Of a stretch of DNA of 64,000 bases, positions 1-64,000 are shown one piece after another. A model generated the notes under the pieces. It was not told where the DNA came from and did no database searches. It saw nothing but the letters and a program-made list of their open reading frames with translations. Position numbers and translations under genes: made by a program. This DNA comes from Elusimicrobium sp. An273 (lineage in GTDB: Bacteria; Elusimicrobiota; Elusimicrobia; Elusimicrobiales; Elusimicrobiaceae), in the NCBI RefSeq assembly GCF_002159705.1, contig NZ_NFJD01000001.1, forward strand, positions 1 through 64,000. The letters are read 5' to 3'. The stretch's first letter is position 1. Each line of letters begins with the position of its first letter.

Positions 1-1396
1 GCCCCGTCGCCACGATATCCGTCAGTTTCAACGGATCCAACGACATCTGGCGCGTAACCGCGCGCGAAAAGTCTACCCCGGGCCATTCATCCTGCGCTTT
101 GGCTTGGATCGCTACAATGTAATTGCCCGCGGGCAGCAACAACCCGTTATCGTCGCGGCCGTCCCACGAGTCAAATTCCGTAATCTGGGTGTCTTTGTCC
201 ACCCCTTTCATGCCTTCCCCGATGCGCGGCTGCCAGTCCACTAACGTGCGGACTAACTGCGTCGGCGCCAGGTTGTTGTTATTCGAGGTTTGGCCATACG
301 CAATATCATCCCCGTTGGACGCATCAAAAATGGCTACACGCACGTCCGCATCTTTACTCAGCCGATACGCAAACGTGTACGGCTGGGCAGATACCGCCGT
401 GATGTTCCCCACCACCGTAGGCGTGCTGCGCACCGTGTGCACGTTCGTCACGTCCACCTGCATCGGAATTTGGTTCATGCCCGGGTAGGCAATCGTAGAG
501 CTGAATTCAATCTTGTCCGTGATGATATTGTCGCCGGGGAAATCCGTAGAAACGGTGGAGCGGAAGGCAAAGTCCCCGTTGGATTTGCCGAATTCGCCCG
601 CAATTTCATACGACCCGTCCCACGCCGCACAAAAGGTAATCGGTTGGTTGGAGCGGGTACCGTCATTGTTAAAAATCACATAGGGGCACGTATCATTCGG
701 GCAGTTGGCGTAATTGCCATTATTATCTTTGCTTCCCAATTGACAATTGGAAATGGAGACTGACTGCGTCGTTCCAAAATTATAACAAGTGCCGTTTACC
801 AATTCATATTTGGGTGAAGGGCAAGTTAAACCTTCCGTCGGGCCGCCCGGGCAATGATACGAACCGCAAATGGCGGAATCGCTTTCGGTATCCGGGTATA
901 AATCAATCGTGCGCACGGCCGGCGTTTCTTCCGGGTTTTCTACGTTTTTGCCGTTATAGTATTTTACAATGTCAAATTTAACTTGCTGCAGCGGAAACGC
1001 GATGGAATACGTACTCTGCGCCATGGGTTTGTTGGTGCAGTACACATCCATACACAAAGCCAAACAATGGTTCGGATAATTGTTATTTACATTAGGAGAG
1101 GGATAGGGCTGATCGTACTCGATTAACGCCGAGCTGACCCACGGATCGTTTTTATTGGCGTTGCTGGAAGGGCTGACTTTAGTGGTAAAACTGACGTCGT
1201 TATTGCCGGAGACGACGCTATTTCCCCAATTGCAGTAAACCTGATCCGTTCCCAACGCATTATTCTTATAATACACGCCCGCGGAACGGACTTCCGCCGT
1301 TTGCGCAAACAGAGGAGCGGCCGACACTGTCGCCAACGCCGCACAAACCGCCGCTTTACCCAATAAAGCCAAAATAAAATGTTTCATGTTTTTCAT
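1..1396 (-). CDS. Partial secreted protein with FlgD-Ig-like segment (C-terminus beyond window)
   Basis: The frame is open from the ATG at 1396 to base 1, giving 465 codons with no stop, so the gene runs off the left edge. The N-terminus (MKNMKHFILALLG, then an Ala-rich hydrophobic run ending near APLFAQ) is a Sec signal peptide with likely cleavage after residue 34 or so. The mature part is rich in Asn, Asp and Cys. Near the visible end is WDGRDDNG followed by LPAGNYIV, the pattern of FlgD-type immunoglobulin folds found in large bacterial surface proteins. I infer an exported or surface protein; no enzyme motif is visible. A second ATG nine bases downstream (at 1387) is an alternative start. 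It is the last gene before the window edge and is separated from the upstream cyclase gene by about 200 bases holding one hairpin. Confidence 0.72.
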   Translation of the reverse strand, partial: MKNMKHFILALLGKAAVCAALATVSAAPLFAQTAEVRSAGVYYKNNALGTDQVYCNWGNSVVSGNNDVSFTTKVSPSSNANKNDPWVSSALIEYDQPYPSPNVNNNYPNHCLALCMDVYCTNKPMAQSTYSIAFPLQQVKFDIVKYYNGKNVENPEETPAVRTIDLYPDTESDSAICGSYHCPGGPTEGLTCPSPKYELVNGTCYNFGTTQSVSISNCQLGSKDNNGNYANCPNDTCPYVIFNNDGTRSNQPITFCAAWDGSYEIAGEFGKSNGDFAFRSTVSTDFPGDNIITDKIEFSSTIAYPGMNQIPMQVDVTNVHTVRSTPTVVGNITAVSAQPYTFAYRLSKDADVRVAIFDASNGDDIAYGQTSNNNNLAPTQLVRTLVDWQPRIGEGMKGVDKDTQITEFDSWDGRDDNGLLLPAGNYIVAIQAKAQDEWPGVDFSRAVTRQMSLDPLKLTDIVATG

Positions 1397-1474
1397 AATA
1401 TGAATTTCCCTATGGAAGGCACGCCCCCATAAAATTTATTTTCAAATCGTTTTATTTTTTAACATACACAAACA

Positions 1475-1502
1475 GGCGGCTGTTTTTTTCTAAACAGACG
1501 CC
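1475..1502 (-). terminator. Hairpin, possible terminator of the cyclase operon
   Basis: Two 11-base arms (1475-1485 and 1492-1502) pair with a single mismatch. On the minus strand the stem is followed by a loosely T-rich run. It lies downstream of the diguanylate cyclase stop codon and upstream of the secreted-protein start, so it fits the end of the long minus-strand operon. The T-run is interrupted, so termination is likely but not certain. Confidence 0.45.
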
Positions 1503-1596
1503 GACACAATATACTCTTAAATTCTCGCAACTTTTGGGGCAAATGTCAACCATCTCCCCGTTAAAACAGGCAGACAATCTTGTGTTCGTTGGAAAA

Positions 1597-3096
1597 TCAA
1601 GAAACGACTTGGTCGGCCACCTCGCGGTACACGGCAAAACTGCCGCGTCCGTTTTGTTTCACCACGTACAACGCTTTATCGGCTTTTTCCAGCAGTACGT
1701 CCGGCGTTTGGCCGTCAAAAGGAAAAGAAGAAATCCCTTGGCTGATGCTCAGGTGTACTTCTTTGCCTTCGGTATACCGCTCCGGCAGGGTAATGGCGCC
1801 GATACGGTCTTTGAGGCGTTTGGCGATAATTTTGGCTTCCTCGCCGTTGGTGCGCGGCAACATAATTACCATTTCGTCCCCGCCAAAGCGGCAGGGCACG
1901 TCGGTCTGGCGCAGACTGGTGCGGATCACGCGGCTGACTTCTTTTAAGGCCCAGTCCCCAATTTGGTGGCCGTAGCCGTCGTTGATTTGTTTAAACCAGT
2001 CTATATCCATAATAATGAGGGACATCGTTAAATCAAAACGTTTGGAGCGGTAAATTTCTTCGGCAAATTTTTCGTTGAAATAGCGCCGCACGGGCAGTTT
2101 GGTCAGTTCGTCGTAGTTGGAAAGCTCCTGCACGCGTTCAAACAAGCGGGCATTGTCAATAGAAAGCGCCATTTGCGAAGCGAACTGCTGCAGGGAAATA
2201 AAATCCATATACCCGATGCGCCGGCGCGACAAAATGTTGTCAAACGCCAAAAAGCCCACTTTATTGCGCTGCACTTTAAGCGGAATGTAAATGACGCTTC
2301 GGTTGGCGCGGTAGGTGGCCATGGAATCAAACACTTCTTTTAGCAGGTTTTCTTCGCCGGCAGGCAGGGTTTTGCCATCTTGCTGGGTTACTTTGCCGGA
2401 AATATCCACCCCCAGGACGGACTTAATTTTGCTTCCTTCCGAATCCGTTAAATACAGGCGGACGCGGTCAAAACGGAAGTATTTTTGAACGCCTTTTAAA
2501 ATCAGCTCCAAGCCGTCGTTTAACCGCAGAGAGGAGGCAAAAATGGTGGACAGATCGTTCAGCGCCGTGGAGATATTTAGCCGTTGGTTTTTGGCCTGGT
2601 CTATTTCCGTATTGCGCAGGTTGTGGGAGATTTCTTCCCCCAAGGCTTTAATCAGTTCTTTTTCCTGTTCCGAAAACACCCGGTTTTTGCGGAAGCGTTC
2701 CAAGCGCAGCACGCCTACTTTTTCCTGCATGAAATTATGGACTTCGCCCGATTTGAGCTCCACGCTGGGCCGCTCCCACTTGACTAATACATAAATGGCC
2801 GGGTAACTTAGGTCGGTCGATTCCGCAATTCCGTTTTGCAGCAGCTGCTTTAGAAAAACCGGCTCGTTTAAAACGGAAATATCTTCCTGCATATCCATGC
2901 AGTACTCTTTTTTACACATCATTTTAAGCGACAAAAGCGCCCGCTCCTGCTGCCAGTCAAAAAAGTATACTCTGTCCAGTTTAAACAAATTGCGCAAAGC
3001 CGGCAAGGCACATTCCAACAGTTCGCGTTTGTTTTGAAAGGATTGGTTCAACTGTTTGTGAAATTTATAAAGTGTATACGATTTTTTATCAAACAT
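1597..3096 (-). CDS. Diguanylate cyclase with two GAF-like regions (GGDEF protein)
   Basis: Predicted to make cyclic di-GMP from two GTP in the cytoplasm. The 499 residues show a weak GAF-like region at about 5-160, a clearer GAF domain at about 175-320 ending in the signalling helix LFERVQELSNYDELTKLP, and a GGDEF domain from about 335. The metal-binding aspartates are in IIMDIDWFKQIND (363-373) and the active-site loop is GGDEM (405-409). An RQTD motif (396-399) stands exactly five residues before it, which is the RxxD inhibitory site for product feedback. There is no EAL or HD-GYP domain and no membrane segment. It lies 4 nt after the solute-binding-like gene and so is almost certainly co-translated with it. 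The GAF ligand cannot be told from sequence. Confidence 0.9.
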   Translation of the reverse strand: MFDKKSYTLYKFHKQLNQSFQNKRELLECALPALRNLFKLDRVYFFDWQQERALLSLKMMCKKEYCMDMQEDISVLNEPVFLKQLLQNGIAESTDLSYPAIYVLVKWERPSVELKSGEVHNFMQEKVGVLRLERFRKNRVFSEQEKELIKALGEEISHNLRNTEIDQAKNQRLNISTALNDLSTIFASSLRLNDGLELILKGVQKYFRFDRVRLYLTDSEGSKIKSVLGVDISGKVTQQDGKTLPAGEENLLKEVFDSMATYRANRSVIYIPLKVQRNKVGFLAFDNILSRRRIGYMDFISLQQFASQMALSIDNARLFERVQELSNYDELTKLPVRRYFNEKFAEEIYRSKRFDLTMSLIIMDIDWFKQINDGYGHQIGDWALKEVSRVIRTSLRQTDVPCRFGGDEMVIMLPRTNGEEAKIIAKRLKDRIGAITLPERYTEGKEVHLSISQGISSFPFDGQTPDVLLEKADKALYVVKQNGRGSFAVYREVADQVVS

Positions 3097-3100
3097 AGGG

Positions 3101-4306
3101 CTACCCCTGATAAATGGAAAGCAGGTATTCTATTTCTTTGGCGGCCAGATCCAGTTCCCGATCCAGCGACGCCTGCGTAAAGCGTTCTTCCACAATCTGC
3201 GTTGCGCATACGGCCAGGATGCGTTTTAAAATTTCCATAATCGTACCCGTTACCGTGATATTGGGCAGGGTGCGGGCCGAGGCCAGGATGTTGCTGTAGG
3301 TTTGCAGACGCTGGGAAGAAGAAAAAATAAATTGCTCAAACGCGTCTTCAAACGCCGGGAAGGCGTCGATCATGGCGGCGTAGCGGAGCTGATTTTCCGG
3401 CCGGGCGCAGAACTTAATAAACTTAAGCGCGTTTTTCTTTTCTTGGGAGAGTTTATTAACAAACAAATTCATCCCCGCCAGGTACGAATAATAGGTAGTG
3501 CCCGTGGTAGGCACCGGAAGCGTGCGCACGCGGATGCCTTTGCGGGCGTTAAACGTGCTGACGCCCTGCTTGCGGGAAATCATCATGCTGGCTTTGCCGG
3601 AAACAATCGTCCCCAGCGAGCCGCGCTCGCGCAGGATGGGCATATAATTTTTTAAGGCTAAATTGACGTAATCGCGGATGCCTTCTTTAAACGCTTTGGT
3701 GCCCACCAAAGTGCTGCTTAAATCGGGCGAGAGCAAATCCCCCCCGCGGCCCCAAATACACGGCAGGGCATTGCGCACCGAGAGGGATCCTCTCCAGTCG
3801 CTGTTTTGCATGGGATAGTAGCCGGGGGTATCTTTAAATTGCTCGCGCAACGCTTGGCAAATGTTTAGCAGGCCTTCCCAGGTGGCCAAGTCATGCTCGG
3901 GCCGGGAGGTAACCAATTTCAGGTGGTCGGCGCGGTAGTGAAGCGCGCTTAAATCAAACCACCACGGATAGGAATAAATGTCTTTGGTGCCGGGCTGGTA
4001 GCAATGCGGTTTTAAGGGAACCAAGCAATTGGCCAGCGAAAGGCCCGGATCCAACTCGGAAAGATTTTCCGCCACGCCTTCCCGCACCAAAAGGGCCGTC
4101 CAGTAGTGCGGAATTTGCACCAAATCCGGCACTTCTTCTTCGTGGGTGGGGTGTTTAATCGTAAACATCCGCCGCCACAGGACGTTGCGGGTAAACACGC
4201 GGACGGTAACGTCAATGGAAGGGTTTTCTTTCTTAAAGAGCTCAATAAAAGAGGCGTAAACTTCTTTGGTTTTATCGCCCGAATCGGGCATAGCCCACAA
4301 AATCAT
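3101..4306 (-). CDS. Solute-binding-protein family 1 homologue lacking a signal peptide
   Basis: A 401-residue protein with the layout of family 1 ABC sugar-binding proteins: N-terminal MILWAMPDSGDKTKEVY followed by a helix, PDLVQIPHYWTALLVREG, YSYPWWFDLSALHYRADHL, a central GKASMMI segment, and LAGMNLFVNKLSQEKKNALKFIKF near residue 290. Normal members have a Sec or lipoprotein signal; this one starts directly at the first beta strand. The start is firm: the codon immediately upstream of the ATG is an in-frame TAA, and a GAGGAG ribosome site lies 6 nt upstream. It should therefore stay in the cytoplasm. There are no ABC permease or ATPase genes beside it. Its neighbour 4 nt downstream is a diguanylate cyclase, suggesting a ligand-sensing partner rather than a transport component; this role is inference. 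Confidence 0.78.
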   Translation of the reverse strand: MILWAMPDSGDKTKEVYASFIELFKKENPSIDVTVRVFTRNVLWRRMFTIKHPTHEEEVPDLVQIPHYWTALLVREGVAENLSELDPGLSLANCLVPLKPHCYQPGTKDIYSYPWWFDLSALHYRADHLKLVTSRPEHDLATWEGLLNICQALREQFKDTPGYYPMQNSDWRGSLSVRNALPCIWGRGGDLLSPDLSSTLVGTKAFKEGIRDYVNLALKNYMPILRERGSLGTIVSGKASMMISRKQGVSTFNARKGIRVRTLPVPTTGTTYYSYLAGMNLFVNKLSQEKKNALKFIKFCARPENQLRYAAMIDAFPAFEDAFEQFIFSSSQRLQTYSNILASARTLPNITVTGTIMEILKRILAVCATQIVEERFTQASLDRELDLAAKEIEYLLSIYQG

Positions 4307-4319
4307 TTAAACTCCTCGT

Positions 4320-5339
4320 CTAATCCCAGCTGCGCACTTTCATATTGGGATTAATATCTATATTCTTTTTAACGGGTTTGCCGGTTTTTTCGGCATGTTC
4401 CAACTTTTTATAAGCGGCCAGCGCAATCATGGCGGCATTGTCCGAAGACAGTTTCCGCTCCACAAAATGGGCGGTAATGCCGGCTTGCGCCGCTTGTTGC
4501 TGCATGCGTTCGCGCAGCAAGGTGTTGGCCGCCACGCCGCCGCCGATGGCGATATGGCGCACTTTGTACTTCTTGGCCGCCAGCAGCGTTTTGGTTACCA
4601 AGGTTTCCACCATGGCTTCTTCAAAACTGGCGCAGACGTCGGGGATATTAAAATTCTGGTGGTCGCGCAAATAGTAGCTGACGGCGGTTTTTATGCCGCT
4701 AAACGAAAATTCCCACGTACCCGGCATCAGCGGGCGCGGAAAGTGGATGGCATCCCGGCGGCCCGAAAGCGCCTGTTTGGAAATTTGCGGCCCGCCCGGA
4801 TAGGCAAGCCCCAGCAGTTTGGCTACTTTATCAAACGCTTCGCCGGCGGCGTCATCGCGCGTTTTGCCCAAAACCTTATATTCGCCGTATCCTTTGACAT
4901 ACCACAGCTCCGTATGTCCCCCCGAAACGACCAAAGCCACCAGGGGGAACTCCAACCGGTTCTTTACCTCCGTTCCTTCAAAATCGCAGGCAAAGATGTG
5001 TCCCTCCAGGTGGTTTATTCCTAGTATAGGAACTTTTTTAAAATTTGCAAGGGTTTCCGCCGCCACGCGCCCCACCATCAGCCCGCCCGGCAGGCCCGGC
5101 CCGCTGGCAAAAGCGACGCAGTCAATGGGGTTATCTCCCAACGCTTCGTGAATGACCGTGGCAATTTTGGCCGCATGGGCGCGGCTGGCCAGCTCGGGCA
5201 CGACGCCGTGGTATTTTTTATGTTCATCTATTTGCGAGTAAATGACGTTGGTCACAATTTCCTTTCCGCCTTTTAAAAGCGCGGCGGAAGTTTCATCGCA
5301 GGTGGACTCTATGCCCAAAATCATAAAATCTTTTTTCAT
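4320..5339 (-). CDS. tsaD: tRNA N6-threonylcarbamoyladenosine transferase
   Basis: Transfers the threonylcarbamoyl group to A37 of tRNAs that read ANN codons, working with TsaB, TsaC and TsaE, none of which is in this window. At 339 residues it has the normal length. It starts with the ASKHA ATPase signature MILGIESTCDETSAAL, then HGVVPELASRAH, the metal-binding HLEGH motif, SGGHTEL and the C-terminal GGGVAANTLLRERM. The gene follows ctpA by 2 nt and is followed 13 nt later by the solute-binding-like gene, so it sits inside the long minus-strand operon. No unusual features. Confidence 0.97.
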   Translation of the reverse strand: MKKDFMILGIESTCDETSAALLKGGKEIVTNVIYSQIDEHKKYHGVVPELASRAHAAKIATVIHEALGDNPIDCVAFASGPGLPGGLMVGRVAAETLANFKKVPILGINHLEGHIFACDFEGTEVKNRLEFPLVALVVSGGHTELWYVKGYGEYKVLGKTRDDAAGEAFDKVAKLLGLAYPGGPQISKQALSGRRDAIHFPRPLMPGTWEFSFSGIKTAVSYYLRDHQNFNIPDVCASFEEAMVETLVTKTLLAAKKYKVRHIAIGGGVAANTLLRERMQQQAAQAGITAHFVERKLSSDNAAMIALAAYKKLEHAEKTGKPVKKNIDINPNMKVRSWD

Positions 5340-5341
5340 AC

Positions 5342-6742
5342 TTATTTTTCCGCTCCTTGCGTTTTGGCGGGAGCGTCGGAAGTTTCGGCGGCCGCGTCTT
5401 TCGTTTTATTTTGTTTGGCCTCTTTTTCGGCTTTGCGCGCCTCGGCCGCTTTTTGGGACTGGGCCTTGGCGTCTTCCAGCGAGAGTTTCCCCGTCAGCAC
5501 TTCCACGGCTTTATCCAGCACCGGGTCTTTTTCCGTAAACTTGACCTCCGGATCTTTTTTGCCCGGCGTGTGGACGATGTTGTTGTACTGCATAAACACC
5601 TTCACTTCCTCTTCCGCCGGCACAATTACTTCCACATCCGGGAAAATGCCGCCTTCTTCGGCCTTGGATTTATCGCGGTAGTCGCGCTGGATCAGCCGGC
5701 CGGAAGGCGTATAATAACGGGCAATCGTCAAGCGCAGCCCCGCCCCGCCCGAAAGCGGCAGCACCTGCTGCACGCTGGCCTTGCCAAAGGTGCGCTGGCC
5801 CACCACGAAGGCGCGCTTGTTGTCCTGCAAGGCGCCGGCTACAATTTCGCTGGCGCTGGCCGAACCTTGGTTGACCAGCACCGCAAGCGGCACGTCGGGA
5901 TAATCGGGCTTGGCGGAGGTTTTAAATTCCTGGTAATACTCCGGCTTGCGGCCCTGCGTGTAGACAATCATTTCATCCGGCTGGAGGAAAAGCTTGGCAA
6001 TATCCACCGCCCCCGTCAGCAGGCCGCCGGGGTTAAAGCGCAAGTCCAACACCAGCGACTGCATGCCCTGCTTTTGCAAATCCGCCAGCGCTTTTTTTAC
6101 TTCTTCGGTGCTGTGGCCGGAAAAATCCACCATATACAGGTAGCCCACTTTTCCGTCCAGCATGCGGTAATAGACCACTTCCGGCACGATTTTTTCGCGT
6201 TTAAAATTAAAATCCGGCAGGGTTTTATAGTTGCCTTTTTCATCTTTGCGGCTGATGGTGATTTTCACCTTGCTTCCCACCGGGCCGCGCATCAGTTCCA
6301 CCGCGTCTTCCAGTTTCATGTCGGCGAGGTCTTTGTCATCCACAAACAAAATGCGGTCGCCGGGCATGACCCCCGCCTTAAACGCAGGCGTTCCCGGCAT
6401 GGGCGACATGACGGTTACAAAATCGTCCACCATTTGCAGGCGCATGCCCAACCCGCCAAACTCGCCGCGGGTATCGTTTTTAAGATCTTTATAGTCTTTC
6501 GGATCCAGATATTGCGAAAAATCGTCCAGCTCGTTTACCACGCCTTTAATTGCGCCCGCCACCAATTTATCCGTATCGGTGGTTTCCACATAGTTTTCTT
6601 TTACAAATTCCACCACATCCACTAGCGTGCGCAGCTGTTTTAGGCTGTTGTCCGCCGCCGCATACGCATACGGAAACAGCGTCCCCACAAAAAATACCAC
6701 GGCCGCAAACACGGCGTAACGGTTCAGTTTTTTTGATTTCAT
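5342..6742 (-). CDS. ctpA: Carboxyl-terminal processing protease, S41 family
   Basis: A periplasmic serine protease that trims C-termini of envelope proteins. The 466 residues show a signal peptide or N-terminal anchor (about 1-29, hydrophobic VFAAVVFFVGTLFPYAYA), a PDZ domain at about 95-170 containing GLGMRLQM and PGDRILFVDDKD, and the S41 catalytic core. In NQGSASASEI the nucleophile is probably Ser296; Lys321 in RTFGKASVQQ completes the Ser-Lys dyad with the family's 25-residue spacing. The tail (about 425-466) is a Lys/Ala/Glu-rich low-complexity segment. The position directly downstream of ftsX and an EnvC-like gene suggests a role in peptidoglycan hydrolase control, which some CtpA enzymes have. 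Confidence 0.95.
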   Translation of the reverse strand: MKSKKLNRYAVFAAVVFFVGTLFPYAYAAADNSLKQLRTLVDVVEFVKENYVETTDTDKLVAGAIKGVVNELDDFSQYLDPKDYKDLKNDTRGEFGGLGMRLQMVDDFVTVMSPMPGTPAFKAGVMPGDRILFVDDKDLADMKLEDAVELMRGPVGSKVKITISRKDEKGNYKTLPDFNFKREKIVPEVVYYRMLDGKVGYLYMVDFSGHSTEEVKKALADLQKQGMQSLVLDLRFNPGGLLTGAVDIAKLFLQPDEMIVYTQGRKPEYYQEFKTSAKPDYPDVPLAVLVNQGSASASEIVAGALQDNKRAFVVGQRTFGKASVQQVLPLSGGAGLRLTIARYYTPSGRLIQRDYRDKSKAEEGGIFPDVEVIVPAEEEVKVFMQYNNIVHTPGKKDPEVKFTEKDPVLDKAVEVLTGKLSLEDAKAQSQKAAEARKAEKEAKQNKTKDAAAETSDAPAKTQGAEK

Positions 6743-6755
6743 AATATCCTCTTTT

Positions 6756-7922
6756 CTATTTCAGCCAATTCAGCGGATCTACGGCCGTGGTGCCTTGGCG
6801 GATTTCAAAATATACCGCGCTCTGGCCCGTGCCGGAAGAGGCCTGCGTGTCTTTTCCGGCGGTTCCAATCACGCCCTGCTGCGGGAGTTTGTCCCCCACG
6901 CTTACGCTGATTTGCTGCAAAAATCCGTAAATGGTAAAGAATCCTTTCCCGTGGTCGGCAATAACCACGTTGCCGTACGAGCGGAACGGCCCGGCATAAA
7001 TAATGCTTCCTTCCGCCACCGTGCGCACCGGCGAGCCGGCCTTGGCGGCGATTTTAATGCCGTCGCGGAAAATCCACGTATTTAAGTCGGAACGGTATTC
7101 TTTGCCAAATTTGCTCAGTACTTTGCCCACCGCCGGCCACGGCAGCGAGTTGCGCGGCACGTCAATCTTCGGCCCGGTCGTTTTTTTGGACGAAGTCTTG
7201 GAAGCCGCCGCTTTTTTGGCGTCGGCCGCTTTGCGTTTGCGCTCAAACGAAGCCAACAGCCGGTTTAACTCTTCGGCGGATTTATTAAGTTCGTTAATTT
7301 CTTTGCGCACCGCCGCCACTTTGCGCTTGGTAACATCTAAATCTTTTTTCTTTTTATTAAAGGACTGGGAAATGACGGCCTGTTCTTTCTTGATTTGGCT
7401 GCTTTGCGCCAGCAATTTTTTATTGCGTTCTTCAAAGGTATGAATTTTCTTTTTGGCTTCCGTATTTTCTTTTTTCAGTTCCGCGGCAAAAGCGGCCTTG
7501 TGGGTAAGCATACGGTCTACAAAAATTTCCTGCTCCAGGCTGTATCCGCCTGGGCAATACGGGCAGGAAGGAGTAAAATAATAGTTGCGCAGTTCTTCTT
7601 CCACCACGCCCTGCCACATGGGCATGCTGCGCTCCAGCGCGGCGCGTTTATCTTCTATGGAAAGCAGGTTCTGCTCCACATATGAAATGTCCGACTCCAC
7701 CTGATTTTTCAGCCGCTCGGCGCGGGCTTTTTTGTCTTCCAGGGCGGAAATTTCTTTTGAAATCTTTTTTTCCTGTTCGCGGTAGCGTTTCAGTTCGCGC
7801 TCTTTTTGAGCGGCTTCGTTTTTTAATTTTTCTATTTCGCGTTTACGGTCGGCCGCTTCGTCGCAGAAAAGCGGCGAAGTACAAAACACCAAGGCCAGAA
7901 AAACGCTTAAAATTTTTGCCAT
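6756..7922 (-). CDS. EnvC-like murein hydrolase activator (coiled coil plus degenerate M23)
   Basis: The frame extends upstream to 8051, but the start is best placed at the ATG at 7922 because MAKILSVFLALVFCTSPLFC is a signal peptide; the upstream extension would overlap ftsX by 145 nt. The 388 residues are a signal peptide, a long charged coiled coil (about 20-240), and a C-terminal LytM/M23 fold. The usual zinc ligands are gone: the first His-x3-Asp is read here as RDGIK, and the LHFEIR histidine is a tyrosine (VYFEIR). This matches EnvC, which activates amidases rather than cutting itself. It overlaps ftsX by 16 nt, and FtsX is EnvC's membrane partner. A CxxC (SCPYCPGG) lies within the coiled coil. 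Confidence 0.85.
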   Translation of the reverse strand: MAKILSVFLALVFCTSPLFCDEAADRKREIEKLKNEAAQKERELKRYREQEKKISKEISALEDKKARAERLKNQVESDISYVEQNLLSIEDKRAALERSMPMWQGVVEEELRNYYFTPSCPYCPGGYSLEQEIFVDRMLTHKAAFAAELKKENTEAKKKIHTFEERNKKLLAQSSQIKKEQAVISQSFNKKKKDLDVTKRKVAAVRKEINELNKSAEELNRLLASFERKRKAADAKKAAASKTSSKKTTGPKIDVPRNSLPWPAVGKVLSKFGKEYRSDLNTWIFRDGIKIAAKAGSPVRTVAEGSIIYAGPFRSYGNVVIADHGKGFFTIYGFLQQISVSVGDKLPQQGVIGTAGKDTQASSGTGQSAVYFEIRQGTTAVDPLNWLK

Positions 7923-8713
7923 TTTGACAATGTCCACCCGAACAGTCCGCAGAAGGCCAACATCAACAGCTGCCGGCCCGGCGTCGTAAACTGGGCGGCC
8001 GCGGCGGCCAAGAATCCGGTGGGATACACCAGCACCGCAAAAAACGCGCACGACGCCAGCCCCGCCAACACGCCGGACACCGCTCCCCCAAAATAATGCG
8101 CGCGCACCTGATTAGACGGGTACGCCTCCACCAAAAACATAAACGCCAAAAACAACAATACCGCAAAGATGACGGCCAAATTCAGCAGTTTGGCGCACAG
8201 CCCGGTATAGAACAGCAGGCGGGCGTGGTCGGCATTATAATGCGGCTCCAGCCCCGGATATTCCGCCGCCAAATTATCTATAAACGGGCGGATGTTGTTG
8301 ATGGCTTTGTAGTTTAACCGCAGTTCAAAGTACGCGGGCATTTTATTTTTGCCCATTAAAAGAAGCGCGTCGGTCAGCTGCGGGTTTTGGCGTTCCACGG
8401 CCGCCAAGGCGTCTTCGGGCGAGAACAGCCGCACGGACAAAATATCCGTTTTTTGATTCAGCGATTCGCCCATCTGTTCCAGCTCTTCGTTGGGCGTCTG
8501 AGCGCTGACGGTTAAAATCACTTTAAAACTGTCGTTTAATTCCCGGTAATAGCTGCCCAGCCGCATATCCACAAACACCACGCTCTGCAGCAGCACCGCC
8601 ACGGCAAACACCAGCAAAAACAGCCGCCGGTGCAGCCGGAAGACATGTTTGGGCGCGGCGGGAGCGGCTTGTTTCTTGCCTTCAAACATTTCGTTTAAAT
8701 CTTTATCCGTCAT
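7907..8713 (-). CDS. ftsX: FtsX-like division protein
   Basis: A membrane protein of the FtsX family, which with the ATPase FtsE controls peptidoglycan hydrolases at the division site. The 268 residues have a cytoplasmic tail, a first membrane helix at about 31-50, an extracytoplasmic domain (about 50-170) with the FtsX-type pattern VILTVSAQTPNEELEQMGESL, and three further helices towards the C-terminus. The sequence is divergent, but domain order, length and the overlap with an EnvC-like gene agree. No ftsE is adjacent; the gene upstream is alkaline phosphatase, overlapping by 4 nt. FtsE may be elsewhere or FtsX may act without it. Confidence 0.8.
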   Translation of the reverse strand: MTDKDLNEMFEGKKQAAPAAPKHVFRLHRRLFLLVFAVAVLLQSVVFVDMRLGSYYRELNDSFKVILTVSAQTPNEELEQMGESLNQKTDILSVRLFSPEDALAAVERQNPQLTDALLLMGKNKMPAYFELRLNYKAINNIRPFIDNLAAEYPGLEPHYNADHARLLFYTGLCAKLLNLAVIFAVLLFLAFMFLVEAYPSNQVRAHYFGGAVSGVLAGLASCAFFAVLVYPTGFLAAAAAQFTTPGRQLLMLAFCGLFGWTLSKWQKF

Positions 8714-10089
8714 TTTTCGCTCCAGCCCAACACATTTTTCATACGGGGCAAAATATCCGTATTATGGTATACGCCGGTAAATTCATCCGCGTCCGGGCCG
8801 TAGGCCACGCTTAAAATGGGAAGAGACGAATGGTTTACGCTCGCCCACACAATGCCGCGCGACTCGTTGAGCTGTTTAAACAGGCCGCTTACGTCGGATA
8901 AATTTTCAAATTGGGTCATATCCACCTCAAAGCCCATCGCTTCGGAAAGGCGTTTTTGCAGGTATTGGGGCGTCAGTTTTTCGGCCGGCATCTTTTTAAG
9001 TTCCATTTCCAAGTTGTACAGGCTCTTTTTTTGCTTGTCAAACTGGCGGAACGTTTCAAACGAGGCGTAATCCACATCCCCGCCGTAGAGCACTTCACCC
9101 TGGGCGGTTTTCTTCATGGCTTTGTCTTTGCCCAGGTGGCGGTAAGTAAAGGTGCCCAGGCCGGTGTCGTGATCGGCGTTTAAATAGACCAGCGTTTCGC
9201 CGTTTTTGTCGGCATACGCGTTGACATAGCCCAACAGCTCGTCCAGCGCTTTCATTTCGTGGAACCACGCGCCCGCGTCGTTGGCGTGGCCGGCCCAGTC
9301 AATCTTTCCGGCCTCCACCACCAGCACAAAACCGTTTTCGTTTTTGCTTAACAGTTCAACGGCTTTTTGGGTTTGTTCGGTAAGCGAGGGAATGGCGGGA
9401 TATTCATCCATTTCCAAAGACATCGGCAGCGATTCCTCCGCAAACAGACCCAGCACGTTGCCGGATTTGACGGCCGCCAGCTCTTTTTTATTTTTGGCCA
9501 CGCGGTAGCCTTTTTTCTTGGCTTGGCGAAGCAGTTTTTTGTTTTCGCCCGTCGTAAAATACTTAAGGCCGCCGCCCATTACCACCTCCGGCGCAAAAGC
9601 AATCAGCTGCCGGGCGATTTTCATTTTTTGGTTGCGGTTTTGCGCGTGCGCGGTAAATCCGGCCGGGGTGGCGTCCGCCACGTAGGTGTCGGTAATGATG
9701 CCAATGGACTTGCCTTGTTTGCGCGCCAGTTCCAAAAAAGTTTCGGCCGGCTGGCTGTTGTAATCAATGCCGATAAACTCCGGGCGGGAAAACCGGCCCG
9801 TGGCCATTTGCGTAGCCGAAGCGGCGGAATCGGTTACCACCGTATCGTGCGTATTGTTAAAGAACAACCCCCATTCGCCGCTGTTCATCATTTTTTCCAA
9901 GTTGGATACGCGCCCGGCATATTCCTCCAGCCCGGCGTAGCGCACCCCCTGCATAAAAAGCCCCATGGCTTCGGGGCCCATGCCGTCCCCGATAATCCAA
10001 ATGACGTTTTTGACTTCTCCGGCGGCAAGCGCGCCCGTTAAAAAGAAACACGCGGCCAGAACAGCCGCCAAACGGCGAAAGTTTTTCAT
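8710..10089 (-). CDS. phoA: Alkaline phosphatase (PhoA family)
   Basis: A secreted metal-dependent phosphomonoesterase. The 459 residues begin with a signal peptide (LAAVLAACFFLTGALAA), then VIWIIGDGMG with metal-binding Asp35, and VTDSAASATQMATG with the phosphorylated nucleophile Ser88. Further zinc/magnesium ligands appear in EAGKIDWAGHANDAG and NADHDTG. It lies 8 nt after glgA and overlaps ftsX by 4 nt, so it is translated as part of a cell-envelope/housekeeping operon rather than a phosphate regulon. No Pho-box-like repeat was noticed nearby. It could prefer a specific substrate; the sequence does not tell. Confidence 0.93.
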   Translation of the reverse strand: MKNFRRLAAVLAACFFLTGALAAGEVKNVIWIIGDGMGPEAMGLFMQGVRYAGLEEYAGRVSNLEKMMNSGEWGLFFNNTHDTVVTDSAASATQMATGRFSRPEFIGIDYNSQPAETFLELARKQGKSIGIITDTYVADATPAGFTAHAQNRNQKMKIARQLIAFAPEVVMGGGLKYFTTGENKKLLRQAKKKGYRVAKNKKELAAVKSGNVLGLFAEESLPMSLEMDEYPAIPSLTEQTQKAVELLSKNENGFVLVVEAGKIDWAGHANDAGAWFHEMKALDELLGYVNAYADKNGETLVYLNADHDTGLGTFTYRHLGKDKAMKKTAQGEVLYGGDVDYASFETFRQFDKQKKSLYNLEMELKKMPAEKLTPQYLQKRLSEAMGFEVDMTQFENLSDVSGLFKQLNESRGIVWASVNHSSLPILSVAYGPDADEFTGVYHNTDILPRMKNVLGWSEK

Positions 10090-10097
10090 ATGATCTC

Positions 10098-11546
10098 CTA
10101 AATAACCGTCTTTCTGTAAAGTTCCAGATATTGTTGGGCCGATTTATCCCACGACAAATCCTGCCGCATGGCATTGCGCACCAAGCGGTTCCAGCGTTTG
10201 CGGTCGTTAAACACCGCCAAGGCGCCTTCCACCGCCTGCAAAATGCCGTGTTCGGTAAATTCTTCAATAAAAAATCCGGTTGCGGTGTCTTCCTTGCCGG
10301 GCTGGTATCCTTTGACCGTATCCACCAACCCCCCTACTTTAGACACCACCGGCAGCGTGCCGTATTTCATGGCGATCAGCTGCGAGAGGCCGCACGGCTC
10401 AAAGCGCGAAGGCATCAGAAAAATATCCGCCCCCGCATAAATGCGGTGCGCCAAATCTTCGTCCAACCGGCCGTTGTAGCTGACCGACGCCGGATTGTTG
10501 CGCGCCAAGCTCTGGTAGGCCTTTTCCAACATCGGGTCTCCCATGCCCAGCACCACAAATTGCACGCGGTCTTTCAAGCGGCCGATTAAATCCACCACGG
10601 TATCCAGCCCTTTTTGGTAATCCAAGCGCGACACAATGCCGATAAGCGGCTTGTCGGGATCCTGCGACAGTTTGCACTGCTGCTGCAGCGCCAGTTTGGC
10701 GGCCAATTTGCCCTTTACGGCTTCCGCCGCGTCGTAGCCGATGGGGAGCACCGGGTCAATTTCCGGATCCCATACTTCGGTGTCAATGCCGTTTACAATG
10801 CCGCAGAAATTTTTGCTGCGGTAGCGCAGCAAGCCTTCCAGGCCAAAACCCATGGCCGGGTCGCTCTGCACTTCGCGCGCGTAGTTGGGGCTGACGGTAT
10901 TGATGTTATCGGCAAACACGATGCCGCTTTTTAGAAAGCTGATGCCGCCGTAGTATTCAAATTTTTCGGGGGTATAATCCACCGGGTGGAACCCCGCTTT
11001 TTTAAATGTGGAATAAGGAAAATGCCCTTGATAGGCAATGTTGTGAATGGTGTACAAGCTGCGGGTGCGGGTGTAGAAGGCGTCCAATTTATAAACGGTC
11101 TTCAAATACGCGGGAATCAGGCCCGTCTGCCAGTCGTGGCAGTGGATAATGTCGGGGCGGAAACCGATAAATTTGCACCCTTCCAACACGGCCCGGCTGA
11201 AGAGGATAAACCGTTCGTCGTTATCGGCAAATTCGCCCGTTTTGGTGCGGTAGAGTTCGGGGCGGTCAAAGTATTTGCGGCTGCCCACAAAAAACACAAG
11301 CACATTGCCCCAGTTGATATAGGAAAGCGAAACTTGTTCAATGCGGTCTCCGATCGGAATCAAATACACGCCCGGCACCACTTTTAAGGAAGACACCCGC
11401 ACAATGCTGCGGTAATGCGGCAGGAACAACAGCACTTTGTTGCCTTTGCGCATGGCAAACTGCTGGCACAAAGCGCCTACCACGTCTGCCAATCCGCCGG
11501 TTTTGCAAAACGGGAACGCCTCGCTGGCGGCTAAAACGATATTCAT
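10098..11546 (-). CDS. glgA: Glycogen synthase (ADP-glucose type)
   Basis: A GT5 enzyme adding glucose from a nucleotide sugar to glycogen. At 482 residues it has the normal length and the typical start MNIVLAASEAFPFCKTGGLADVVGAL with the KTGGL nucleotide-binding loop. Later come GIVSRLDYQKGLD and the C-terminal GADIFLMPSRFEPCGLSQL, containing the conserved E-x7-E-like catalytic segment. It overlaps scpB by 4 nt and precedes phoA by 8 nt. No other glycogen genes (glgB, glgC, glgP) are in the window. Storage of glycogen fits a sugar-fermenting organism. Confidence 0.96.
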   Translation of the reverse strand: MNIVLAASEAFPFCKTGGLADVVGALCQQFAMRKGNKVLLFLPHYRSIVRVSSLKVVPGVYLIPIGDRIEQVSLSYINWGNVLVFFVGSRKYFDRPELYRTKTGEFADNDERFILFSRAVLEGCKFIGFRPDIIHCHDWQTGLIPAYLKTVYKLDAFYTRTRSLYTIHNIAYQGHFPYSTFKKAGFHPVDYTPEKFEYYGGISFLKSGIVFADNINTVSPNYAREVQSDPAMGFGLEGLLRYRSKNFCGIVNGIDTEVWDPEIDPVLPIGYDAAEAVKGKLAAKLALQQQCKLSQDPDKPLIGIVSRLDYQKGLDTVVDLIGRLKDRVQFVVLGMGDPMLEKAYQSLARNNPASVSYNGRLDEDLAHRIYAGADIFLMPSRFEPCGLSQLIAMKYGTLPVVSKVGGLVDTVKGYQPGKEDTATGFFIEEFTEHGILQAVEGALAVFNDRKRWNRLVRNAMRQDLSWDKSAQQYLELYRKTVI

Positions 11547-12685
11547 TTGGTTTCCTCCTGGGACATCTCTTGGGTTTGCTCCGAAGCGGCGGTTTGCGCT
11601 TCCGGCCGGGAAGCGCCGTCCGGCGAAGCGGGCGAAGTTTCCGGCTCCGAAGAAGACGGCTTGGCGGCAGGCTCTTGCCCGGCGGGATTGACATCCGGCG
11701 CCGCGAACGCATCCGCCTCGGGCGATTGCTGTCCGAAAAAGTCGCCTTTGTTGTAGCTGTTGCGCGTAAAGAAAGGATCGGCCGACGAGTCCAACGCTTC
11801 CAGGCGTTCTTCCCCTTCCAGCTCTTCCACCGGAATAATCGCCGGTTCGGCAAGCGGCGGCAGCGGCTCGCCAAACGGCAGGTCTTCCTGTTTTTCGCGC
11901 AGCGACTTTGCCGCAAACACCTGCAAATCGGGCAGATCGGAAATTTTGTTCAGCCCGAACATTCTTAAAAATTCATCCGTCGTGCCGTAAACCATCGGCC
12001 GGCCGACCGTGTCTTTTTTGCCTACCACGCGCACCAGCGACCGCTCCAGCAGCCGCTCCAGCGGCCCGGCCACGTCCACCCCGCGGATGGCTTCCATTTC
12101 CGCCCGCGTAATGGGCTGTTTGTAAGCCACAATCGCCAGCGTTTCCAGCGCGGCGTTGGAAAGGCGGGTGGTCATTTTTTCATTGTACAAGCGGCGCACC
12201 CAGCGGCCGTATTCGGGCTTGGTGGACATTTGAAACCCGCCCCCCAGCTCCACCACCTGCACGGCGCTGTTGCGGCGGATGTAATCGTCTTTAATTTCCA
12301 AAATCATTTCCCGCACGCGCCGCGCGTCCACGCCGTCAATTACGTCTGCAATTCGGCTGGGTTTAAGCGGGCGGTCGGTAATAAACAAAAGCGTTTCTAC
12401 AATCTGTTTAAATTCGCTGGTGGGCACCAGTTCAAACGGCTCCTCGGAAGAAGCCGCCTCAGCCGGTTGGGCGGAAGCGTTCGCCGCCACATCGGCCTGA
12501 CCCGGCGCCGCCGATTCCGCACCCGCCGTTTCGCCGTCTGCGGGCTGCGCTGGGGCGAAAGAGGGTTGCAACGCGTCTGCCGGCGCCGCCTGCGCGGGTG
12601 TTTGCGCAGCGGAAGAAACTTCCTGCGGGGCAACAGGTGCGGCCTGTTCGGTTTCTGGCAGTTGTTCTTCGGTTTGCATAGTCAA
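11543..12685 (-). CDS. scpB: Segregation and condensation protein B with long disordered tails
   Basis: ScpB is the winged-helix kleisin-associated subunit of the SMC-ScpAB condensin. The conserved domain covers about residues 105-270 (FKQIVETLLFITDRPLKPS, NAALETLAIVAYKQPITRAE, GPLERLLERSLVRVVGKKDTVGRPMVYGTT split over two helices). The family is usually about 180-200 residues, but this one is 380: about 100 residues of Pro/Ala/Gln-rich low complexity precede the domain and about 110 Ser/Glu/Pro-rich residues follow it. The start at 12685 is 14 nt after scpA; the tails are encoded in the same frame without a break. Pairing with scpA supports the call. Confidence 0.93.
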   Translation of the reverse strand: MTMQTEEQLPETEQAAPVAPQEVSSAAQTPAQAAPADALQPSFAPAQPADGETAGAESAAPGQADVAANASAQPAEAASSEEPFELVPTSEFKQIVETLLFITDRPLKPSRIADVIDGVDARRVREMILEIKDDYIRRNSAVQVVELGGGFQMSTKPEYGRWVRRLYNEKMTTRLSNAALETLAIVAYKQPITRAEMEAIRGVDVAGPLERLLERSLVRVVGKKDTVGRPMVYGTTDEFLRMFGLNKISDLPDLQVFAAKSLREKQEDLPFGEPLPPLAEPAIIPVEELEGEERLEALDSSADPFFTRNSYNKGDFFGQQSPEADAFAAPDVNPAGQEPAAKPSSSEPETSPASPDGASRPEAQTAASEQTQEMSQEETK

Positions 12686-12699
12686 ATCCTCCGGGGCGG

Positions 12700-13461
12700 T
12701 TATTTTTCTTCGCCGTGCATTAAGGTTTTAAAATCTTTGTCTTTGTTTTCCGGGTTTAAATAAATCCGGATTTGGCCCAGCTTTTCATCCTGCCGGGCAA
12801 TCAGCTTTTTAATTTTCATCAGTTCCAGCACCGCCATAAAACACGTAATGATGCCGCGTTTTTTGGTTTCCCCGACGAAAATATCGTCCAGCAGTACCCA
12901 CTCGCGGTGTTTGAGCAGGTTGACCACTTTCTCCATTTTCATTTCAATGGGGAACTCTTCCACCTTCAGCAGTTCAATGCGTTTGCGTTCGTCCAGCCGC
13001 TCAAACGCGCGTTTTACGGCGGAAAGCAAATCAAACATTTGCAGGTTGATTACTTTTTCTCCGTCGTCAAAAATAGGGGCGGAACGATAAAAATTGTCTT
13101 TGTTTTCTTCAAACTTTTGTTCTAAAAATTTGCTGGCTTCTTTGTATTTTTGATATTCCACCAGCTTGGCCACCAGCTCTTTGACGGGGTTGGGCCCTTC
13201 GTCCTCGGTGGTGGGCGCCTGGGAGGGGAGCAACGTTTTGGCTTTGATCTGCATCAGCGTGCTGGCCATCACCAAAAACTCGCCCGCCACTTCCAGGTTC
13301 AGCTCCTTCATGACGTTTAAATAATCTAAGTACTGCTTGGTAATTTCCGCAATGTTAATGTCGCAAATGTCCAAATTGTCTTTTTTAATCAAGTGCAAAA
13401 GCAGGTCCATCGGGCCTTCAAACACGTTGATATGAACATTTATCGGTGCGGGAGCCAGCAT
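12700..13461 (-). CDS. scpA: Segregation and condensation protein A (kleisin)
   Basis: The kleisin that bridges the two SMC heads in bacterial condensin. The 253 residues have the family start INVFEGPMDLLLHLIKKDNLDICDINIAEIT and the segment ELNLEVAGEFLVMASTLMQIKAKTLLP. The C-terminal winged helix ends at GQIRIYLNPENKDKDF. It begins 2 nt after trpS and is followed by scpB 14 nt later, the usual scpAB arrangement. No smc gene lies in the window. Confidence 0.96.
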   Translation of the reverse strand: MLAPAPINVHINVFEGPMDLLLHLIKKDNLDICDINIAEITKQYLDYLNVMKELNLEVAGEFLVMASTLMQIKAKTLLPSQAPTTEDEGPNPVKELVAKLVEYQKYKEASKFLEQKFEENKDNFYRSAPIFDDGEKVINLQMFDLLSAVKRAFERLDERKRIELLKVEEFPIEMKMEKVVNLLKHREWVLLDDIFVGETKKRGIITCFMAVLELMKIKKLIARQDEKLGQIRIYLNPENKDKDFKTLMHGEEK

Positions 13462-13463
13462 AC

Positions 13464-14519
13464 TTATCTTGTAATCCTCATGACCTTTTTTACGGTAGCC
13501 AACGTCTTGGCGGCATTGGCGCGGGCGCGGTCTTTGCCGATGGCGACGATTTTCTGCAGCAGGGCTTCGTCGTTTTCAAACAGTTTGCGCCGTTCGGAGA
13601 AGGCCTTCATCTCCGGCTCCATCAAGGCAAAAAGCTCTTTCTTGCACGCCACACAGCCCAGCGCGCCCGCTTTGCATTCTTCGCAGCGTTTGGCGGCGTT
13701 GGGGTTGTAAATCCGGTGGAACGCATACACCACACAGCCCTCGGGGTTGGCGGGGTCGGTGGCTTTTTTCTTATTGGGGTCGGTGAACATCGTCATCACT
13801 TTTTTGCGTACGGAGTCCAAATCTTCGCCCAAATTAATGGCGTTGTGGTAGGATTTGGACATTTTCCGCCCGTCCAGCCCCGGCACGCGCGCCACTTCGG
13901 TGTACAGCGGGGCGGGTTCGGTAAATACGGCCTCCCCATAGATTTCGGCAAAGCGGCGGGCCAAATCGCGCGCGATTTCCAAGTGGGCGGTTTGGTCTTT
14001 GCCCACCGGCACGTAAGCGGCCTGCTGAATGAGAATATCGGTTGCCATCAGCACCGGGTACCCCAAAAAGCCGAAGGAAGAAATTTCCTCGTCGCCGGCG
14101 ATGGAGTTGATTTTTTCGCCCAGCGATTTTTCGTCCAACTGCCCGGCGTATTTTTGTTTTAACAGCTCCTGAATTTGCTCTTTATACGTCGGGTTTCTAA
14201 GCAGCCAGCCCAGCGGGGTAATCATCCCCAGCAGGGTGTTGAGCTCGCTTACTTCGGGTACGTCGGATTGGATAAAAATGGTGCTTTTTTCGGGATCCAG
14301 CCCCGCCGTCAGCCAGTCAATCAGCATATTGCGGCTGTTTTCGGCCAGGTTTTCGGTGTGTTCATACGCCGTGGTGAGCGAATGCAAATCCGCCACGAAA
14401 AAATAACAGTTGTACTTGTCCTGCAGCGCCACCCAGTTTTTGAGCGCTCCGTGAAAGTTGCCTAAATGGAGTTTGCCCGTCGGGCGCATACCGGAAAGTA
14501 CGATTTTGTCTTTTTGCAT
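13464..14519 (-). CDS. trpS: Tryptophanyl-tRNA synthetase with a cysteine-rich insertion
   Basis: A class I synthetase charging tRNA-Trp. The 351 residues show the HIGH-type motif GKLHLGNFHG (16-24) and KMSKS (219-223). The anticodon side carries Cys262, Cys279, Cys282, Cys289 and Cys292. The last three (C-x6-C-x2-C) match the spacing of the iron-sulphur-binding cysteines described for the Thermotoga enzyme; the first spacing is x19 rather than x22. A 4Fe-4S cluster or zinc is therefore likely near the anticodon-binding region. The gene lies 13 nt after the M50 protease and 2 nt before scpA. Confidence 0.96.
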   Translation of the reverse strand: MQKDKIVLSGMRPTGKLHLGNFHGALKNWVALQDKYNCYFFVADLHSLTTAYEHTENLAENSRNMLIDWLTAGLDPEKSTIFIQSDVPEVSELNTLLGMITPLGWLLRNPTYKEQIQELLKQKYAGQLDEKSLGEKINSIAGDEEISSFGFLGYPVLMATDILIQQAAYVPVGKDQTAHLEIARDLARRFAEIYGEAVFTEPAPLYTEVARVPGLDGRKMSKSYHNAINLGEDLDSVRKKVMTMFTDPNKKKATDPANPEGCVVYAFHRIYNPNAAKRCEECKAGALGCVACKKELFALMEPEMKAFSERRKLFENDEALLQKIVAIGKDRARANAAKTLATVKKVMRITR

Positions 14520-14532
14520 AAATACCTCTGTA

Positions 14533-15168
14533 CTACATTAAGAACTTCGAAAACGCTCCCACCACCAACATGGTTGGCGGAAGTAAAATATATTTCACCG
14601 CTCCCGTCAAAATAAGCGCCAGCACCACATACATGCCGTAACGGCCGAAAAAGCCGTCGTACTTCAGCGCGGCCTGCAGGGGCAGAAGCGCCGTTACGAT
14701 GCGGCCGCCGTCCAAGGGCGGAATGGGAATTAAATTAAATACTGCCAAAAACACGTTAATAAACATGCCATACTGCAAAAATAAAAAGAGCTGCTCCAAC
14801 GCGCGCGCGGAAAAGAAAGCCTGCCCGACTAGCAGGATCTTCATCACCAGCACGCACACCACCGCCAACAGCAAATTGACCGCCGGCCCCGCAAACGCCA
14901 CTTTGCCCATATCCCGCCGCGGGGAAGGCATCCGCATCGGGTTAATCGGCACGGGCTTGGCCCAGCCGAAAAGCGGCATCCCTATCAGCCAGCACAACGC
15001 CGGCACGGCCAGCGTGCCGATCGGGTCAATATGATGCAGCGGGTTGAGAGTAAGGCGTCCGCTCAGGTAGGCGGTGTCGTCCCCCAGGCGGTAAGCCGCC
15101 AGCCCGTGCGCAAATTCGTGCAGGACAATGGAGAAAAATAAAATGGGTAAAAATACAATCACTTCCAT
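14533..15168 (-). CDS. Site-2 protease family M50 membrane protein
   Basis: A short (211-residue) intramembrane zinc metalloprotease of the YwhC/M50 type. The zinc-binding HEFAH motif is at 17-21 and the third ligand region is in NLIPIPPLDGGRI near 165-177. Several hydrophobic helices surround these. There is no PDZ domain, which distinguishes it from RseP. It is the first gene of the 12-gene minus-strand run, with trpS starting 13 nt downstream. Substrate unknown; short M50 proteins are common in anaerobes, often beside scpA or trpS. Confidence 0.9.
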   Translation of the reverse strand: MEVIVFLPILFFSIVLHEFAHGLAAYRLGDDTAYLSGRLTLNPLHHIDPIGTLAVPALCWLIGMPLFGWAKPVPINPMRMPSPRRDMGKVAFAGPAVNLLLAVVCVLVMKILLVGQAFFSARALEQLFLFLQYGMFINVFLAVFNLIPIPPLDGGRIVTALLPLQAALKYDGFFGRYGMYVVLALILTGAVKYILLPPTMLVVGAFSKFLM

Positions 15169-15252
15169 ACCCTTCTATTTTACTAATTTATCCCGGTTCC
15201 TGCACAGGCGCAGGGGGGCGGATTTTATAAGGAAGTTCCCAATACGGGCAGT

Positions 15253-16368
15253 TTAGTTTAGCTTGGATTTGAAGTTTTTATACGCGGCCGCGCAAAGAAC
15301 GGCGGAAATAACCGCCAGCCACAGGCAGTTTTGCCAGAAAAACCAGGCGTCGCCGCCTTTTAAAATAATGGAGCGGAAGTTGACCACCGAATACATCATG
15401 GGGTTTAGATAGCACATCCACCGAAACAGCGGCGGGATGTTGGCCACCGGAAAGAAAACGCCCGAAAGCAAAATAGCCGGCATTAAAAAAAGCGCGCTGG
15501 CCATCATGGCCTGCTGCTGGGTATGCACCACGGTGCTGATAAGCAGGGCGCACGCCAGCGCCGATACGGCAAACAGCACCGCATTGACCGCCACCTGCCA
15601 CAAACTGCCCCGAAACGGAATGCCAAACCCCGCTACGCCAATAAACAAAATCAGCCCCACAATGCACAGCCCGATGACAAAATACGGCAGCGTCTTGCCC
15701 ACCATAATTTCTTCCACGCTGCAGGGAGAAACTATCAGTTTTTCCATCGTGCCCGTTTCCTTTTCTTTGGCAATCGCCATTCCCCCCACCACCAGCAGCA
15801 CAATAAATGTGGACATTACCAGCAGGGCCGGAATCATAAAAGAAGTCGTGTCCATATAGTGGTTAAACAACACCCGCATATCCAGCTTAATCAGCCCGCC
15901 GGAGAGATTGTACCCGTTCGCGCGCGCCACTTCCGCCACCAGCTGTTGGACGTATCCGTTTACCTGCTGGGCGCGCTGGGCGTTGGTGGCGTTAAGCAAC
16001 AGCTGGATCGGCTCGGAACCGCGCTCCAGGGCTTTTTCAAACCCTTCCGGCGGCGCTACAAGCACCGCCTCGGCTTTATGGGAGGCCACCAGCGCTTCCG
16101 GGTCTTCCACCTGGGCGCCGTTTACGTCCGGCACCTTGGTAAACCAGCCCGACGCCAGCGCGCGGGTTTCCAAATCCTGCGCTATTTTGCCGGGCTTGGA
16201 AGCCACGACAAATTTGATGTTTTTTACTTCGCTGGTCAGCGCCAGGCCAAACATAATGGTTTGCACCACGGGAATAAAGAAAATCGCCATAATCATTTTG
16301 GGATCCCGTATGATTTGGATGATTTCTTTTACAAAAAATCCTTTTAAGGTTCGCGCGCGCAATTTCAT
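15253..16368 (-). CDS. ABC-2 type export permease, second subunit
   Basis: A membrane subunit of a drug or toxin exporter (YbhR/YhhJ type). The 371 residues have one N-terminal helix (MIMAIFFIPVVQTIMFGLAL), a large extracytoplasmic loop to about residue 170, then five helices with the family signature AIAKEKETGTMEKLIVSP. It overlaps the first permease gene by 4 nt and is the last gene of the exporter operon. Together with its paralogue it would form the heterodimeric channel powered by the two ATPases upstream. Confidence 0.92.
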   Translation of the reverse strand: MKLRARTLKGFFVKEIIQIIRDPKMIMAIFFIPVVQTIMFGLALTSEVKNIKFVVASKPGKIAQDLETRALASGWFTKVPDVNGAQVEDPEALVASHKAEAVLVAPPEGFEKALERGSEPIQLLLNATNAQRAQQVNGYVQQLVAEVARANGYNLSGGLIKLDMRVLFNHYMDTTSFMIPALLVMSTFIVLLVVGGMAIAKEKETGTMEKLIVSPCSVEEIMVGKTLPYFVIGLCIVGLILFIGVAGFGIPFRGSLWQVAVNAVLFAVSALACALLISTVVHTQQQAMMASALFLMPAILLSGVFFPVANIPPLFRWMCYLNPMMYSVVNFRSIILKGGDAWFFWQNCLWLAVISAVLCAAAYKNFKSKLN

Positions 16369-17507
16369 GGTTCCACATCCGTTTTAAATTTATGCACCGC
16401 CAGCAAAATCATCGCTCCGGCAAACACCCCAATCGCCGCCAGCGCGGTGGCTAAGGTGGCGGGGGCGGCGTCGCTTAAAAACACCGTACGGCTGATGAGC
16501 AAAAACCACCGCTGGGGAAACAAAGCGGTAAAATACTGAAAGAATGCCGGCATATTTTCAATGGGGAAAATAAACCCCGAAAAGATAAACGACGGCAACA
16601 ACCCCACCGCAAAAGCAAACTGAATGGCCGCCTGCTGCTGGCGCGTAACGACGGAAATGACCAACCCCAGCGCAAGCGCCCCCGTAATGTACACCCAGCA
16701 CGACGCCATATAGAATAAAAAACTGCCCAGAAACGGAATTTTAAACACGTATATCGCCAGCACAAAAACGACCAATACGTCAAAAAATGTCAGCAGGAAA
16801 TACGGCACCAGTTTTCCCAGCACAATTTCGGACGGGCGCACCGGCGTGGAAAGAAGCAGCTCCATCGATCCGTTTTCCCACTCTTTGGCCACCGTCAGCG
16901 CCGTAAGCACAATGGCCAAAAAACCGATAATAATGGTGCTTAAAGCGGGCACGATAAACCAGCGGCTGTTGAGTTCCGGGTTAAACAAGAAACGGCTTCG
17001 GATTTGATCGCCCGCGCCGGCGGCGTCCGCCAAGGCGGGGTTGTCCCGGGCGAAAACGGCGTTGGCCTTTTGCACCACGCCCTGCATATAGCTGCCCATG
17101 ATGCTGGCCTGCACATTGTCCGTCCCGTCGGCCAAAAGCTGCACCTCACCGGGGTTTTCCGCGTCCCCCGCGCGGATATGCCGTCCAAACCCCGGGCGGA
17201 TGACCAACAAGGCCGGGCTGTCGTTGCGCTCCAGTGCCTGATCCAGCTGGAACTGGCCGTGCACGGGGTGCAAATCAAAATAACCCGAGGACGCCGCCTC
17301 CTGCAAAAAACGGCGGGAGACGCTGGTTTGGTCGTTGTCGCGCACATACACGCGCATATGCTTGTAATCCAGATCAATCACAAAACCGAAAAAGCCCACA
17401 AACACCAGCGGCAGCACCAACGTAACCAGCAGGGTAAACGGGTCGCGCAAAATATGTTTATATTCTTTTAAAGCCACGCTGCGGGCGCGGCGCCAAGAAA
17501 AGGTCAT
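16365..17507 (-). CDS. ABC-2 type export permease, first subunit
   Basis: A 380-residue paralogue of the next gene (YbhS type). It has an N-terminal helix containing LLVTLVLPLVFVGFFGFVID, a long extracytoplasmic loop, and a cluster of C-terminal helices with TVAKEWENGSMELLLSTPVRPSEI, the ABC-2 coupling region. It overlaps both neighbours by 4 nt, giving tight translational coupling. Exported substrate unknown. Confidence 0.92.
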   Translation of the reverse strand: MTFSWRRARSVALKEYKHILRDPFTLLVTLVLPLVFVGFFGFVIDLDYKHMRVYVRDNDQTSVSRRFLQEAASSGYFDLHPVHGQFQLDQALERNDSPALLVIRPGFGRHIRAGDAENPGEVQLLADGTDNVQASIMGSYMQGVVQKANAVFARDNPALADAAGAGDQIRSRFLFNPELNSRWFIVPALSTIIIGFLAIVLTALTVAKEWENGSMELLLSTPVRPSEIVLGKLVPYFLLTFFDVLVVFVLAIYVFKIPFLGSFLFYMASCWVYITGALALGLVISVVTRQQQAAIQFAFAVGLLPSFIFSGFIFPIENMPAFFQYFTALFPQRWFLLISRTVFLSDAAPATLATALAAIGVFAGAMILLAVHKFKTDVEP

Positions 17508-18430
17508 ACGGCTTTCCTCCCGCTCACCGCCTGCAGAAAGACGTCTTCCAGGGTGGGTTCCGTTTCCCGGGCGAAAAAGCCGTCCCGAAACGGAGCGGCG
17601 GCTTGTTCAAAGGCGGCCCGGTCGGGCGCACGCACCCGCAGGCGCGAGCCGAATACGGCCGAAGCAATCCCTGCTTTTTCCAGCGCCGCGCGCAAAGGCT
17701 GTTCCACGGGTTTTGTAAACGACAGTTCCAGCGGTTTAACCGGGAAAAATTCTTTTTTTAGTTCCCCGGGCGTGCCCATCGCCACGATTTTGCCCCGCTC
17801 CATTAGCGCAATCCGCCCGCAGTATTCGGCTTCGTCCATATAGTGGGTGGTTACAAAAATAGTTTTGCCCAACTGGGCCAAGCGGCGGATCAGCGCCCAG
17901 AAAGAGGCCCGCGTTTTGGGCGAAGTGCCGGCGGTGGGCTCGTCCAGAAACACCAGCTCCGGATCGTGCAGCAAAGAAGACGCCAGCGCCACCATTTGTT
18001 TCACCCCGCCCGACAAATGGCTGACGGGATCCGGCAAATCCTCACTCAGTCCGATAAATTCCATCAGCTTATGGGAACGCTGGGCAATGGCCTGCGGGCT
18101 CATGGCATAGAGGCTGCCCGCAAAGTGCAGATTTTCCCGCACGGTCAAGTCGGGATACAGCGTAAATTTTTGCGACATATACCCAATGCGCGGCTTGAGC
18201 ACGGCCGTGGAGGAGGAAACATCTTTCCCGTCCACTTCCACCGTGCCCGAAGAAGGATTTAAAATGCCGCAAATGGTGCGGATGGTGGTGGTTTTGCCGG
18301 CGCCGTTGGCGCCTAAAAAGCCGAAAATTTCCCCGCGCTGCACGTCAAAGCTCACGCCGTCCACCGCGTGGAATGAGCCAAACGCCACCACCAAATTTTT
18401 CACGCGGATGACCGGATCATTTTTGTTCAT
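17504..18430 (-). CDS. ABC exporter ATPase (second)
   Basis: An ATP-binding subunit of 308 residues. It has Walker A GANGAGKTTTIRT, signature LSGGVKQMVALASSLL, Walker B ELVFLDEPTAGTSP and a switch histidine in FVTTHYMDEAEYCGRIAL. A C-terminal domain of about 80 residues follows the core, as in YbhF halves. It overlaps the upstream ATPase gene by 14 nt and the downstream permease by 4 nt. In many relatives the two ATPases are one fused protein; here they are separate. Confidence 0.95.
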   Translation of the reverse strand: MNKNDPVIRVKNLVVAFGSFHAVDGVSFDVQRGEIFGFLGANGAGKTTTIRTICGILNPSSGTVEVDGKDVSSSTAVLKPRIGYMSQKFTLYPDLTVRENLHFAGSLYAMSPQAIAQRSHKLMEFIGLSEDLPDPVSHLSGGVKQMVALASSLLHDPELVFLDEPTAGTSPKTRASFWALIRRLAQLGKTIFVTTHYMDEAEYCGRIALMERGKIVAMGTPGELKKEFFPVKPLELSFTKPVEQPLRAALEKAGIASAVFGSRLRVRAPDRAAFEQAAAPFRDGFFARETEPTLEDVFLQAVSGRKAV

Positions 18431-19142
18431 GGTTTAAAAATATCTCCGCAAAATCATGCACGCCAAACTGCGCCGTTACTTCCTGCGGCGCGCCGGAGGC
18501 CAGCATTTCCCCTCCGCTTAGCACGTGCACGCACGCGCAGCGGTCGGCCTCGTCCATATAAGAAGTGCTTAAAATGACCGTCATATTTTCCCCGGCAAAG
18601 CCGTACACCAAATCCCACAGTTCCTGCCGGCTGACGGGGTCTACCCCCACGGTAGGCTCGTCTAACAGGAGCAGTTGAGGGCGGTTTAGCAGCACGCACA
18701 TCAGCCCCAATTTCTTATACATCCCGCCGGACAGCTTCCCCGCCGGGCGGTCTTTAAAAGGCGTCATCCCCGTCGCCTGCAGCAATTCTTCGCTCCGCCG
18801 GATAAAGTCCGCCTGCGGCAGGTCATACAAATCACGGAAAAATTCCAAGTGTTCCTCACACGTCAAATCCGGGTACAGGCTGGGTTCCTGCGGGAAATAC
18901 CCCGTTACGCGCTTGGCCGCTTCGGCGGAAATAAGCTGATCGCCTTGAAAATAAGAAACGCTGCCCGTATCGGGGTGCAGCAGCCCCGCCAACAGACGCA
19001 TCAGCGTGGTTTTGCCCGCGCCGTTGGGGCCGATAATGCCGTGCACCTGCCCGGCCGCAAAAGAAGCGTCCACCCGCTTAAGCGCCTGCGTGCGGCCCAT
19101 TTTTTTGCTTACCTGTTCCACCGCGGCGCGCAGGGCGGGCAT
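18417..19142 (-). CDS. ABC exporter ATPase (first)
   Basis: A 241-residue nucleotide-binding subunit with Walker A GPNGAGKTTLMRL, signature LSGGMYKKLGLMCVLL, Walker B QLLLLDEPTVGVDP and VILSTSYMDEADRC, where the usual switch His (THYMDEA) is replaced by Ser. That substitution may make this the less active of the two sites. It starts 1 nt after the HlyD-type adaptor and overlaps the second ATPase. It corresponds to the N-terminal half of a YbhF-type tandem ATPase. Confidence 0.94.
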   Translation of the reverse strand: MPALRAAVEQVSKKMGRTQALKRVDASFAAGQVHGIIGPNGAGKTTLMRLLAGLLHPDTGSVSYFQGDQLISAEAAKRVTGYFPQEPSLYPDLTCEEHLEFFRDLYDLPQADFIRRSEELLQATGMTPFKDRPAGKLSGGMYKKLGLMCVLLNRPQLLLLDEPTVGVDPVSRQELWDLVYGFAGENMTVILSTSYMDEADRCACVHVLSGGEMLASGAPQEVTAQFGVHDFAEIFLNHEQK

Positions 19143-19143
19143 T

Positions 19144-19875
19144 TTATTTTTCCTCCCCGAAAGAAACTTCCAACGTCATTCCGGATTTGAGCGTACGCGC
19201 CGCATCGTTTTTAAAACGCGTTTTTACACCGTACACCAACCGTTCGCGTTCGCGGCGGGTCTGCACGTTTTTCGGGGTAAATTCGGCCTCGTCGTTAATG
19301 CTTAAAATGCGTCCTTCAAAATGCTGATCCGACTCCGGCAAAAATCCCTCTACCGCCTGCCCCACCGCCAGCCGCGCCAGCAAATCGTGCTCCACATACA
19401 CCCACACGTCCACTTCCGACAGGTCGGCCACCGTCACCAATTTGCGCCCGGCCGCAATAAATTCGCCCGGTTCGTAATACTTATAGAGCACCTTGCCCGC
19501 AATGGGGCTTTTGATCTCGCACCAGCTTTCGTACAAGGCGGCCTGGTCGTATTGATGTTTTTTCAAGTCGTAATTTTCGCGCGAACCCGCGGTGGTTTTT
19601 AACAAGGTTTCCGCACGGGTAAACTCTTTTTGGGCAATGGCGGCTTTCAGGCGCGTGTCGCGGCAGTCCAGCCGGGCCAAGACTTCGTCCTTCTGGACGG
19701 CGCTCCCTTCCTGCACGTTTATTTGGCTGATCGTGTCGGACAAGCGGCTGGGCACATCCACCTCTATCGCTTCCACTACCCCGCTGTACGCAAACGGCGT
19801 ATGACGGAAAAACAACAGTCCCGCCGCCACCGCCGCCACCAATAAAATCACTACGAAAACAATAATTTTTTTCAT
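19144..19875 (-). CDS. HlyD-type periplasmic adaptor of the ABC exporter
   Basis: Connects the inner-membrane exporter to the TolC channel. The 243 residues have an N-terminal membrane anchor (IIVFVVILLVAAVAAGLLFF), a lipoyl/barrel-sandwich half (SAVQKDEVLARLDCRDTRLKA), a short hairpin and a second half including SPIAGKVLYKYYEPGEFIAAGRKLVTVAD. The helical hairpin is shorter than in typical RND adaptors, as in YbhG. It lies 7 nt after the TolC gene in a TetR-headed operon. Confidence 0.92.
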   Translation of the reverse strand: MKKIIVFVVILLVAAVAAGLLFFRHTPFAYSGVVEAIEVDVPSRLSDTISQINVQEGSAVQKDEVLARLDCRDTRLKAAIAQKEFTRAETLLKTTAGSRENYDLKKHQYDQAALYESWCEIKSPIAGKVLYKYYEPGEFIAAGRKLVTVADLSEVDVWVYVEHDLLARLAVGQAVEGFLPESDQHFEGRILSINDEAEFTPKNVQTRRERERLVYGVKTRFKNDAARTLKSGMTLEVSFGEEK

Positions 19876-19882
19876 AAGGCTC

Positions 19883-21214
19883 CTATTTCCCCAAACTGTC
19901 CAAAACGGCCAATCCGTTTAAACGGCGGATCAGCAATTCGCTTACCATCAGCCGGCTTTGCAGGGCCGAGAGGTTGGCGTCATCCACTTCCAAAAAGGTA
20001 ACCGCGCCCGCTTGGTACGCCTGGTACGTAAGCGAAGCGGCTTGGGCGGCTTTGTCCGCCAATTGTGCGGCCAAACGCATTTCTATATCCAGCGCTCCCA
20101 GCGAATCCTGCGCCGAAGCAAACAGCGCTTCCAAGGCTTGGGCGGTTTCTTCCTTTTGGACGGAAGTGGCCTGCGCCGCCAAGCGCTGGGCCTGCGCCTG
20201 CTGTTTGTTTTTGCCTCCTTCAAACAGCGGCAAACGCAGGGAGAGGCCGGCTTTGCCTAAAAAAACGTCTTCTTGAATGGGCCCGTTGGGATACTGGGCA
20301 TAGGCGCCGGCGCTAAGCGAAAGCCGCGGCCAAACGGCGGCGGCATAACCGCGGGCGGCATATTCGTACGATTGGATCACGCCGTCGTACGCCGCCAAGC
20401 GGGGCGTAGCCGCGTCAAACGTAAGCGTCTGAAACGGCGCAAACTGTTTGGCGGTCTGGGCGGGCGCATCGGCGCGGATGACGGCGGAAGTTTCCCCTTC
20501 CATTTTTTCCCGCACGCGCCAGTCCAGCGGGTACTGCGGATTGATGCCGAAATCCGTGCCCGTCAGTTTAAACAAATCCCGCAAATCGCGCGCCAGTTCC
20601 GTCCGCGCGGTGCTGGCGTCCAAAGCGGTGCGAAGGGCTTGCTTTTCGGCAAGCAGTTCGTCGCGGCGGCTTTTGGCGCCCGCTTTGTAAGCGGCGTGCA
20701 CGTCCGCACGCTGTTTGCGCGATACTTTTAATTGTTCGGAAAGCAGATAGATATTTTCCAGATCGCGCTGCACGGCAAAATACGCCTGCCGCACTTGAAG
20801 CAATGCCTGTTTGCGCGCCAGGGCATATTCCATTAATTTGCTTTCATACAGCGACAGCGCCCGGCGGGAGGCCGCCGAACGGGCCCCTTTGTCAAACAGT
20901 ACGTATTCCAGCGTCGGGCCGGCCGAATAGCCCCACTCGCTTCCGAATTCAAACGTCTGCGGCCCCACCTGCATTTGCGGCACTTCGGACGTCCAGCTCC
21001 CGGCGGCGTCTAGGTAAAGCGCCGGATACAAGTTGCCCCGCACGCTTTCATACGAAGCGCGGGCGGCCTGCGCTTGAGCCTGCGCCGCTTTTACCGCGGG
21101 CGAAAAAGCCAGGGCCGCTTCCTCACACGCGGCCAGCGAAAGCGGCTGCACCGGCGCCGCCCACGCGGCGCCCGTCAGCCCCAGAACGCACAAAAATCCT
21201 AAAATCTTTTTCAT
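19883..21214 (-). CDS. TolC-family outer membrane efflux protein
   Basis: A 443-residue trimeric outer-membrane channel protein. It starts with a signal peptide (MKKILGFLCVLGLTGAAWA) and has two repeats of long Ala/Gln-rich helices typical of TolC (LAACEEAALAFSPAVKAAQAQA and LSLRLPLFEGGKNKQQAQAQRLAAQ, each split around beta segments). It overlaps the TetR gene by 4 nt and comes before the HlyD adaptor, so the whole tripartite pump is one operon. Its presence is direct evidence for an outer membrane. Confidence 0.94.
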   Translation of the reverse strand: MKKILGFLCVLGLTGAAWAAPVQPLSLAACEEAALAFSPAVKAAQAQAQAARASYESVRGNLYPALYLDAAGSWTSEVPQMQVGPQTFEFGSEWGYSAGPTLEYVLFDKGARSAASRRALSLYESKLMEYALARKQALLQVRQAYFAVQRDLENIYLLSEQLKVSRKQRADVHAAYKAGAKSRRDELLAEKQALRTALDASTARTELARDLRDLFKLTGTDFGINPQYPLDWRVREKMEGETSAVIRADAPAQTAKQFAPFQTLTFDAATPRLAAYDGVIQSYEYAARGYAAAVWPRLSLSAGAYAQYPNGPIQEDVFLGKAGLSLRLPLFEGGKNKQQAQAQRLAAQATSVQKEETAQALEALFASAQDSLGALDIEMRLAAQLADKAAQAASLTYQAYQAGAVTFLEVDDANLSALQSRLMVSELLIRRLNGLAVLDSLGK

Positions 21215-21843
21215 TTTTCCCCCTTAAATACGGCCCCGACCAGCACTTGAATCCGCTCCGCGGCGCCTTTGTCGGAAAACAGGGCCGTTACCGACGGGCG
21301 CACTCTTCCTTTCCACGGCAAAGGCACCCTCTCATCGAGCCCCGCCACCAACTGCGGAAACACCACCGGCATCGCCAATACCAAAGCCGCGTTGGCCGCG
21401 TCTTTCAGTACCAGTTGCCCCTCCTTCTCCGCCCGTTCCAGCTGCGCCAAGAGTACGGAAATGTGGTGCGTAAAATTGCGGCCGATAAAATCAATAATTT
21501 TGGCGTTCCCGCTAAACACATCTCCCGCCAACGACGAGAGCAGACGTCGGTTTTCCCGCACGAAACGCTGAATGGCCAACAAAATGTTGAGCACATTGGC
21601 GCGGGCGGATTTATCGTCCGACACTTCCAAGCGGATATTTTTCATCAAATTTTCGTATAGCGTACTGAGCAGCGCCCTATCAAAATTATCCTTATTGATA
21701 AAACAATAGTGAAACATCCCCAAATTTACTTGGCTTTCCGCGCACAATTCCCGCACGGTAAACCCGCCCAGCCCGCGCACGCGCGCCAGCCGGATCCCCG
21801 TTTGAATCAGTTTTTCATCTGTGCCGGAAGAAGTTCTGCCCAT
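21211..21843 (-). CDS. TetR-family repressor of the exporter operon
   Basis: A 210-residue regulator. The N-terminal helix-turn-helix spans about residues 8-55 (IQTGIRLARVRGLGGFTVRELCAES, then QVNLGMFHYCFINKDNF); the C-terminal ligand domain is divergent, as usual. It is the first gene of the exporter operon and overlaps tolC by 4 nt, so it should control itself and the pump. The start ATG at 21843 has a good GAGGTG ribosome site 6 nt upstream. The inverted repeat in its promoter is the probable operator. Arrangement resembles CecR-YbhG-YbhFSR. Confidence 0.93.
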   Translation of the reverse strand: MGRTSSGTDEKLIQTGIRLARVRGLGGFTVRELCAESQVNLGMFHYCFINKDNFDRALLSTLYENLMKNIRLEVSDDKSARANVLNILLAIQRFVRENRRLLSSLAGDVFSGNAKIIDFIGRNFTHHISVLLAQLERAEKEGQLVLKDAANAALVLAMPVVFPQLVAGLDERVPLPWKGRVRPSVTALFSDKGAAERIQVLVGAVFKGEK

Positions 21844-21870
21844 ATGACACCTCTTTAATTACACATATGT

Positions 21871-21902
21871 ATAATTATACGAGCGTATAATTATTTTGTC
21901 AA
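21871..21902 (-). promoter_or_regulatory. Consensus promoter overlapped by perfect inverted repeat (TetR operator)
   Basis: On the minus strand TTGACA (21897-21902) is followed by a 17-base spacer and TATAAT (21874-21879), an exact sigma-70-type consensus. A perfect inverted repeat with 11-base arms ATAATTATACG (21871-21881 and its complement at 21884-21894) around a 2-base centre covers the -10 box and most of the spacer. Repressor binding here would block RNA polymerase. The start codon is 28 bases beyond the repeat. Confidence 0.88.
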
Positions 21903-21930
21903 GCGTTTTTTCGTACTACTCCCCCAAAGA

Positions 21931-21957
21931 AAAAACCGCCCGCAAAACGGGCGGTTT
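21931..21957 (-). terminator. Rho-independent terminator of the glycan operon
   Basis: Two 10-base perfect arms (21933-21942 and 21948-21957) flank a 5-base loop, followed on the minus strand by a run of T's. It lies just after the GT8 gene stop, and separates the glycan operon from the exporter promoter. Confidence 0.85.
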
Positions 21958-21976
21958 GTACGGCGGTTACAAAAAG

Positions 21977-23005
21977 TTAATACTGAAGCCAATTCCAATA
22001 TTCGGCCGCTTTGCGCAAGTATCTTTGTTTCATTTTTCCAAAAACAAATTTGGCAAAGAAATGATACTTCTTATACTTTAAATAATAGGGCACAAAATGC
22101 CAACAGTAAAAATTGACATACGCGGCCAATATCTCTTCGTAATAGGACGTTTTGCGCGCCACTTGCCACCACAGGTAGCCTTTGGGGACGTTAGGGAAGA
22201 ACCACACTTTATCCGCCGCCAAGAAATGATAGGCCCGCGCCTGTTCCACTTGGGCGGCATAGACTCTAAAATCCTCCGTTTTGCCTTCAAAAACGCTGTT
22301 GATAACCTCAAAATTATAGCAAGGCGGCAGCGTATAAAAGCGGTTATTAAACACTTTATTTAGGACATCCTGTTCCAGGTTCATAAATTTATTTTCCTGC
22401 GCCGTTTGCAGCAGCTGCCGGAAAGAAGCCGTTTCGTTAAACTTGGCCACATCCGCCACCACTACGCCCGTGTTGTAATACAGGCCCGTACACCCGATTT
22501 CTTTTAAATAAGAATCAATACTTTGTGTGCGGGATACCTGCTGATTCCTACGGCTAGGCGTCCACAAAATTTCTTCGCACGCGGCAATGGGCTGCCCTTG
22601 CAAATCAATTTTAAACAAATCAAAAATATCTGCAACCATCACCAAGTCAATATCCGTAAACACCGCTTTTTCATATTGTTTAAATACTTCCCCCAAGGCC
22701 AGCCGGTAATAGCATTGTTTGGCAAAGTAATGCAGCGAGATATACAGATTGTTTTCAAAAGCCGTCTTCAGATTATAAAACCGGATAGAAAAATTCGGCA
22801 GCTGCGCCAATGCCTGTATCCGCGCTTTATTATCGGCAGTCATATCCGTTTCAAAAATGACGATATCGTACCGGTTTTCTTCTTTGGCGTGGTCAATAAT
22901 AGATTGCAAATATACCGCCAAATAGGGGGCATATCGGTTGCTGCTGCTCATCCCGATTACATAGGGCGTACTGGCAAAAGCCGGCGTAATAGGTTCAAAT
23001 TCCAT
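21977..23005 (-). CDS. Glycosyltransferase family 8
   Basis: Probably transfers glucose or galactose from a nucleotide sugar to a lipopolysaccharide or other surface glycan. The 342 residues show the GT8 pattern: SSNRYAPYLAVYLQSIIDHA near the start, a DxD metal motif in KAVFTDIDLVMVADIF, and YYNTGVVVADVAKF. The C-terminus is basic with aromatic residues and could bind the membrane. It follows the DUF4422-GT8 gene by 63 nt and ends the operon. Its catalytic domain resembles the second half of that larger neighbour, so the two may be paralogous. Sugar specificity cannot be read. Confidence 0.9.
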   Translation of the reverse strand: MEFEPITPAFASTPYVIGMSSSNRYAPYLAVYLQSIIDHAKEENRYDIVIFETDMTADNKARIQALAQLPNFSIRFYNLKTAFENNLYISLHYFAKQCYYRLALGEVFKQYEKAVFTDIDLVMVADIFDLFKIDLQGQPIAACEEILWTPSRRNQQVSRTQSIDSYLKEIGCTGLYYNTGVVVADVAKFNETASFRQLLQTAQENKFMNLEQDVLNKVFNNRFYTLPPCYNFEVINSVFEGKTEDFRVYAAQVEQARAYHFLAADKVWFFPNVPKGYLWWQVARKTSYYEEILAAYVNFYCWHFVPYYLKYKKYHFFAKFVFGKMKQRYLRKAAEYWNWLQY

Positions 23006-23068
23006 AAAAGTTCCTCACATTTCTTTACAAACAAGTGTCTCTTTCAGTTGGTTGGACAGGCAAGGATG

Positions 23069-24985
23069 TTAACTATGCTCCCTCCATAATTCCACTTCAT
23101 TTTTGGCTTCTACCCAAGCTGTTTTGTAACGAGCCTGTTTTTTGCCAGATGTAATATGCGTCATCAATTTATAATACAAATAAGACAAATAAAGCAACGC
23201 ATAGTTTTGGTGTCTATTTTTGTATCGGCACGAAAAAATTTTTGATGTTTCATGCTGGTTTAAGCGCAAGCAAATTTCTTCATAGTACGGCGTCTTGCGC
23301 GCATAACCCCACCAAATTTCTGCCATATCTTCTTGTAAGTAGTACCACGGTTTTCGAAACGAAGCATAATGTATAATCCGAGGAAGTTGGCGCACGTGTG
23401 TATAGAGGTTTAAAGTGTGACAATCCATAGCCGACAAAAATTGCATTCGTTTCATATGCATTTGCAATGTAGGCCAATTCCAAGCCGGATCCAAATAAGT
23501 AATTTCATTTTTTACAATAGAATTCAGAGCATCCTGTACCGAGCCACGAAACGCTTTGCTCGTCAAGAGTTTTAAGACTTTAAATGCGATATTTTCTTTG
23601 ATATATTGCGTTACATTAACTACTATTACACCGGCATTGCAGTAATCATAAACATTTTTTAGATCTAAGTCTTCCCTACAATACCGTTTCCAATCTGCCC
23701 ACGTAAGTCCCAAACGGGCATTCATCATTACATCCCTACACGCGGCTATGGCAGTTGGACAAGAAATCTGATCTAACTTAGCGATATCATCATTAAAAAT
23801 CACATCACAATCCGTATAAATAATTCGCTCGTAACCTTGTAATAACAAAGGAGCAAACAGGCGGTAATAACTTTCTGGCAATTGTTTGATTTTTATTTTT
23901 TGTTTATCTGCAAGCAGATCGGGAACCGTTAAAAACCGCAAAGAAACATTTTTTCTTTCAATTTGTCTTTTTAATCTTCCTTTTTCTTCCGCCGGAATAT
24001 CCCGTTCCATAACCACAATATCATAATTAGATGATATATGAGCATGCTCCACCAGCGATTGCAGGCAAACAGATAAGTAGGGAATATACTCCCGCGAACA
24101 GGCCATCACAATAGCTGAAAAAGGTGTTTTATAGACGGGTTTTATATCATATGAACAGCCGGTATCCTCTATAAAAAAGCCATTTATTTCTTTAATCCGA
24201 AAAGAATGTGTTCTGTAAGCATGTTTGATGAACAAAGAAAGCAAGTATTCCCCCATATATCCCAAAAAACGGTTTTGCTGACTGGTAAAATGAGAAGAAT
24301 CCACTTGCTTTGCCATTTCCGCAAGAACGGTAAACAAAAATTGGCAATACTGAAAGAATAAATCTTTCTTCATAATAAACATATTGCAAAGGTATTGTTC
24401 AGAACCGTTTTTTAGCGAATTTACTTCTTCTTCATAATTGGGGAAAAACTTGAGCACCGTCTCCAGCAATAAATCAAATGTAGCTACATTTTGCTCCGGA
24501 ATGCCAGTAGCATAATGATGTCTGTTAGAAGAAGATCCTAAGTTTGTAACGTCATATGCTTTTAAAACCAAACAATCATATCCTTTTAAGCTATTTGATA
24601 TTTTTTGAGGATGAAAATTGCGGTTTAAATAGTCATCTGTCGCAGATGGCATTTTATAGACGCAGGAAGCAGAAAGCCAAGTGCTTTGTTGTCCAATTAA
24701 AGACTCATCAAAACAAAAATGACGACGGTAATGCATAAACCCGATATAATCGGGGTTGCCCAGCTTGGCATAATTTTTCCACGCCCAATACTGGGCGGTC
24801 AACTCATTATATTGAGGATTTCCGGTGGATATATTTTCCCCATCATCATCTTGCAGCATTCCTTCAAAACGCTCCGCCGCCAACGCGCACCCCGTTTGAA
24901 TCGGCGTTAAAATATCCGATTTCAAAAGGCGGTGCTTGTCGTGATAACTGATCAGCAGTTTAATGGTGGGATTATTTGTGTTCAT
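23069..24985 (-). CDS. DUF4422 + GT8 two-domain glycosyltransferase
   Basis: A 638-residue fusion. The N-terminal part (about 8-260) matches DUF4422 capsule/LPS proteins: LLISYHDKHRLLKSD, STGNPQYNELTAQYWAWKNY and IGFMHYRRHFCF. The C-terminal part (about 285-600) is a GT8 domain with CSREYIPYLSVCLQSLVEHA, the DxD motif in RIIYTDCDVIFNDD and CNAGVIVVNVTQY. It would transfer two sugars or two linkages. The gene overlaps the FAD gene by 14 nt. Its base composition is visibly more AT-rich than all neighbours, with more A/T-ending codons, suggesting later acquisition into the locus. Confidence 0.88.
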   Translation of the reverse strand: MNTNNPTIKLLISYHDKHRLLKSDILTPIQTGCALAAERFEGMLQDDDGENISTGNPQYNELTAQYWAWKNYAKLGNPDYIGFMHYRRHFCFDESLIGQQSTWLSASCVYKMPSATDDYLNRNFHPQKISNSLKGYDCLVLKAYDVTNLGSSSNRHHYATGIPEQNVATFDLLLETVLKFFPNYEEEVNSLKNGSEQYLCNMFIMKKDLFFQYCQFLFTVLAEMAKQVDSSHFTSQQNRFLGYMGEYLLSLFIKHAYRTHSFRIKEINGFFIEDTGCSYDIKPVYKTPFSAIVMACSREYIPYLSVCLQSLVEHAHISSNYDIVVMERDIPAEEKGRLKRQIERKNVSLRFLTVPDLLADKQKIKIKQLPESYYRLFAPLLLQGYERIIYTDCDVIFNDDIAKLDQISCPTAIAACRDVMMNARLGLTWADWKRYCREDLDLKNVYDYCNAGVIVVNVTQYIKENIAFKVLKLLTSKAFRGSVQDALNSIVKNEITYLDPAWNWPTLQMHMKRMQFLSAMDCHTLNLYTHVRQLPRIIHYASFRKPWYYLQEDMAEIWWGYARKTPYYEEICLRLNQHETSKIFSCRYKNRHQNYALLYLSYLYYKLMTHITSGKKQARYKTAWVEAKNEVELWREHS

Positions 24986-26261
24986 GCATCACTTGCTCCG
25001 CAGTGTTTTTGCCGTCTTCAAACGCTTGATGTGTCCAGAAGTAGGCCCATTTGCCAAAGCGGCCCATACTGTAAATGCCCAAAGACGTTAAATAATCCAA
25101 AACCGTTTGCCGGTTTTGGTAAATGGCGTGGTCAAACATAATGTTGGCGTACGGTTCAAAACGGATGTCCTTTACCGCAATATCCGCCGAGTTAAAAAGC
25201 CCCATTTGCCGCAATTTTTCCAGCGTCGTATCCAGCACTTGTTCGGCGGGAGGCACCGGGGCGGTATTGCCGTAAAATACTTCCGCCTGCAGGGAAGAAC
25301 AGCCGCCGGGCACATTGTCGGGCGATTTTAAATTGGGGGAATAGACCCGGGCGGGAGGGATGTCTTCATCATAAATATAAAACCAGAGGTATTTGGCGAT
25401 ATCCGGTTTGTTAAAACCCAATGAAATTTGATACCCGCACGTATGGCGCAGGCGTTTGGCGGCCTGCTGCACCGGTTCCGGCACATCCGGCAATAAGCGG
25501 ATGATTTCCGGCAACGGCAAAGAAGAAAGCAACTCGCCGTAGGCCGTTGCGGTTCCGTCTGCAAATTTCACCCGTTTGACACGGGGGTCAATAAAGACGG
25601 CCTTTTTATTTAGCGCAATGTCCGCCCCTTGGGCCAGCGCATGCAAAATGCTTTTAAACCCGCCTTTTTGCGGGTAGCGCATTACGGAAGTATAGTAAAA
25701 ATTTTCCGTCGGTTTTTCAAACGCACCCTTCAGCACTTCTTCCAAGGTGGGCGAGTGCATGCGGTTTCCCACCCATTTGGTTTCCAATTCTTTGGGCTGG
25801 GCGCCCCAGTATTTGCGGGTATAAGCAAACGGGAAATGCTCGGCAAAATAATCGCCGTACTGCACCCGGAGCCAAGTGTCATAATCGGAAATTTGTTCCA
25901 CGGGGATTTGCCGGCGGTGTACAAAGCCCTTAATAATTTTGACTTTTTCATCCGTCGGCAGCGGATATAAGTTATTCTGCGCCGGATGATACAGCCAATA
26001 CCCGTGATAATAATTGGAAGAAACCGGCGGATGGTTTAAAAGCGGCCCCGCCGCCGAAAACAATTTTTGGACGTTCGGATCGGGCGCAAAGGTAAAATGC
26101 ACAAAACGGTCAAACCGAAAACCGTCAATCGTAAAATTGCCGCACAAGCCGCCCCACTCCGCATCTTTTTCAAAGATGCGGGCCGACCGGCCGGCTTGGC
26201 GCAGCCTGTAGGCGGCCGCCAGCCCGGCAATACCGCCGCCCAAAATAACCGTTTCTTTCAT
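24972..26261 (-). CDS. FAD-dependent UDP-galactopyranose mutase / protoporphyrinogen-oxidase-like protein
   Basis: A 429-residue flavoprotein. It starts with a dinucleotide-binding fold ILGGGIAGLAAAYRLRQAG, then FEKDAEWGGLCGNFTIDGFRFDR, typical of the NAD(P)-binding Rossmann amine-oxidase-like group that includes UDP-galactopyranose mutases and related sugar-locus proteins. The C-terminus has the second FAD segment GIYSMGRFGKWAYFWTHQAFEDG. Lying between rfbG and a glycosyltransferase, it is likely to act on a nucleotide sugar or glycan precursor rather than on porphyrin. It starts 3 nt after rfbG. Exact substrate unknown. Confidence 0.8.
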   Translation of the reverse strand: MKETVILGGGIAGLAAAYRLRQAGRSARIFEKDAEWGGLCGNFTIDGFRFDRFVHFTFAPDPNVQKLFSAAGPLLNHPPVSSNYYHGYWLYHPAQNNLYPLPTDEKVKIIKGFVHRRQIPVEQISDYDTWLRVQYGDYFAEHFPFAYTRKYWGAQPKELETKWVGNRMHSPTLEEVLKGAFEKPTENFYYTSVMRYPQKGGFKSILHALAQGADIALNKKAVFIDPRVKRVKFADGTATAYGELLSSLPLPEIIRLLPDVPEPVQQAAKRLRHTCGYQISLGFNKPDIAKYLWFYIYDEDIPPARVYSPNLKSPDNVPGGCSSLQAEVFYGNTAPVPPAEQVLDTTLEKLRQMGLFNSADIAVKDIRFEPYANIMFDHAIYQNRQTVLDYLTSLGIYSMGRFGKWAYFWTHQAFEDGKNTAEQVMHEHK

Positions 26262-26264
26262 GCG

Positions 26265-27347
26265 TTAGGCTTTTTCGTCGTGGGCTTGGATTTGCTTAAC
26301 GCAATAGTCCCACATATCCTTTCCGTTCAGCGCTTCTTTATACCAATCTACGGTAAACTCAATCGCTTCGTCAAACGACAGTTTGGCATGCCACTGATCC
26401 AGCATCCGGTACGCTTTGGTAACATCCAAGCTCAGCAAAGTGTTTTCGTGCACGGCGCCGGGGGCGGAAACATCCACCACCTTTCCTTTTCCGTAGTAAG
26501 CAACGCATTTTTGCACCACTTCCCAAACGGTGCGGTTGGCCTCTATTTTGGGGCCAAAGTTGAAGCTGGTGCTGTAGGTTACCGGATCTTCCACCAATTT
26601 TTCGCCCACTTTTAAATAGCCCGAAAGCGGCTCCATTACGTGTTCCCACGGGCGGGTGGCCTGCGGGCTGCGGATTTCAATATCTTTTCCGGCTTCAATG
26701 GCGCGGATGCAGTCGGGGATTAAGCGGTTGTCGCTCCAGTCTCCGCCGCCAATCACGTTTCCGGCCCGCACGCTGGCCACGGCCTTGCCGTGTTTGGCGT
26801 AATCTTTAGGGTTAAAAAAGGAGTTGCGCCACGAAGAAATCATCAGTTCCGCACAGCCCTTGGAAGAGGAGTACGGGTCGTACCCGCCCATACGGTCGGT
26901 TTCGCGGTATCCCCAAATCTGTTCTACATTCTCGTAGCATTTATCGGAGGTAATCATAATTACCTGCTTGATAAAATCAAATTTCCGCACGGCTTCCAAA
27001 ATGTTTAACGACCCCATTAAATTGGTTTCATACGTCATTTTGGGGTATTCGTACGACGTGCGCACCAACGCCTGCGCCGCCAAGTGAAAAATCATGGAAG
27101 GCTTGTATTTGGCAATGACTTCTTCCAGCCGGGCCGAATCGCGCACGTCGCCGCGTTCGTCGGCAAACAAACGTTCTTTAAGGTGCGAAGCGCAATAATT
27201 GCTGCGGTCGGAATAAGGGTCTAACGCATAGCCTACAACCTTGGCTCCCAGCGCCGTCAGCCAAATGGCCAGCCACGAACCTTTAAATCCGGTATGCCCG
27301 GTTACCAGCACCGTTTTTCCTTTATACACTCCATTAAATTGATTCAT
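26265..27347 (-). CDS. rfbG: CDP-glucose 4,6-dehydratase
   Basis: Converts CDP-glucose to CDP-4-keto-6-deoxyglucose. The frame opens upstream to 27416, but the start is placed at 27347 because ATG there overlaps the upstream stop as ATGA and gives the normal start MNQFNGVYKGKTVLVTGHTG. The 360 residues hold the Rossmann motif VTGHTGFKGSWLA, the YxxxK catalytic pair in YDPYSSSKGCAELM and RAGNVIGGGDW, all characteristic of RfbG. Upstream by two genes is RfbF, which makes its substrate. Confidence 0.95.
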   Translation of the reverse strand: MNQFNGVYKGKTVLVTGHTGFKGSWLAIWLTALGAKVVGYALDPYSDRSNYCASHLKERLFADERGDVRDSARLEEVIAKYKPSMIFHLAAQALVRTSYEYPKMTYETNLMGSLNILEAVRKFDFIKQVIMITSDKCYENVEQIWGYRETDRMGGYDPYSSSKGCAELMISSWRNSFFNPKDYAKHGKAVASVRAGNVIGGGDWSDNRLIPDCIRAIEAGKDIEIRSPQATRPWEHVMEPLSGYLKVGEKLVEDPVTYSTSFNFGPKIEANRTVWEVVQKCVAYYGKGKVVDVSAPGAVHENTLLSLDVTKAYRMLDQWHAKLSFDEAIEFTVDWYKEALNGKDMWDYCVKQIQAHDEKA

Positions 27348-28243
27348 TTCAAATGCTCCTTCCACCAGTTGATTGTTTGTTCCAGCCCGGACGTAAGCGT
27401 ATAGTTGGGTTTCCACCCCACTTCTTTCGTCAGCCGTTCGTTGGCACCGGCCAGAACGGGATCGGCAAAATTTTCTTCCAAAGCGCCCCAGAGGATTTTT
27501 CCTTTAAATCCGGTTAAGCGGGCCATTTCTTCCACCATTACCCGCAGCTGCACCGGCTGGCCGGAAGCGATATTTACCGCCCCCGTAACCGGAGAATCAA
27601 ACAGCATGGCAATGCCGCGGGCCGTATCTTCCACGTGCAGGTAATCCAAAAATTTGGTGCACGGGCTTACTTTTACGTCCTCGCCTTTTAGCATGGAACA
27701 GATGACAGACGGCATCAGCCGCGCCGCCCGTTCATACGGGCCGTACAAATTAAAAATGCGCGCCCATTTAAAATCAATCCCCGCCTGGCGGCACAGGGAA
27801 CTGCCTACTTTGTACAAAGCCGCTTTGCTCTGCCCGTACAGCGAAGGGTTATTGAGCGGGGTTTTGTCTTCCCGCAACAGGCCGTACGAAAAATCATATT
27901 CCGACACGCTGCCCGCACCCAAAAATTTTTTGCCGCCGTTTTCAATAAACGTTTTCAGCATTTCCAGCGACAGGCACAGCCACTGCACATTCCCGGGGTG
28001 CATATGGCATTTGGGCCCTACGTACCACGCCAGATGAATTAAATTTTCAAATTGGTGTTCTTTTAAGTAATCGCTCAGGGCGCCGGGTTTAAAAAAATCC
28101 AGTTCGTGCTGAATCAGCCCTTCCTGCGCCGGCAAAGTGGGCGCCAAAGAAGGGGCATATACCGTGTACCCGCGGGCAATCATTTGCTTGGTAACCTGGC
28201 GCCCGATAAAGCCGCTGGCGCCCGTAATCAAAACTTTCTTCAT
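27344..28243 (-). CDS. NAD-dependent epimerase/dehydratase, likely CDP-sugar reductase
   Basis: A 299-residue short-chain extended dehydrogenase with VLITGASGFIGRQV at the N-terminus and YGQSKAALYKVG containing the YxxxK catalytic pair (LYGQSKAAL). It lies between rfbF and rfbG, so it probably reduces or epimerises the CDP-4-keto-6-deoxy sugar. Relatives in such loci make CDP-abequose or CDP-paratose, but those need RfbH to remove the 3-hydroxyl, and no rfbH is present here. A simple 4-keto reduction to a CDP-6-deoxyhexose is therefore the more economical guess. It abuts rfbF with no gap. Confidence 0.82.
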   Translation of the reverse strand: MKKVLITGASGFIGRQVTKQMIARGYTVYAPSLAPTLPAQEGLIQHELDFFKPGALSDYLKEHQFENLIHLAWYVGPKCHMHPGNVQWLCLSLEMLKTFIENGGKKFLGAGSVSEYDFSYGLLREDKTPLNNPSLYGQSKAALYKVGSSLCRQAGIDFKWARIFNLYGPYERAARLMPSVICSMLKGEDVKVSPCTKFLDYLHVEDTARGIAMLFDSPVTGAVNIASGQPVQLRVMVEEMARLTGFKGKILWGALEENFADPVLAGANERLTKEVGWKPNYTLTSGLEQTINWWKEHLK

Positions 28244-29023
28244 CTAATCCTCCCACACTTTCCACGGCGCTTTGCCGGCGGCCCATAATTCATTTAATTC
28301 CATTTTGTCGCGCAAGGTATCCATCGGGTGCCAAAAGCCGTTGTGCTTGTAAGCGCCCAACTGCCCGGCCTGCGCTAAAGAGCACAGCGGTTCTTTTTCC
28401 CACGTAACGTTTTCTCCGTCGGCGATATAGTCAAACGCTTCCGGCTGGCAGACAAAAAATCCGCCGTTTACCCACGCGCCGTCCCCCACGGGTTTTTCCT
28501 GAAAGCGGGAAATAGAATTGTCCGCCTGGATGTTGATGGCGCCAAAACGGCCGGTAGGCTGCACGGCCGTCAGGGTAACCAATTTGCCCGAGCGGTTGTG
28601 CTCTTCCAGCAGTTTTTTAATGTTTACGTCCGACACACCGTCCCCGTACGTAAGCATAAAAGGTTCCTGGCCTACGTAATGGCGGGCCTGCTTAATGCGC
28701 GAGCCGGTCAGCGCGTTGCGCCCGGTATAGAGCATGGTTACTTTCCAGGGTTCACAGCGGTTGCGGTGGATGTCAATTTGGTTATTGGAAAAATCAATGG
28801 TTACGTCGGAGTTATTGGTGTAGTAATTGAGGAAATACTCTTTGATAACTTCGCTCTTATATCCGCACAGAATGATAAAATCCGTAAATCCATAATGGGT
28901 GTAAAGCTTCATAATGTGCCAAATAATCGGGTATCCGCCGATTTCCACCATGGGTTTGGGGCGAATGGAGGTTTCTTCTCCCAAGCGGGTGCCCAGTCCC
29001 CCCGCCAACAATAATACTTTCAT
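28244..29023 (-). CDS. rfbF: Glucose-1-phosphate cytidylyltransferase
   Basis: Makes CDP-glucose from CTP and glucose-1-phosphate. The frame extends to 29131, but the ATG at 29023 has an AGGAG ribosome site and gives the family start MKVLLLAGGLGTRLGEET. The 259 residues hold the nucleotidyl-transferase motif (GGLGTRLGEETSIRPKPMVE) and, further on, YGDGVSDVN and WVNGGFFVC. It is the first gene of the six-gene glycan operon; a leader of about 200 bases precedes it. Confidence 0.95.
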   Translation of the reverse strand: MKVLLLAGGLGTRLGEETSIRPKPMVEIGGYPIIWHIMKLYTHYGFTDFIILCGYKSEVIKEYFLNYYTNNSDVTIDFSNNQIDIHRNRCEPWKVTMLYTGRNALTGSRIKQARHYVGQEPFMLTYGDGVSDVNIKKLLEEHNRSGKLVTLTAVQPTGRFGAINIQADNSISRFQEKPVGDGAWVNGGFFVCQPEAFDYIADGENVTWEKEPLCSLAQAGQLGAYKHNGFWHPMDTLRDKMELNELWAAGKAPWKVWED

Positions 29024-29053
29024 AGTTGCTCCTGTCCTAAAAAATAAAATTAT

Positions 29054-29081
29054 GCAAAAAAGGCTTTCGCGGCTTTTTTGC
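29054..29081 (-). promoter_or_regulatory. Hairpin in the rfbF leader
   Basis: Nine-base perfect arms GCAAAAAAG (29054-29062) and CTTTTTTGC (29073-29081) around a 10-base loop, about 30 bases upstream of the rfbF start. A second short repeat (AACCAA/TTGGTT around 29105-29120) lies further upstream. The T-rich arm could act as an attenuator but no clear T-run follows the stem. This 234-base gap between rfbF and trx holds no ORF I would call. Confidence 0.35.
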
Positions 29082-29257
29082 ACAATTGACGGTAAAAAGC
29101 ATGCAAACCAAACAGTTGGTTTTAGAGTCAAAATACTGCTAAAATCCCTTTTTACAGTCTATCAAACGAGAATACCCCCGTCAACCCTTCCGACTAGTCT
29201 AAAAAGGATTAGCCAAAACAGCCTCAAGAAAGCTACACTGCTAACAGGAGGATAAGT

Positions 29258-29584
29258 ATGGACAGCAAATTGACCGTAACCGATGCGTCGTTTGAAACGG
29301 CCTTCAAAAAATACGAAAAAGCGGAGATGATAGAATTTTTTGCTTCGTGGTGCCAGCATTGCAAACAGATGGCGGGCCTCGTTAACACGTTGGCCAAAGC
29401 CTATGCCAACCGGGCCGCCGTTTTGGCGGTGGACGTAGAAACCTCCCCCCGCACCGCCCGCCGGTTTGGCGTACAGGGGGTGCCGGCTTTTGTGTTTGTA
29501 AAAAACGGGCAAATCGTCAAACGGATGGCCGGCGAATTTTCGGAAGAAGAACTACGCCGCCAGCTGGACGCACTGCTAAAGTAG
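29258..29584 (+). CDS. Thioredoxin-fold protein
   Basis: A 108-residue thioredoxin with active site WCQHC (IEFFASWCQHCKQM) and the cis-proline region FGVQGVPAFVFV. The proximal CxxC residues are Gln-His instead of the usual Gly-Pro, which tends to raise the redox potential towards PDI-like proteins. There is no signal peptide, so it is cytoplasmic. It has a strong ribosome site (AGGAGG, 8 nt upstream) and is transcribed alone between two minus-strand genes. A candidate -10 (TAAAAT) lies near 29142. Confidence 0.9.
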   Translation: MDSKLTVTDASFETAFKKYEKAEMIEFFASWCQHCKQMAGLVNTLAKAYANRAAVLAVDVETSPRTARRFGVQGVPAFVFVKNGQIVKRMAGEFSEEELRRQLDALLK

Positions 29585-29612
29585 CCCGCCGCGGGCCGTT
29601 TTTGGTTTTTCC

Positions 29613-30851
29613 TTACCGGTTGGCCGCCTCTATTTCGTTTAACAAAAACTGCAGGGCCTGAATGGAGCCGCGGCCGATATTGCGCTCCCGCGTGTGGGAA
29701 AAGACAAACTTTTGCGCTCGGGCGCCGTTGGGCCCGGCTACCGCCATCCAAATGGTTCCAACGGGTTTTTCGGGCGTACCGCCGTCCGGCCCGGCCACCC
29801 CGGTAGTAGAAACCGCCCACTGCGCCCCGGTAATGCGGCGCACCCCTTGGGCCATTTGCAGGACTACCGGCTCGCTGACGGCGCCGTACTTTTTCAAATC
29901 TTCTTCCGATACGCCCAACACCTGCTTCTTAACTTCGTTGGAATAGGCCACCACGCCGCCTAAGAAATAGGCCGACGCCCCCGGCACCGCCGTGATCAGA
30001 TGGGCGATATTTCCCCCCGTACAGCTTTCCGCGCACGCCACCGTTACCCCGCTTTGGCGCAGCCGCCGGGCAAATTCTTCCTGCGAAGTTTCGCTGCGTG
30101 GCTCTTCAAAAGAAAGCCCTTTTAACTCCTGCAATAAAGCCGTCCAAAACGTGTCCAGCCGCTCCACTGCCGCTCCTTTGGCCGTCAAACGCAAACGCAC
30201 AAACCCCGCCGACGGCAAATACGCAAGCGACAGCCCCTTCGGCAATTTTTGCTCGTAAGAGGCCAGCCTCATGGCCAGTTCCGCCTCGGGGATATTGTAT
30301 ACGGTTACCATGCGGTACTGCAAAAGCAAATCGTGAAATTTTTCCTTCAGCCGCGGCAGCACTTCCGCCGGGAACAGGTATTCCGTTTCAAACGGCACCC
30401 CCGGCAGCGACACCAGCACTTTTCCTTCTTTTTCAAACCACATGCCGCTGGCCGTTCCTTTTACGTTATGAAGCGGCGTGCACGCGCGGGGCAGCATGGC
30501 CTGCGATTTATTATAGGCATTTAAACGCTGGGGATTGGCGGAAAACATTTCTTCCAGCCACGCATACGCCTGCGGGTTAAAAACCAATTCCGTCCCGAAG
30601 TATTGGGCCAATACGTTTTTGGTTAAATCGTCTTTCGTGGGGCCCAGCCCGCCGGTCACAAACACGGCATCCGCCACGCAAAACGCGTCATCCAACGCTT
30701 TCCAAATGGCTTCTTTTTCATCCGCCACCGAGCGCATTTGCACCGTTTCCGCTCCCAATTTGGCCAGTTCCCGCGCCATAAAGCGGGAGTTGGTGTCTAA
30801 AATTTGTCCCAACAAAATTTCATCGCCGATTGTAATAATTACGCTTTTCAT
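29613..30851 (-). CDS. cinA: CinA family protein (NMN deamidase / ADP-ribose pyrophosphatase)
   Basis: The frame extends to 30923, but MKSVIITIGDEILLGQILDTN starting at 30851 is the family N-terminus. The 412 residues have the molybdopterin-binding-like N-terminal domain (VFVTGGLGPTKDDLT) and the C-terminal NMN amidohydrolase domain with VTVACAESCTGGNIAH, containing the catalytic Ser, and STTGVAGPDGGTPEKPVGT. It recycles NMN in NAD metabolism and may clear ADP-ribose. Divergently transcribed from the alcohol dehydrogenase across a short region with a shared inverted repeat. Confidence 0.95.
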   Translation of the reverse strand: MKSVIITIGDEILLGQILDTNSRFMARELAKLGAETVQMRSVADEKEAIWKALDDAFCVADAVFVTGGLGPTKDDLTKNVLAQYFGTELVFNPQAYAWLEEMFSANPQRLNAYNKSQAMLPRACTPLHNVKGTASGMWFEKEGKVLVSLPGVPFETEYLFPAEVLPRLKEKFHDLLLQYRMVTVYNIPEAELAMRLASYEQKLPKGLSLAYLPSAGFVRLRLTAKGAAVERLDTFWTALLQELKGLSFEEPRSETSQEEFARRLRQSGVTVACAESCTGGNIAHLITAVPGASAYFLGGVVAYSNEVKKQVLGVSEEDLKKYGAVSEPVVLQMAQGVRRITGAQWAVSTTGVAGPDGGTPEKPVGTIWMAVAGPNGARAQKFVFSHTRERNIGRGSIQALQFLLNEIEAANR

Positions 30852-30900
30852 AGGTTGTCCCTGCCGCTCCAGCCGTATGCGGGAGCCGATCCACACGCAT

Positions 30901-30947
30901 ATTTTAGCACTTTTCCCATACACACAAACGGAAAAGTGTTATATAAT
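30901..30947. promoter_or_regulatory. Divergent promoters around a shared inverted repeat
   Basis: A perfect inverted repeat, CACTTTTCC (30908-30916) and GGAAAAGTG (30930-30938), encloses 13 bases. Just outside each arm is a -10-like box: TATAAT on the plus strand (30942-30947, for the dehydrogenase) and TAAAAT on the minus strand (30901-30906, for cinA). A partial -35 (TACACA, 30919-30924, 17-base spacer) lies in the loop. The symmetry suggests one regulator acting on both genes. Confidence 0.6.
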
Positions 30948-30975
30948 AAGTTTTGTATAGATAAGGAAGATGCGC

Positions 30976-32160
30976 ATGAGAGATTTTACCTTTTGCTGCC
31001 CTACTGAAATTATTTTTGGTTCCCACGCCGAAGAAAAAGCAGGCGAGGCCGTCGTCAAGCACGGCGGGTCGCGCGTGCTGATTGTGTACGGCGGGCAGAG
31101 CGCCGTAAAAAGCGGGCTGTTGGAACGGGTGGAAAAATCCCTGATGATGGCCGGGCTGACGGTTAAAAAATTAGGCGGCGTTCAGCCCAACCCCACGCTC
31201 TCTTTTGCGCGCAAAGGCGTGCTGGAAGCCATCCCCTTTCAAGCGGATTTTATCTTGGCCATCGGCGGCGGCAGCGTAATGGATACGGCCAAAGCCATTG
31301 CCATCGGCGCGGCCAACCCGCAAACCGATATTTGGACGTATTGGCTGGGCAAAGAAACCGTCACCAAAGCCCTTCCCGTAGGATGCATTGTAACGATCTC
31401 CGCCTCCGGCAGCGAAACCAGCGACTCGGCCGTGCTGACCGATGACGCCCATAAAGACAAACGCGGCCTCAATACGCCCTTTAACCGCCCGTGTTTTGCG
31501 CTGATGAACCCGGAACTGACGTTCACCCTCTCGCCCAAACAAATTGCCTGCGGCGTAACGGATATTTTAATGCATACGCTGGATCGTTATTTTACCCCCA
31601 TGCAGGGCAACGAATTGACCGACGCCCTGGCCGAAGCGTTAATGCGCACCGTCATCTACTACGGGCCCAAAGCCGTTCAAAACCCGCATGATTATGTTTC
31701 CCAGAGCGAACTTATGTGGGCGGGCAGCCTGTCCCACAACAATTTAACGGGGCTGGGGGCCGAAAAAGAATTTGCGGTGCATCAATTGGGGCACGAACTT
31801 AGCGGCCGTTTCGGCGTAGCGCATGGGGAAAGTTTATCGGCCGTGTGGCAGGCGTGGGCGATGTATGTGTATAAAGAAGACCCCGCCCGCTTTGCCCGCT
31901 ACGCCTGCAACGTATGGCGGCTGGAAACCGTAACCGACATTGATACCGCCGCCCGCGAAGGCATTGAAGCCACCGTCCGTTTCTTTACCTCTTTGGGCAT
32001 GCCCACCAATTTGCGCGAACTGTTAGGCAGGCAATTAAGCTTTGCCGAACTGTATGAATTGGCCGACCGCTGCAGCCGCGGCGGAACGCGCACCGTCAGC
32101 AAATTTAAGCCGCTGGCTAAAGAAGACATGCTGCGCATCTATACCACCGCCAACCAATAA
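30976..32160 (+). CDS. Iron-dependent alcohol dehydrogenase (butanol dehydrogenase type)
   Basis: Reduces aldehydes to alcohols with NAD(P)H. The 394 residues have the group III dehydrogenase nucleotide loop AIGGGSVMDTAKAIA and metal-binding histidines in VTDILMHTLDRYF and AVHQLGHELSGRFGVAHGESL, the YqhD/BDH pattern. I prefer the ATG at 30976, 8 nt after AAGGA, over the ATG at 30970, which touches that site. It stands alone, divergent from cinA. Fits ethanol or butanol formation in a fermentative anaerobe. Confidence 0.93.
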   Translation: MRDFTFCCPTEIIFGSHAEEKAGEAVVKHGGSRVLIVYGGQSAVKSGLLERVEKSLMMAGLTVKKLGGVQPNPTLSFARKGVLEAIPFQADFILAIGGGSVMDTAKAIAIGAANPQTDIWTYWLGKETVTKALPVGCIVTISASGSETSDSAVLTDDAHKDKRGLNTPFNRPCFALMNPELTFTLSPKQIACGVTDILMHTLDRYFTPMQGNELTDALAEALMRTVIYYGPKAVQNPHDYVSQSELMWAGSLSHNNLTGLGAEKEFAVHQLGHELSGRFGVAHGESLSAVWQAWAMYVYKEDPARFARYACNVWRLETVTDIDTAAREGIEATVRFFTSLGMPTNLRELLGRQLSFAELYELADRCSRGGTRTVSKFKPLAKEDMLRIYTTANQ

Positions 32161-32191
32161 CCCGGCGAAAGCGGAAACCGCTTAAAATTTA

Positions 32192-32254
32192 TATAATATT
32201 ATCATCTTATTTCCGCCGTCCGCCAGACGCGCCTCGCTCCGGCGGTTTCTTTTT
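32192..32254 (+). promoter_or_regulatory. Promoter -10 and T-tailed leader hairpin before the antiporter gene
   Basis: A TATAAT (32192-32197) is followed by a leader of about 70 bases. Within it CCGCCG (32213-32218) can pair with CGGCGG (32240-32245), directly followed by TTTCTTTTT. An alternative register pairs CCGCC at 32220-32224 with 32241-32245. The ribosome site AGGA lies after it, 18 nt downstream. This resembles a small transcription attenuator, or else a terminator for read-through from the dehydrogenase. No known riboswitch core was recognised. Confidence 0.4.
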
Positions 32255-32272
32255 GCCCGGCGCAGGAATTTT

Positions 32273-33589
32273 ATGAAACCGGAAAAATTTACCCCCAATC
32301 CTCTTGCCCTCATTCCACTGGGCGTTTTTTTACTTTCTTATTTGGCCGTTTCTCTTGCGGCGGGCGACTTTTACAAAATGCCCATTACCGTGGCCTTTGT
32401 GCTCTCCTCCGTGGTGGCCGTGGCCATGAGCAAAGGCGGCTCGCTGCATAACCGCATTGAACTTTTTTGCAAAGGGGCCGCCAATTCCAACATTATGCTA
32501 ATGGTGCTGATTTTCATCCTGGCGGGAGCCTTTGCCCAAACCGCCAAAGCCATGGGCGCGGTGGATGCAACGGTCAATTTAACCTTGGCTATTCTGCCGG
32601 GCAATGTGCTGGCGGCGGGCGTCTTTTTGGCGGCGTGCGTCATCTCCGTCTCGGTGGGCACTTCGGTAGGCACGATTGTGGCGCTGACGCCGGTGGCGGC
32701 GGGGCTTTCTGCGCAGACGGGAATTTCGCCCGCGCTGATGAGCGCCGTGGTGGTAAGCGGCGCCATGTTTGGGGACAATCTTTCTTTTATTTCCGACACC
32801 ACAATCGTGGCCACCCGCACCCAAGGCTGCAAAATGGCGGATAAATTCAAAACCAATTTTCACATCGTTATGCCTTTTGCCATTCTTACGACCATTCTCT
32901 ATATTTTCTTGGGAAGCGGCGCGCAAAGCTCGTTTGCCAGCGGCCCCATTTCGTGGGTAAAAGTGCTGCCGTATGTAATCGTATTGGCAGCGGCGGTGAT
33001 GGGCGTAAACGTAATGCTGGTGCTGTTGGGCGGCACCGTTTTGTGCGGGCTGATTGGCCTAATGACGGGCGCTTTTGACATTTGGGGGTGGACGACCTCC
33101 ATGGGGGCCGGCATCAACGCAATGGGCGAGCTGATTATTGTAACGCTATTGGCGGGCGGCATGCTGGAAATGATCCGCTACAACGGCGGGCTCGCGTGGA
33201 TTATCCAAAAAATGACGGCTAAAATTTCTTCCCGCCGCGGGGCGGAGCTGAGCATTGCGGGCGTCATCAGTTTTGCCAACTTATGCACCGCCAACAATAC
33301 CATTGCCCTGATTATGGCCGGGCCGATTGCCAAAGAAATTGCCCAGCGCTTTGGCATTGCCCCCAACCGCTCGGCAAGCTTATTGGATATTTTTTCCTGC
33401 TTTGTACAGGGCGTTATTCCGTACGGGGCCCAACTGCTGATGGCGGCCAGCCTGTCCGGCGTTTCTCCGGTGAGCATTATGCGCTACCTATATTATCCGT
33501 ATTTATTAGGCATAGGGGCGCTGCTAGCCATTTGGCTGGGGTTTCCGCGCACGCATGCACCGCAACAGGCGGCAAAAACGGAAGCATAG
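32273..33589 (+). CDS. NhaC-type Na+/H+ antiporter family protein
   Basis: A 438-residue membrane protein with about ten hydrophobic helices. The signature GDNLSFISDTTIVATRTQGC (about 163-182) and SVGTSVGTIVALTPVAAGLS are typical of the NhaC/YfcC-like antiporter group; the paired conserved repeats GDNLS and NLCTANNTIALI occur in the two halves. It probably exchanges protons for sodium or for an amino acid/organic acid. It has its own promoter and leader and is followed by tRNA-Arg. Substrate not determined. Confidence 0.85.
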   Translation: MKPEKFTPNPLALIPLGVFLLSYLAVSLAAGDFYKMPITVAFVLSSVVAVAMSKGGSLHNRIELFCKGAANSNIMLMVLIFILAGAFAQTAKAMGAVDATVNLTLAILPGNVLAAGVFLAACVISVSVGTSVGTIVALTPVAAGLSAQTGISPALMSAVVVSGAMFGDNLSFISDTTIVATRTQGCKMADKFKTNFHIVMPFAILTTILYIFLGSGAQSSFASGPISWVKVLPYVIVLAAAVMGVNVMLVLLGGTVLCGLIGLMTGAFDIWGWTTSMGAGINAMGELIIVTLLAGGMLEMIRYNGGLAWIIQKMTAKISSRRGAELSIAGVISFANLCTANNTIALIMAGPIAKEIAQRFGIAPNRSASLLDIFSCFVQGVIPYGAQLLMAASLSGVSPVSIMRYLYYPYLLGIGALLAIWLGFPRTHAPQQAAKTEA

Positions 33590-33638
33590 TCCTTCCGTGC
33601 GGCGCTTAATTTTGATAAAATAAAGAAAACAGATTTGC

Positions 33639-33713
33639 GCGCTCGTAGTTCAATGGATAGAGCGTCAGCCTCCGAAGCTGGAAATGTGGGTTCGACTCCC
33701 GCCGAGCGCACCA
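33639..33713 (+). tRNA. tRNA-Arg (anticodon CCG)
   Basis: A full cloverleaf with 7-base acceptor arms GCGCTCG/CGAGCGC, an anticodon loop CTCCGAA on a TCAGC/GCTGG stem, the TTCGA T-loop and an encoded CCA. Anticodon CCG reads the arginine codon CGG. It lies 49 bases after the antiporter gene and is followed at once by a terminator. Confidence 0.96.
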
Positions 33714-33716
33714 TTT

Positions 33717-33747
33717 AAAAATCCCCGGTTTTAAACCGGGGATTTTT
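33717..33747. terminator. Bidirectional terminator after tRNA-Arg
   Basis: A perfect 15-base inverted repeat (33717-33731 and 33733-33747) containing CCCCGG/CCGGGG with A-rich and T-rich ends, so it ends the tRNA on the plus strand and the outer-membrane protein gene on the minus strand. Confidence 0.9.
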
Positions 33748-33753
33748 ACATTT

Positions 33754-34503
33754 TTACAGATACAGCAGTTTAAATCCTACGCCAAAACTCCAATCTTTCG
33801 TTTTCCAGTTTCCCGCAGCATGTGTGCTTGCGTTTGCATAAAAGGCCGTCCCGTCGTTTACCAGCGTGCCTACTTCCAATTCCGGGATAAATTCCGCCAT
33901 GCCGCTGTGTTCAAAATCCATATAGTAATACAAGTTGGTCAGCACCCACCACTGGTTGGGGGACGTGTAGCCGATGTTGGCGCGCAAGCGGCCCGTATTA
34001 ATATCCGCGCGGGCATGATCCCCCACGACAGACACATAATGCTTATATCCTACCGCCCCATAAAAACCCGCCGGAAAAGCCAGCAAAATAAACGCGGACG
34101 GACTGGCCTGCAGCTGCCCGGAACCCAACAGCTTGTCGGTGGCAGTGGGCAGGAAAAATTCCATTTTGGCACCAAAGCCGAACAGGTTTTCAGCGGGCAG
34201 CGTCCAGGTGATATTGGCCAGGACGTCTCCCAGCCCGTTGACGGATTTATCCGGCGATTCGTAGCGCACCACCGGCACTTCCACCCCCCAGTTAAAACGT
34301 TCGTTAATTACGTGATAGGTCTTTAGCGTAAGCTGGGTGGAGGAAATTCCTGCGCTGTCGTCCAGCACGGTGGTGGAGGGATTTACCTCAAACGTGGTAA
34401 TGTTTTCCGTCGGCACCACGCCGTAATGATACGTCCGCTGGATTTGCGCATGTAACGGGCAAACCAATCCCAAGAGCAAACTTAAAACCATCCATTTTCG
34501 CAT
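33754..34503 (-). CDS. Predicted outer-membrane beta-barrel protein
   Basis: A 249-residue protein with a signal peptide (MRKWMVLSLLLGLVCPLHAQ) followed by alternating polar/aromatic beta strands (for example FNWGVEVPVVRYE, FGFGAKMEFFLPT, WSFGVGFKLLYL). The last strand is amphipathic with terminal hydrophobic residues, similar to a barrel-assembly signal, though it ends in Leu rather than Phe. It resembles small barrels of the phenol-degradation MetA-like group, but I do not assign a function. Monocistronic, sharing its terminator with tRNA-Arg. Confidence 0.72.
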   Translation of the reverse strand: MRKWMVLSLLLGLVCPLHAQIQRTYHYGVVPTENITTFEVNPSTTVLDDSAGISSTQLTLKTYHVINERFNWGVEVPVVRYESPDKSVNGLGDVLANITWTLPAENLFGFGAKMEFFLPTATDKLLGSGQLQASPSAFILLAFPAGFYGAVGYKHYVSVVGDHARADINTGRLRANIGYTSPNQWWVLTNLYYYMDFEHSGMAEFIPELEVGTLVNDGTAFYANASTHAAGNWKTKDWSFGVGFKLLYL

Positions 34504-34571
34504 ATGTTCTCTCCTAACCCCTTTCTTGTACTTTAGCTGGCATTCCGTTGAAATTCAAGTCCAGCGGCTCC

Positions 34572-35363
34572 TTATTTTTGAATGGGACAGACTTCTTCGT
34601 TCTCCGGGCACACGGCCGGTTTTTTATGGGCAATGGGCTTGGCCGAAAACAGCAAAAACCGCCCCCCGCTGGCCAGGGAAGAGGCCATAATCTCCCCGCC
34701 GCACATCCGCAGGAAAGAATCTTTCCCGAAACACACTTGGGCCCCCTCTCCAAAATACACTTTCCCGCCAAAGATATACAAAACCGTCGTATTTTCCGCC
34801 GGCGCTTTATATGTAAAAGCGCCCCCCGGGTTTAGCGTAACATCCAAAATGGTGGTTCCCAGCGGATGCTGGGCAATGCTTCCCTGGCGGTGTTTAAACG
34901 CCCCGCACAATACCCGCACTTGTGCGTCTTCCGTACGCACCAGCGGCACGTGTTCGCTTTCAAACTCCCAGCGCTTTCCGCCGCCCGCGGCCCCCGGCAG
35001 CGTGTGCATCCATAACTCCATATTCAGCACATATACGCTTTGGCTCGGATCGGCCTGCTGAAGGCCCCCCACCACGTTCACCCAGCGGGAAGCCCCTTCC
35101 GGGCGGGCCAAATGCTCGTCTTCCAAATCGGGCGGATCCACCAGGCCGGTTACCAAATAATTCAGCGTTTCCCGGTTGGGGTGAGAAGGCGGAGCAATGA
35201 TATCGGCCCGTTCAAATTCCGGGCTGCAATAACATACCGCCAGCCAATAAAACGGATCAAAAGAAGCTTGGTTGTGCCGGTCAATCAGGCGCCGCAGCAC
35301 CATGCACGGCCCCGTGGATGAGAGTTCCCACCAAACGGAACGTTTTGCCTGCGTTGTTTCCAT
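34572..35363 (-). CDS. Pirin-like cupin protein with altered metal site
   Basis: A 263-residue bicupin. Pirin landmarks are DPFYWLAV near the start, APPSHPNRETLNYLVTG (compare PPHPHRGFETVTY in typical pirins) and a C-terminal cupin AENTTVLYIFGGKVYFG. Of the four metal ligands of pirin, the HxH pair is reduced to one His (HPN) and the later HSE motif is not found (GGLQQAD in its place). Metal binding and quercetinase-like activity are therefore doubtful. The C-terminal tail CPENEEVCPIQK contains two cysteines. Stands alone on the minus strand. Confidence 0.75.
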   Translation of the reverse strand: METTQAKRSVWWELSSTGPCMVLRRLIDRHNQASFDPFYWLAVCYCSPEFERADIIAPPSHPNRETLNYLVTGLVDPPDLEDEHLARPEGASRWVNVVGGLQQADPSQSVYVLNMELWMHTLPGAAGGGKRWEFESEHVPLVRTEDAQVRVLCGAFKHRQGSIAQHPLGTTILDVTLNPGGAFTYKAPAENTTVLYIFGGKVYFGEGAQVCFGKDSFLRMCGGEIMASSLASGGRFLLFSAKPIAHKKPAVCPENEEVCPIQK

Positions 35364-35505
35364 GATGATTTTCCCCCGCGCTGCCGCCGGTTTTTCTTTT
35401 CCGTGCGGCGCGCTTTTCTTTATTGTATACCAACGCTCATCCGCCTGCCCGTTTATAATTGGATTAGTTGCAGCCGTCCCCTGCGGCCAAACGGCGGAGC
35501 AAACC

Positions 35506-35931
35506 CTATTCGTTGTGTTCCTTTCCTAATTTGGCACGGAGTTCTTGGATTTTTTCTTGGATAAAATTGGCGGCATCAAGCGAAAGCGGCGAGTTTCTGC
35601 CCTGCATAATGTGCAAAGACAAGGCCCGCTCAAACCAAAGGAGCGCTTTTTCTTCATTTTGCGGAGCGCCGTGGCCGGCCAAATACATTTCCGCCGCCTG
35701 CAGCATCACGCCGCAGTCTTCGCCGGCGTTGGCCACAATTACCGTCCATTTAAAGGCCAGCGGATAATACTCTTCTCCCTCTTCCCGGTACAGCATAAGC
35801 AGTCTGTACCGCGCCTCTTCGTCTCCGTTCTGGGCTTCTTGATCCCATTTTAGGTAGCGTTCCCGGCGGCGGGCGGCAAAATCAAAAAAATGTTTGATGC
35901 GTTCCCAACAGGTGCCCCAATGCACTGGCAT
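35506..35931 (-). CDS. Sel1-like repeat protein
   Basis: A 141-residue helical protein. Two Sel1/TPR-like units are visible: AQNGDEEARYRLLMLYREEGE and CGVMLQAAEMYLAGHGAPQNEEKALLWFERAL (split near residue 100), matching the A-x2-G-x4-AxxxLGxMYxxGxGVxxD pattern. There is no signal peptide. Such proteins mediate protein-protein contacts. No functional partner is obvious; the nearest genes are the pirin-like gene and a divergently transcribed radical SAM gene. Confidence 0.75.
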   Translation of the reverse strand: MPVHWGTCWERIKHFFDFAARRRERYLKWDQEAQNGDEEARYRLLMLYREEGEEYYPLAFKWTVIVANAGEDCGVMLQAAEMYLAGHGAPQNEEKALLWFERALSLHIMQGRNSPLSLDAANFIQEKIQELRAKLGKEHNE

Positions 35932-35996
35932 TATTTTGCTCCTTTTTGTAGATATTGTACACTATATAAATAGTTTTCGCCAGGGAGACGCCGCTT

Positions 35997-36803
35997 ATGA
36001 TTACCATTGCTAAGACACCCGTCAAAACCTTGCTTTCAAAATCCAAAATTCCCGGATTTGATTACGTCATCAATCCCTATGTAGGCTGCCCGCACAAATG
36101 CGTATATTGCTACGCCGAATATATGCGCAAATTTACGGGCCACGCCGAAGAATGGGGCGATTTTTTAGATGTAAAAGAGTGCCCTGTTCCGCTCCGCCCC
36201 GCCCAACTCTTCCGCACGCGGGTCATGCTCAGCTCCGTAACCGATCCGTACAATCCCTATGAAAAACAATATGAACTGACCCGCCGTTTGCTCAAGCAGC
36301 TGATTGTCTGCCAAGCGCAGGTACACATCCTTACCAAATCGGCTTTAGTGCTGCGGGATATGGATTTACTCAAGCAAATGCCTTCCTGCGAGGTGGCCTT
36401 TTCTATCGCCTCGGCCGACGAATCTTTCCGCCAACTGGCCGAGCCGGGCGCCTCCAGCCTGCAAGACCGCCTCGACGCCCTTCAGACGTTACATCAAAAC
36501 GGCATTCACACCGCGGTTATGGCGGCCCCATTGTTCCCCGGTATAAGCGATTGGAGAAAAATCATAGAGCAAACCCGCCCTTATGCCGAGCGTTACACTT
36601 TTGACAGTTTAAATATGCGTCCTGCCTACCAACGCAAAGTGATGAACTTTGTCGCACGCCACTACCCGCAGGCGCTTCCGCTCTACAGCGAAATCTACCT
36701 GCAGGAAAGCACCGATTACTGGCAAAAACTGCGGGAAGAAATTACCGCTTATTGCCTTCAACACGGCATCCAAGGCGAGGTTTACTTTGGCCATTCCCAT
36801 TAA
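35997..36803 (+). CDS. Radical SAM protein (SPL/Rv2578c-like)
   Basis: A 268-residue protein with the iron-sulphur motif CPHKCVYC (Cys31, Cys35, Cys38; C-x3-C-x2-C) and YAEYMRKF after it, the layout of the spore-photoproduct-lyase-like radical SAM subgroup. TSVTDPYNPYEK-like residues (SSVTDPYNPYE) and AVMAAPLFPGISD are typical of this subgroup. The reaction is unknown. A ribosome site GGGAG lies 9 nt upstream of the start. It shares a terminator with the convergent PTS gene. Confidence 0.88.
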   Translation: MITIAKTPVKTLLSKSKIPGFDYVINPYVGCPHKCVYCYAEYMRKFTGHAEEWGDFLDVKECPVPLRPAQLFRTRVMLSSVTDPYNPYEKQYELTRRLLKQLIVCQAQVHILTKSALVLRDMDLLKQMPSCEVAFSIASADESFRQLAEPGASSLQDRLDALQTLHQNGIHTAVMAAPLFPGISDWRKIIEQTRPYAERYTFDSLNMRPAYQRKVMNFVARHYPQALPLYSEIYLQESTDYWQKLREEITAYCLQHGIQGEVYFGHSH

Positions 36804-36811
36804 ACGGCAAA

Positions 36812-36839
36812 AAAATCCCCGCTTGCAAGCGGGGATTTT
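36812..36839. terminator. Bidirectional terminator
   Basis: A perfect 14-base palindromic stem (36812-36825 with 36826-36839) with CCCCGC/GCGGGG and A/T ends, between the convergent radical SAM and PTS genes. Confidence 0.92.
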
Positions 36840-36846
36840 AAATTTT

Positions 36847-38247
36847 TTAAGCCTCTTCTTCCGGCGGGTCATCAAAACCCAGTTTCCACGTAAACAAGAA
36901 ACCCGCCGCCATGGCGGCCAAAAAGCCAAGCGCATAAAACAGCACGCTGCGTAAATTGGAAAGCACCAAAAACAGCACTACGCCGGAAACGCCAAACGGA
37001 ATCGCGGAAGTAACATGGAACACCGCCACGACCGCTCCGCCCACCGCCGCGCCCAAACAGGCGCCGATAAACGGTTTAAAAAGCGGCAGCGTAACCCCAT
37101 AAATAAGCGGTTCGCCAATGCCCAGCAGGCCTACCGGCAGGGCATTTTTAACAATCGTTTTTAGCTTGCTGTTTTTGGTTTTCCACAAAACGGCCAAACT
37201 GGCTCCCACCTGCCCGGCGCCGGCCATACACAAAATCGGGAATAACGGGTTGGCGCCCAACGAATCGACCAATTGCTGGTGAATCGGCACCAAACTTTGG
37301 TGAATGCCCAGCATCACTAGCGGCAGGAACGAGCCGCCCAACAACGCCCCCGTTATCAATCCTCCGTGTTTTAAGGCGTTTTGGGTTTGCAGGGCCAATT
37401 GCTCGGACAGCCACCCCGCCGCCGGCTGGATAAGCACCAAAGAAACCACCCCCACAATAAAAATGGTTAACGTAGGAGTGAGGAACATTTCCGTGCTTCC
37501 CTTAAACCAAGCCCGCAGGCGTTTTTCCAGCCAGCTGCCGGCCCAGCACACCAGCAATACGGCAATGACGCCGCCCTTGCCGGGCATTAACGAAGCCCCA
37601 AACAAAGACACTTCCGCCAAGGCGGGCATATTTAAAATCCCCGCAAAGGCCACGCCCAGGGCAGGCGTACCGCCAAATTCTTTATTGGCATTGTAGCCCA
37701 CGACGGCATTCAAATAAAAGAAAATGCCGTTTCCAAACACGCTTAACAGCGCTACCAAATTGGAATCGCCCGTGAGCACGGTTTTGGATAAGATATTGGT
37801 AATCCCCAGCAACAGCCCGCAGCCGATATAAGCGGGAATCAGCGGCATAAAGATATTGCCGATCACGGCGCACACATGGCTCAGCACGCTGGAATATCTC
37901 TTGCGTACGGCGGCTTTGTTTCCCTTGGTATCGCCGATTTCGGCATTAATCACGCCGGAAAGGGCATAATCGCCGGAAAGCTGCAAGGGCGCAAACGCGT
38001 GCCGCTCCCGAAAATACGCCGCCAGCTTGTTGGCGGTAGACGGCCCCACAATCAGCTGGTGCTGCGAACCGGAATAAAAATATCCCGCCACATCTTTCAC
38101 CCGGCGCAACGCCTCCGGGGAGACCAACGCTTCGTCTTTTACCGTAAAGCGCAGGCGCGTCATACAGCACCCCAGCGTAACGATATTGTCCGCTCCGCCG
38201 CAGGCTGCCAAAATGCCTTCATACATGGTTTTTAAATCCGCAGGCAT
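36847..38247 (-). CDS. PTS sugar transporter subunit IIBC (glucose/sucrose/MurNAc superfamily)
   Basis: Imports and phosphorylates a sugar. The 466 residues start with a IIB domain (1-85) whose phosphorylated cysteine is Cys28 in GCCMTRLRFTVKD, followed by a IIC domain (about 105-460) with about ten helices and the conserved GEPLIYGVTLPL. The IIB-IIC order and lack of a IIA domain match MurP (N-acetylmuramic acid), TreB and ScrA proteins; which sugar it carries is not clear. No ptsH, ptsI or IIA gene is nearby. It follows the carbonic anhydrase gene with no gap. Confidence 0.9.
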   Translation of the reverse strand: MPADLKTMYEGILAACGGADNIVTLGCCMTRLRFTVKDEALVSPEALRRVKDVAGYFYSGSQHQLIVGPSTANKLAAYFRERHAFAPLQLSGDYALSGVINAEIGDTKGNKAAVRKRYSSVLSHVCAVIGNIFMPLIPAYIGCGLLLGITNILSKTVLTGDSNLVALLSVFGNGIFFYLNAVVGYNANKEFGGTPALGVAFAGILNMPALAEVSLFGASLMPGKGGVIAVLLVCWAGSWLEKRLRAWFKGSTEMFLTPTLTIFIVGVVSLVLIQPAAGWLSEQLALQTQNALKHGGLITGALLGGSFLPLVMLGIHQSLVPIHQQLVDSLGANPLFPILCMAGAGQVGASLAVLWKTKNSKLKTIVKNALPVGLLGIGEPLIYGVTLPLFKPFIGACLGAAVGGAVVAVFHVTSAIPFGVSGVVLFLVLSNLRSVLFYALGFLAAMAAGFLFTWKLGFDDPPEEEA

Positions 38248-38889
38248 TTATTCCTCCGTCTCCACAAAATTCCACCCGTTCTGCCGGGCGTCAAACCGTT
38301 CCAGCCGACCGGTATCAATATGAAATACCATCCCTTCCAAATTCAATTTGCCTTGTGCCAGCGCCTGCTGTACAAACGCGATTTCCCGCAGGCGGGCCAA
38401 TTGATCCAGCACATTGTTTTTAATGGCTTGTTCGTAGCTGTCTCCGCGGTATTTCCCTCCGCCCAGCCAAGCCGAAATGGCCGCAGGCAGTTTATCCAAC
38501 ATCTTCAGTTTGGCCACGGCGTTGCAGTTGCTGTGGCCCAGCACGACTATATTTTGCACGCGTAAGCTCTCTACGGCAAACTGCAGCGAAGCCATCATGG
38601 ACACGTCCCGCGTATCCACTTGGTTTAGCATATTGCGGTGCACGCAGATGTGCCCGTCGTTGGTAGCGAAAATCGCTTCCGGGCAGACGCGGCTGTCAAA
38701 ACAACTGATCACCATGGAATGCGGGTTTTGGGTATGGGCAATTTGCTCGGCATGCAGGGCGCAAAAGCCCTTACGCGGCGAATTGCCCTTAAAAAAGTGG
38801 CGGTATCCGTCCAACAGCTGGCGCATGCCTTCATTGGGATAATTCGGCTCCATATAATTATTGTAGCAGTTTCTATTCTTATCGGGCAT
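38248..38889 (-). CDS. Beta-class carbonic anhydrase
   Basis: Interconverts CO2 and bicarbonate. It has 213 residues from the start at 38889, which has GGGA 6 nt upstream. MEPNYPNEG at residue 13 (38853) is an alternative start. Zinc ligands are Cys in SCFDSRV and the His/Cys pair in VVLGHSNCNAVAKL. Asp-Arg of the CFDSR motif forms the usual dyad. Bicarbonate supply fits the PEP carboxykinase encoded nearby. It runs directly into the PTS gene (stop and start touching), an unusual operon partner. Confidence 0.92.
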   Translation of the reverse strand: MPDKNRNCYNNYMEPNYPNEGMRQLLDGYRHFFKGNSPRKGFCALHAEQIAHTQNPHSMVISCFDSRVCPEAIFATNDGHICVHRNMLNQVDTRDVSMMASLQFAVESLRVQNIVVLGHSNCNAVAKLKMLDKLPAAISAWLGGGKYRGDSYEQAIKNNVLDQLARLREIAFVQQALAQGKLNLEGMVFHIDTGRLERFDARQNGWNFVETEE

Positions 38890-38898
38890 TTTTTCCCA

Positions 38899-38927
38899 AA
38901 AGAAAAGCCCCGCACGCGGCGAGGCTT
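38899..38927 (-). terminator. Terminator after the SWIB gene
   Basis: On the minus strand an interrupted stem (AAGCC/GGCTT plus CCGC/GCGG with a 3-base bulge) is followed by TTTTCTTTT. It lies between the SWIB stop and the carbonic anhydrase start. Confidence 0.7.
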
Positions 38928-38945
38928 GAAAGGTTTTAATAACCG

Positions 38946-39203
38946 TTATTTGGACAGATGTTTGGAGAGGTATTTGCTCATATCAAACATGCTGATTTGT
39001 TTTTTGCCTTCAAAAATGGCGGCCAGTTTTTCATCCGCATTGATCATGCGTTTGTTGGTGGAATCCTGCAAGCCGTTCTTTTTGATGTAGTCCCACATCT
39101 TTTTGACCACTTCCGTGCGGGGAAGGGCGGCGGAACCCACTACGGCGGCGAGTTCAGCGCTGGGGGTTAAAGGGGCCATAAATTTTGCATTTGCTTTTGC
39201 CAT
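38946..39203 (-). CDS. Stand-alone SWIB/MDM2-domain protein
   Basis: An 85-residue protein that is almost entirely a SWIB domain: LTPSAELAAVVGSAALPRTEV, then KKMWDYIKKNGLQDSTNKR, MINADEKLAAIF and SMFDMSKYLSKHL. SWIB domains bind proteins in eukaryotic chromatin remodellers; in bacteria they are known in Chlamydia (including as a topoisomerase fusion) and several other groups. A strong ribosome site (AGGAG) precedes the start. Probably nucleoid-associated, but this is inference. It is monocistronic. Confidence 0.93.
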   Translation of the reverse strand: MAKANAKFMAPLTPSAELAAVVGSAALPRTEVVKKMWDYIKKNGLQDSTNKRMINADEKLAAIFEGKKQISMFDMSKYLSKHLSK

Positions 39204-39261
39204 ATTACTAATTCTCCTGTTACGAATACGAAAATATCGTTTTATTCATTCTATTATATTT

Positions 39262-39291
39262 GGAGCCCTTTTAGTAGACCCAAAGGGCTCC
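39262..39291 (-). terminator. Strong hairpin between pckA and the SWIB gene
   Basis: Perfect 10-base arms GGAGCCCTTT (39262-39271) and AAAGGGCTCC (39282-39291) with a 10-base loop. It lies downstream of pckA on the minus strand but lacks a T-run there; a TATAAT (complement of 39253-39258) follows it and may be the SWIB promoter. It could be a processing site or a weak terminator. Confidence 0.5.
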
Positions 39292-39317
39292 GTTTAAATT
39301 TTGTCCGGTGCGGGCGC

Positions 39318-40934
39318 CTATTTTACTTTCGGCGCGGCGGCCAAGACTTCCTTGGAACAACCGTCTTCATACTTTTTGAAGTTTTCAATGAACGCCTTTG
39401 CCAAGGACTCATATTTTACCATATATTCTTCTTTATTGGCCCAAGAGTTCATCGGGTTCAAAATTTCAGACGGTACGCCCTCGCAGGACTGCGGAATCTG
39501 GAAGCCGAAAACCGGGTCGGTAATAAAATCTACCTTGGCCAGTTTCCCGTCCAGCGCCGCATTCAAGAGCGCACGGGTGTATTTGATGCTGATGCGGTGC
39601 CCCACGCCATACGGCCCGCCGATCCAGCCGGTGTTGACCAGCCAGCAGTCCACGTTATGGGCTTTAATTTTCTTTTTCAACAGCTCCGCATACACGGAAG
39701 GATGCAGCGGCATAAACGGCCCGCCAAAGCAGGTAGAGAAGGTGCTGGTGGGTTCTTTTACGCCTTTTTCCGTGCCGGCCACTTTGGCGGTGTAGCCGCT
39801 AATGAAGTGGTACAAAGCCTGGTCGGGCGTGAGTTTGGAAATGGGCGGCATCACGCCGAAAGCATCGCAGGTTAAGAAAATGATGTTTTTCGGGTGCGTG
39901 GCGCGTTTGGATTCCACGGCGTTTTCAATAAAATTAAGCGGATAGCACGCGCGGGTGTTTTCCGTCAGGGTGTCGTCGTCCAAATTCAGTTTGCCGGTTT
40001 CCGGGTCAAAGACCACGTTTTCCAACACGGTGCCGAAGCGGTGGGTGGTGGAGTAAATTTGCGGTTCGGCTTCCTGGCTCAATTTAATTACCTTGGCATA
40101 GCAGCCGCCTTCAAAGTTAAACACGCCGTCATCATCCCAGCCGTGTTCATCGTCGCCGATGAGGCCGCGGGTAATATCGGCAGACAACGTGGTTTTGCCC
40201 GTGCCGGACAAACCGAAGAAAATGGCGCTGTCCTGCTTGTCGCCCACGTTGGCGGAGCAGTGCATGGTCATAATGCCTTTCTGCGGCAAGAGGAAGTTCA
40301 TAACCGTAAAAAGCGCTTTTTTGTTTTCGCCGCCGTATTCGGAACCGATGACCAGAATCATCTTTTTCTCAAAGTTAATCAAAATGGCGGTTTCGCTCAG
40401 CGTGCCGTCCGTAGCGGGGTCTACTTTCATTTTGGGCAGGCAGATCAGCGTGAACTGCGGCACGAACGATTTGAGTTCTTCCTGTTTGGGTTCAATGAAC
40501 ATATTTTTTACAAACAGGTTCGTCCAGGCGCATTCGGTAATGGCGCGCACTTTGAGGCGGGAAGCTTCGCTGGATCCCACATACGCATCGCGCACGAACA
40601 AATCTTTGTCTTTTACGTATTCTTGCACTTTGGCGAAAATTTTGTCAAAGTATTCGGGTTTAATGCCTTTGTTGCTTTTGTTGTAAAAGAGTTTGCCTTC
40701 AATATCTTTGGTTTCCACGAAATAGCGGTCGTTGGGGCTGCGGCCGGTATGTTTGCCGGTGCTCACGCACAGCGGGCCGCCGTACACGATATTGGATTCC
40801 CCGCGGGAAAGCGACTGCTGATACAGGGCTGGAGTGGAATAGTTCCAATAGACGGTCTTCTCCGTGGTGATACCCGCATTTTCCAGTCCGTAATCCGGCT
40901 TAAAAAAATCCGGTTTTGCATTGAGTGTTTTCAT
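39318..40934 (-). CDS. pckA: Phosphoenolpyruvate carboxykinase (ATP)
   Basis: Interconverts oxaloacetate + ATP and PEP + CO2 + ADP. The 538 residues have the family length and the nucleotide-binding FGLSGTGKTTLSAD, the metal/PEP site TGRSPNDRYFVE, YGGPLCVSTGKHTGR and the C-terminal RISIKYTRALLNAAL. In fermenters it often runs towards oxaloacetate and gains ATP. It follows the aspartate aminotransferase gene by 1 nt, so the two are co-transcribed and probably convert aspartate/oxaloacetate and PEP. Confidence 0.97.
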   Translation of the reverse strand: MKTLNAKPDFFKPDYGLENAGITTEKTVYWNYSTPALYQQSLSRGESNIVYGGPLCVSTGKHTGRSPNDRYFVETKDIEGKLFYNKSNKGIKPEYFDKIFAKVQEYVKDKDLFVRDAYVGSSEASRLKVRAITECAWTNLFVKNMFIEPKQEELKSFVPQFTLICLPKMKVDPATDGTLSETAILINFEKKMILVIGSEYGGENKKALFTVMNFLLPQKGIMTMHCSANVGDKQDSAIFFGLSGTGKTTLSADITRGLIGDDEHGWDDDGVFNFEGGCYAKVIKLSQEAEPQIYSTTHRFGTVLENVVFDPETGKLNLDDDTLTENTRACYPLNFIENAVESKRATHPKNIIFLTCDAFGVMPPISKLTPDQALYHFISGYTAKVAGTEKGVKEPTSTFSTCFGGPFMPLHPSVYAELLKKKIKAHNVDCWLVNTGWIGGPYGVGHRISIKYTRALLNAALDGKLAKVDFITDPVFGFQIPQSCEGVPSEILNPMNSWANKEEYMVKYESLAKAFIENFKKYEDGCSKEVLAAAPKVK

Positions 40935-40935
40935 G

Positions 40936-42147
40936 TTAATCCCTCGTTAGTAATTTATCCCCGATTTTAATTTCCTTCGGAGCGTTTTTATCAAGCGCCC
41001 AGCGGATTCGGCGCATGCCTTCTACAATAGAGGTCTGATCCGCACAAAAGCTGATGCGCAAGTACCCTTCCGCCCCAAAGGACACACCGGGCACTACGGC
41101 CACCAACACCTTGTCCAGCAAGTATTGCGCCAACGCGCTGGAGTCGGCATTGTAATGGCTAAAATCGATGAACGAATAGAAAGTCCCCGCGGGCTTTTCC
41201 ACCCGAATATGAGGAATTTGGGCCGCTTCTTTTAATAAAACGTCGCGGTTTTCCTGCAAAATGCGGCACAAATCCGCTACGACCTGCTGATCGCCGTTTA
41301 GCGCGGCCGCCGCGGCCGTTTCGGACAGGTCGCAATTGCACGACGTGCTCTGCGCCTGCATGCGGCCCATGGCGGCAATCAGCGGGGCGTGGGCGCTTAC
41401 GGCCCAGCCGATGCGAAGCCCCGTCAGCCCGTAGAGCTTGGACACGCCGTTAATAATCACTAAATTTTTCCCTTCTTTGGCAAACGCACACGGATTGGGC
41501 GTTTTTTTGCCGTCAAACACCAGTTGGTGGTAAATATCATCCATTACCAAAAAGATATTGTTTTGTTCGGCAAATTGCACGATTTGGCGGATGAAGTCTT
41601 CGCCGTAAATTTGACCGGAGGGGTTGCATGGGCTGTTAAGCAAAATGGCTTTGGTTTTGGGCGTAACGGCCTGCAAAATGGCCTGCGCGCTTACCTGCAG
41701 GGAGCGGCCCTCGCCGCGCACCACCACGGGTTTTCCCCCCGCCAGGCGCACCATTTCGGGATAGCTGACCCAATATGGCGCCGGGAAAATCACTTCATCG
41801 CCCGGATCCACCGCAGCCAGCAAAAAGTTAAACAAAGCCTGTTTGGCGCCGGCGCTGATAATGACGTTGGCCGGCTCGTAGGTTCGTCCGTAATGCGCTT
41901 GCGTGTAGCGCAGCACGGCGGCTTTCATTTCCGGCGTACCGGACGAAGGCGTATATTTAATTTTGCGGCTTTGCGCTTTGCGGATAATCGCCTCCACCGC
42001 GGCCTGCGGGGCCGGATAGGTGGGCTCGCCGCCGCCCAAGTGGATGACGGGCTGTCCGGCGGCTTTTAAGGCACGGGCTTTGGCATTAATTTTAAGCGTT
42101 GGAGAATCGCCGATTGCGGCGGAAAGTTTGCTTAGCGAAATGGACAT
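40936..42147 (-). CDS. aspC: Aspartate aminotransferase (class I PLP enzyme)
   Basis: Exchanges the amino group between aspartate and 2-oxoglutarate. The start is placed at 42147 (GAGGGA ribosome site, 403 residues) rather than the earlier in-frame ATG at 42165. PLP lysine is in INGVSKLYGLTGLRIGW; other family residues are SGTPEMKAAVL, NSPCNPSGQ and the C-terminal YLRISFC. The arrangement with pckA 1 nt downstream links it to oxaloacetate. Broad-specificity aminotransferases of this subgroup are hard to tell apart. Confidence 0.93.
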   Translation of the reverse strand: MSISLSKLSAAIGDSPTLKINAKARALKAAGQPVIHLGGGEPTYPAPQAAVEAIIRKAQSRKIKYTPSSGTPEMKAAVLRYTQAHYGRTYEPANVIISAGAKQALFNFLLAAVDPGDEVIFPAPYWVSYPEMVRLAGGKPVVVRGEGRSLQVSAQAILQAVTPKTKAILLNSPCNPSGQIYGEDFIRQIVQFAEQNNIFLVMDDIYHQLVFDGKKTPNPCAFAKEGKNLVIINGVSKLYGLTGLRIGWAVSAHAPLIAAMGRMQAQSTSCNCDLSETAAAAALNGDQQVVADLCRILQENRDVLLKEAAQIPHIRVEKPAGTFYSFIDFSHYNADSSALAQYLLDKVLVAVVPGVSFGAEGYLRISFCADQTSIVEGMRRIRWALDKNAPKEIKIGDKLLTRD

Positions 42148-42200
42148 ATTTTTCCCTCTACGCACATTCTAACATTTAATTTAAAAAAAAGGGAGAATAA

Positions 42201-42228
42201 AAAATCCCCGCCTGATTATTAGGCGGGG
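42201..42228 (-). terminator. Terminator of the 947-residue protein gene
   Basis: Perfect arms CCCCGCCT (42206-42213) and AGGCGGGG (42221-42228) with a 7-base loop. On the minus strand ATTTTTTATT follows, a classical Rho-independent terminator. Confidence 0.9.
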
Positions 42229-42245
42229 AGAAAGAAAAGGAACGT

Positions 42246-45089
42246 CTATTTTTGGGAATCGTCCGGGCGGGCGGGGGCCGCCTTGTCCGGCACAATCCGG
42301 TCTTGCACCTGCTCGGTAAACGTCAGGCGGTCGCGGTGAATCAGCCCCGCCAACGCCGCTACTTCCCGGCGGATAAAATACTGCGTTTCAATATAAGGTT
42401 TCAGCCCTTTAAAGCGCAGGCGTTTGATTTTTTTAATCGGATAAAAATCCGGCGTAAACAACGTCAAATACCCCGCCAGGCCGCCGCCGTCCAAGTATTT
42501 GGGCTTGGCCTGGTCGTATCCTTCCAGCCGCGCCCGCGGATAGAGGGTGGCTTTTAAGTGGGGAATTTTGAACAATGCGGCTTCCGCCTCGCGCACGCCC
42601 AGCAGGTCACGGGTGGGATCCAACCCGTCGCCCACCATGGTGCTTGCGCGCACCTGATCCAAATCCGGTTCTTTTAAATCCCGCAGATACGGAACGGATT
42701 CCAAGGTAACAATATGCGGCTTGAGCGTGCCGAAGTCAAACGTAACCACCGGCACTTTCGGAAACCGGATAAAATCAAACCGGCTGACCGTGGAAGTCCC
42801 GTCATACCCCGGCTTCACGCGGCCCATATAGCCGCCTTCGGAAAAGGACATTTGGCACACGCCGCCCACCTTGTCAAAGTTATTGATTTTCACCGTCATA
42901 GACGACGGGGTCGCGTCTTCCAGCACGACGCCATGGGTGTATTCCTGTTCGTTGGTGCGCACGGCGGCACCGAACGACTTGCGATATTGGGAAGCCATAA
43001 TGTTGCCAAACTGCTCCAACGTTAAATAGGAAGAAGTTTTGCCTAACACAAACCAATTCTGCACGCGCTCCAGCCACGAAAGATGATCCGGCGTGCTTTG
43101 GTCAATATACTCCGCCGCCGCCAGGTTGCGCCGTTCGTTTTCCCAGGCCACCCACTTGTTGCTGTTTAAAAAGAACTCCGGCATGCGGCCCTCTTTAAAG
43201 AAAGCCGTCGGGCGGGTTTGGGTAAAATACTCTTTTAAGCTGACGGTTTTCCCGCCGTCCAATTTCACGGGTTTTCGCCACAGGGCGTTAATCAAATCCC
43301 GGTCTGCCCGCAAGCCCGGCTTGCGGATTTCCGCCACCAGCTCTTTCCAGTTATGGCGCAGGCCGGCCGTCATCTGTGGGTCGTTGGTGTAGCGAAAGCC
43401 CTGTTTAAAGCTGTAATCCGCCATAGAGGTGGCCAAATCTTTTAACTCCACATTATGGGTATAGATGGAGCCGTCTTCTTCGGCCAATTCCACAAACCGC
43501 GTTACGTTTTCATTAAACTTATTTTTATAATACCCGGCCGGCAATCGTTTGGTGCCGGCGATTAAACGGTCGTCATACATAAAATCCGGCAGGCGGCCCG
43601 TTTCGCGGATGGGATTTAAAATGACTTTCTCCGCTTCTTCCAGCGGCATATAATACAAATACTCCATCACGTTATTGGCTTTGGCGGCGGACATTCCTTC
43701 AATTGCTTCCACCTGATTGCGCGGGCGGAAATAGCCGTTTTTAAAGTATTCCAGCCAATCGCGGATGATGCTTTCTTCGTCCTTTAATCCGGAAGGATAT
43801 TGGTTGCTCATCAACCCCGTGCGCGGCGTATGCCTCAGCACAGGCACGACCGGATTGTATTCATCCGACGACGCAGCCGCCGCCGGCTGCTGCGGGGTTT
43901 GTTTGGCGGGAGAAAACCACTTTTTAGCCTTGCCCAGCCAATCCATAACGGGCAGGCCGGAATAGAGAACCCCGCCGGACGAAGGCTGAGAGCGCTGGAA
44001 AAATCCATAAGAGGCCCTTTCTTGCGGCGCGGGAGAGGACACCCCCGGCAGTTGCTGCGCCTGCAAAGAAGGCGCTATATGCAGGGAAATGGGCTGTTGT
44101 AAAACCGTCGGCCGGGCAGCCGCCTTCGTTTCCTGCGGCAAGAGGCGCACCGTCATTTTCATCCATGTTTCGGTTGCCCGTTCCGACAAATCCAACTGCA
44201 GCCGATTCAAACGGCTTGCGCGGCCCAAAGGCTCCGCCAGCTTGTTCCAATCGCGCTGTGCCTGTGCCGCGGCAGGTTTTGGCGGTACGGATACGGGGAG
44301 GTGATGCTTCCGGATAAACGTCTCCGCCGCGCTCCGCGCGGCAGACGGCTGAGCCAAAGCCATTACTTGCTCCAACTCGCCATACGCCCGCAGCCGAAGC
44401 AACGCCCGGGCGGCCGCCGTAAAGACGACGGGTTCCAACTCGGAAGAAGCGGCCGTTTGATACGCGTTTACCAACAGGGCGGCGTCCTGCGCCGTTCCAT
44501 AAAATCCGATTCCGGCCATATCCGCCAGCAACCCGCCCGCGCTTTCGAGCACGGCGTCATTGGCGGCGGTCAAATTTTTAATACCGGAAAATCCCTTGGG
44601 GTGGGCAATTAAATCCCGCCGGTACGCTTCCAGCGCCTGCGCGGCCTGCTGGGCAGAAGGCGAAACCCCGCGCTGCAGGGTAAGCGTTAAAAATTCATTT
44701 TGCAGCAGGGCCGTCCGTTCCTGCTGGGAAGGCACCGCAAACAAGGCCTGCAAAATTCCGTCCGGCACTTGTTTTGCCGCGGCTTTGCGGCGCACCCACG
44801 CGGCAGGCGACTCCAATCCGACTTTCAACGAAACCTGCTGTGCTACTTTTTGTTCTAAAGCCGTTACGTCTACCAGCGGCTGCCCCGCCGAAACACCCAC
44901 CGGGGGAACCGCCGCTTTTGCAACCGGCAACGGGCGCAGCCCCCTGGCGGTCAAGCGGGCGGAAGCGGGCAGTTTTTTAGCGCCGCCTTCCAACGCTTTT
45001 ACCGCCCCTGTTACCGCCTTCGTCGGCAGCTGCGCGGCGGCGGGCAGGCATATCAAAACACCGGTTAATAAGCTCAAAATCCGTTTCAT
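42246..45089 (-). CDS. Large secreted protein of unknown family (947 residues)
   Basis: I do not recognise the family. A signal peptide (ILSLLTGVLICLPAAAQ) begins the protein. Residues about 70-310 are helical and Ala/Gln-rich with repeat-like leucines (VFTAAARALLRLRAYGELEQV). A Pro/Gln/Ser linker follows to about 410. The C-terminal half (about 430-900) looks globular with conserved-looking patches such as DEYNPVVPVLRHTPRTGLM, FSEGGYMGRVKPGYDGTST and LDGGGLAGYLTLFTP. It has a GAGAGG ribosome site, its own -10-like box (CATAAT near 45127) and a terminator, so it is monocistronic. Predicted periplasmic or surface. Confidence 0.85.
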   Translation of the reverse strand: MKRILSLLTGVLICLPAAAQLPTKAVTGAVKALEGGAKKLPASARLTARGLRPLPVAKAAVPPVGVSAGQPLVDVTALEQKVAQQVSLKVGLESPAAWVRRKAAAKQVPDGILQALFAVPSQQERTALLQNEFLTLTLQRGVSPSAQQAAQALEAYRRDLIAHPKGFSGIKNLTAANDAVLESAGGLLADMAGIGFYGTAQDAALLVNAYQTAASSELEPVVFTAAARALLRLRAYGELEQVMALAQPSAARSAAETFIRKHHLPVSVPPKPAAAQAQRDWNKLAEPLGRASRLNRLQLDLSERATETWMKMTVRLLPQETKAAARPTVLQQPISLHIAPSLQAQQLPGVSSPAPQERASYGFFQRSQPSSGGVLYSGLPVMDWLGKAKKWFSPAKQTPQQPAAAASSDEYNPVVPVLRHTPRTGLMSNQYPSGLKDEESIIRDWLEYFKNGYFRPRNQVEAIEGMSAAKANNVMEYLYYMPLEEAEKVILNPIRETGRLPDFMYDDRLIAGTKRLPAGYYKNKFNENVTRFVELAEEDGSIYTHNVELKDLATSMADYSFKQGFRYTNDPQMTAGLRHNWKELVAEIRKPGLRADRDLINALWRKPVKLDGGKTVSLKEYFTQTRPTAFFKEGRMPEFFLNSNKWVAWENERRNLAAAEYIDQSTPDHLSWLERVQNWFVLGKTSSYLTLEQFGNIMASQYRKSFGAAVRTNEQEYTHGVVLEDATPSSMTVKINNFDKVGGVCQMSFSEGGYMGRVKPGYDGTSTVSRFDFIRFPKVPVVTFDFGTLKPHIVTLESVPYLRDLKEPDLDQVRASTMVGDGLDPTRDLLGVREAEAALFKIPHLKATLYPRARLEGYDQAKPKYLDGGGLAGYLTLFTPDFYPIKKIKRLRFKGLKPYIETQYFIRREVAALAGLIHRDRLTFTEQVQDRIVPDKAAPARPDDSQK

Positions 45090-45149
45090 GCTTCTTCCTC
45101 TCTATGGGTAAACTTATTTTTATTATGCTATATCCCGCCCATACAAACA

Positions 45150-45187
45150 AGGGCCATTAGCCCCAGAACGAAAGGCTAATAGGCCCA
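45150..45187 (-). terminator. Terminator of the DUF2157-Mrp operon
   Basis: Arms GGGCC+TTAGCC and GGCTAA+GGCCC pair with a one- to two-base bulge. On the minus strand the stem is followed by TTGTTTGT. It lies between the Mrp stop and the promoter of the large secreted protein. Confidence 0.7.
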
Positions 45188-45202
45188 TGTCAAAAATAGG
45201 TC

Positions 45203-46030
45203 TTACAGTGCGGCCAGCTTATCTAACAGCGGGCCAACGGCGTCCTCGCGCACAAATTCGATGCGTCCTTCGTCCGCCGCCTGCGCCACCGCCGGATTAA
45301 GCGGCAAGCGCATAACGGGAGAAATGTTAAATTCTTTTCCCATTTCTTCCGCACGGCTTTTGCCAAACACCTCAATTTCTTTTCCGCAGTCCGGGCATTT
45401 TAAGTAGCTCATGTTTTCCACCAGGCCCAACACCGGCACCTTCATCATTTGAGCCATTTTCACCGCTTTGCCCACAATCATCTGCACCAGCTCCTGTGGG
45501 GAGGACACAATCACAATTCCGTCCACCGGCAGCGATTGGAATACCGTCAGCGTTACGTCCCCGGTGCCGGGCGGCATATCAATAAACAAATAGTCCACGT
45601 CCTCCCACACCACGTCCGTCCAAAATTGGCGCACCGTCCCGGTAATCAAGGCGCCGCGCCAAATGACGGGATCGGTCTCTTTTTCCAACAGCAGGTTTAA
45701 AGACATTACCTGTATGCCCTGCTGGCTTTTGACGGGGTAAATACCGTCTTGGTCGCCGGTGGCGCGCTCGTGCATGCCGAACATTTTGGGGATGGACGGG
45801 CCGGTAATGTCGGCGTCCAAAATGCCGCACGAATAGCCGCGGCGCGTCATTTCCACCGCCAGCAGGCTGGTTACAAAAGATTTTCCCACCCCGCCTTTGC
45901 CGCTTACCACGCCGATGACGTGTTTGATGCGGCTTCTCAAGTGGGGTTTGTCTTTGGGCATTTCGCCCGGGTTGCGGCTGGAGCAGTTGGCACTGCAGGA
46001 GCTGCAATCGTGGTTGCAAGTTTCGCTCAT
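45203..46030 (-). CDS. apbC: Mrp/NBP35-type iron-sulphur carrier ATPase
   Basis: A cytoplasmic P-loop ATPase that carries and delivers iron-sulphur clusters. The 275 residues have an N-terminal cysteine cluster (C5, C9, C12, C16 in MSETCNHDCSSCSANC), the deviant Walker A SGKGGVGKSFVTS, LDADITGPSIPKMFG, DMPPGTGDV and a CPDC pair (about residue 204) for the shared cluster. The N-terminal cysteine segment is seen in NBP35-like members. It follows a GDYXXLXY-domain gene by 8 nt. Confidence 0.95.
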   Translation of the reverse strand: MSETCNHDCSSCSANCSSRNPGEMPKDKPHLRSRIKHVIGVVSGKGGVGKSFVTSLLAVEMTRRGYSCGILDADITGPSIPKMFGMHERATGDQDGIYPVKSQQGIQVMSLNLLLEKETDPVIWRGALITGTVRQFWTDVVWEDVDYLFIDMPPGTGDVTLTVFQSLPVDGIVIVSSPQELVQMIVGKAVKMAQMMKVPVLGLVENMSYLKCPDCGKEIEVFGKSRAEEMGKEFNISPVMRLPLNPAVAQAADEGRIEFVREDAVGPLLDKLAAL

Positions 46031-46038
46031 AATAACCT

Positions 46039-46476
46039 CTAGTGAATTTCGTTAAATTTTTCGTCCGTCAACGCTTCTATTAAAAACCGTCCGCCCGGCA
46101 GCTGGCGCATTTTGGCATAGGCCGCCCCTTCGTATTTTGTGCCGGTGCCTTCCTGAAAATAAAATTGGTGCGGCAGGCGCAGGCGTTTTTCAAAAGGGAA
46201 AACCTTTACTTCCCGCTCCGTCGGGGCAGTTTGCACTACGCCGTTTTCCGCCGCGTAGAACACAACGGCTTGACCGTTTTTCCAATTCTCCGGGGATCTT
46301 TCCAAATCGTAAAAAAGCTCCATATAATCCCCGCTTAACATCGCCCGCGGATCCACGGGCGCCATTTTAAAATACACGGCGGGCGCCTGTTGCCGCGCGG
46401 TCTGCGTACGCCACGCGTAGCCGCCCAGCAAAACGGCCAGCACCCCTGCCGCCGCCAAAAAGATTTTACCGCGCAT
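46039..46476 (-). CDS. GDYXXLXY-domain membrane-anchored protein
   Basis: A 145-residue protein with one N-terminal helix (IFLAAAGVLAVLLGGYAW) and the family motif GDYMELFYDL (residues about 49-58). Members are nearly always encoded after DUF2157 and DUF4401 membrane proteins, as here. It overlaps the DUF4401 gene by 11 nt. Probably extracytoplasmic. The trio's function is not known. Confidence 0.88.
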   Translation of the reverse strand: MRGKIFLAAAGVLAVLLGGYAWRTQTARQQAPAVYFKMAPVDPRAMLSGDYMELFYDLERSPENWKNGQAVVFYAAENGVVQTAPTEREVKVFPFEKRLRLPHQFYFQEGTGTKYEGAAYAKMRQLPGGRFLIEALTDEKFNEIH

Positions 46477-47377
46477 AAGCCCCCCTTCTTCTCTGCCAGG
46501 CGTACACCGAAAGCAGGATAATTCCCGCCACCCACAGGTAGAAACTCTTTACCAACAGCGTCGTGTGCATATGATAGTACAACCACACGAGCGACAGCGC
46601 AAACACCGCCACCCCGGCTATTTTTAAGCTCAGCCGGTTCCGGCTAAACGCCAATGCCAACAGCGCCCCGCCCATTACCGTACCGACGTTTGTCAAATAA
46701 GCAAGCACCACCATCAGCACCGCCAGCCAGACATTAAAATCCTTCCCCGCGCGCCACGCATACACGCCGCACAAACACAGGGCCAAAAAAAGCGTATTAA
46801 ACGGAAGCGTCGCCACATTTCCGCCCATCCACGCAAGTCCAAACGCCGCCAGACACGCCGGCAGCAACCCCCACGCCACCGGGCGCACTTTTTCACCGGG
46901 AACGAAAAACAATAAATACGCCCCCACAAAAAGCAGCACGCTAAAGCTTTCCAGCCACGGCCACGTTACGGTGCGCGCTTGGAACACCCATATTAAAAGA
47001 GCCATCGCACTGGCAAAGCTCATCACGGCGCGATCTATTTTTTGCGTAAAAACCGGGTACCCCGCCAGTGTGATTCCCAACACCAGCCAGAACGCCTGCC
47101 CGGCGCTTAAGTGCCACAGCATGACCAGCCCAAAAATAACCATTCCTTTCCCGCAAAGCGAAAACGCCAGCGCCGCCTGCGTCCAAAACGCCCCGGCCAC
47201 GCCGCGCGTGCGCCCGGCCGCATACGTCCACACCACCGCCAGCAGGAGAATCCACACCCCCGCACGCAAAAAGGAGGGCCAACCCATCAGCAAAATCCCA
47301 ATCAAGCAGGACAGCCACGCCCCGACGGCCACCAAGGCCGACACCATAAAAGGAAGTTTCGTTTCCGTATTAGTCAC
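46466..47377 (-). CDS. DUF4401 membrane protein
   Basis: A polytopic membrane protein of 303 residues with about ten hydrophobic helices. I place the start at a GTG (47377): it overlaps the upstream stop region and has GGAGG 6 nt upstream, while the ATG at 47404 would overlap the previous gene by 35 nt with no better site. It sits between DUF2157 and GDYXXLXY genes, a conserved three-gene set whose function is unknown. Confidence 0.85.
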   Translation of the reverse strand: MTNTETKLPFMVSALVAVGAWLSCLIGILLMGWPSFLRAGVWILLLAVVWTYAAGRTRGVAGAFWTQAALAFSLCGKGMVIFGLVMLWHLSAGQAFWLVLGITLAGYPVFTQKIDRAVMSFASAMALLIWVFQARTVTWPWLESFSVLLFVGAYLLFFVPGEKVRPVAWGLLPACLAAFGLAWMGGNVATLPFNTLFLALCLCGVYAWRAGKDFNVWLAVLMVVLAYLTNVGTVMGGALLALAFSRNRLSLKIAGVAVFALSLVWLYYHMHTTLLVKSFYLWVAGIILLSVYAWQRRRGAYAR

Positions 47378-48227
47378 AGCGCACCTCCCCGCGGGTGAGG
47401 GCATATACCGCCCATCCGCTGCCGATAAACAGCGCCATTACCACCAGCACCGTCAAAATACCGTCCCCCAGATTTAACGAAGAAATGACCTCCTCCGCCA
47501 GCAACACGTCCAACGCCAGCGCGCAAAACCCAAGCTGCGCCGCCCCGCGGCCAAAACGCCACGCATACAAACCCAAAAGCGCCATCAGCCCCAGACTGCT
47601 CCAAAAGTGCAACATCCACCCGCTCCCCAGGCCGTCAAGCAGGCTAAACCACAGCGCCGCCGCCAAAAAGAAGAGTGAAAACCAACCGCTTTCTCCGCGG
47701 CGCCGCGCGGCCCACTCGCTGGCGGCAAAGCAAAGCGTATTAAATAAAATTAAGATCCACATATACTCGGACGTCATCCACAAGCTCCAGCGCGAGAGGA
47801 TATACCCGTTACACGCCGCCGCCCACAACAGCCACAGCCAGCGGTTCCCCGCCAGCACAGCAAGCGGCAACAGACTGACGGCCCAGGCCAGGCAAAACTC
47901 ATATACAAAGGCCCCCGTCTGATACACCTGTCCGTACACAACCCAAAACAGCCCCACAAACAGGCCGCACGCAAAGCTGAGCACTTTGCCGGCGTTATGT
48001 TGCAACCCGGCGAAATACGCCCCCGCCGCACAGACCAGCAGCCCGACAAGCGGCAGCGCGAATTTAGAAAGCACTCCCCACGCGGCCCAGTTGTACGCCA
48101 CAAAGCATACCGTGCCCGCCAAAAAAAGCGCCGCCCCCGTCAGCCCGCACAGCGGGCCCACCCAGGCGGGAACTACAGCAACCAAATCGGTTGAAAGGGC
48201 GTTCAAAGCCCCTTGTTTTTTAGTCAT
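47370..48227 (-). CDS. DUF2157 membrane protein
   Basis: A 285-residue polytopic membrane protein. It has a short cytoplasmic start and many helices, including LCGLTGAALFLAGTVCFVAYNWAAWG, typical of DUF2157 with its conserved NW pair (YNWAAW). First gene of the minus-strand DUF2157-DUF4401-GDYXXLXY-Mrp operon; divergent from the alpha/beta hydrolase with only 52 bases between them. Confidence 0.85.
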   Translation of the reverse strand: MTKKQGALNALSTDLVAVVPAWVGPLCGLTGAALFLAGTVCFVAYNWAAWGVLSKFALPLVGLLVCAAGAYFAGLQHNAGKVLSFACGLFVGLFWVVYGQVYQTGAFVYEFCLAWAVSLLPLAVLAGNRWLWLLWAAACNGYILSRWSLWMTSEYMWILILFNTLCFAASEWAARRRGESGWFSLFFLAAALWFSLLDGLGSGWMLHFWSSLGLMALLGLYAWRFGRGAAQLGFCALALDVLLAEEVISSLNLGDGILTVLVVMALFIGSGWAVYALTRGEVRCD

Positions 48228-48267
48228 ATGTTCATTATACCAAATGCCTTCCGGGGCGTGGAAAAGC

Positions 48268-48279
48268 TATAATATAGGT
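48268..48279 (+). promoter_or_regulatory. -10 box directly before the hydrolase start
   Basis: TATAAT at 48268-48273 lies 6 bases before the ATG at 48280, and no ribosome site is visible between them. Transcription would begin at or next to the start codon, giving a leaderless mRNA. No good -35 was found. Confidence 0.5.
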
Positions 48280-49101
48280 ATGATTTGGGTACTTCTTTTC
48301 GCCGTATTGGCAGGGGTGTGGTATGGCCTTTCCCGGTTGGGGGCCCATATCGTGTTCCGCCCGCAAAAAAAGCGCTGGCCGCTGACGCTTCCTTTTCAAA
48401 ATGCCGCGTTTGACGCGCCGGACGGCACCCCTGTTACCGGCGTGTATCTGCCCGCACAAGCGGGCCGCCCCACGTTGCTTTTTTTCCACGGACGGGGCGG
48501 CAACGTTTCGCATTTTGAAAAATTCGCCCAGGTATATGCTTCCAAAGGCTACGGCATTTTTATGTTTGACTACCGCGGGTTTGGCCTGTCCAAGGGGCGC
48601 CCTTCCCAAAAACATATGTTTGAAGACGCCTTGGCCGCCGCGCGCTATCTGATGAATACCCTGCATATCCGTCCGCAGGAAATTGTGCTCTACGGCCATT
48701 CGCTGGGGAATGCGCCGGCCCTGTTTGCGGCCCAAACGCTGGGGAAATTGCCTTTTAAGGCACTCATTTTGCAAAGCCCTTTTTTAAGTACGCCGGATAT
48801 GGCCGTCTGCCTGTGGAAACACGTTTACGAGCCGGCTTCTTTCTTCTACCGCGCCACCAAAGTGTTCGTTACGCCGTTTCTTTGGTTCAACCGTTTTGAG
48901 AACACGCTTCCGGCCGGGCAAATCAAACTGCCTGCTCTTGTGTGCATGAGCCGTGCAGACGCCACTATTCCCTGGAAAATGAGCGCGCACCTGGCAGATT
49001 ATATTCCGCATACCAAACGATTCCTGTCTGAACACGGCGGGCACGACGAATTTGACTGGGCCGCCGACGCGGCAGATGCTTTTCTTAAAAATCTTTCGTA
49101 A
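48280..49101 (+). CDS. Membrane-anchored alpha/beta hydrolase (catalytic triad intact)
   Basis: Bem46/YfhR-like serine hydrolase of 273 residues. The frame extends upstream to 47986, but that part overlaps the divergent DUF2157 gene; MIWVLLFAVLAGVWYG at 48280 is an N-terminal anchor. The nucleophile is Ser141 in YGHSLGNAP, with the acid in SRADATIPW and the histidine in EHGGHDEFDW; LLFFHGRGGN forms the oxyanion region. Followed after 44 bases by a close paralogue. Substrate unknown; likely an esterase or lipase at the membrane. Confidence 0.88.
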   Translation: MIWVLLFAVLAGVWYGLSRLGAHIVFRPQKKRWPLTLPFQNAAFDAPDGTPVTGVYLPAQAGRPTLLFFHGRGGNVSHFEKFAQVYASKGYGIFMFDYRGFGLSKGRPSQKHMFEDALAAARYLMNTLHIRPQEIVLYGHSLGNAPALFAAQTLGKLPFKALILQSPFLSTPDMAVCLWKHVYEPASFFYRATKVFVTPFLWFNRFENTLPAGQIKLPALVCMSRADATIPWKMSAHLADYIPHTKRFLSEHGGHDEFDWAADAADAFLKNLS

Positions 49102-49145
49102 CCGGCGTTTTTTTGTTACTATAACTAAACAGAGGCTGCTTGCAT

Positions 49146-50000
49146 ATGCGTAAACTTCTTCCTTTCTTTCTGCTACTTTTGTTAATTGCCGCCTGGGCAG
49201 TATTTTTTGACCGGGCCACCGATCATTTTATTTTTGAACCTTCCCGCCAAATTTATTCCCTGCAGACGCCGTTTGAGGAAGTTTCGTTCCCCGCAAAAGA
49301 CGAAACCCCCTTATATGCCCTTTACCACAAGGCCGATCCGGGCAAGCCGACGCTGCTGTTTTTTCACGGCAACAAATACAATATATATAGTTTTCAGGAC
49401 TTTGCCCTGCCGTATACGCAAAAAGGCTATGGCCTGTTTATTTTTGACTACCGCGGTTACGGCAAAAGCGCCGGCAGAGCCACCGAAACGCATATGTACG
49501 AGGATGCCGAATCCGCCTTGTTTTATTTGACGCTTAAGCAAAACGTGCATCCGAAAGACATCGTGCTGTGGGGCGTGGCGCTGGGGGCTTCCCCTGCCTT
49601 ATATGTGGCCGCCCACTACAACAAACTGCCTTTTTTAGGGGTGATTTTGCAAAGCCCCTTTACTAATATCACGGAGATGGGGTTTTATATGCTTGCGCAA
49701 AAGTATGACGAAACCCCGGCCGCCACGATTCTCCCGCTCTTTTTAAAACCGATTCTGTGGAATAAAGATTTTAACAACACCCAAATGATAGAAAACGTTC
49801 GCGCCCCCCTGCTGATCGGGGCCTCGCAAATGGACAGAACCATTCCTTGGACTATGAGCCGCGCCTTGGCGGTCAAAGCGCCCGCCGGCACCCGAAAGTT
49901 TTTCCCGTCTTTGGGCGCGCACCACAACCCCGAATGGATGGAAGAAGAGGCCCTTGCTTTTTTAAACCAGCTGGAAACAAAAACGCCCGACGCCCGCTAA
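49146..50000 (+). CDS. Alpha/beta hydrolase paralogue with Ser-to-Ala nucleophile
   Basis: A 284-residue protein similar along its length to the gene before it: membrane anchor (LLPFFLLLLLIAAWAVFF), LLFFHGNKYN, FDYRGYGKSAGR, then LWGVALGASPAL in place of the GxSxG elbow. The nucleophile position is Ala145 (codon GCG), so normal hydrolase chemistry is not possible. The acid (SQMDRTIPW) and histidine (GAHHNPEW) remain. I use the ATG at 49146, 10 nt after AGAGG; a TTG at 49140 is an alternative. No frameshift or stop, so the gene seems maintained, perhaps as a binding or regulatory partner of its active paralogue. Confidence 0.87.
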   Translation: MRKLLPFFLLLLLIAAWAVFFDRATDHFIFEPSRQIYSLQTPFEEVSFPAKDETPLYALYHKADPGKPTLLFFHGNKYNIYSFQDFALPYTQKGYGLFIFDYRGYGKSAGRATETHMYEDAESALFYLTLKQNVHPKDIVLWGVALGASPALYVAAHYNKLPFLGVILQSPFTNITEMGFYMLAQKYDETPAATILPLFLKPILWNKDFNNTQMIENVRAPLLIGASQMDRTIPWTMSRALAVKAPAGTRKFFPSLGAHHNPEWMEEEALAFLNQLETKTPDAR

Positions 50001-50098
50001 GCCTGCGCCTGCCGCACGGTGTTTGCCAGACAAGAGAAAAAGAAGTTTTGTATAATAAATAAGCGCCGCAGGCCAGCCACTCGGCAAAGGCGCAAGCT

Positions 50099-50183
50099 GG
50101 AGAGGTGTGTGAGTGGTTGAAACAGCAGGTCTCGAAAACCTGTAAACCGCAAGGTTTCGAGGGTTCAAATCCCTCCCTCTCCG
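50099..50183 (+). tRNA. tRNA-Ser (anticodon CGA)
   Basis: An 85-base class II tRNA with acceptor arms GGAGAGG/CCTCTCC, anticodon loop CTCGAAA on a CAGGT/ACCTG stem, a long variable arm (AAACCGCAAGGTTTC) and T-loop TTCAAAT. Anticodon CGA reads UCG. CCA is not encoded. A terminator follows. Confidence 0.96.
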
Positions 50184-50190
50184 TAGATTT

Positions 50191-50218
50191 AAAGCCCCGC
50201 CTCCGCGCGGGGCTTTTT
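50191..50218 (+). terminator. Terminator after tRNA-Ser
   Basis: Perfect 10-base arms AAAGCCCCGC (50191-50200) and GCGGGGCTTT (50207-50216) with a 6-base loop and a T-run. Confidence 0.9.
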
Positions 50219-50254
50219 ATGCATAAAACGGCACAAATACACAAGATAAAGCCA

Positions 50255-50283
50255 TTGACAATAGTTAGATATCTAACTAAAAT
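50255..50283 (+). promoter_or_regulatory. MarR promoter with palindromic operator in the spacer
   Basis: TTGACA (50255-50260), a 17-base spacer and TAAAAT (50278-50283). A perfect 18-base palindrome, TAGTTAGATATCTAACTA (50262-50279), fills the spacer and enters the -10. The MarR start codon is only 6 bases after the -10 and has no ribosome site, so the transcript is probably leaderless. The palindrome is the likely autoregulatory site. Confidence 0.82.
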
Positions 50284-50289
50284 ATACCT

Positions 50290-50787
50290 ATGCAACGAAC
50301 GCTCTCCCTTCTGTCAAAAATTTCCAATGCGGGCAATTCATTTATTACAGCCAAACTACGAGAACGCCATTATGGCCAGCTGGCGCCCTCTCACGGGGAT
50401 ATTTTAATACTGTTGTACAAATATAAAAAAATTACGATGCAAGAGATTGCCGCCAAAATTTTCAGAACCAAAGCAACGGTGACGGTGTTAGTCAATAAAC
50501 TGGAAAAAATGGATTTTCTAAAAAGAGAAAAAAGCCCAGCAGACAGCCGAATTACCTATATCAGCTTATCGGAAAAAGGAATAAAATTTAAAGCCGTATT
50601 TGACGAAATATCCAAAGAATTAAACCAAATGCTGTATCAAAATTTTACGGCAGGCCAAATCGAACGGCTGGATCATACGTTAGAAAAGATGTTAAAAAAC
50701 ACCTCCGGTCATTCTCCAAAAAATCGTGAACGGAGCCGTTCCGATAAACAGGCGTATAAGAATACAAAACGGCATTGCTCTTTTTGA
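50290..50787 (+). CDS. MarR-family transcriptional regulator
   Basis: A 165-residue winged-helix regulator: SHGDILILLYKYKKITMQEIA then FRTKATVTVLVNKLEKMDFLKREKS is the recognition helix, and DSRITYISLSEKG the wing. The C-terminus from about residue 140 is very basic (NRERSRSDKQAYKNTKRH). The gene is more AT-rich than its neighbours. It is followed by a SnoaL-like protein and may control that gene. Its own promoter carries a matching palindrome. Confidence 0.9.
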   Translation: MQRTLSLLSKISNAGNSFITAKLRERHYGQLAPSHGDILILLYKYKKITMQEIAAKIFRTKATVTVLVNKLEKMDFLKREKSPADSRITYISLSEKGIKFKAVFDEISKELNQMLYQNFTAGQIERLDHTLEKMLKNTSGHSPKNRERSRSDKQAYKNTKRHCSF

Positions 50788-50855
50788 GGTAAATCCGCAC
50801 CGCCAGAACGCCCCATAGAGGGCGAAACGTTTACGGGGCCTTTGCAGTATCACAC

Positions 50856-50872
50856 TTGGGGGCTTGGTGCCC
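50856..50872 (+). repeat. Hairpin before the SnoaL-like gene
   Basis: Perfect arms GGGGGC and GCCCCC around TTGGT, about 20 bases upstream of the start codon and just before the AGGAG site. It could influence translation of the next gene; it has no T-run. Confidence 0.45.
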
Positions 50873-50891
50873 CCGAAACAGGAGTCTTCAT

Positions 50892-51305
50892 ATGAATACG
50901 GAGCAGAATAAAAATGCAATGAAAAAATTTGAAACAATGATTAATACGGCCGATTTAAATTTGGCTAACGAATTAATCAGCGCAAACGCCCAATTTATTA
51001 CGCCGGTTTCTCCGACGCCGCTGATTGGCGGAGAAGGCTATTTGTCCGTCGTTCATTTTTTACGTTCCGGTTTTTCCAACGTACAATGGAAGGCGGAAGA
51101 AATGGTGGCAGAAAAAAATATCGTGGCCGTAAGCTGGATGTGCACCGGCACGCACGACGGTGAATTTCTGGGAATCAAACCCACGCACAAAACCTTCTCC
51201 GCCCGTTTTATGAATTTTTACTATTTTAATGAAGACGGAAAAATCATAAATGATGTCGCCGCGGAAGGGATGATTGCCATTATGAAAGCCATTGGCGCCT
51301 TTTAA
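50892..51305 (+). CDS. SnoaL-like ester cyclase family protein
   Basis: A 137-residue protein starting MNTEQNKNAMKK (AGGAG site 7 nt upstream; an earlier in-frame non-standard start at 50856 is not supported). It fits the NTF2-like/SnoaL fold: NLANELISANAQFITPVSPTPLIGGEGYL, WMCTGTHDGEFLGIKPTHKTF and MNFYYFNEDGKI. Many such proteins are annotated as ester cyclases or steroid isomerase-like; the substrate is unknown. It lies 104 bases after the MarR gene and is probably its target. Confidence 0.82.
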   Translation: MNTEQNKNAMKKFETMINTADLNLANELISANAQFITPVSPTPLIGGEGYLSVVHFLRSGFSNVQWKAEEMVAEKNIVAVSWMCTGTHDGEFLGIKPTHKTFSARFMNFYYFNEDGKIINDVAAEGMIAIMKAIGAF

Positions 51306-51533
51306 TACGAAATTGCTTTATTTCTCTGCATGCCGGCAACCCAACGCCCCCGTTCTCTGTGGATGGGGTTCTTTTTTAAAAACCGCCAACCGCCTGTTTG
51401 CAAAAACGGCCTTATGTATAGGATCCTAAAATAACTGTTGGGGGCTTTCTTTTTCTGCCTTACATGCCGCAATCCTCGGAACCGGCAGGGCCCGGGCCGG
51501 TTTCTCTATCCCCTAGGCCAAAACCAAATTTGT
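51306..51533. other. Intergenic region with two hairpins
   Basis: This 240-base gap holds no convincing ORF. A C-rich/G-rich stretch ending in TTCTTTTTT (around 51337-51381) may terminate the SnoaL transcript. A second hairpin, AACCGGC (51480-51486) with GCCGGTT (51496-51502), lies 44 bases before fmt. A short palindrome TAGGATCCTA occurs near 51420. Confidence 0.5.
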
Positions 51534-51545
51534 TAATATTAGTAT
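51531..51545 (+). promoter_or_regulatory. Extended -10 directly before fmt
   Basis: TGT followed by TAATAT (51534-51539) forms a TGn extended -10; the fmt ATG is 6 bases further. No ribosome site lies between, so the mRNA is probably leaderless. Confidence 0.5.
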
Positions 51546-52502
51546 ATGAACAAACTGAAAACCATTTTTTTTGGAACGCCCGCTCTTTCGGTTCCGTATT
51601 TAGATTTATTTCATCAGCTGACGGATGTTCAGCTCGTCGTTACCCAGGCCGACAAACCCCGCGGCCGCGGAATGGAAATTTCGCCCTGTCCCGTCAAGAA
51701 ACGCGCCCTGGAACTGGGCCTGCCGGTACTGTCTCCCGAAAAACTGAAAGACGCTTTTTCTCAAATTGCCGCCCTCCCTTTTGATTTGGGGTTGGCCGTA
51801 GCATACGGAAAAATTTTCCGGCCCGACTTTTTGGCTCTTCCCAAACTGGGCATTTTAAATGTTCACTTTTCCCTTTTGCCGCACCTGCGCGGCGCGGCCC
51901 CCGTGCAGCAGGCGCTGATTCAAGGATATACCCAAACGGGCATTTCCATTTTTTGGATCCGCCCCGGCATGGACGACGGCCCCCTCTTTCTGCAAAAAGA
52001 AATCGCCATCCTGCCGCAGGATAACGCGCAAACCCTGTTTGAAAAATTAATCCCGCTGGGGCTTTCGGGCCTGCAAACGGCACTGGAACAAATTGCCCAA
52101 GGCCATCTGGTTCAAACCCCGCAACAAGGCGAGCCGACCTTGGCGCCCATGCTGCAAAAGGAAGACGCCCTGCTCCGCCCCGCGGAGCTTTCCGCCCAAT
52201 CCCTGCACAACCGCGTGCGCGGCCTGGCCTGCGGCCCCAAACCCAAAGTTCCGTTTACCCACAACGGCAAGACGGAATGGCTGCAGCTCGTAAAAACGGA
52301 AATTTCCTCTTCGCCTGCCCCGCAAACGGCCGATCCCGGCACGGTGCTTTGCATTGAAAGAAACCGCGGAATTTTAGTAAAATGTAAAGAAGGAAGTATA
52401 TGGTTTAACGAAGTACACCCCGCCGGTAAAAAGCCGATGGCGGCCGAGGCTTTTGCCAACGGCCGCGGATTAAAACCGGGCGACGGAGCGTTTAAAGAAT
52501 AA
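51546..52502 (+). CDS. fmt: Methionyl-tRNA formyltransferase
   Basis: Formylates initiator Met-tRNA using 10-formyl-tetrahydrofolate. The 318 residues start IFFGTPALSVPYL, carry the catalytic HFSLLPHLRGAAPVQ segment (Asn-His-Asp set in NVHFSLLP and GMDDGPLF) and the C-terminal OB-like domain. Its last base is shared with the next start (TAATG). The usual partner def (peptide deformylase) is not adjacent. Confidence 0.95.
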   Translation: MNKLKTIFFGTPALSVPYLDLFHQLTDVQLVVTQADKPRGRGMEISPCPVKKRALELGLPVLSPEKLKDAFSQIAALPFDLGLAVAYGKIFRPDFLALPKLGILNVHFSLLPHLRGAAPVQQALIQGYTQTGISIFWIRPGMDDGPLFLQKEIAILPQDNAQTLFEKLIPLGLSGLQTALEQIAQGHLVQTPQQGEPTLAPMLQKEDALLRPAELSAQSLHNRVRGLACGPKPKVPFTHNGKTEWLQLVKTEISSSPAPQTADPGTVLCIERNRGILVKCKEGSIWFNEVHPAGKKPMAAEAFANGRGLKPGDGAFKE

Positions 52503-53503
52503 TGCCTGCTAACAACGACCAAAATTTTGAAGACTTTTTAAACAAAGCCAAATCCTCTTCCCGCACCAAGTGGGTGGTGGTGGGCTTAATCGTTTTGTTT
52601 TTTGCCGCGCTTATTTTTGTATCCATAGACTGGGTCTTCGGCGCGCTGGTGCACACCCGCAAAGAAGTTTCCGTGCCGGACATTACAAAAAAATCCATTA
52701 CCCAAGCGTTAAATATGCTGGCCACCAACAATTTGGCCATGAAACAAGCCGGGGTGGAGTTTGCCCAAGATGTACCGCCCGGTTCCATTTTGCGCCAAAT
52801 TCCGTCCGCCGGGTCTACCGTGCGGGAAGGGCGCGTCATCCGCGTGTGGATCAGCCAAGGGGACGAAATGGTCTTTGTGCCCAACACCGTGGGCTCCGAT
52901 TTAAGAAGCGCCCAACTGGCCGTGCGCCAAGCGGGCCTGTTGGTGGACAAAGTGGACAACGCCTACTCGCTGACCTATGAAAAAGGCCTCATCGTGGCGC
53001 AAAACCCCAAGCCCGACAGCATGGTGCAAAAAGGCGAAAAAGTATCCCTCGTCCTTTCCAACGGCGCTCCGCCCGCCAGCGTGGTGCTGGTGCCCAATTT
53101 CAAAAGCAAAAAACTGGCCGAAGCCACCTTGTGGGCCAGCTCGCAGAACATTAATTTAATCATTAAAGAAGACGCCAACTCCGTCTTCCCCAACGGAACG
53201 ATTGCGGAGCAGCGCCCGGAGGCGGACAGCCAAATCGCACCCGGAACCAATTTAGAAGTAATCGTCAGCCGCCGCGAAACGGCAGATAATGAAAAGAGCT
53301 ATCATCTGCACTACGAAATGCCGCAAGGCAAAAATGCCAGCCGCGTGCGCGTAGTGGTGGAAGACGCCACGGGCGAAATGGAAATTATGAACGAAACCAA
53401 GCAGCCCGGCTCCAAGATTGACTTGGAAATCCCCTATACAGACCGCGCCGCCGTACGGGTGTTTGTAGACGGTATTTTAGTGCGCGAACGGGAAGTGGAA
53501 TGA
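52502..53503 (+). CDS. PASTA-domain membrane protein without kinase domain
   Basis: A 333-residue bitopic protein: cytoplasmic tail, one membrane helix (about 24-42, WVVVGLIVLFFAALIFV), three PASTA domains outside (about 57-119, 120-190 and 195-262; VPDITKKSITQALNMLATNN, VPNTVGSDLRSAQLAVRQAG, VPNFKSKKLAEATLWASSQN) and a C-terminal domain of about 70 residues of unknown type. PASTA domains usually sense peptidoglycan and are fused to serine/threonine kinases or PBPs; here there is neither. It is cotranslated with fmt and rpe, an order common where the kinase has been split off. Confidence 0.9.
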   Translation: MPANNDQNFEDFLNKAKSSSRTKWVVVGLIVLFFAALIFVSIDWVFGALVHTRKEVSVPDITKKSITQALNMLATNNLAMKQAGVEFAQDVPPGSILRQIPSAGSTVREGRVIRVWISQGDEMVFVPNTVGSDLRSAQLAVRQAGLLVDKVDNAYSLTYEKGLIVAQNPKPDSMVQKGEKVSLVLSNGAPPASVVLVPNFKSKKLAEATLWASSQNINLIIKEDANSVFPNGTIAEQRPEADSQIAPGTNLEVIVSRRETADNEKSYHLHYEMPQGKNASRVRVVVEDATGEMEIMNETKQPGSKIDLEIPYTDRAAVRVFVDGILVREREVE

Positions 53504-54195
53504 TGACCCCTTCCAAAATGCCTGCCGCAAATGGTAAAATATCTGTTGCGCCTTCTATCTTGTCGGCCGACTTGTGGCGGCTGGGCGAAGAAGTCCAGAA
53601 GGTGCAAAAAGCCGGCGCCGACTGGCTGCATATAGACGTGATGGACGGGCATTTTGTGCCGAACTTAAGTTTTGGGCCGTCCGTTGTCAGTTCTTTGAAA
53701 GGGAAAACCGATTTACCGTTAGACGTACATTTGATGGTGGAAGAACCGATGCTTTTTGTGGAGCCTTTTGCAAACGCCGGGGCCGACTTGCTGACCGTGC
53801 ACATTGAAGCAAAAGACGAAATCCCGGCGGTGCTGGAAGTGATTAAAAAGCTGGGCATCAAAGCAGGCGTTTCCATCAAACCCAATACGGATCCGGGCGT
53901 TTTGGAGCCGTTGTTGGACGGATTGGATTTAATTTTAGTAATGAGCGTGTACCCGGGCTTCGGCGGGCAGATTTTTCTGCCGGAAAGCGAAGGCCAAATC
54001 AAGCGGGTACGCGATTTAATCGTGCGCTCCGGCCGGAACATTTGGCTGGAAGTGGACGGCGGCATCAACCCGCAAACCGCCCCCTTGGCCGTACAGGCCG
54101 GGGCCGATGCGCTGGTGGCCGGCAGTGCAATTTTTAAAGCCGCGGACCCTGTATTGGCCCTCAAGCAAATCAGACAGGCGGCCCCGGACATTTAA
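53500..54195 (+). CDS. rpe: Ribulose-phosphate 3-epimerase
   Basis: Pentose phosphate pathway enzyme. The 231 residues show VAPSILSADLWRLGEEV, the metal-binding HIDVMDGHFVPNLSFGP, HLMVEEP, VMSVYPGFGGQIF and EVDGGINPQT. It overlaps the PASTA gene by 4 nt (ATGA). A ~13-residue N-terminal extension (MMTPSKMPAANGK) precedes the core. Confidence 0.96.
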   Translation: MMTPSKMPAANGKISVAPSILSADLWRLGEEVQKVQKAGADWLHIDVMDGHFVPNLSFGPSVVSSLKGKTDLPLDVHLMVEEPMLFVEPFANAGADLLTVHIEAKDEIPAVLEVIKKLGIKAGVSIKPNTDPGVLEPLLDGLDLILVMSVYPGFGGQIFLPESEGQIKRVRDLIVRSGRNIWLEVDGGINPQTAPLAVQAGADALVAGSAIFKAADPVLALKQIRQAAPDI

Positions 54196-54243
54196 TTATC
54201 AGTCTTTTACCGGTAAGGGTAAAAGCATACAAGGAGAGTCATA

Positions 54244-54492
54244 ATGGCAGTAGTTATCAGATTACAAAGAGTGGGCAAAAAATCCCAGCCCCAATACAGA
54301 GTGGTAGCGATTGAAAAATCCGCCGCGGTGGGCAAGGAAGCCAAAGAAGTGTTGGGCCAGTATCACCCCTGCAACCCGAATGTGGCCGAACAAGTAAAAT
54401 TGAATATGCCCAGAGTGGAATATTGGATGAAAGTAGGCGCCAAGCCTTCTGAAACCGTCGCCAGCTTGATCAAAAAAGCCAGCGCCAAATAA
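54244..54492 (+). CDS. rpsP: Ribosomal protein bS16
   Basis: An 82-residue small-subunit protein starting VVIRLQRVGKKSQPQYRVVAI, with EVLGQYHPCNPN. Strong AAGGAGAG ribosome site. First gene of the operon rpsP-khpA-trmD-rplS. Confidence 0.97.
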   Translation: MAVVIRLQRVGKKSQPQYRVVAIEKSAAVGKEAKEVLGQYHPCNPNVAEQVKLNMPRVEYWMKVGAKPSETVASLIKKASAK

Positions 54493-54507
54493 GTCTGCGG
54501 GGCGTTT

Positions 54508-54738
54508 ATGAAAGAACTTGCCACGCTGCTTTTAAAATCGCTTTCCTCCGCTCCCGAAAATGTGGTAGTGGAAGAAAGAGTAGAGCAGAATAAAGTTTAT
54601 CTGTCCACCAAGGTGGACGCCGCCGACAAAGGTAAAGTGATTGGGAAAGACGGCTGTATTATTAAGGCAGTACGCACGGTGTTAAGTGCCGCGGCCGCCA
54701 AACAGGACAAAAAAGTTACCTTAAAGTTGGAAGATTAA
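54508..54738 (+). CDS. khpA: KH-domain RNA-binding protein KhpA (YlqC)
   Basis: A 76-residue KH protein with the GxxG loop in GKVIGKDGCIIKAVRT. It binds RNA and is linked to ribosome maturation and cell-shape control in other bacteria. It overlaps trmD by one base. In most genomes rimM separates the two; here it is absent. Confidence 0.94.
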   Translation: MKELATLLLKSLSSAPENVVVEERVEQNKVYLSTKVDAADKGKVIGKDGCIIKAVRTVLSAAAAKQDKKVTLKLED

Positions 54739-55454
54739 TGAAAATAGACGTTATCACCGCTTTTGAAGAAATGATAGACCATACGCTCTCCCACAGCATT
54801 GTGGGGCGGGCGCGAAAAGCGGGGATAATCAAATTGGGAACGCTCAGCCCTCGCGAATTTGCCGAGGACAAGCATAAAACCATTGATGACCGTCCCTACG
54901 GCGGCGGCCCGGGAATGCTGATGAAAGCCGAACCGCTTTACCAGGCTATTTCCAAGCTGCGCAAGAAAGGATCGTACGTCATATTAACCAGCCCGCGCGG
55001 CCAAGTGTTTAACCAGGAACTGGCTAAAAAACTGGCCAAAAAGCGCCACCTGATTTTTGTGTGCGGGCATTACGAAGGGATAGACGCAAGGATTTATCCC
55101 GAGGTGGATTTGGAAGTATCGTTGGGCGATTTTATTCTTACCGGCGGCGAACTTGCGGCCTGCGTAATGATAGACGCCATTACCCGTTTGCGTCCGGGCA
55201 CTTTCAAGAAAGAAGGCGTAACGTCTTCGGAGTCGTTTGAAGGGCATTTGCTGGAAGCTCCGCAATATACGCGGCCGGAAGTATGGCGCGGGCGGAAAGT
55301 GCCGGCGGTGCTTTTGAACGGAAACCATAAAGAAATAGAAGCGTGGAAACACGAACAAGCTTTAGCATTAACCAAACAGTTAAGACCCGATTTGCTTGAA
55401 AACGCCTCTCAAAAGTCAAAAAAGGTCCAAAAGAAAAAGATTCGGAGGAAGTAA
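54738..55454 (+). CDS. trmD: tRNA (guanine37-N1)-methyltransferase
   Basis: A SPOUT methyltransferase that makes m1G37 in tRNA. The 238 residues hold the knot region [30 protein letters not shown] and [20 protein letters not shown]. The C-terminus is a basic lysine-rich tail ([13 protein letters not shown]). It follows khpA directly and precedes rplS by 5 bases. Confidence 0.97.
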
Positions 55455-55459
55455 GTTTT

Positions 55460-55861
55460 ATGAATATCAACGAAATTAAACACAATCTCAAAACCAATAT
55501 TCCGGTTTTCAAAGCCGGCGACACCGTCAGAGTCAAAGTCAAAGTAGTCGAAGGCGACAACGAAAGACTCCAAGCTTTTGACGGCGTAGTCATCGCCCGC
55601 AGAGGAAGCGGAATCAGCGAAACGTTCACCGTACGCAAAATTTCGTTTGGCGTAGGGGTGGAACGCATTTTCCCGATTCACTCCCCCCGCGTGGACAGCA
55701 TTGAAGTACTCAAAGTCGGCAAGGTCAGAAGAGCCAAGCTTAACTACTTGACCAAACTCTCCGGTAAAGCCGCCCGCTTGCAGGAACTGAAAAAAGTGGT
55801 TCCTTCCACGGGTGAAGCCGAAGCTCCGGCCGCCGAACCTGCCAAAGAAGAGGCGAAATAG
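55460..55861 (+). CDS. rplS: Ribosomal protein bL19
   Basis: A 133-residue large-subunit protein: [54 protein letters not shown] and [22 protein letters not shown] low-complexity Ala/Glu/Pro tail of about 20 residues extends beyond the normal end. Last gene of the ribosomal operon; terminator follows. Confidence 0.97.
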
Positions 55862-55893
55862 TTATCCTAACGGAATAACAAACTCCGAACAAT

Positions 55894-55927
55894 ACCCCCG
55901 CGGTTACTAGTCCCGCGGGGGTTTTTA
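55894..55927 (+). terminator. Terminator of the rpsP-rplS operon
   Basis: Perfect arms ACCCCCGCGG (55894-55903) and CCGCGGGGGT (55913-55922) followed by TTTTTA. Confidence 0.93.
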
Positions 55928-56007
55928 TGCTTATTAAGCGCCGCTAAACGTTCACAAAGCTTGTACAAAAATACAGTTCCAAAGAGTTTTAGGGGCGGAC
56001 ACTTCCC

Positions 56008-56035
56008 AAGGCCTAGGGGCGCCTAGGCCTTTTGG
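56008..56035 (+). terminator. Second perfect hairpin, upstream of the secreted-protein gene
   Basis: Perfect 10-base arms AAGGCCTAGG (56008-56017) and CCTAGGCCTT (56022-56031) around a GGCG loop, followed by TTTGG. It may be a second terminator or leader element of the next gene; about 37 bases separate it from that start. Confidence 0.6.
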
Positions 56036-56067
56036 CCCTTTTCCCGAAACGCTTTCTAAGTTAAGAT

Positions 56068-57336
56068 ATGAATATGAAAACACTTTCCTTAGTCAGGCTC
56101 ACTTCGTTTTTCTTGGCGCTGTTATTAACGGCGCAGCCGGCGGTATACGCCCAAAAGCTTTCCCGCAAAGCCTTGCGCGCCTTACGGGCACAGGAAGCGG
56201 CGGAAATCAAAAAAATTGCCAATTCGTCCTCCAATGCCGCCTTGCGCGCATTGCAAAACGATTTATTTGCCGAAACCTATGCCGCCGCCAGCCGGTTTTC
56301 CAAAAATGTTTCCAATCCCCGCTCCAAAAAATCACGCCAACGCTTTTTTGACGAGTACACTGCCAAAATTACAGAAGAGCAAATCAGCCAATTTGTCCGT
56401 TTGGAGCCTCCCGCCAATTACAAAAAGCGCAAATCTTCCAAAAATCTGCCCTTTGACCCTTATCCGCAAATTGCGGAAATGGTACAGGAAGAGAAAAATC
56501 CCCTGCGGGCCCTCAACACCGTTCATAAAATGGAAGACAAATTTCCGGGGCACTCTTTCTTCTCGCTGTTTGCTTTTGCCTATTACCGGCAATACTTTTC
56601 GGTCGTTACGCCGCACTTAAAGGAATTATTCAAGCGCGTAGAACGCCTGCATGACAGAGGATTAGAAACCCGTTTTGCCAAACGAATGCGCTTTTTGGCG
56701 GAAAACCGCGATGCTTTCCGCCGCGTCTTTGCCCCGAATATCCCCAAACAGGGCATGCGCATCCGCTATACGAAAGACATTTCCAAATTAACGCCAGACA
56801 GCTTTAACGCCGCCAACTTGGTGTTTTCGTTTGAGCGCAAAATGAACCCCGGGCAAGATAACGCCGCCATCCGGCATATCAGCGCCAAAACGATTTTCCC
56901 CGTCGGGAAAAACAAAGTGTTCCCGGTATATTACTACAACGGCCCTTTTGAATACTTGCCTCTTTTATACCGCTACCTGTTAAACGGCAATCATCCCAAA
57001 AAGGAAATTACCGTCATTTTAGACCGGGAAGCGAAATCCATGGCCATTTACAATGAAGACAAAACCCTGTGGCTGCGCATTACGCCGCACGAGTATTCTT
57101 TCCCGGATCGGCTGCACCTGCACTTAAACGAAATTCGTACGGCCGAAATTGAAACGATACTGGGCATTACGCAAGAGGAAACGGTAAATTTCAATTTATC
57201 CATTCCGCTTTCCACGCCGTCCAATTTGCCGACGACGAACCGAGACGAGTTTTTATATAATGAAATGATTCTTAAACCCGTCAATCATTTAAAGAGCAGC
57301 CAGCACGTAACCGTCATTGAACGCACTATTTTTTAG
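56068..57336 (+). CDS. Secreted protein of unknown family inserted between rplS and rnhB
   Basis: 422 residues beginning with a signal peptide (LTSFFLALLLTAQPAVYAQ). The N-terminal part is Ala/Lys-rich and helical (LSRKALRALRAQEAAEIKK); the middle has paired basic/aromatic patches such as FFSLFAFAYYRQYFS and PVYYYNGPFEYLPLLYRYLL. The C-terminal half is mixed alpha/beta. No known motif recognised. A second Met (residue 3) may be the true start; the ribosome site is weak. Alongside the 947-residue protein it is one of several large exported proteins of this organism. Confidence 0.85.
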   Translation: MNMKTLSLVRLTSFFLALLLTAQPAVYAQKLSRKALRALRAQEAAEIKKIANSSSNAALRALQNDLFAETYAAASRFSKNVSNPRSKKSRQRFFDEYTAKITEEQISQFVRLEPPANYKKRKSSKNLPFDPYPQIAEMVQEEKNPLRALNTVHKMEDKFPGHSFFSLFAFAYYRQYFSVVTPHLKELFKRVERLHDRGLETRFAKRMRFLAENRDAFRRVFAPNIPKQGMRIRYTKDISKLTPDSFNAANLVFSFERKMNPGQDNAAIRHISAKTIFPVGKNKVFPVYYYNGPFEYLPLLYRYLLNGNHPKKEITVILDREAKSMAIYNEDKTLWLRITPHEYSFPDRLHLHLNEIRTAEIETILGITQEETVNFNLSIPLSTPSNLPTTNRDEFLYNEMILKPVNHLKSSQHVTVIERTIF

Positions 57337-57360
57337 TGCACAGCCGTACGGACAATTATT

Positions 57361-57374
57361 GATATAATACATAT
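57361..57374 (+). promoter_or_regulatory. Extended -10 directly before rnhB
   Basis: TGA followed by TATAAT (57363-57368) with the ATG 6 bases later and no ribosome site between; suggests a leaderless rnhB-yraN mRNA. Sequence just upstream ends the previous gene. Confidence 0.55.
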
Positions 57375-58013
57375 ATGCCGACGACACTTCAGGATTTTGA
57401 TAAAAAACAAGCCATTCGTTTGGAAGCCAATTTTATTGTAGGAATTGACGAAGCGGGCCGCGGCCCGCTGGCGGGCCCGGTGGTAGCGTGCGCCTGCTTT
57501 ATTCCGCCGGCGATGGCTTCTAATTTTACGGAAGTAAACGACAGTAAAAAACTCTCCGAAAAAAAGCGCGAAATGCTGTTTCAAAAATTAGTCGGTTCCG
57601 TACCCTATGGCATTGGTTTTGCCTCCGCGGCGGAAATAGACCGGCTGAACATTCTGCAGGCCACGTTTCTGGCCATGCGCCGCGCCGCTTATAAATTTTC
57701 CAACTTGCCCGATTCGGTGGCGTTGATAGACGGCCCCTACCCCGCCGCCGGCCTTACCATGCGCCAAACGCCCGTGGTGGACGGAGACGCCAAATCGCTC
57801 GCGATAGCCGCCGCCAGCATTATTGCCAAAGTTACCCGGGATCATTATATGAATATCTTGGACAGGCTCTACCCCGGCTACGGGTTTGCCGGCCACAAAG
57901 GCTACGGAACCGCCAAGCACATGCAGGCCCTGCGCGCGCTGGGCCCTTGCCGGGAGCACCGCCGCAGCTTTGCCCCGGTCGGCAAATTACTCAACCCCTC
58001 TTTTTTGCCATGA
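57375..58013 (+). CDS. rnhB: Ribonuclease HII
   Basis: Removes RNA from RNA-DNA hybrids. The 212 residues start with the active-site motif IVGIDEAGRGPLAGPVVACA (Asp-Glu) and continue with NDSKKLSEKKRE, AAASIIAKVTRDHYM and YGFAGHKGYGT (split). It overlaps yraN by 4 nt. Confidence 0.96.
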   Translation: MPTTLQDFDKKQAIRLEANFIVGIDEAGRGPLAGPVVACACFIPPAMASNFTEVNDSKKLSEKKREMLFQKLVGSVPYGIGFASAAEIDRLNILQATFLAMRRAAYKFSNLPDSVALIDGPYPAAGLTMRQTPVVDGDAKSLAIAAASIIAKVTRDHYMNILDRLYPGYGFAGHKGYGTAKHMQALRALGPCREHRRSFAPVGKLLNPSFLP

Positions 58014-58369
58014 ACACCACCTGGAAAGGAAAAGCCGGCGAAGACAGAGCGGCCCGCTTTTTAGAGCAGGCCGGCTGGCGCATTTTGGAGCGAAATTTTT
58101 CCGCCCGCGGCGGCGAAATAGATTTAATTGCGGCCGACGGCAAAACGCTTGTTTTTGCCGAAGTAAAAACCCGCTCTTACCAAGCGTTTGGCGGCCCGCT
58201 GGCGGCCGTTACTCCCGCCAAGCAAAAGCGCATTGCGCAAACGGCCCTGCACTACCTGCAGGAAAGAGGGTTAAAATTTGATAGTATAAGATTTGATGTG
58301 CTGTGCGTTCTGCCGGATCGGATTGAACACATTCCCAATGCCTTCTTTCCGCCCCGCACGACGTTATAA
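58010..58369 (+). CDS. yraN: UPF0102 / YraN endonuclease-like protein
   Basis: A 119-residue YraN protein starting at 58010 (ATGA overlap with rnhB): GKAGEDRAARFLEQAGWRIL, RGGEIDLIAADGKTLVFAEVKTRS. The Asp/Glu-x-Lys pattern is that of PD-(D/E)XK nucleases. rnhB-yraN pairs are common. The longer upstream frame is not used. Confidence 0.94.
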   Translation: MNTTWKGKAGEDRAARFLEQAGWRILERNFSARGGEIDLIAADGKTLVFAEVKTRSYQAFGGPLAAVTPAKQKRIAQTALHYLQERGLKFDSIRFDVLCVLPDRIEHIPNAFFPPRTTL

Positions 58370-58389
58370 AATTCTCTACGGAGGAACGT

Positions 58390-59211
58390 ATGACCCAACT
58401 GGCGCAAGTAAAAAAAGCAGCCGCTTTTTTAAACAAAAAAACAAAAAATTTTAAACCGGAAATCGCCTTAATTACGGGTTCCGGCTTGGCGGGTTCCATC
58501 CCCCCCTTGGAAAAAGAAATTAAAATTCCGTATTCGTCCATTCCCGGTTTTTTGCAAAGCACCGTGCCGGGGCACAGCGGCAATTTGATTTTCGGCGTCT
58601 ACAAAGGGCGCAAGCTGGTGGTCATGCAGGGGCGCTTTCACTATTACGAAGGACACCCGATGAAAGATTTGGCCATTTCCATCCGCACGCTAAAACTGTT
58701 GGGCGTGGAAAAATTGCTCGTCTCGGCGGCGGTGGGATCTATGGATTTAAAGCTCAAACCCGGCTCGCTGTGCGTTCTGAAAGACCATATTAACTTTATG
58801 TGCAACAACCCGCTCATTGGCAACCACGACCCGGCGTTTGGGCCGATGTTCTTTGATTTGTCCGAAGCGTACGACAAAGCCATGCGCAAAACCGCACTCG
58901 CGGCCGCCAAAAAAGTGGGCGTTACCGCGGGGGAAGGCGTGTATTTGGCGGCCACCGGGCCCAACTTTGAAACGCCGGCCGAAATCCAGATGTTTAAAAA
59001 ATGGGGCGCGACTGTGGTGGGAATGTCCGTCGTGCCGGAAGTATTGGTGGCGCGGCAGTGCGGCATCAGCGTGTTGGGGCTTGCGTGGGTAAGCAATATG
59101 GGCTGCGGCATTGAAAAGAAGCCCCTTTCCCATGCGCAAACCATCAGCGAAACTAAAAAGATTGAAGGAAAGTTTAAAAAATTGTTGGAAATTCTGTTTG
59201 TAAAGTTATAA
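58390..59211 (+). CDS. Purine nucleoside phosphorylase
   Basis: Trimeric PNP cleaving inosine and guanosine with phosphate. The 273 residues show ITGSGLAGSI, VPGHSGNLIFG, QGRFHYYEGHPM, LLVSAAVGSM, GPNFETPAEIQMF and GMSVVPEVLVARQ. Strong ribosome site (GGAGGAACGT). Possible names are punA or deoD type I; not assigned. Confidence 0.94.
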   Translation: MTQLAQVKKAAAFLNKKTKNFKPEIALITGSGLAGSIPPLEKEIKIPYSSIPGFLQSTVPGHSGNLIFGVYKGRKLVVMQGRFHYYEGHPMKDLAISIRTLKLLGVEKLLVSAAVGSMDLKLKPGSLCVLKDHINFMCNNPLIGNHDPAFGPMFFDLSEAYDKAMRKTALAAAKKVGVTAGEGVYLAATGPNFETPAEIQMFKKWGATVVGMSVVPEVLVARQCGISVLGLAWVSNMGCGIEKKPLSHAQTISETKKIEGKFKKLLEILFVKL

Positions 59212-59220
59212 AAACGCTCC

Positions 59221-59256
59221 GCGCGGCCGTTTCTTTGCGAACGGCCGCGCGCTCTT
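59221..59256 (+). terminator. Perfect 11-base hairpin between PNP and flippase genes
   Basis: Arms GCGCGGCCGTT (59221-59231) and AACGGCCGCGC (59240-59250), loop TCTTTGCG, then GCTCTTTTG. It ends only 12 bases before the next start, so it may terminate most transcripts or control translation of the flippase. Confidence 0.65.
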
Positions 59257-59262
59257 TTGATT

Positions 59263-60711
59263 ATGGCAAACCTCAAACGACTGGGCAAAGAAACGTTAAT
59301 TTACGGCACGTCTACGGTGTTGGCGCGGCTTCTTAATTTTTGTCTGGTTCCTTTTTACACCTATTATTTGCTGCCCGGCGAGTACGGCGTCATCGCCACG
59401 ACGTTTGCCGTGGTGGCGCTGCTGAATGTGATTTTTTTGTTCGGCATGGATCAAAGCTACCTGCGCTTTGCCAGCGAACGGGAAAACAAGGCCGAAGTAT
59501 TCCAGCATTGTTTTTACGGCGTACTGGCTAACGGGGCGGTGCTGTCGGTCTTATTGTGGGTATTTGCAAAACCGTTTGCGGGGCTGATTGGAATCGGCGC
59601 CCAGCATATGCACATTATCCATTTGGCGGTGTGGGTATTGTTTTTGGATGTGCTGAATATGATCCCGTTTACCAAACTGCGCCTGGAGCGGCGGCCGTGG
59701 TATTTTGCCGGCGTGCGGACGGTTTCCATTGTGGTAAACGTATTGGGGAACATTTTGTTTATCGCCTGGCTGCACAAAGGGATTGCCTCTATTTTATGGG
59801 CCAATATCTTTGGGTCGCTGGCGTCTCTTATTCTGCTGTCGCCCGTGGTATGGGGCGAGCTTACCAAAACCCCCTTTCGCATCAGCCGTGCGCTTTATCA
59901 AGATATGCTGCGCTTTGCCTGGCCGTTTGTACCGGCCGGGCTGGCCAGTTTGCTCATCAGCGTGATTGACAAGCCGATCTTGGTTCATTTGGCGGGGCTG
60001 GAACAAGTGGGCGTGTATCAGGCCAATTTTAAAATCGGCGTATTTATGATGCTCTTGGTATCCATGTTTGACCAAGCGTGGCGGCCGTTTTTCCTGGCGC
60101 ATGCCAAAGAAGCCGACGCCAAAGAAACCTTTGCCAAAGTGCTTTCGGCCTTTTTTGCGCTGGGCAGCTGGTTTTTGCTCGGCCTTTCCCTGCTGATGCC
60201 TCCCATCATACAAAGTGACCTCTTTGGCAATTTCCACATCATCAGCCCCGCTTACTGGGGCGGGCTTTCGGTCATTCCGCTGGTGCTGACGGGGTATTTT
60301 TTCTACGGGCTGTACATTAATTTTATGGTAGGGCCGGTGCTGACCAAAAAAACACGCATCCTGATGTGGATTACGCTTTTGGGAGCGGCCGTCAGCATTA
60401 CGACCAACCTGTCGCTGGTGCCGCATATCGGCATTACCGGAGCGGGCTGGGCGGTGGCTCTTAGCTATGCGGCCATGGCGGGGGCGCTGTTCTGCTTTAC
60501 GCAAAAGGTCTACCCAGTTGCATACGAATACAAAAAATTGGGCGCTATGGCGCTGGTGTGTGTGGCCACGGCGGGCGTTTCCTATGCTTGCAGCGGCTGC
60601 AGCGGCTGGACGCCTTTGGGCGTGAAAATACTGCTTCTTACGCTATATCCTTTGTGGATGTTTCTTATTTTGCGCGGCCAGAAAGCGGCCGCTCCTTCGG
60701 TTTTGCTCTAA
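59263..60711 (+). CDS. Polysaccharide flippase (MATE/Wzx superfamily)
   Basis: A 482-residue membrane protein with 12-14 predicted helices. It starts MANLKRLGKETLIYGTSTVLARLLNF, the typical amphipathic start of Wzx/MVF-type oligosaccharide translocases, and has FVPAGLASLLISVIDKP (split) in the central region. An in-frame TTG six bases upstream is an alternative start; the ribosome site is poor. It probably flips lipid-linked glycan, and may serve the rfb locus at 22-29 kb. Confidence 0.9.
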   Translation: MANLKRLGKETLIYGTSTVLARLLNFCLVPFYTYYLLPGEYGVIATTFAVVALLNVIFLFGMDQSYLRFASERENKAEVFQHCFYGVLANGAVLSVLLWVFAKPFAGLIGIGAQHMHIIHLAVWVLFLDVLNMIPFTKLRLERRPWYFAGVRTVSIVVNVLGNILFIAWLHKGIASILWANIFGSLASLILLSPVVWGELTKTPFRISRALYQDMLRFAWPFVPAGLASLLISVIDKPILVHLAGLEQVGVYQANFKIGVFMMLLVSMFDQAWRPFFLAHAKEADAKETFAKVLSAFFALGSWFLLGLSLLMPPIIQSDLFGNFHIISPAYWGGLSVIPLVLTGYFFYGLYINFMVGPVLTKKTRILMWITLLGAAVSITTNLSLVPHIGITGAGWAVALSYAAMAGALFCFTQKVYPVAYEYKKLGAMALVCVATAGVSYACSGCSGWTPLGVKILLLTLYPLWMFLILRGQKAAAPSVLL

Positions 60712-60713
60712 TC

Positions 60714-60742
60714 AAAAACCCCCGGTTAACCCGGGGGTTTTT
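60714..60742. terminator. Bidirectional terminator
   Basis: Perfect palindromic stem AAAAACCCCCGG and its complement around TTAA, between the convergent flippase (plus) and lipoprotein (minus) genes. Confidence 0.92.
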
Positions 60743-60766
60743 AAATCCTTTTCGCAAAATCGGCCG

Positions 60767-61396
60767 CTACCGCAAGCTGATCAGCGTCATATCCAGCGTT
60801 ACATTTCCGTCCTTATACACCACTACATGCGGCACTTCTGTCGTTCCTTCCGCATCAAAAGGGGCATATTCTTCGTAAGCCAAATCTCCCGTGTTTAATG
60901 CTACCACGCTTTTGGCCGCGTAAGGATAGAATTCCCCTTTCCGGTAGAAAAACTGTTCTTTGGCCTCGCGCCCCTGATAGGTTACAATCACGTTCTCCCC
61001 TTTAAAGCGGCGGCTTTTAAACTGCCCTTCTTCCGCCAGAAGCAGGTTTAAAAATTGGGTAATGCGCCCCCGCACGAGGGGCGTATCGGCCTCTTTAAAC
61101 AAATAGCGGTACGCCACGCCTTCGGGGCTGACGGTGGCGTGCAGCACGCGGTAGGCGGCCCCCGTCATGAGCACGACGTCATAATCCCGCTCGCCGATTT
61201 TTTTAATCCGAAGCACGCCTTCCATATAATCCTGATCCATCTGCCCCAGCACTTTAAAAGCGGCCTGTGTGCGGCCTTGGGTAAAAAAGTCCACCTTCCT
61301 ATAATCCCGCACATCCGCCGGGATTTCTTTCACGCGCCCCCCCGCGCACGCCGCCAACAAAACGGCCAGGGAAAATGTTAAAATTCTTTTAAACAT
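60767..61396 (-). CDS. Predicted lipoprotein of unknown function
   Basis: A 209-residue protein with a lipoprotein signal (FSLAVLLAACAGG, lipobox LAAC, acylated Cys at about residue 17). The rest is mostly beta, with GAAYRVLHATVSPEGVAYRYLF and RFKGENVIVTYQGREA. It somewhat recalls LolA/LolB-like or DUF3261-type lipoproteins, but I cannot assign it. AAGGAG ribosome site; divergent from the WecA-like gene, with overlapping promoters in 34 bases. Confidence 0.75.
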   Translation of the reverse strand: MFKRILTFSLAVLLAACAGGRVKEIPADVRDYRKVDFFTQGRTQAAFKVLGQMDQDYMEGVLRIKKIGERDYDVVLMTGAAYRVLHATVSPEGVAYRYLFKEADTPLVRGRITQFLNLLLAEEGQFKSRRFKGENVIVTYQGREAKEQFFYRKGEFYPYAAKSVVALNTGDLAYEEYAPFDAEGTTEVPHVVVYKDGNVTLDMTLISLR

Positions 61397-61414
61397 AGTC
61401 GTATCTCCTTATTA

Positions 61415-61430
61415 TGATATTATAGATATT
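61415..61430 (+). promoter_or_regulatory. Divergent -10 boxes for lipoprotein and WecA-like genes
   Basis: On the plus strand TGA-TATTAT (61418-61423) is an extended -10 with the ATG 7 bases later and no ribosome site. On the minus strand TATAAT (complement of 61422-61427) serves the lipoprotein gene, which has a normal leader and ribosome site. Confidence 0.55.
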
Positions 61431-62453
61431 ATGAAAACGTTTGTCCTTTACCTCCTTTGTATGCTGACCGCAGGCGTGATTACCGCCGCTTCCCTGCCGC
61501 TTTTGCGCCGGTTGAGCGCCGGCAAACTGCTTGATGCCCCGGGCGGGCTGAAACAACACCGCGGAAGCGTGCCCGTACTGGGCGGGAGCGGCATTTTGAT
61601 AGGCACTTTGGCCAGCTTGGTGCTGATCCGCTTTTGCACGGCTTTTCCAAGCGGCACCCTGCACAACCTGCGCGGCATTTTTATAGGAGGCGCGTGCATT
61701 TTTGCACTGGGGCTGGTGGATGATTTTAAAAAGCCCAAAGGGGTATCCGTCGCCACCAAACTGCTGGTGCAGGCCTTGGCGGCGGGCGCGCTGATTTATT
61801 ACGGGGTCAGCATTCATGCGTTTACCTCGCCCTGGATTTCCTGGCCGCTGACGTTTTTGTGGGTGGTGGGGCTGACCAATGCGTTTAACTTGCTTGATAT
61901 TATGGACGGGCTGTGCGTCAGCCAGGCGGTCGTTTGCACGCTGGGGCTGGCGGTTATTGCGCTTCCGTCGGAATACGTTTACGTTAATTTTGCCGCGCTG
62001 GCTTTACTGGGGGCCTGCTTGGCTTTTTGGCCCTACAACCACGCCAAACGCAAAATTTTTCTGGGAGACAGCGGCTCCACCTTTTTGGGCTTTATGATTG
62101 CCGCCCTCTCCATCGGCACCGGCTACAGTGAACGCACCTCTTGGGGCTTTTTGGCGCCGCTGTTTATTCTGGCGGTTCCGCTGTTTGACACGGCCTTTGT
62201 CAGCCTGGCGCGCATCTTAAAACACAAAAATCCCCTCAAAGGAAGCAACGATCACATCGCCCTGCGGCTTAAGAAACTCCACTGGAAATCCCCCTTTATT
62301 TTGCTTACGTTTGCCGCGGCCGGGCTGTTTTTTAACATCATGGCCTTTACGCTGACGCACTGCTGTATTGAAATTGCGCTGGCTTTATTTGTGTTTTCGG
62401 CCCTGGCCTTGGGGCTGATTGCCGTATGGCTGCTGCATATTAAAACGGAATAG
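61431..62453 (+). CDS. Undecaprenyl-phosphate glycosyl-1-phosphate transferase (WecA/TagO/MraY family)
   Basis: Starts lipid-linked glycan synthesis by moving a sugar phosphate onto undecaprenyl phosphate. The 340 residues have about ten helices, the Mg-binding LGLVDDFKKPKG, LTNAFNLLDIMDGL and the HIAL motif region NDHIALRLKK. Soluble loop histidines and the DD pair match WecA/TagO rather than MraY. Likely the first step for the same surface glycan as the flippase nearby. Confidence 0.93.
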   Translation: MKTFVLYLLCMLTAGVITAASLPLLRRLSAGKLLDAPGGLKQHRGSVPVLGGSGILIGTLASLVLIRFCTAFPSGTLHNLRGIFIGGACIFALGLVDDFKKPKGVSVATKLLVQALAAGALIYYGVSIHAFTSPWISWPLTFLWVVGLTNAFNLLDIMDGLCVSQAVVCTLGLAVIALPSEYVYVNFAALALLGACLAFWPYNHAKRKIFLGDSGSTFLGFMIAALSIGTGYSERTSWGFLAPLFILAVPLFDTAFVSLARILKHKNPLKGSNDHIALRLKKLHWKSPFILLTFAAAGLFFNIMAFTLTHCCIEIALALFVFSALALGLIAVWLLHIKTE

Positions 62454-62500
62454 CGCGTTTGGCGCCCGCGCAAAGGGCCCCAAACAAGCGTTTTAAGCCG

Positions 62501-62702
62501 TTGGAAGGGCGTTTGCCAAAAAGGTATAATAGATATATACGACGAAGTGAAACAATCCTTCCGGTAAACTTTGCCCTATGTTTCTGTCCTACGCCAAGGG
62601 GTTTTAACCGATTAAAACTCCTTCCCTCCGACCAAAGGCCGGGCCCAAGCGCCTGCCTGCCGGAAGCTTGGCGTTGGCAAAAAACTTGTATAATGAGGTG
62701 TT
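62501..62702 (+). ncRNA. Candidate structured leader RNA or small RNA upstream of nadD-HD
   Basis: A promoter (TTGGAA 62501-62506, 18-base spacer, TATAAT 62525-62530) precedes about 170 bases without a good ORF. Two mutually exclusive foldings are visible. In the first, CTTCCGG (62558-62564) pairs with CCGGAAG (62660-62666), enclosing a 12-base hairpin (62596-62607 with 62612-62623, one mismatch). In the second, ACGCCAAG (62591-62598) pairs with CTTGGCGT (62667-62674). A second -10 (TATAAT 62689-62694) lies 8 bases before the start codon. I found no match to 6S, SRP or a named riboswitch. Confidence 0.45.
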
Positions 62703-63833
62703 ATGAAAGTTCTCGTTTTTGGCGGCAGTTTTGACCCCGTTCACAAAGGGCACGTATCGCTTTTCCGCCGTGCGATGAAAACCATCGCGCCGGACGTGGC
62801 GCATATCGTGCCGGCCTATCATTCCCCTTTTAAAGCAAAATCTCCTACGCCCTTCCGCCTGCGCATGAAAATGCTCAAACAGGCCTTTGCGGGGTTTAGC
62901 GGCAATATCGTGTTTGACGATTACGAACTGAAACAAGGCGGCAAAACCTACACCTACCAGCTGGTGCAATACCTTAAAAAGCGTTATAAAAACCCGGAAA
63001 TTTACTTGCTGGTCGGTACGGACTGCCTAAACGACCTGCACAACTGGAAAAACCCGCGCTATATTTTTGAAAACGCCACGGTGGTGGCCGGCAAACGGCG
63101 CGGATATGACGAAAACCCCGCCGCATTTAAACATATTTTTCTGCCGGGCTTTTTCCCCAAGCTTTCTTCCAGCCGCGTGCGCGCGCATATTTTGGCCTGC
63201 GGCGACGTGCCGGACACCATTCCGCCGCAAATTGCCCCCACCATCCGCGAAAACAAACTCTACGGTTTGACCGTGCACGACTGGCTCCGGGCGCACTTAA
63301 AAACCAACCGTTACCTCCACTCCAAAAACGTGGCGGAAATGGCCGCCGCGCTAAGCGATATCTACGACGTAAATGTGGAATCGGCCGTCAAAGCCGGCAT
63401 TATGCACGACGCCGGAAAAGGCTTTTCCGGCCCGGAGCTCATCCGTTTTTGTAAGGAACATAAAATCAAGGTGCCGTTTTTTGAGGACATCTGCCGCTTG
63501 GAACCCAGCCTGCTGCACAGTTATGCCTCGGCTTGGATTGCCAAACACCTCTTTGGCGTGCACGATAAGGACATTCTAAACGCCATTACCGAGCACACCT
63601 TGGGCAGCCTGCACATGAGCACTCTTTCCAAAATTCTGTTTGTGGCGGATATTTCTTCCAAGGACCGCAAGTACAAAGACGCGTTCCTCATCCGCAACCT
63701 GGCCTTGCAGGATTTGGACGCCGCGCTTCTGTACGCCGCCAACCGCAAACTGCTTTTTACCATTGACTCGCAAAAATGGCTCTGCCCGGTGGGGATTGAT
63801 TTATGGAACCATCTTATAAAACAAGAAAAATAA
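62703..63833 (+). CDS. NadD nicotinate-nucleotide adenylyltransferase fused to a YqeK-like HD hydrolase
   Basis: 376 residues. The N-terminal domain (1 to about 185) is NadD: GGSFDPVHKGHV nucleotide loop, FRLRMKMLKQAF, LVGTDCLNDLHNW and SSSRVRAHI (ISSTxIR type), making NAD precursor from nicotinate mononucleotide and ATP. The C-terminal domain (about 195-376) is a YqeK-like HD phosphohydrolase with all metal ligands: RYLHSKNV, IMHDAGKG, LLHSYASAW, ITEHTLGS and FVADISS. YqeK enzymes split Ap4A symmetrically. Usually nadD and yqeK are two adjacent genes; here they are one continuous frame. The GAGG site is used if transcription starts upstream. Confidence 0.95.
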   Translation: MKVLVFGGSFDPVHKGHVSLFRRAMKTIAPDVAHIVPAYHSPFKAKSPTPFRLRMKMLKQAFAGFSGNIVFDDYELKQGGKTYTYQLVQYLKKRYKNPEIYLLVGTDCLNDLHNWKNPRYIFENATVVAGKRRGYDENPAAFKHIFLPGFFPKLSSSRVRAHILACGDVPDTIPPQIAPTIRENKLYGLTVHDWLRAHLKTNRYLHSKNVAEMAAALSDIYDVNVESAVKAGIMHDAGKGFSGPELIRFCKEHKIKVPFFEDICRLEPSLLHSYASAWIAKHLFGVHDKDILNAITEHTLGSLHMSTLSKILFVADISSKDRKYKDAFLIRNLALQDLDAALLYAANRKLLFTIDSQKWLCPVGIDLWNHLIKQEK

Positions 63834-64000
63834 TAGAGCGCTGTTTGCTTGTGCTGCTGGCGGGCGTGCTGGTATGGGCGGGTGCGGCCCAGTTTTCTTC
63901 GCCGCTGGCCCAAGCGCTCATCCGGCATGATGCGTCCGAAATTCAGCTTACGGTGCTGACCTCCCCGGCGATGAAATTTTCCTATAACCCCGCCACCCAA
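63803..64000 (+). CDS. Partial membrane-anchored protein (cut at right edge)
   Basis: Starts within the end of nadD-HD (31-base overlap) with GGGGA 7 bases upstream. 66 codons are visible: a basic start (MEPSYKTRKIIER), one membrane helix (CLLVLLAGVLVWAGAAQF) and the beginning of an extracytoplasmic domain (IQLTVLTSPAMKFSY). In many genomes the gene after yqeK is an LCP/LytR protein and then rsfS; the visible part does not prove that. Confidence 0.7.
   Translation, partial: MEPSYKTRKIIERCLLVLLAGVLVWAGAAQFSSPLAQALIRHDASEIQLTVLTSPAMKFSYNPATQ

What the first reader, a model, noticed from the sequence alone, without database searches (positions are those of the whole stretch)
1597..4306. Cytoplasmic sugar-binding protein paired with a c-di-GMP synthase
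A full-length family 1 solute-binding protein without a signal peptide (in-frame TAA directly before its ATG) is followed 4 nt later by a GAF-GAF-GGDEF cyclase with a proper I-site. No transporter genes lie near. A binding protein kept inside the cell could sense an imported sugar and switch second-messenger production. I know of no described system with this pairing.
Basis: partly seen in the sequence, partly recalled or inferred. Interest (0 to 1): 0.72.

Follow-up and report, generated by a model that had tools for sequence, protein, structure and literature searches.

The report
Cytoplasmic sugar-binding protein paired with cyclase
A sugar-binding protein of the type that bacteria normally keep outside the cell to feed transporters is here kept inside, always encoded next to an enzyme that makes the signal molecule c-di-GMP, and this pairing is conserved across much of the phylum Elusimicrobiota, so it is probably an internal sugar sensor, though nobody has tested it.

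Summary
The minus strand reads ctpA–tsaD–SBP–GGDEF. The SBP (3101-4306) has an in-frame TAA directly before its ATG and no signal peptide. Four bases on comes a soluble GAF-GAF-GGDEF cyclase (1597-3096) with an intact I-site. The SBP is predicted (pLDDT 93) to fold as a complete cello-oligosaccharide-type binding protein (Z about 43). It is the only SBP_bac_1 protein in a 98%-complete genome with no sugar-type ABC permease found.

I found the pair in 14 families of the phylum. 119 cyclase-partnered SBPs lack a signal peptide; 24 unpartnered relatives all carry one; 7 signal-less ones without a visible partner are cut by the end of contig or fetched DNA. Partnered SBPs form one side of a single branch (97%). 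In several early-branching lineages the pair lies beside a sugar importer that has its own secreted SBP.

Best reading: an intracellular carbohydrate sensor controlling its cyclase, a cytoplasmic counterpart of NspS–MbaA. Linkage and missing signal peptide are shown; ligand, direct contact and direction of control are inferred. A tethered co-fold gave no confident interface (pTM 0.50). New variant of a known kind.

The parts
3101..4306 (-). signal-less family 1 solute-binding protein, 401 aa
   Evidence: ORF; Pfam SBP_bac_8/SBP_bac_1; predicted model pLDDT 93, pTM 0.90, best matches sugar-binding proteins Z 42-44
4307..4309 (-). in-frame TAA directly before the SBP start codon; excludes an N-terminal extension
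   Evidence: sequence; openup_codons 0
4312..4317 (-). GAGGAG, likely ribosome-binding sequence of the SBP gene
   Evidence: read from sequence
4100..4102 (-). SBP Trp69, aligned with ligand-site Trp67 of the Thermus beta-glycoside-binding protein; invariant in 23 of 23 diverse members
3953..3955 (-). SBP Asp118, aligned with Glu117 of the Thermus protein; D or E in 21 of 23 members
3110..3136 (-). C-terminal E-x-x-Y-L-L-S-x-Y motif (residues 391-399), typical of the signal-less clade and absent from secreted relatives
1597..3096 (-). GAF-GAF-GGDEF protein, 499 aa, predicted diguanylate cyclase, no membrane segment
2617..3039 (-). N-terminal GAF-like domain (about residues 20-160), not confidently detected by Pfam
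   Evidence: predicted secondary structure; Pfam GAF_2 E 0.0055
2152..2508 (-). second GAF domain (residues 197-315)
   Evidence: Pfam GAF_3 E 1.4e-08
1642..2118 (-). GGDEF domain (residues 327-485)
   Evidence: Pfam E 7e-43; genome search
1900..1911 (-). inhibitory I-site RQTD (residues 396-399)
   Evidence: R396 and D399 invariant in 20 partners; motif in nearly all full-length partners
1873..1884 (-). catalytic GGDE motif (residues 405-408)
4320..5339 (-). tsaD, upstream neighbour conserved in most lineages of the class but not in all
   Evidence: Pfam TsaD 4.5e-82; synteny
5342..6742 (-). ctpA-type S41 peptidase with PDZ, conserved neighbour
   Evidence: Pfam Peptidase_S41 1.1e-55; synteny

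Best explanation
The two genes form a co-translated sensor-effector pair inside the cell. The SBP is a descendant of a sugar ABC-importer binding protein that has no signal peptide. It closes around a carbohydrate present in the cytoplasm (an imported oligosaccharide in the importer-linked lineages, perhaps a modified or internal sugar in Elusimicrobiaceae) and in one of its two conformations binds the GAF part of its partner, changing c-di-GMP synthesis, which the I-site also limits by product inhibition. Shown: both genes intact and under purifying selection, no signal peptide, phylum-wide linkage, sugar-SBP fold, carbohydrate-import context in several early-branching lineages. Inferred: ligand class, direct contact, direction of regulation, output.
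For: 124 distinct SBPs lie directly upstream of the partner cyclase on the same strand; the only signal-less ones without it are cut by the end of the contig or fetched DNA. The 119 partnered ones whose N-terminus could be read lack a signal peptide, the 24 unpartnered relatives all carry one. Genes mostly overlap or lie within 4 nt. The pair stays together when its surroundings change: behind ctpA-tsaD, or in other contexts. Partnered SBPs are one side of a single branch, 97%. Very diverged SBPs of family f4 still sit beside the partner. dN/dS 0.02-0.12. Fold matches cellodextrin and beta-glycoside binders over the whole length; Trp and acidic ligand-site positions conserved. Importer with its own lipoprotein SBP upstream in G323, G245, G064, G088, glycoside hydrolases near in f6 and f5. 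SBP binding to signalling receptors, including c-di-GMP enzymes, is an established mechanism outside the cytosol (PMC9602780, PMC9993111).
Against: No ligand or interaction was measured. The SBP-cyclase co-fold (artificial two-residue tether, monomer, shallow paired alignment) gave pTM 0.50, no confident interface. One ligand-site Trp of the Thermus protein (W41) is replaced by R, P or K in the ctpA-tsaD-linked lineages, so the ligand there may differ or be absent. Conserved operons do not prove physical interaction.
Confidence: 0.6

Rival explanations
1. The SBP has lost ligand binding and is a constitutive scaffold or regulatory subunit of the cyclase; signals enter through the GAF domains.
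For: W41-equivalent is not kept in most of the class; family f4 SBPs are so diverged that Pfam no longer sees them; the partner has two GAF domains of its own.
Against: W69, D/E118, R125 and W185 stay (nearly) invariant over very diverged sequences and the predicted model keeps the whole two-lobe fold.
Confidence: 0.2
2. It is an importer binding protein after all, exported by a non-classical route or serving a permease elsewhere.
For: Full family 1 SBP fold; in four genomes it lies near ABC permeases.
Against: No signal or lipobox in 119 partnered homologues; the importers nearby have their own lipoprotein SBP; the window's genome has no sugar-type permease found.
Confidence: 0.05
3. Genomic hitchhiking: SBP and cyclase merely share a housekeeping operon with tsaD and act separately.
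For: In most of the class the pair follows ctpA-tsaD.
Against: The pair stays adjacent in lineages without tsaD next to it and no orphan partner cyclase was found except where a contig ends.
Confidence: 0.1
4. Reverse flow: c-di-GMP or the cyclase controls the SBP, for instance its release of a stored sugar or its action on another enzyme.
For: Not excluded by any result here.
Against: No precedent found; the described SBP pairs signal from SBP to enzyme (PMC9993111).
Confidence: 0.05

Closest known systems
NspS-MbaA (Vibrio cholerae, Sinorhizobium meliloti)
   Same: Separate SBP gene directly upstream of and often overlapping the gene of a c-di-GMP enzyme; SBP used for sensing, not transport (PMC9993111)
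   Different: NspS is periplasmic and PotD-like (polyamines); MbaA is membrane-bound with GGDEF and EAL. Here the SBP is cytoplasmic and sugar-type, the enzyme soluble GAF-GAF-GGDEF without EAL
Thermus thermophilus beta-glycoside-binding protein (7C6x series) and Clostridium thermocellum CbpB (7X0x series)
   Same: Same fold over the full length, Z 42-44; closest solved sequences (E about 1e-41)
   Different: Those are secreted importer SBPs; the W41 stacking residue is not kept here
EIIA-Glc / PdeS (V. cholerae)
   Same: Cytoplasmic protein reporting sugar status to a c-di-GMP enzyme (PMC8846402)
   Different: Phosphorylation-based PTS signalling to a phosphodiesterase, no SBP fold
RmcA and other enzymes with a fused periplasmic SBP domain
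   Same: SBP-fold sensor linked to c-di-GMP turnover (PMC8846402)
   Different: Fused, membrane-anchored and periplasmic; SBP_bac_3 rather than family 1

Membership tests
ABC importer solute-binding protein, family 1 | SBP_bac_1/SBP_bac_8 profile and two-lobe fold | tested here: met
ABC importer solute-binding protein, family 1 | signal peptide or lipobox | tested here: not met
   in-frame TAA before ATG; 119 partnered homologues without one, 24 unpartnered with one
ABC importer solute-binding protein, family 1 | cognate permeases in the operon or genome | tested here: not met
   only two BPD_transp_1 in own genome, peptide-type by sequence; neighbouring importers of other lineages have their own SBP
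ABC importer solute-binding protein, family 1 | binds a sugar | not testable with these tools
   only pocket conservation seen
Active diguanylate cyclase with I-site | GG(D/E)EF signature and RxxD five residues before it | tested here: met
   RQTD-VPC-RFGGDEM; invariant key positions; the F of GGDEF is M here
Active diguanylate cyclase with I-site | makes c-di-GMP | not testable with these tools
   needs an enzyme assay
NspS-MbaA | adjacent SBP and c-di-GMP enzyme genes, SBP first | tested here: met
NspS-MbaA | periplasmic PotD-type SBP | tested here: not met
   no signal peptide; family 1 sugar SBP
NspS-MbaA | membrane-bound enzyme with GGDEF and EAL | tested here: not met
   no EAL in Pfam scan; most hydrophobic 19-residue stretch of the window protein 0.94

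The most novel reading that the evidence does not exclude
A whole SBP-to-receptor signalling unit operating inside the cytoplasm: a binding protein that arose in the setting of a sugar importer now reports the internal level of an imported or internally made carbohydrate to a soluble diguanylate cyclase, an arrangement kept through much of the phylum Elusimicrobiota and, in Elusimicrobiaceae, in genomes without any sugar ABC importer, possibly with a changed ligand.
Probability: 0.5. Interest if true: 0.8.

Novelty: new variant of a known kind. Interest (0 to 1): 0.66.

Why it matters
Domains of the periplasmic-binding-protein clan linked to c-di-GMP are described as periplasmic, with only SBP_bac_3 studied (PMC8846402, 2022), and SBP activation of signalling receptors is described as extracytosolic (PMC9602780). 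A cytoplasmic one would show that the same closing-clamp sensor works on internal sugar and would link carbon status to c-di-GMP in a phylum where the literature search found essentially no c-di-GMP work. Two small soluble proteins from Elusimicrobium make it directly testable.

Tried and rejected
Alignments A1 and A2 were too diverse for a collection scan; a narrower one (A3) found 79 loci whose titles, where informative, all name Elusimicrobiota, so other phyla are not properly tested. Co-folding had to use a read-through tether in a relative with a 3-nt in-frame gap; pTM 0.50, and the tool gives no interface measure, so it neither supports nor excludes a complex. Considered and rejected: an undetected upstream start with a signal peptide (stop codon; ATG at the first strand in 100 of 119; the single hydrophobic flag, L054, is a TTG 12 codons upstream lying at the tsaD end); a frameshift or pseudogene (dN/dS); orphan partner cyclases in f4 and G149 (f4 has a diverged SBP beside it, G149 is a contig end). 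Hydrophobic stretches over 1.6 in some partner cyclases were read as the second GAF's strands by inspection only, not tested further. No c-di-GMP riboswitch or other regulatory RNA in the window, only two tRNAs. No description of a cytoplasmic SBP-cyclase pair turned up in the open-access library; absence there is weak evidence.

Full report
Observation. On the minus strand the order is S41/PDZ peptidase (5342-6742), tsaD (4320-5339), SBP (3101-4306), GAF-GAF-GGDEF (1597-3096), with 13 nt between tsaD and SBP and 4 nt between SBP and cyclase. A TAA stands in frame directly before the SBP ATG. Pfam supports SBP_bac_8/SBP_bac_1 and GAF plus GGDEF; no EAL is present. The I-site (RQTD) and GGDE are intact. 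The SBP is the only PF01547 match in the 97.8%-complete genome. Two BPD_transp_1 permeases lie on another contig and look like peptide permeases by their N-terminal sequence (the peptide assignment rests on general knowledge). The genome has four GGDEF and two EAL matches, so c-di-GMP can be made and broken down.

Conservation. In 61 near relatives, 59 have the SBP (43 of 43 good assemblies), and in the loci read the order ctpA-tsaD-SBP-GGDEF recurs down to 23% SBP identity. Class- and phylum-wide searches followed by locus reading found the pair in 14 families: f1, f2, f3, f4, f5, f6, f8, f9, f11, f12, f14, f15 of the class, and f20 and f22 outside it. Of 158 distinct SBP sequences, 124 have the partner cyclase directly downstream; the others are 7 signal-less ones cut by the end of the contig or fetched DNA and 27 others. 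Of those whose N-terminus could be judged, 119 partnered ones have no signal peptide (ATG exactly at the first strand in 100) and 24 unpartnered ones all have a signal peptide or lipobox. Families such as f10 and f7 gave no match for the partner cyclase at the threshold used, and the partner was never found clearly alone.

Evolution. On a tree of 63 SBPs (quick method, SH-aLRT) signal-less and secreted proteins are the two sides of one branch with 97% support; the root is not inferred, so this shows one change, not its direction, and loss of a secretion signal is the simpler reading. In G323 and G245 (outside the class) the pair directly follows a sugar ABC importer (lipoprotein SBP, two permeases, and an MFS_2 sugar transporter in G323). 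In family f6 (G064, G088) a homologous importer (lipoSBP 40-42%, permeases 49-60% identical to those of G323/G245) lies several kilobases upstream with a GH2-type glycoside hydrolase; f5 (G099) also has GH2-type hydrolases upstream. The importer has its own lipoprotein SBP in each case, which makes the signal-less one an additional protein. In most of the class the pair lies behind ctpA-tsaD.

Structure and pocket. The SBP model (63 homologues) has mean pLDDT 93.1 and pTM 0.90. Foldseek and VIA-align place it with CbpB (Z 43.9, rmsd 2.8, 390 aligned) and the Thermus beta-glycoside-binding protein (Z about 43), aligned from residue 1. Entry titles name W41, W67, E117 and W177 as mutated residues of the Thermus protein, presumably ligand-site positions. 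By alignment W67 is W69 here (23 of 23) and E117 is D118 (D/E in 21 of 23), while W41 is R/P/K in most of the class and W in 6 of the 23 members. A carbohydrate ligand is therefore likely but its identity is open. The last residues form an E-x-x-Y-L-L-S-x-Y motif in most signal-less members (by my count 30 of 39 keep Y-hydrophobic-hydrophobic-S/T/A/N) and in none of the 15 free-standing secreted relatives; a docking site is a guess.

Mechanism. SBPs that bind receptors and switch them, c-di-GMP enzymes included, are known outside the cytosol (PMC9602780; NspS-MbaA, PMC9993111, where the genes also overlap). The simplest reading is the same logic moved inside: ligand closes the SBP, which binds or releases the cyclase's GAF part. 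A tethered co-fold did not place the domains confidently (pTM 0.50), so contact is not shown. Sugar status reaching a c-di-GMP enzyme in the cytoplasm has a precedent in EIIA-Glc/PdeS (PMC8846402).

Standing. Shown: presence, absence of a signal peptide, linkage, fold, import context in several lineages. Inferred: ligand, contact, direction, output. Not tested: other phyla. It works like NspS-MbaA but is not a member (periplasmic PotD-type SBP and membrane-bound GGDEF-EAL enzyme tested and not met). Novelty: new variant of a known kind.

Noticed in passing
window 2-1396 (-): Secreted 465-aa-plus protein running off the contig start, with a weak FlgD_ig-like C-terminal stretch, about 200 nt downstream of the cyclase gene in the same orientation; a surface or secretion substrate.
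   Followed up: partly
L073, L085, L120, L121 and similar: SBP_bac_1 domains with a signal peptide fused to a BPD_transp_1 permease in one 730-785 aa chain (Pfam checked in L073 and L120), in several Elusimicrobiota families.
   Followed up: partly
L215 3582-5588, L216 3649-5523, L217 1-1893 (+): In family f4 a conserved protein of about 630 aa without Pfam match (checked in L216) sits directly upstream of the diverged SBP-cyclase pair, between tsaD and the SBP where tsaD is in the locus.
   Followed up: no
SBP residue 40 (window about 4187-4189) and column in A1: The position of the Thermus stacking Trp41 is W in 6 of 23 diverse members but R, P or K in most others, as if the ligand changed in part of the clade.
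   Followed up: partly
L071 10949-17000 (+), L070 12283-16999 (+): Downstream of the pair in family f6 lie secreted proteins with CHU_C/FlgD_ig and glycan-binding-like domains, a possible output or surface glycan system.
   Followed up: partly
L063 9498-12419 (+): The partner cyclase reading frame continues for about 450 residues beyond a shortened GGDEF match, with no Pfam domain in the extension; possible frameshift or extra domain.
   Followed up: no

Follow-up and report, generated by a model that had tools for sequence, protein, structure and literature searches.

A membrane-anchored alpha/beta-hydrolase-fold paralogue without its nucleophile serine is maintained by purifying selection in Elusimicrobium

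The second gene of a tandem pair of membrane-anchored alpha/beta hydrolases in Elusimicrobium sp. An273 (genome G000) has lost its nucleophile serine, a loss that is neither a strain mutation nor universal among its orthologues, and the gene is nonetheless maintained by purifying selection. We think it close to an even chance, and no better than that, that this second protein is a separately expressed, exported, pocket-bearing pseudoenzyme that binds a ligand, and not an inhibitor that contacts its neighbor. The window, which is the whole stretch of 64,000 nucleotides that was analysed, contains the two genes (A and B) with the following features, the residue positions being taken from alignments:

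48280..49101, + strand: gene A, membrane-anchored alpha/beta hydrolase with an intact Ser-Asp-His triad, 273 aa
48700..48702, + strand: A Ser141 codon TCG, nucleophile, Ser in 21/21 A rows
48958..48960, + strand: A Asp227 codon
49042..49044, + strand: A His255 codon
49146..50000, + strand: gene B, membrane-anchored alpha/beta-hydrolase-fold paralogue without the nucleophile, 284 aa
49365..49370, + strand: B His74-Gly75, the HG of the oxyanion region
49578..49580, + strand: B Ala145 codon GCG, at the position expected for the nucleophile serine
49833..49835, + strand: B Asp230 codon, acid retained
49920..49922, + strand: B His259 codon, histidine retained

Both frames are open and are separated by 44 nt in the window; B begins with the ATG at 49146, while the listed open reading frame begins at a TTG at 49140. 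The two proteins are 41% identical over 259 columns (BLASTP, E 5e-66). The nucleophile elbow is G-H-S141-L-G in A and G-V-A145-L-G in B, the acid (Asp227/Asp230) and the histidine (His255/His259) are common to both, and each protein begins with one hydrophobic helix in the structural models. The original prediction, that tandem paralogues share an anchor, an acid and a histidine and that the second has GVALG in place of GHSLG, is therefore borne out, as is the open frame that it assigned to the second gene. Its further statement that the oxyanion region is shared holds for the FFHG motif, which is present in both proteins, but not for the loop that follows, where A has RGGNVSH and B has NKYNIYS. 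A [K/R]xN loop like that of B is also found in serine-bearing B orthologues, and thus the loop predates the loss of the serine. With its full triad of Ser141, Asp227 and His255, A is predicted to be an active serine hydrolase; B, which has neither Ser nor any other nucleophile at the elbow, is not. Since no acyl-enzyme can form when the serine is missing, B is unlikely to hydrolyse esters in the classical way. The original prediction went further and called B catalytically dead: the nucleophile is indeed absent, but death is a step beyond this, because AqdC and HOD turn over with Ala at the elbow according to the excerpted text of PMC10548524.

How widespread is the loss? A survey of 66 genomes of the genus with B as the query identified a B orthologue in 14, with close orthologues in L034 (Elusimicrobia bacterium UBA1436) and L035 (uncultured Elusimicrobiales bacterium). 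The elbow residue is Ala in nine of the 14 (G000, G024, G050, G054, G058, G002, G021, G007 and G029), Gly in one (G035) and Ser in four (G101, G028, G027 and G003). In contrast to the elbow, the triad Asp and His are present in all 14 B proteins, including all 10 copies that lack the serine, and the serine itself is found in 21/21 A copies and in 20/20 copies of the related types C, D and E. B has thus lost, within its lineage, a catalytic residue that its homologues have, as is expected of a pseudoenzyme. A core clade of 12 genomes, supported at 96/99 in the species tree, includes 11 with B, and 10 of those B proteins are without Ser. The original prediction took serine in the orthologues as the mark of a strain mutation. 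Four orthologues do have it, but it is absent from 10/14, and every sampled species of the window clade that still has B, with the exception of G101, lacks it; a strain mutation is therefore excluded. The serine in G101, itself a member of the core clade, means that the loss of the nucleophile is not absolute.

Omega was estimated by maximum likelihood (MGK+F3X4, fixed tree) from the same 10 genomes for A and B, and is 0.150 for B and 0.129 for A, values that are approximate because most pairwise dS exceed 1 (saturation). The log likelihood for B is -6755.3 with omega free and, with omega at 1, -7210.6 (kappa 2.0) or -7234.4 (kappa 1.278). B is maintained by purifying selection. Omega is similarly 0.128 for the serine-bearing B copies, 0.124 for C, 0.147 for E and 0.136 for A without B; that of D is unusually low (0.059). 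All 10 non-Ser copies of B are full length, with a coding part that contains no stop or frameshift, and a frame-broken pseudogene, which the value of omega also disfavours, is ruled out. The original prediction that B has been kept by selection as a pseudoenzyme is supported by these results, with the serine replaced in 10/14 orthologues, Asp and His retained in 14/14, and an omega far from 1.

It is fairly unlikely, in our view, that selection on B has instead been relaxed, so that a protein redundant beside A lost its serine and is slowly decaying, its conserved residues reflecting no more than the requirements of the fold. The rate of evolution of B is about 1.5 times that of A (tree length 9.05 versus 6.05), with 99/284 invariant residues in B as compared to 146/273 in A. 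Furthermore, the elbow tolerates Ala and Gly alike, the serine is missing only where A is present, and B has been lost altogether in G012. The faster rate and the loss in G012 are such that slow decay could explain part of the pattern. However, relaxation is difficult to reconcile with an omega of 0.15 over at least ten species, near the values for A alone, E and serine-bearing B, with the full-length open frames of all ten non-Ser copies, and with the retention of the promoter motif of B described below.

The A-B pair occupies a chromosomal position that is kept in most of 22 neighbourhoods, between a left-hand block of genes, some members of which are missing in places, and a conserved right-hand neighbor:

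50098..50184, + strand: tRNA-Ser(CGA), conserved right-hand neighbor of the slot

By sequence character we take the left-hand block to be Mrp - GDYX - DUF4401 - DUF2157; no such block was seen in the stretch read for G013, G055 and G102. On the other side, fmt, a gene for a PASTA protein and rpe come next after the tRNA-Ser where the contig or stretch reaches, although not everywhere; in G050 and G007 the tRNA is present and fmt is absent from the stretch read. In G000 two genes at 50290-51305, presumably MarR-like and SnoaL-like from their sequence character, lie between the tRNA-Ser and fmt, and they gave no tblastn match in the 22 other neighbourhoods.

A slot-type hydrolase is present in 39/66 genomes: 11 have A and B, three B only, 10 A only, five C and D, and 10 E, the A-only count including G014 and G026, which are cut by a contig end and may have a B. 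C and D form a second type of tandem pair in which both proteins have Ser (L208 (G104), G005, G046, G048 and G052), and in G104 this pair lies in the same slot. Relationships were examined with a hydrolase gene tree of 55 copies and one outgroup, and with a species tree of valS, secA and alaS (2657 columns, 22 genomes), which were used in place of rpoB because that marker was over the cut-off in only 17/30 genomes. The core clade consists of the 11 genomes with A and B plus G012, where the tRNA directly follows A and B is gone. A is likewise found without B in G045, G042, G013, G055 and G102. Two sister relationships in the species tree each join B-only to A-only genomes, namely G028 with G045 and G003/G027 with G055/G102, a pattern that suggests the reciprocal loss of serine enzymes that were once redundant.

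Two promoter-like elements precede the genes of the pair:

48268..48273, + strand: TATAAT, -10-like element of A, 6 nt before the ATG, leaderless-looking
49114..49122, + strand: TGTTACTAT, extended -10-like element of B (TGnTAnnAT)

The TATAAT and its 6-nt spacer are identical before A in all 11 A+B loci. The divergent DUF2157-like gene (upstream of 48227, - strand) likewise has TATAAT exactly 6 nt before its ATG, and this arrangement in both genes is as expected of leaderless transcripts; for comparison, TANNNT at distance 6 occurs in four among the 57 long ATG open reading frames of the window. The A-B gap is 36-47 nt long in 11/11 loci and in every one contains a T-rich tract followed by TGnTAnnAT, a motif read by eye. 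Its conservation suggests that B probably has its own promoter and would be expressed separately from A.

The positive-inside rule relates the charge flanking a membrane helix to its orientation. Net charge is lower on the N-terminal than on the C-terminal side of the helix in 20/20 A proteins, and it is higher on the N-terminal side in 12/14 B proteins, the other two being ties. Similarly, it is lower on the N-terminal side in 5/5 C proteins and in 8/10 E proteins (two ties), and higher in 5/5 D proteins. On these flank charges, the domain of A is predicted to face inward and that of B outward, on opposite sides of the membrane. Cysteines after residue 30 average 2.72 in A (18 rows) versus 0.29 in B (14 rows, with none in 11/14); C and D do not differ, at 1.0 each.

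Comparison of G000 with G024 suggests a different history for the two genes. The two sequences are mostly 91-99% identical as far as about 49.0 kb, with a single 100-nt bin at 88%; identity is 0.86 in the last A bin and 70-83% over B, reaches 100% in the bin of the tRNA, and is 92.5% in the match that picks up again at 51.5 kb. This drop at about 49050-50100, in a region otherwise about 95% identical, is likely a recombination tract adjoining the tRNA-Ser. Since A has a dS of 0.24 between these genomes and B one of 1.08, and identity falls over B, we propose that B was probably swapped for a homologous segment, with A unaffected, in the lineage of G000 or of G024. Both B proteins have Ala today.

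These observations bear on the suggestion of the original prediction that B is a partner or inhibitor of A. We think it unlikely that B joins A in a complex and modulates it as a partner, chaperone or inhibitor. The genes are in tandem at a short and constant range of distances, and a non-Ser B is found in 10/11 loci with A and in 0/3 loci with B only, so that all 10 non-Ser copies adjoin an intact A, and Ser is present in each of the three B-only genomes; because of shared ancestry, the loci counted here are not phylogenetically independent. What stood of the suggestion is this restriction of non-Ser B to loci with an intact A. Arguing against a complex are the predicted opposite topology of the two domains, the promoter-like motif of B's own, the persistence of A without B in G012 and the other five genomes listed above, the probable exchange of B but not A between G000 and G024, and the existence in G101 of a pair whose B bears the serine. 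B is thus probably not a direct partner of A.

The G101 protein (L034 4001-4885) is the sole A-adjacent B orthologue with serine, and its elbow resembles that of its own A. The B serine codon and the next seven codons are identical to A at 23/24 nucleotides, the best of 245 windows in the gene, as compared to 0.50-0.75 in the other 10 A+B genomes, and among 19 B/D proteins only that of G101 has the A-type Asn after SLG. By codon usage alone, seven of eight identical codons have a P of 0.005; as 63% (74/117) of the same-residue codons of G101 A and B are identical anyway, P becomes about 0.14 by a hand calculation, for an 8-codon window picked post hoc with the data already seen. Gene conversion from A as the source of the serine is therefore suggestive only; the residue may instead be an ancestral Ser that was kept, or belong to a Ser allele that was imported. 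The G101 assembly has frameshifts in secA and alaS. In gene trees computed without the nucleophile column, G101 is basal in one and nested with G058/G002 (80/83) in another, and a single clade of all Ala/Gly copies was not rejected in the AU test (p 0.484); the gene trees do not settle the order of serine loss and gain. In the species tree G101 is nested with G050/G058/G002, so that the most parsimonious history has Ser lost once and regained once, with the caveat of an apparent exchange of B between lineages. One could imagine a toggled pseudoenzyme, with paralogues on opposite membrane sides and an outward paralogue whose nucleophile was switched off and, in G101, back on through a very short gene conversion from its inward neighbor, but we regard this scenario as improbable.

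Both proteins belong to the alpha/beta-hydrolase fold superfamily by Pfam and by predicted fold. B matches Hydrolase_4 (48.9 bits, cut-off 27), Abhydrolase_1 (45.9, cut-off 25.8) and Abhydrolase_6 (30.3, cut-off 26.3), and A exceeds the curated cut-offs of the same three families with scores above those of B. AlphaFold single-chain models built on six-row alignments show a full alpha/beta hydrolase for B (mean pLDDT 83.1, pTM 0.82) and have a mean pLDDT of 86.1 and a pTM of 0.86 for A. In VIA-align the top neighbor of both models is 6imp_A, with Z 25.0 over 243 residues in each case (2.4 A for B, 2.9 A for A). This is the ABH effector domain of the Vibrio vulnificus RTX toxin (6imp, 6ii2), also the best PDB sequence match (E 5e-8, residues 66-177); its elbow is GYSMG, it is about 17-20% identical to A and B in the structural alignments, and the likeness is one of fold only. 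The other neighbors are generic esterases and lipases, and together the modelled neighbors support the fold and not a substrate. Likewise, we claim no substrate from NCBIfam, where every match (among them UilS lactonase, RutD and PEP-associated hydrolases) scores far under its cut-off. The pair presumably resembles the BEM46/ABHD13-like membrane-anchored serine hydrolases, with their N-terminal membrane segment, HGxxxN loop and GxSxG elbow; those have the elbow serine that B lacks, and profile searches of Pfam and NCBIfam gave no match to this family.

What could such a fold do without its serine? Gut Elusimicrobiota are probably anaerobic, so oxygen chemistry by B is unlikely. This weighs on the idea, rather improbable to us, that B is still an enzyme, in which His259-Asp230 would act as a general base on a bound substrate by analogy with the cofactor-independent dioxygenases HOD and AqdC, which use O2. 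All 10 non-Ser copies keep Asp and His, but B is membrane-anchored and its tie to HOD and AqdC is at the level of fold, and the Gly of G035 argues that the elbow residue is not tightly chosen. In the excerpted text of PMC10548524, AqdC has a natural Ala at the nucleophile elbow with a His-Asp pair as the base, and the S101A mutant of HOD has an unaffected kcat and a 60-fold higher KM; B displays the same combination of a retained His-Asp pair and an elbow Ser replaced by Ala.

A second precedent comes from Mycobacterium, where the MPT51 gene lies beside fbpA, of the antigen 85 mycolyltransferases. MPT51 is of another subfamily and is secreted and soluble, whereas B is membrane-anchored. By description, B would be similar to MPT51 (FbpC1), which the excerpted text of PMC4232451, citing Wilson et al. 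2004, presents as a non-catalytic alpha/beta hydrolase related to active enzymes; serine-less alpha/beta hydrolases are thus already known. A literature search at the level of titles and the starts of abstracts returned no paper on this locus.

We propose that, in part of the genus, the fixed slot houses two alpha/beta hydrolases, each anchored by a single membrane pass, that form an old tandem pair, the first gene (A, C or E type) having a domain that is probably cytoplasmic and the second (B or D type) one that is probably outward. In the window clade, A would have stayed an active serine hydrolase, while B would have lost its nucleophile, from Ser to Ala and then to Gly in one species, and retained its fold, anchor, own promoter, Asp and His. 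We infer that B, as a ligand-binding pseudoenzyme, may bind the old substrate or product and make no acyl-enzyme.

Finally, one substitution is usually all that a pseudoenzyme is inferred from. In this genus a single syntenic slot contains serine-bearing B alone, serine-bearing B with A, Ala- or Gly-bearing B with A, and A after the loss of B. Because there are relatives with and without the serine, the reading of serine loss can be tested, and the variants amount to a natural experiment, on a small scale, that asks whether a gene first becomes redundant beside an active neighbor and then loses catalysis. They also bear on the use for which a hydrolase fold without its nucleophile is retained, and for both questions the locus offers an unusually good set of natural variants.
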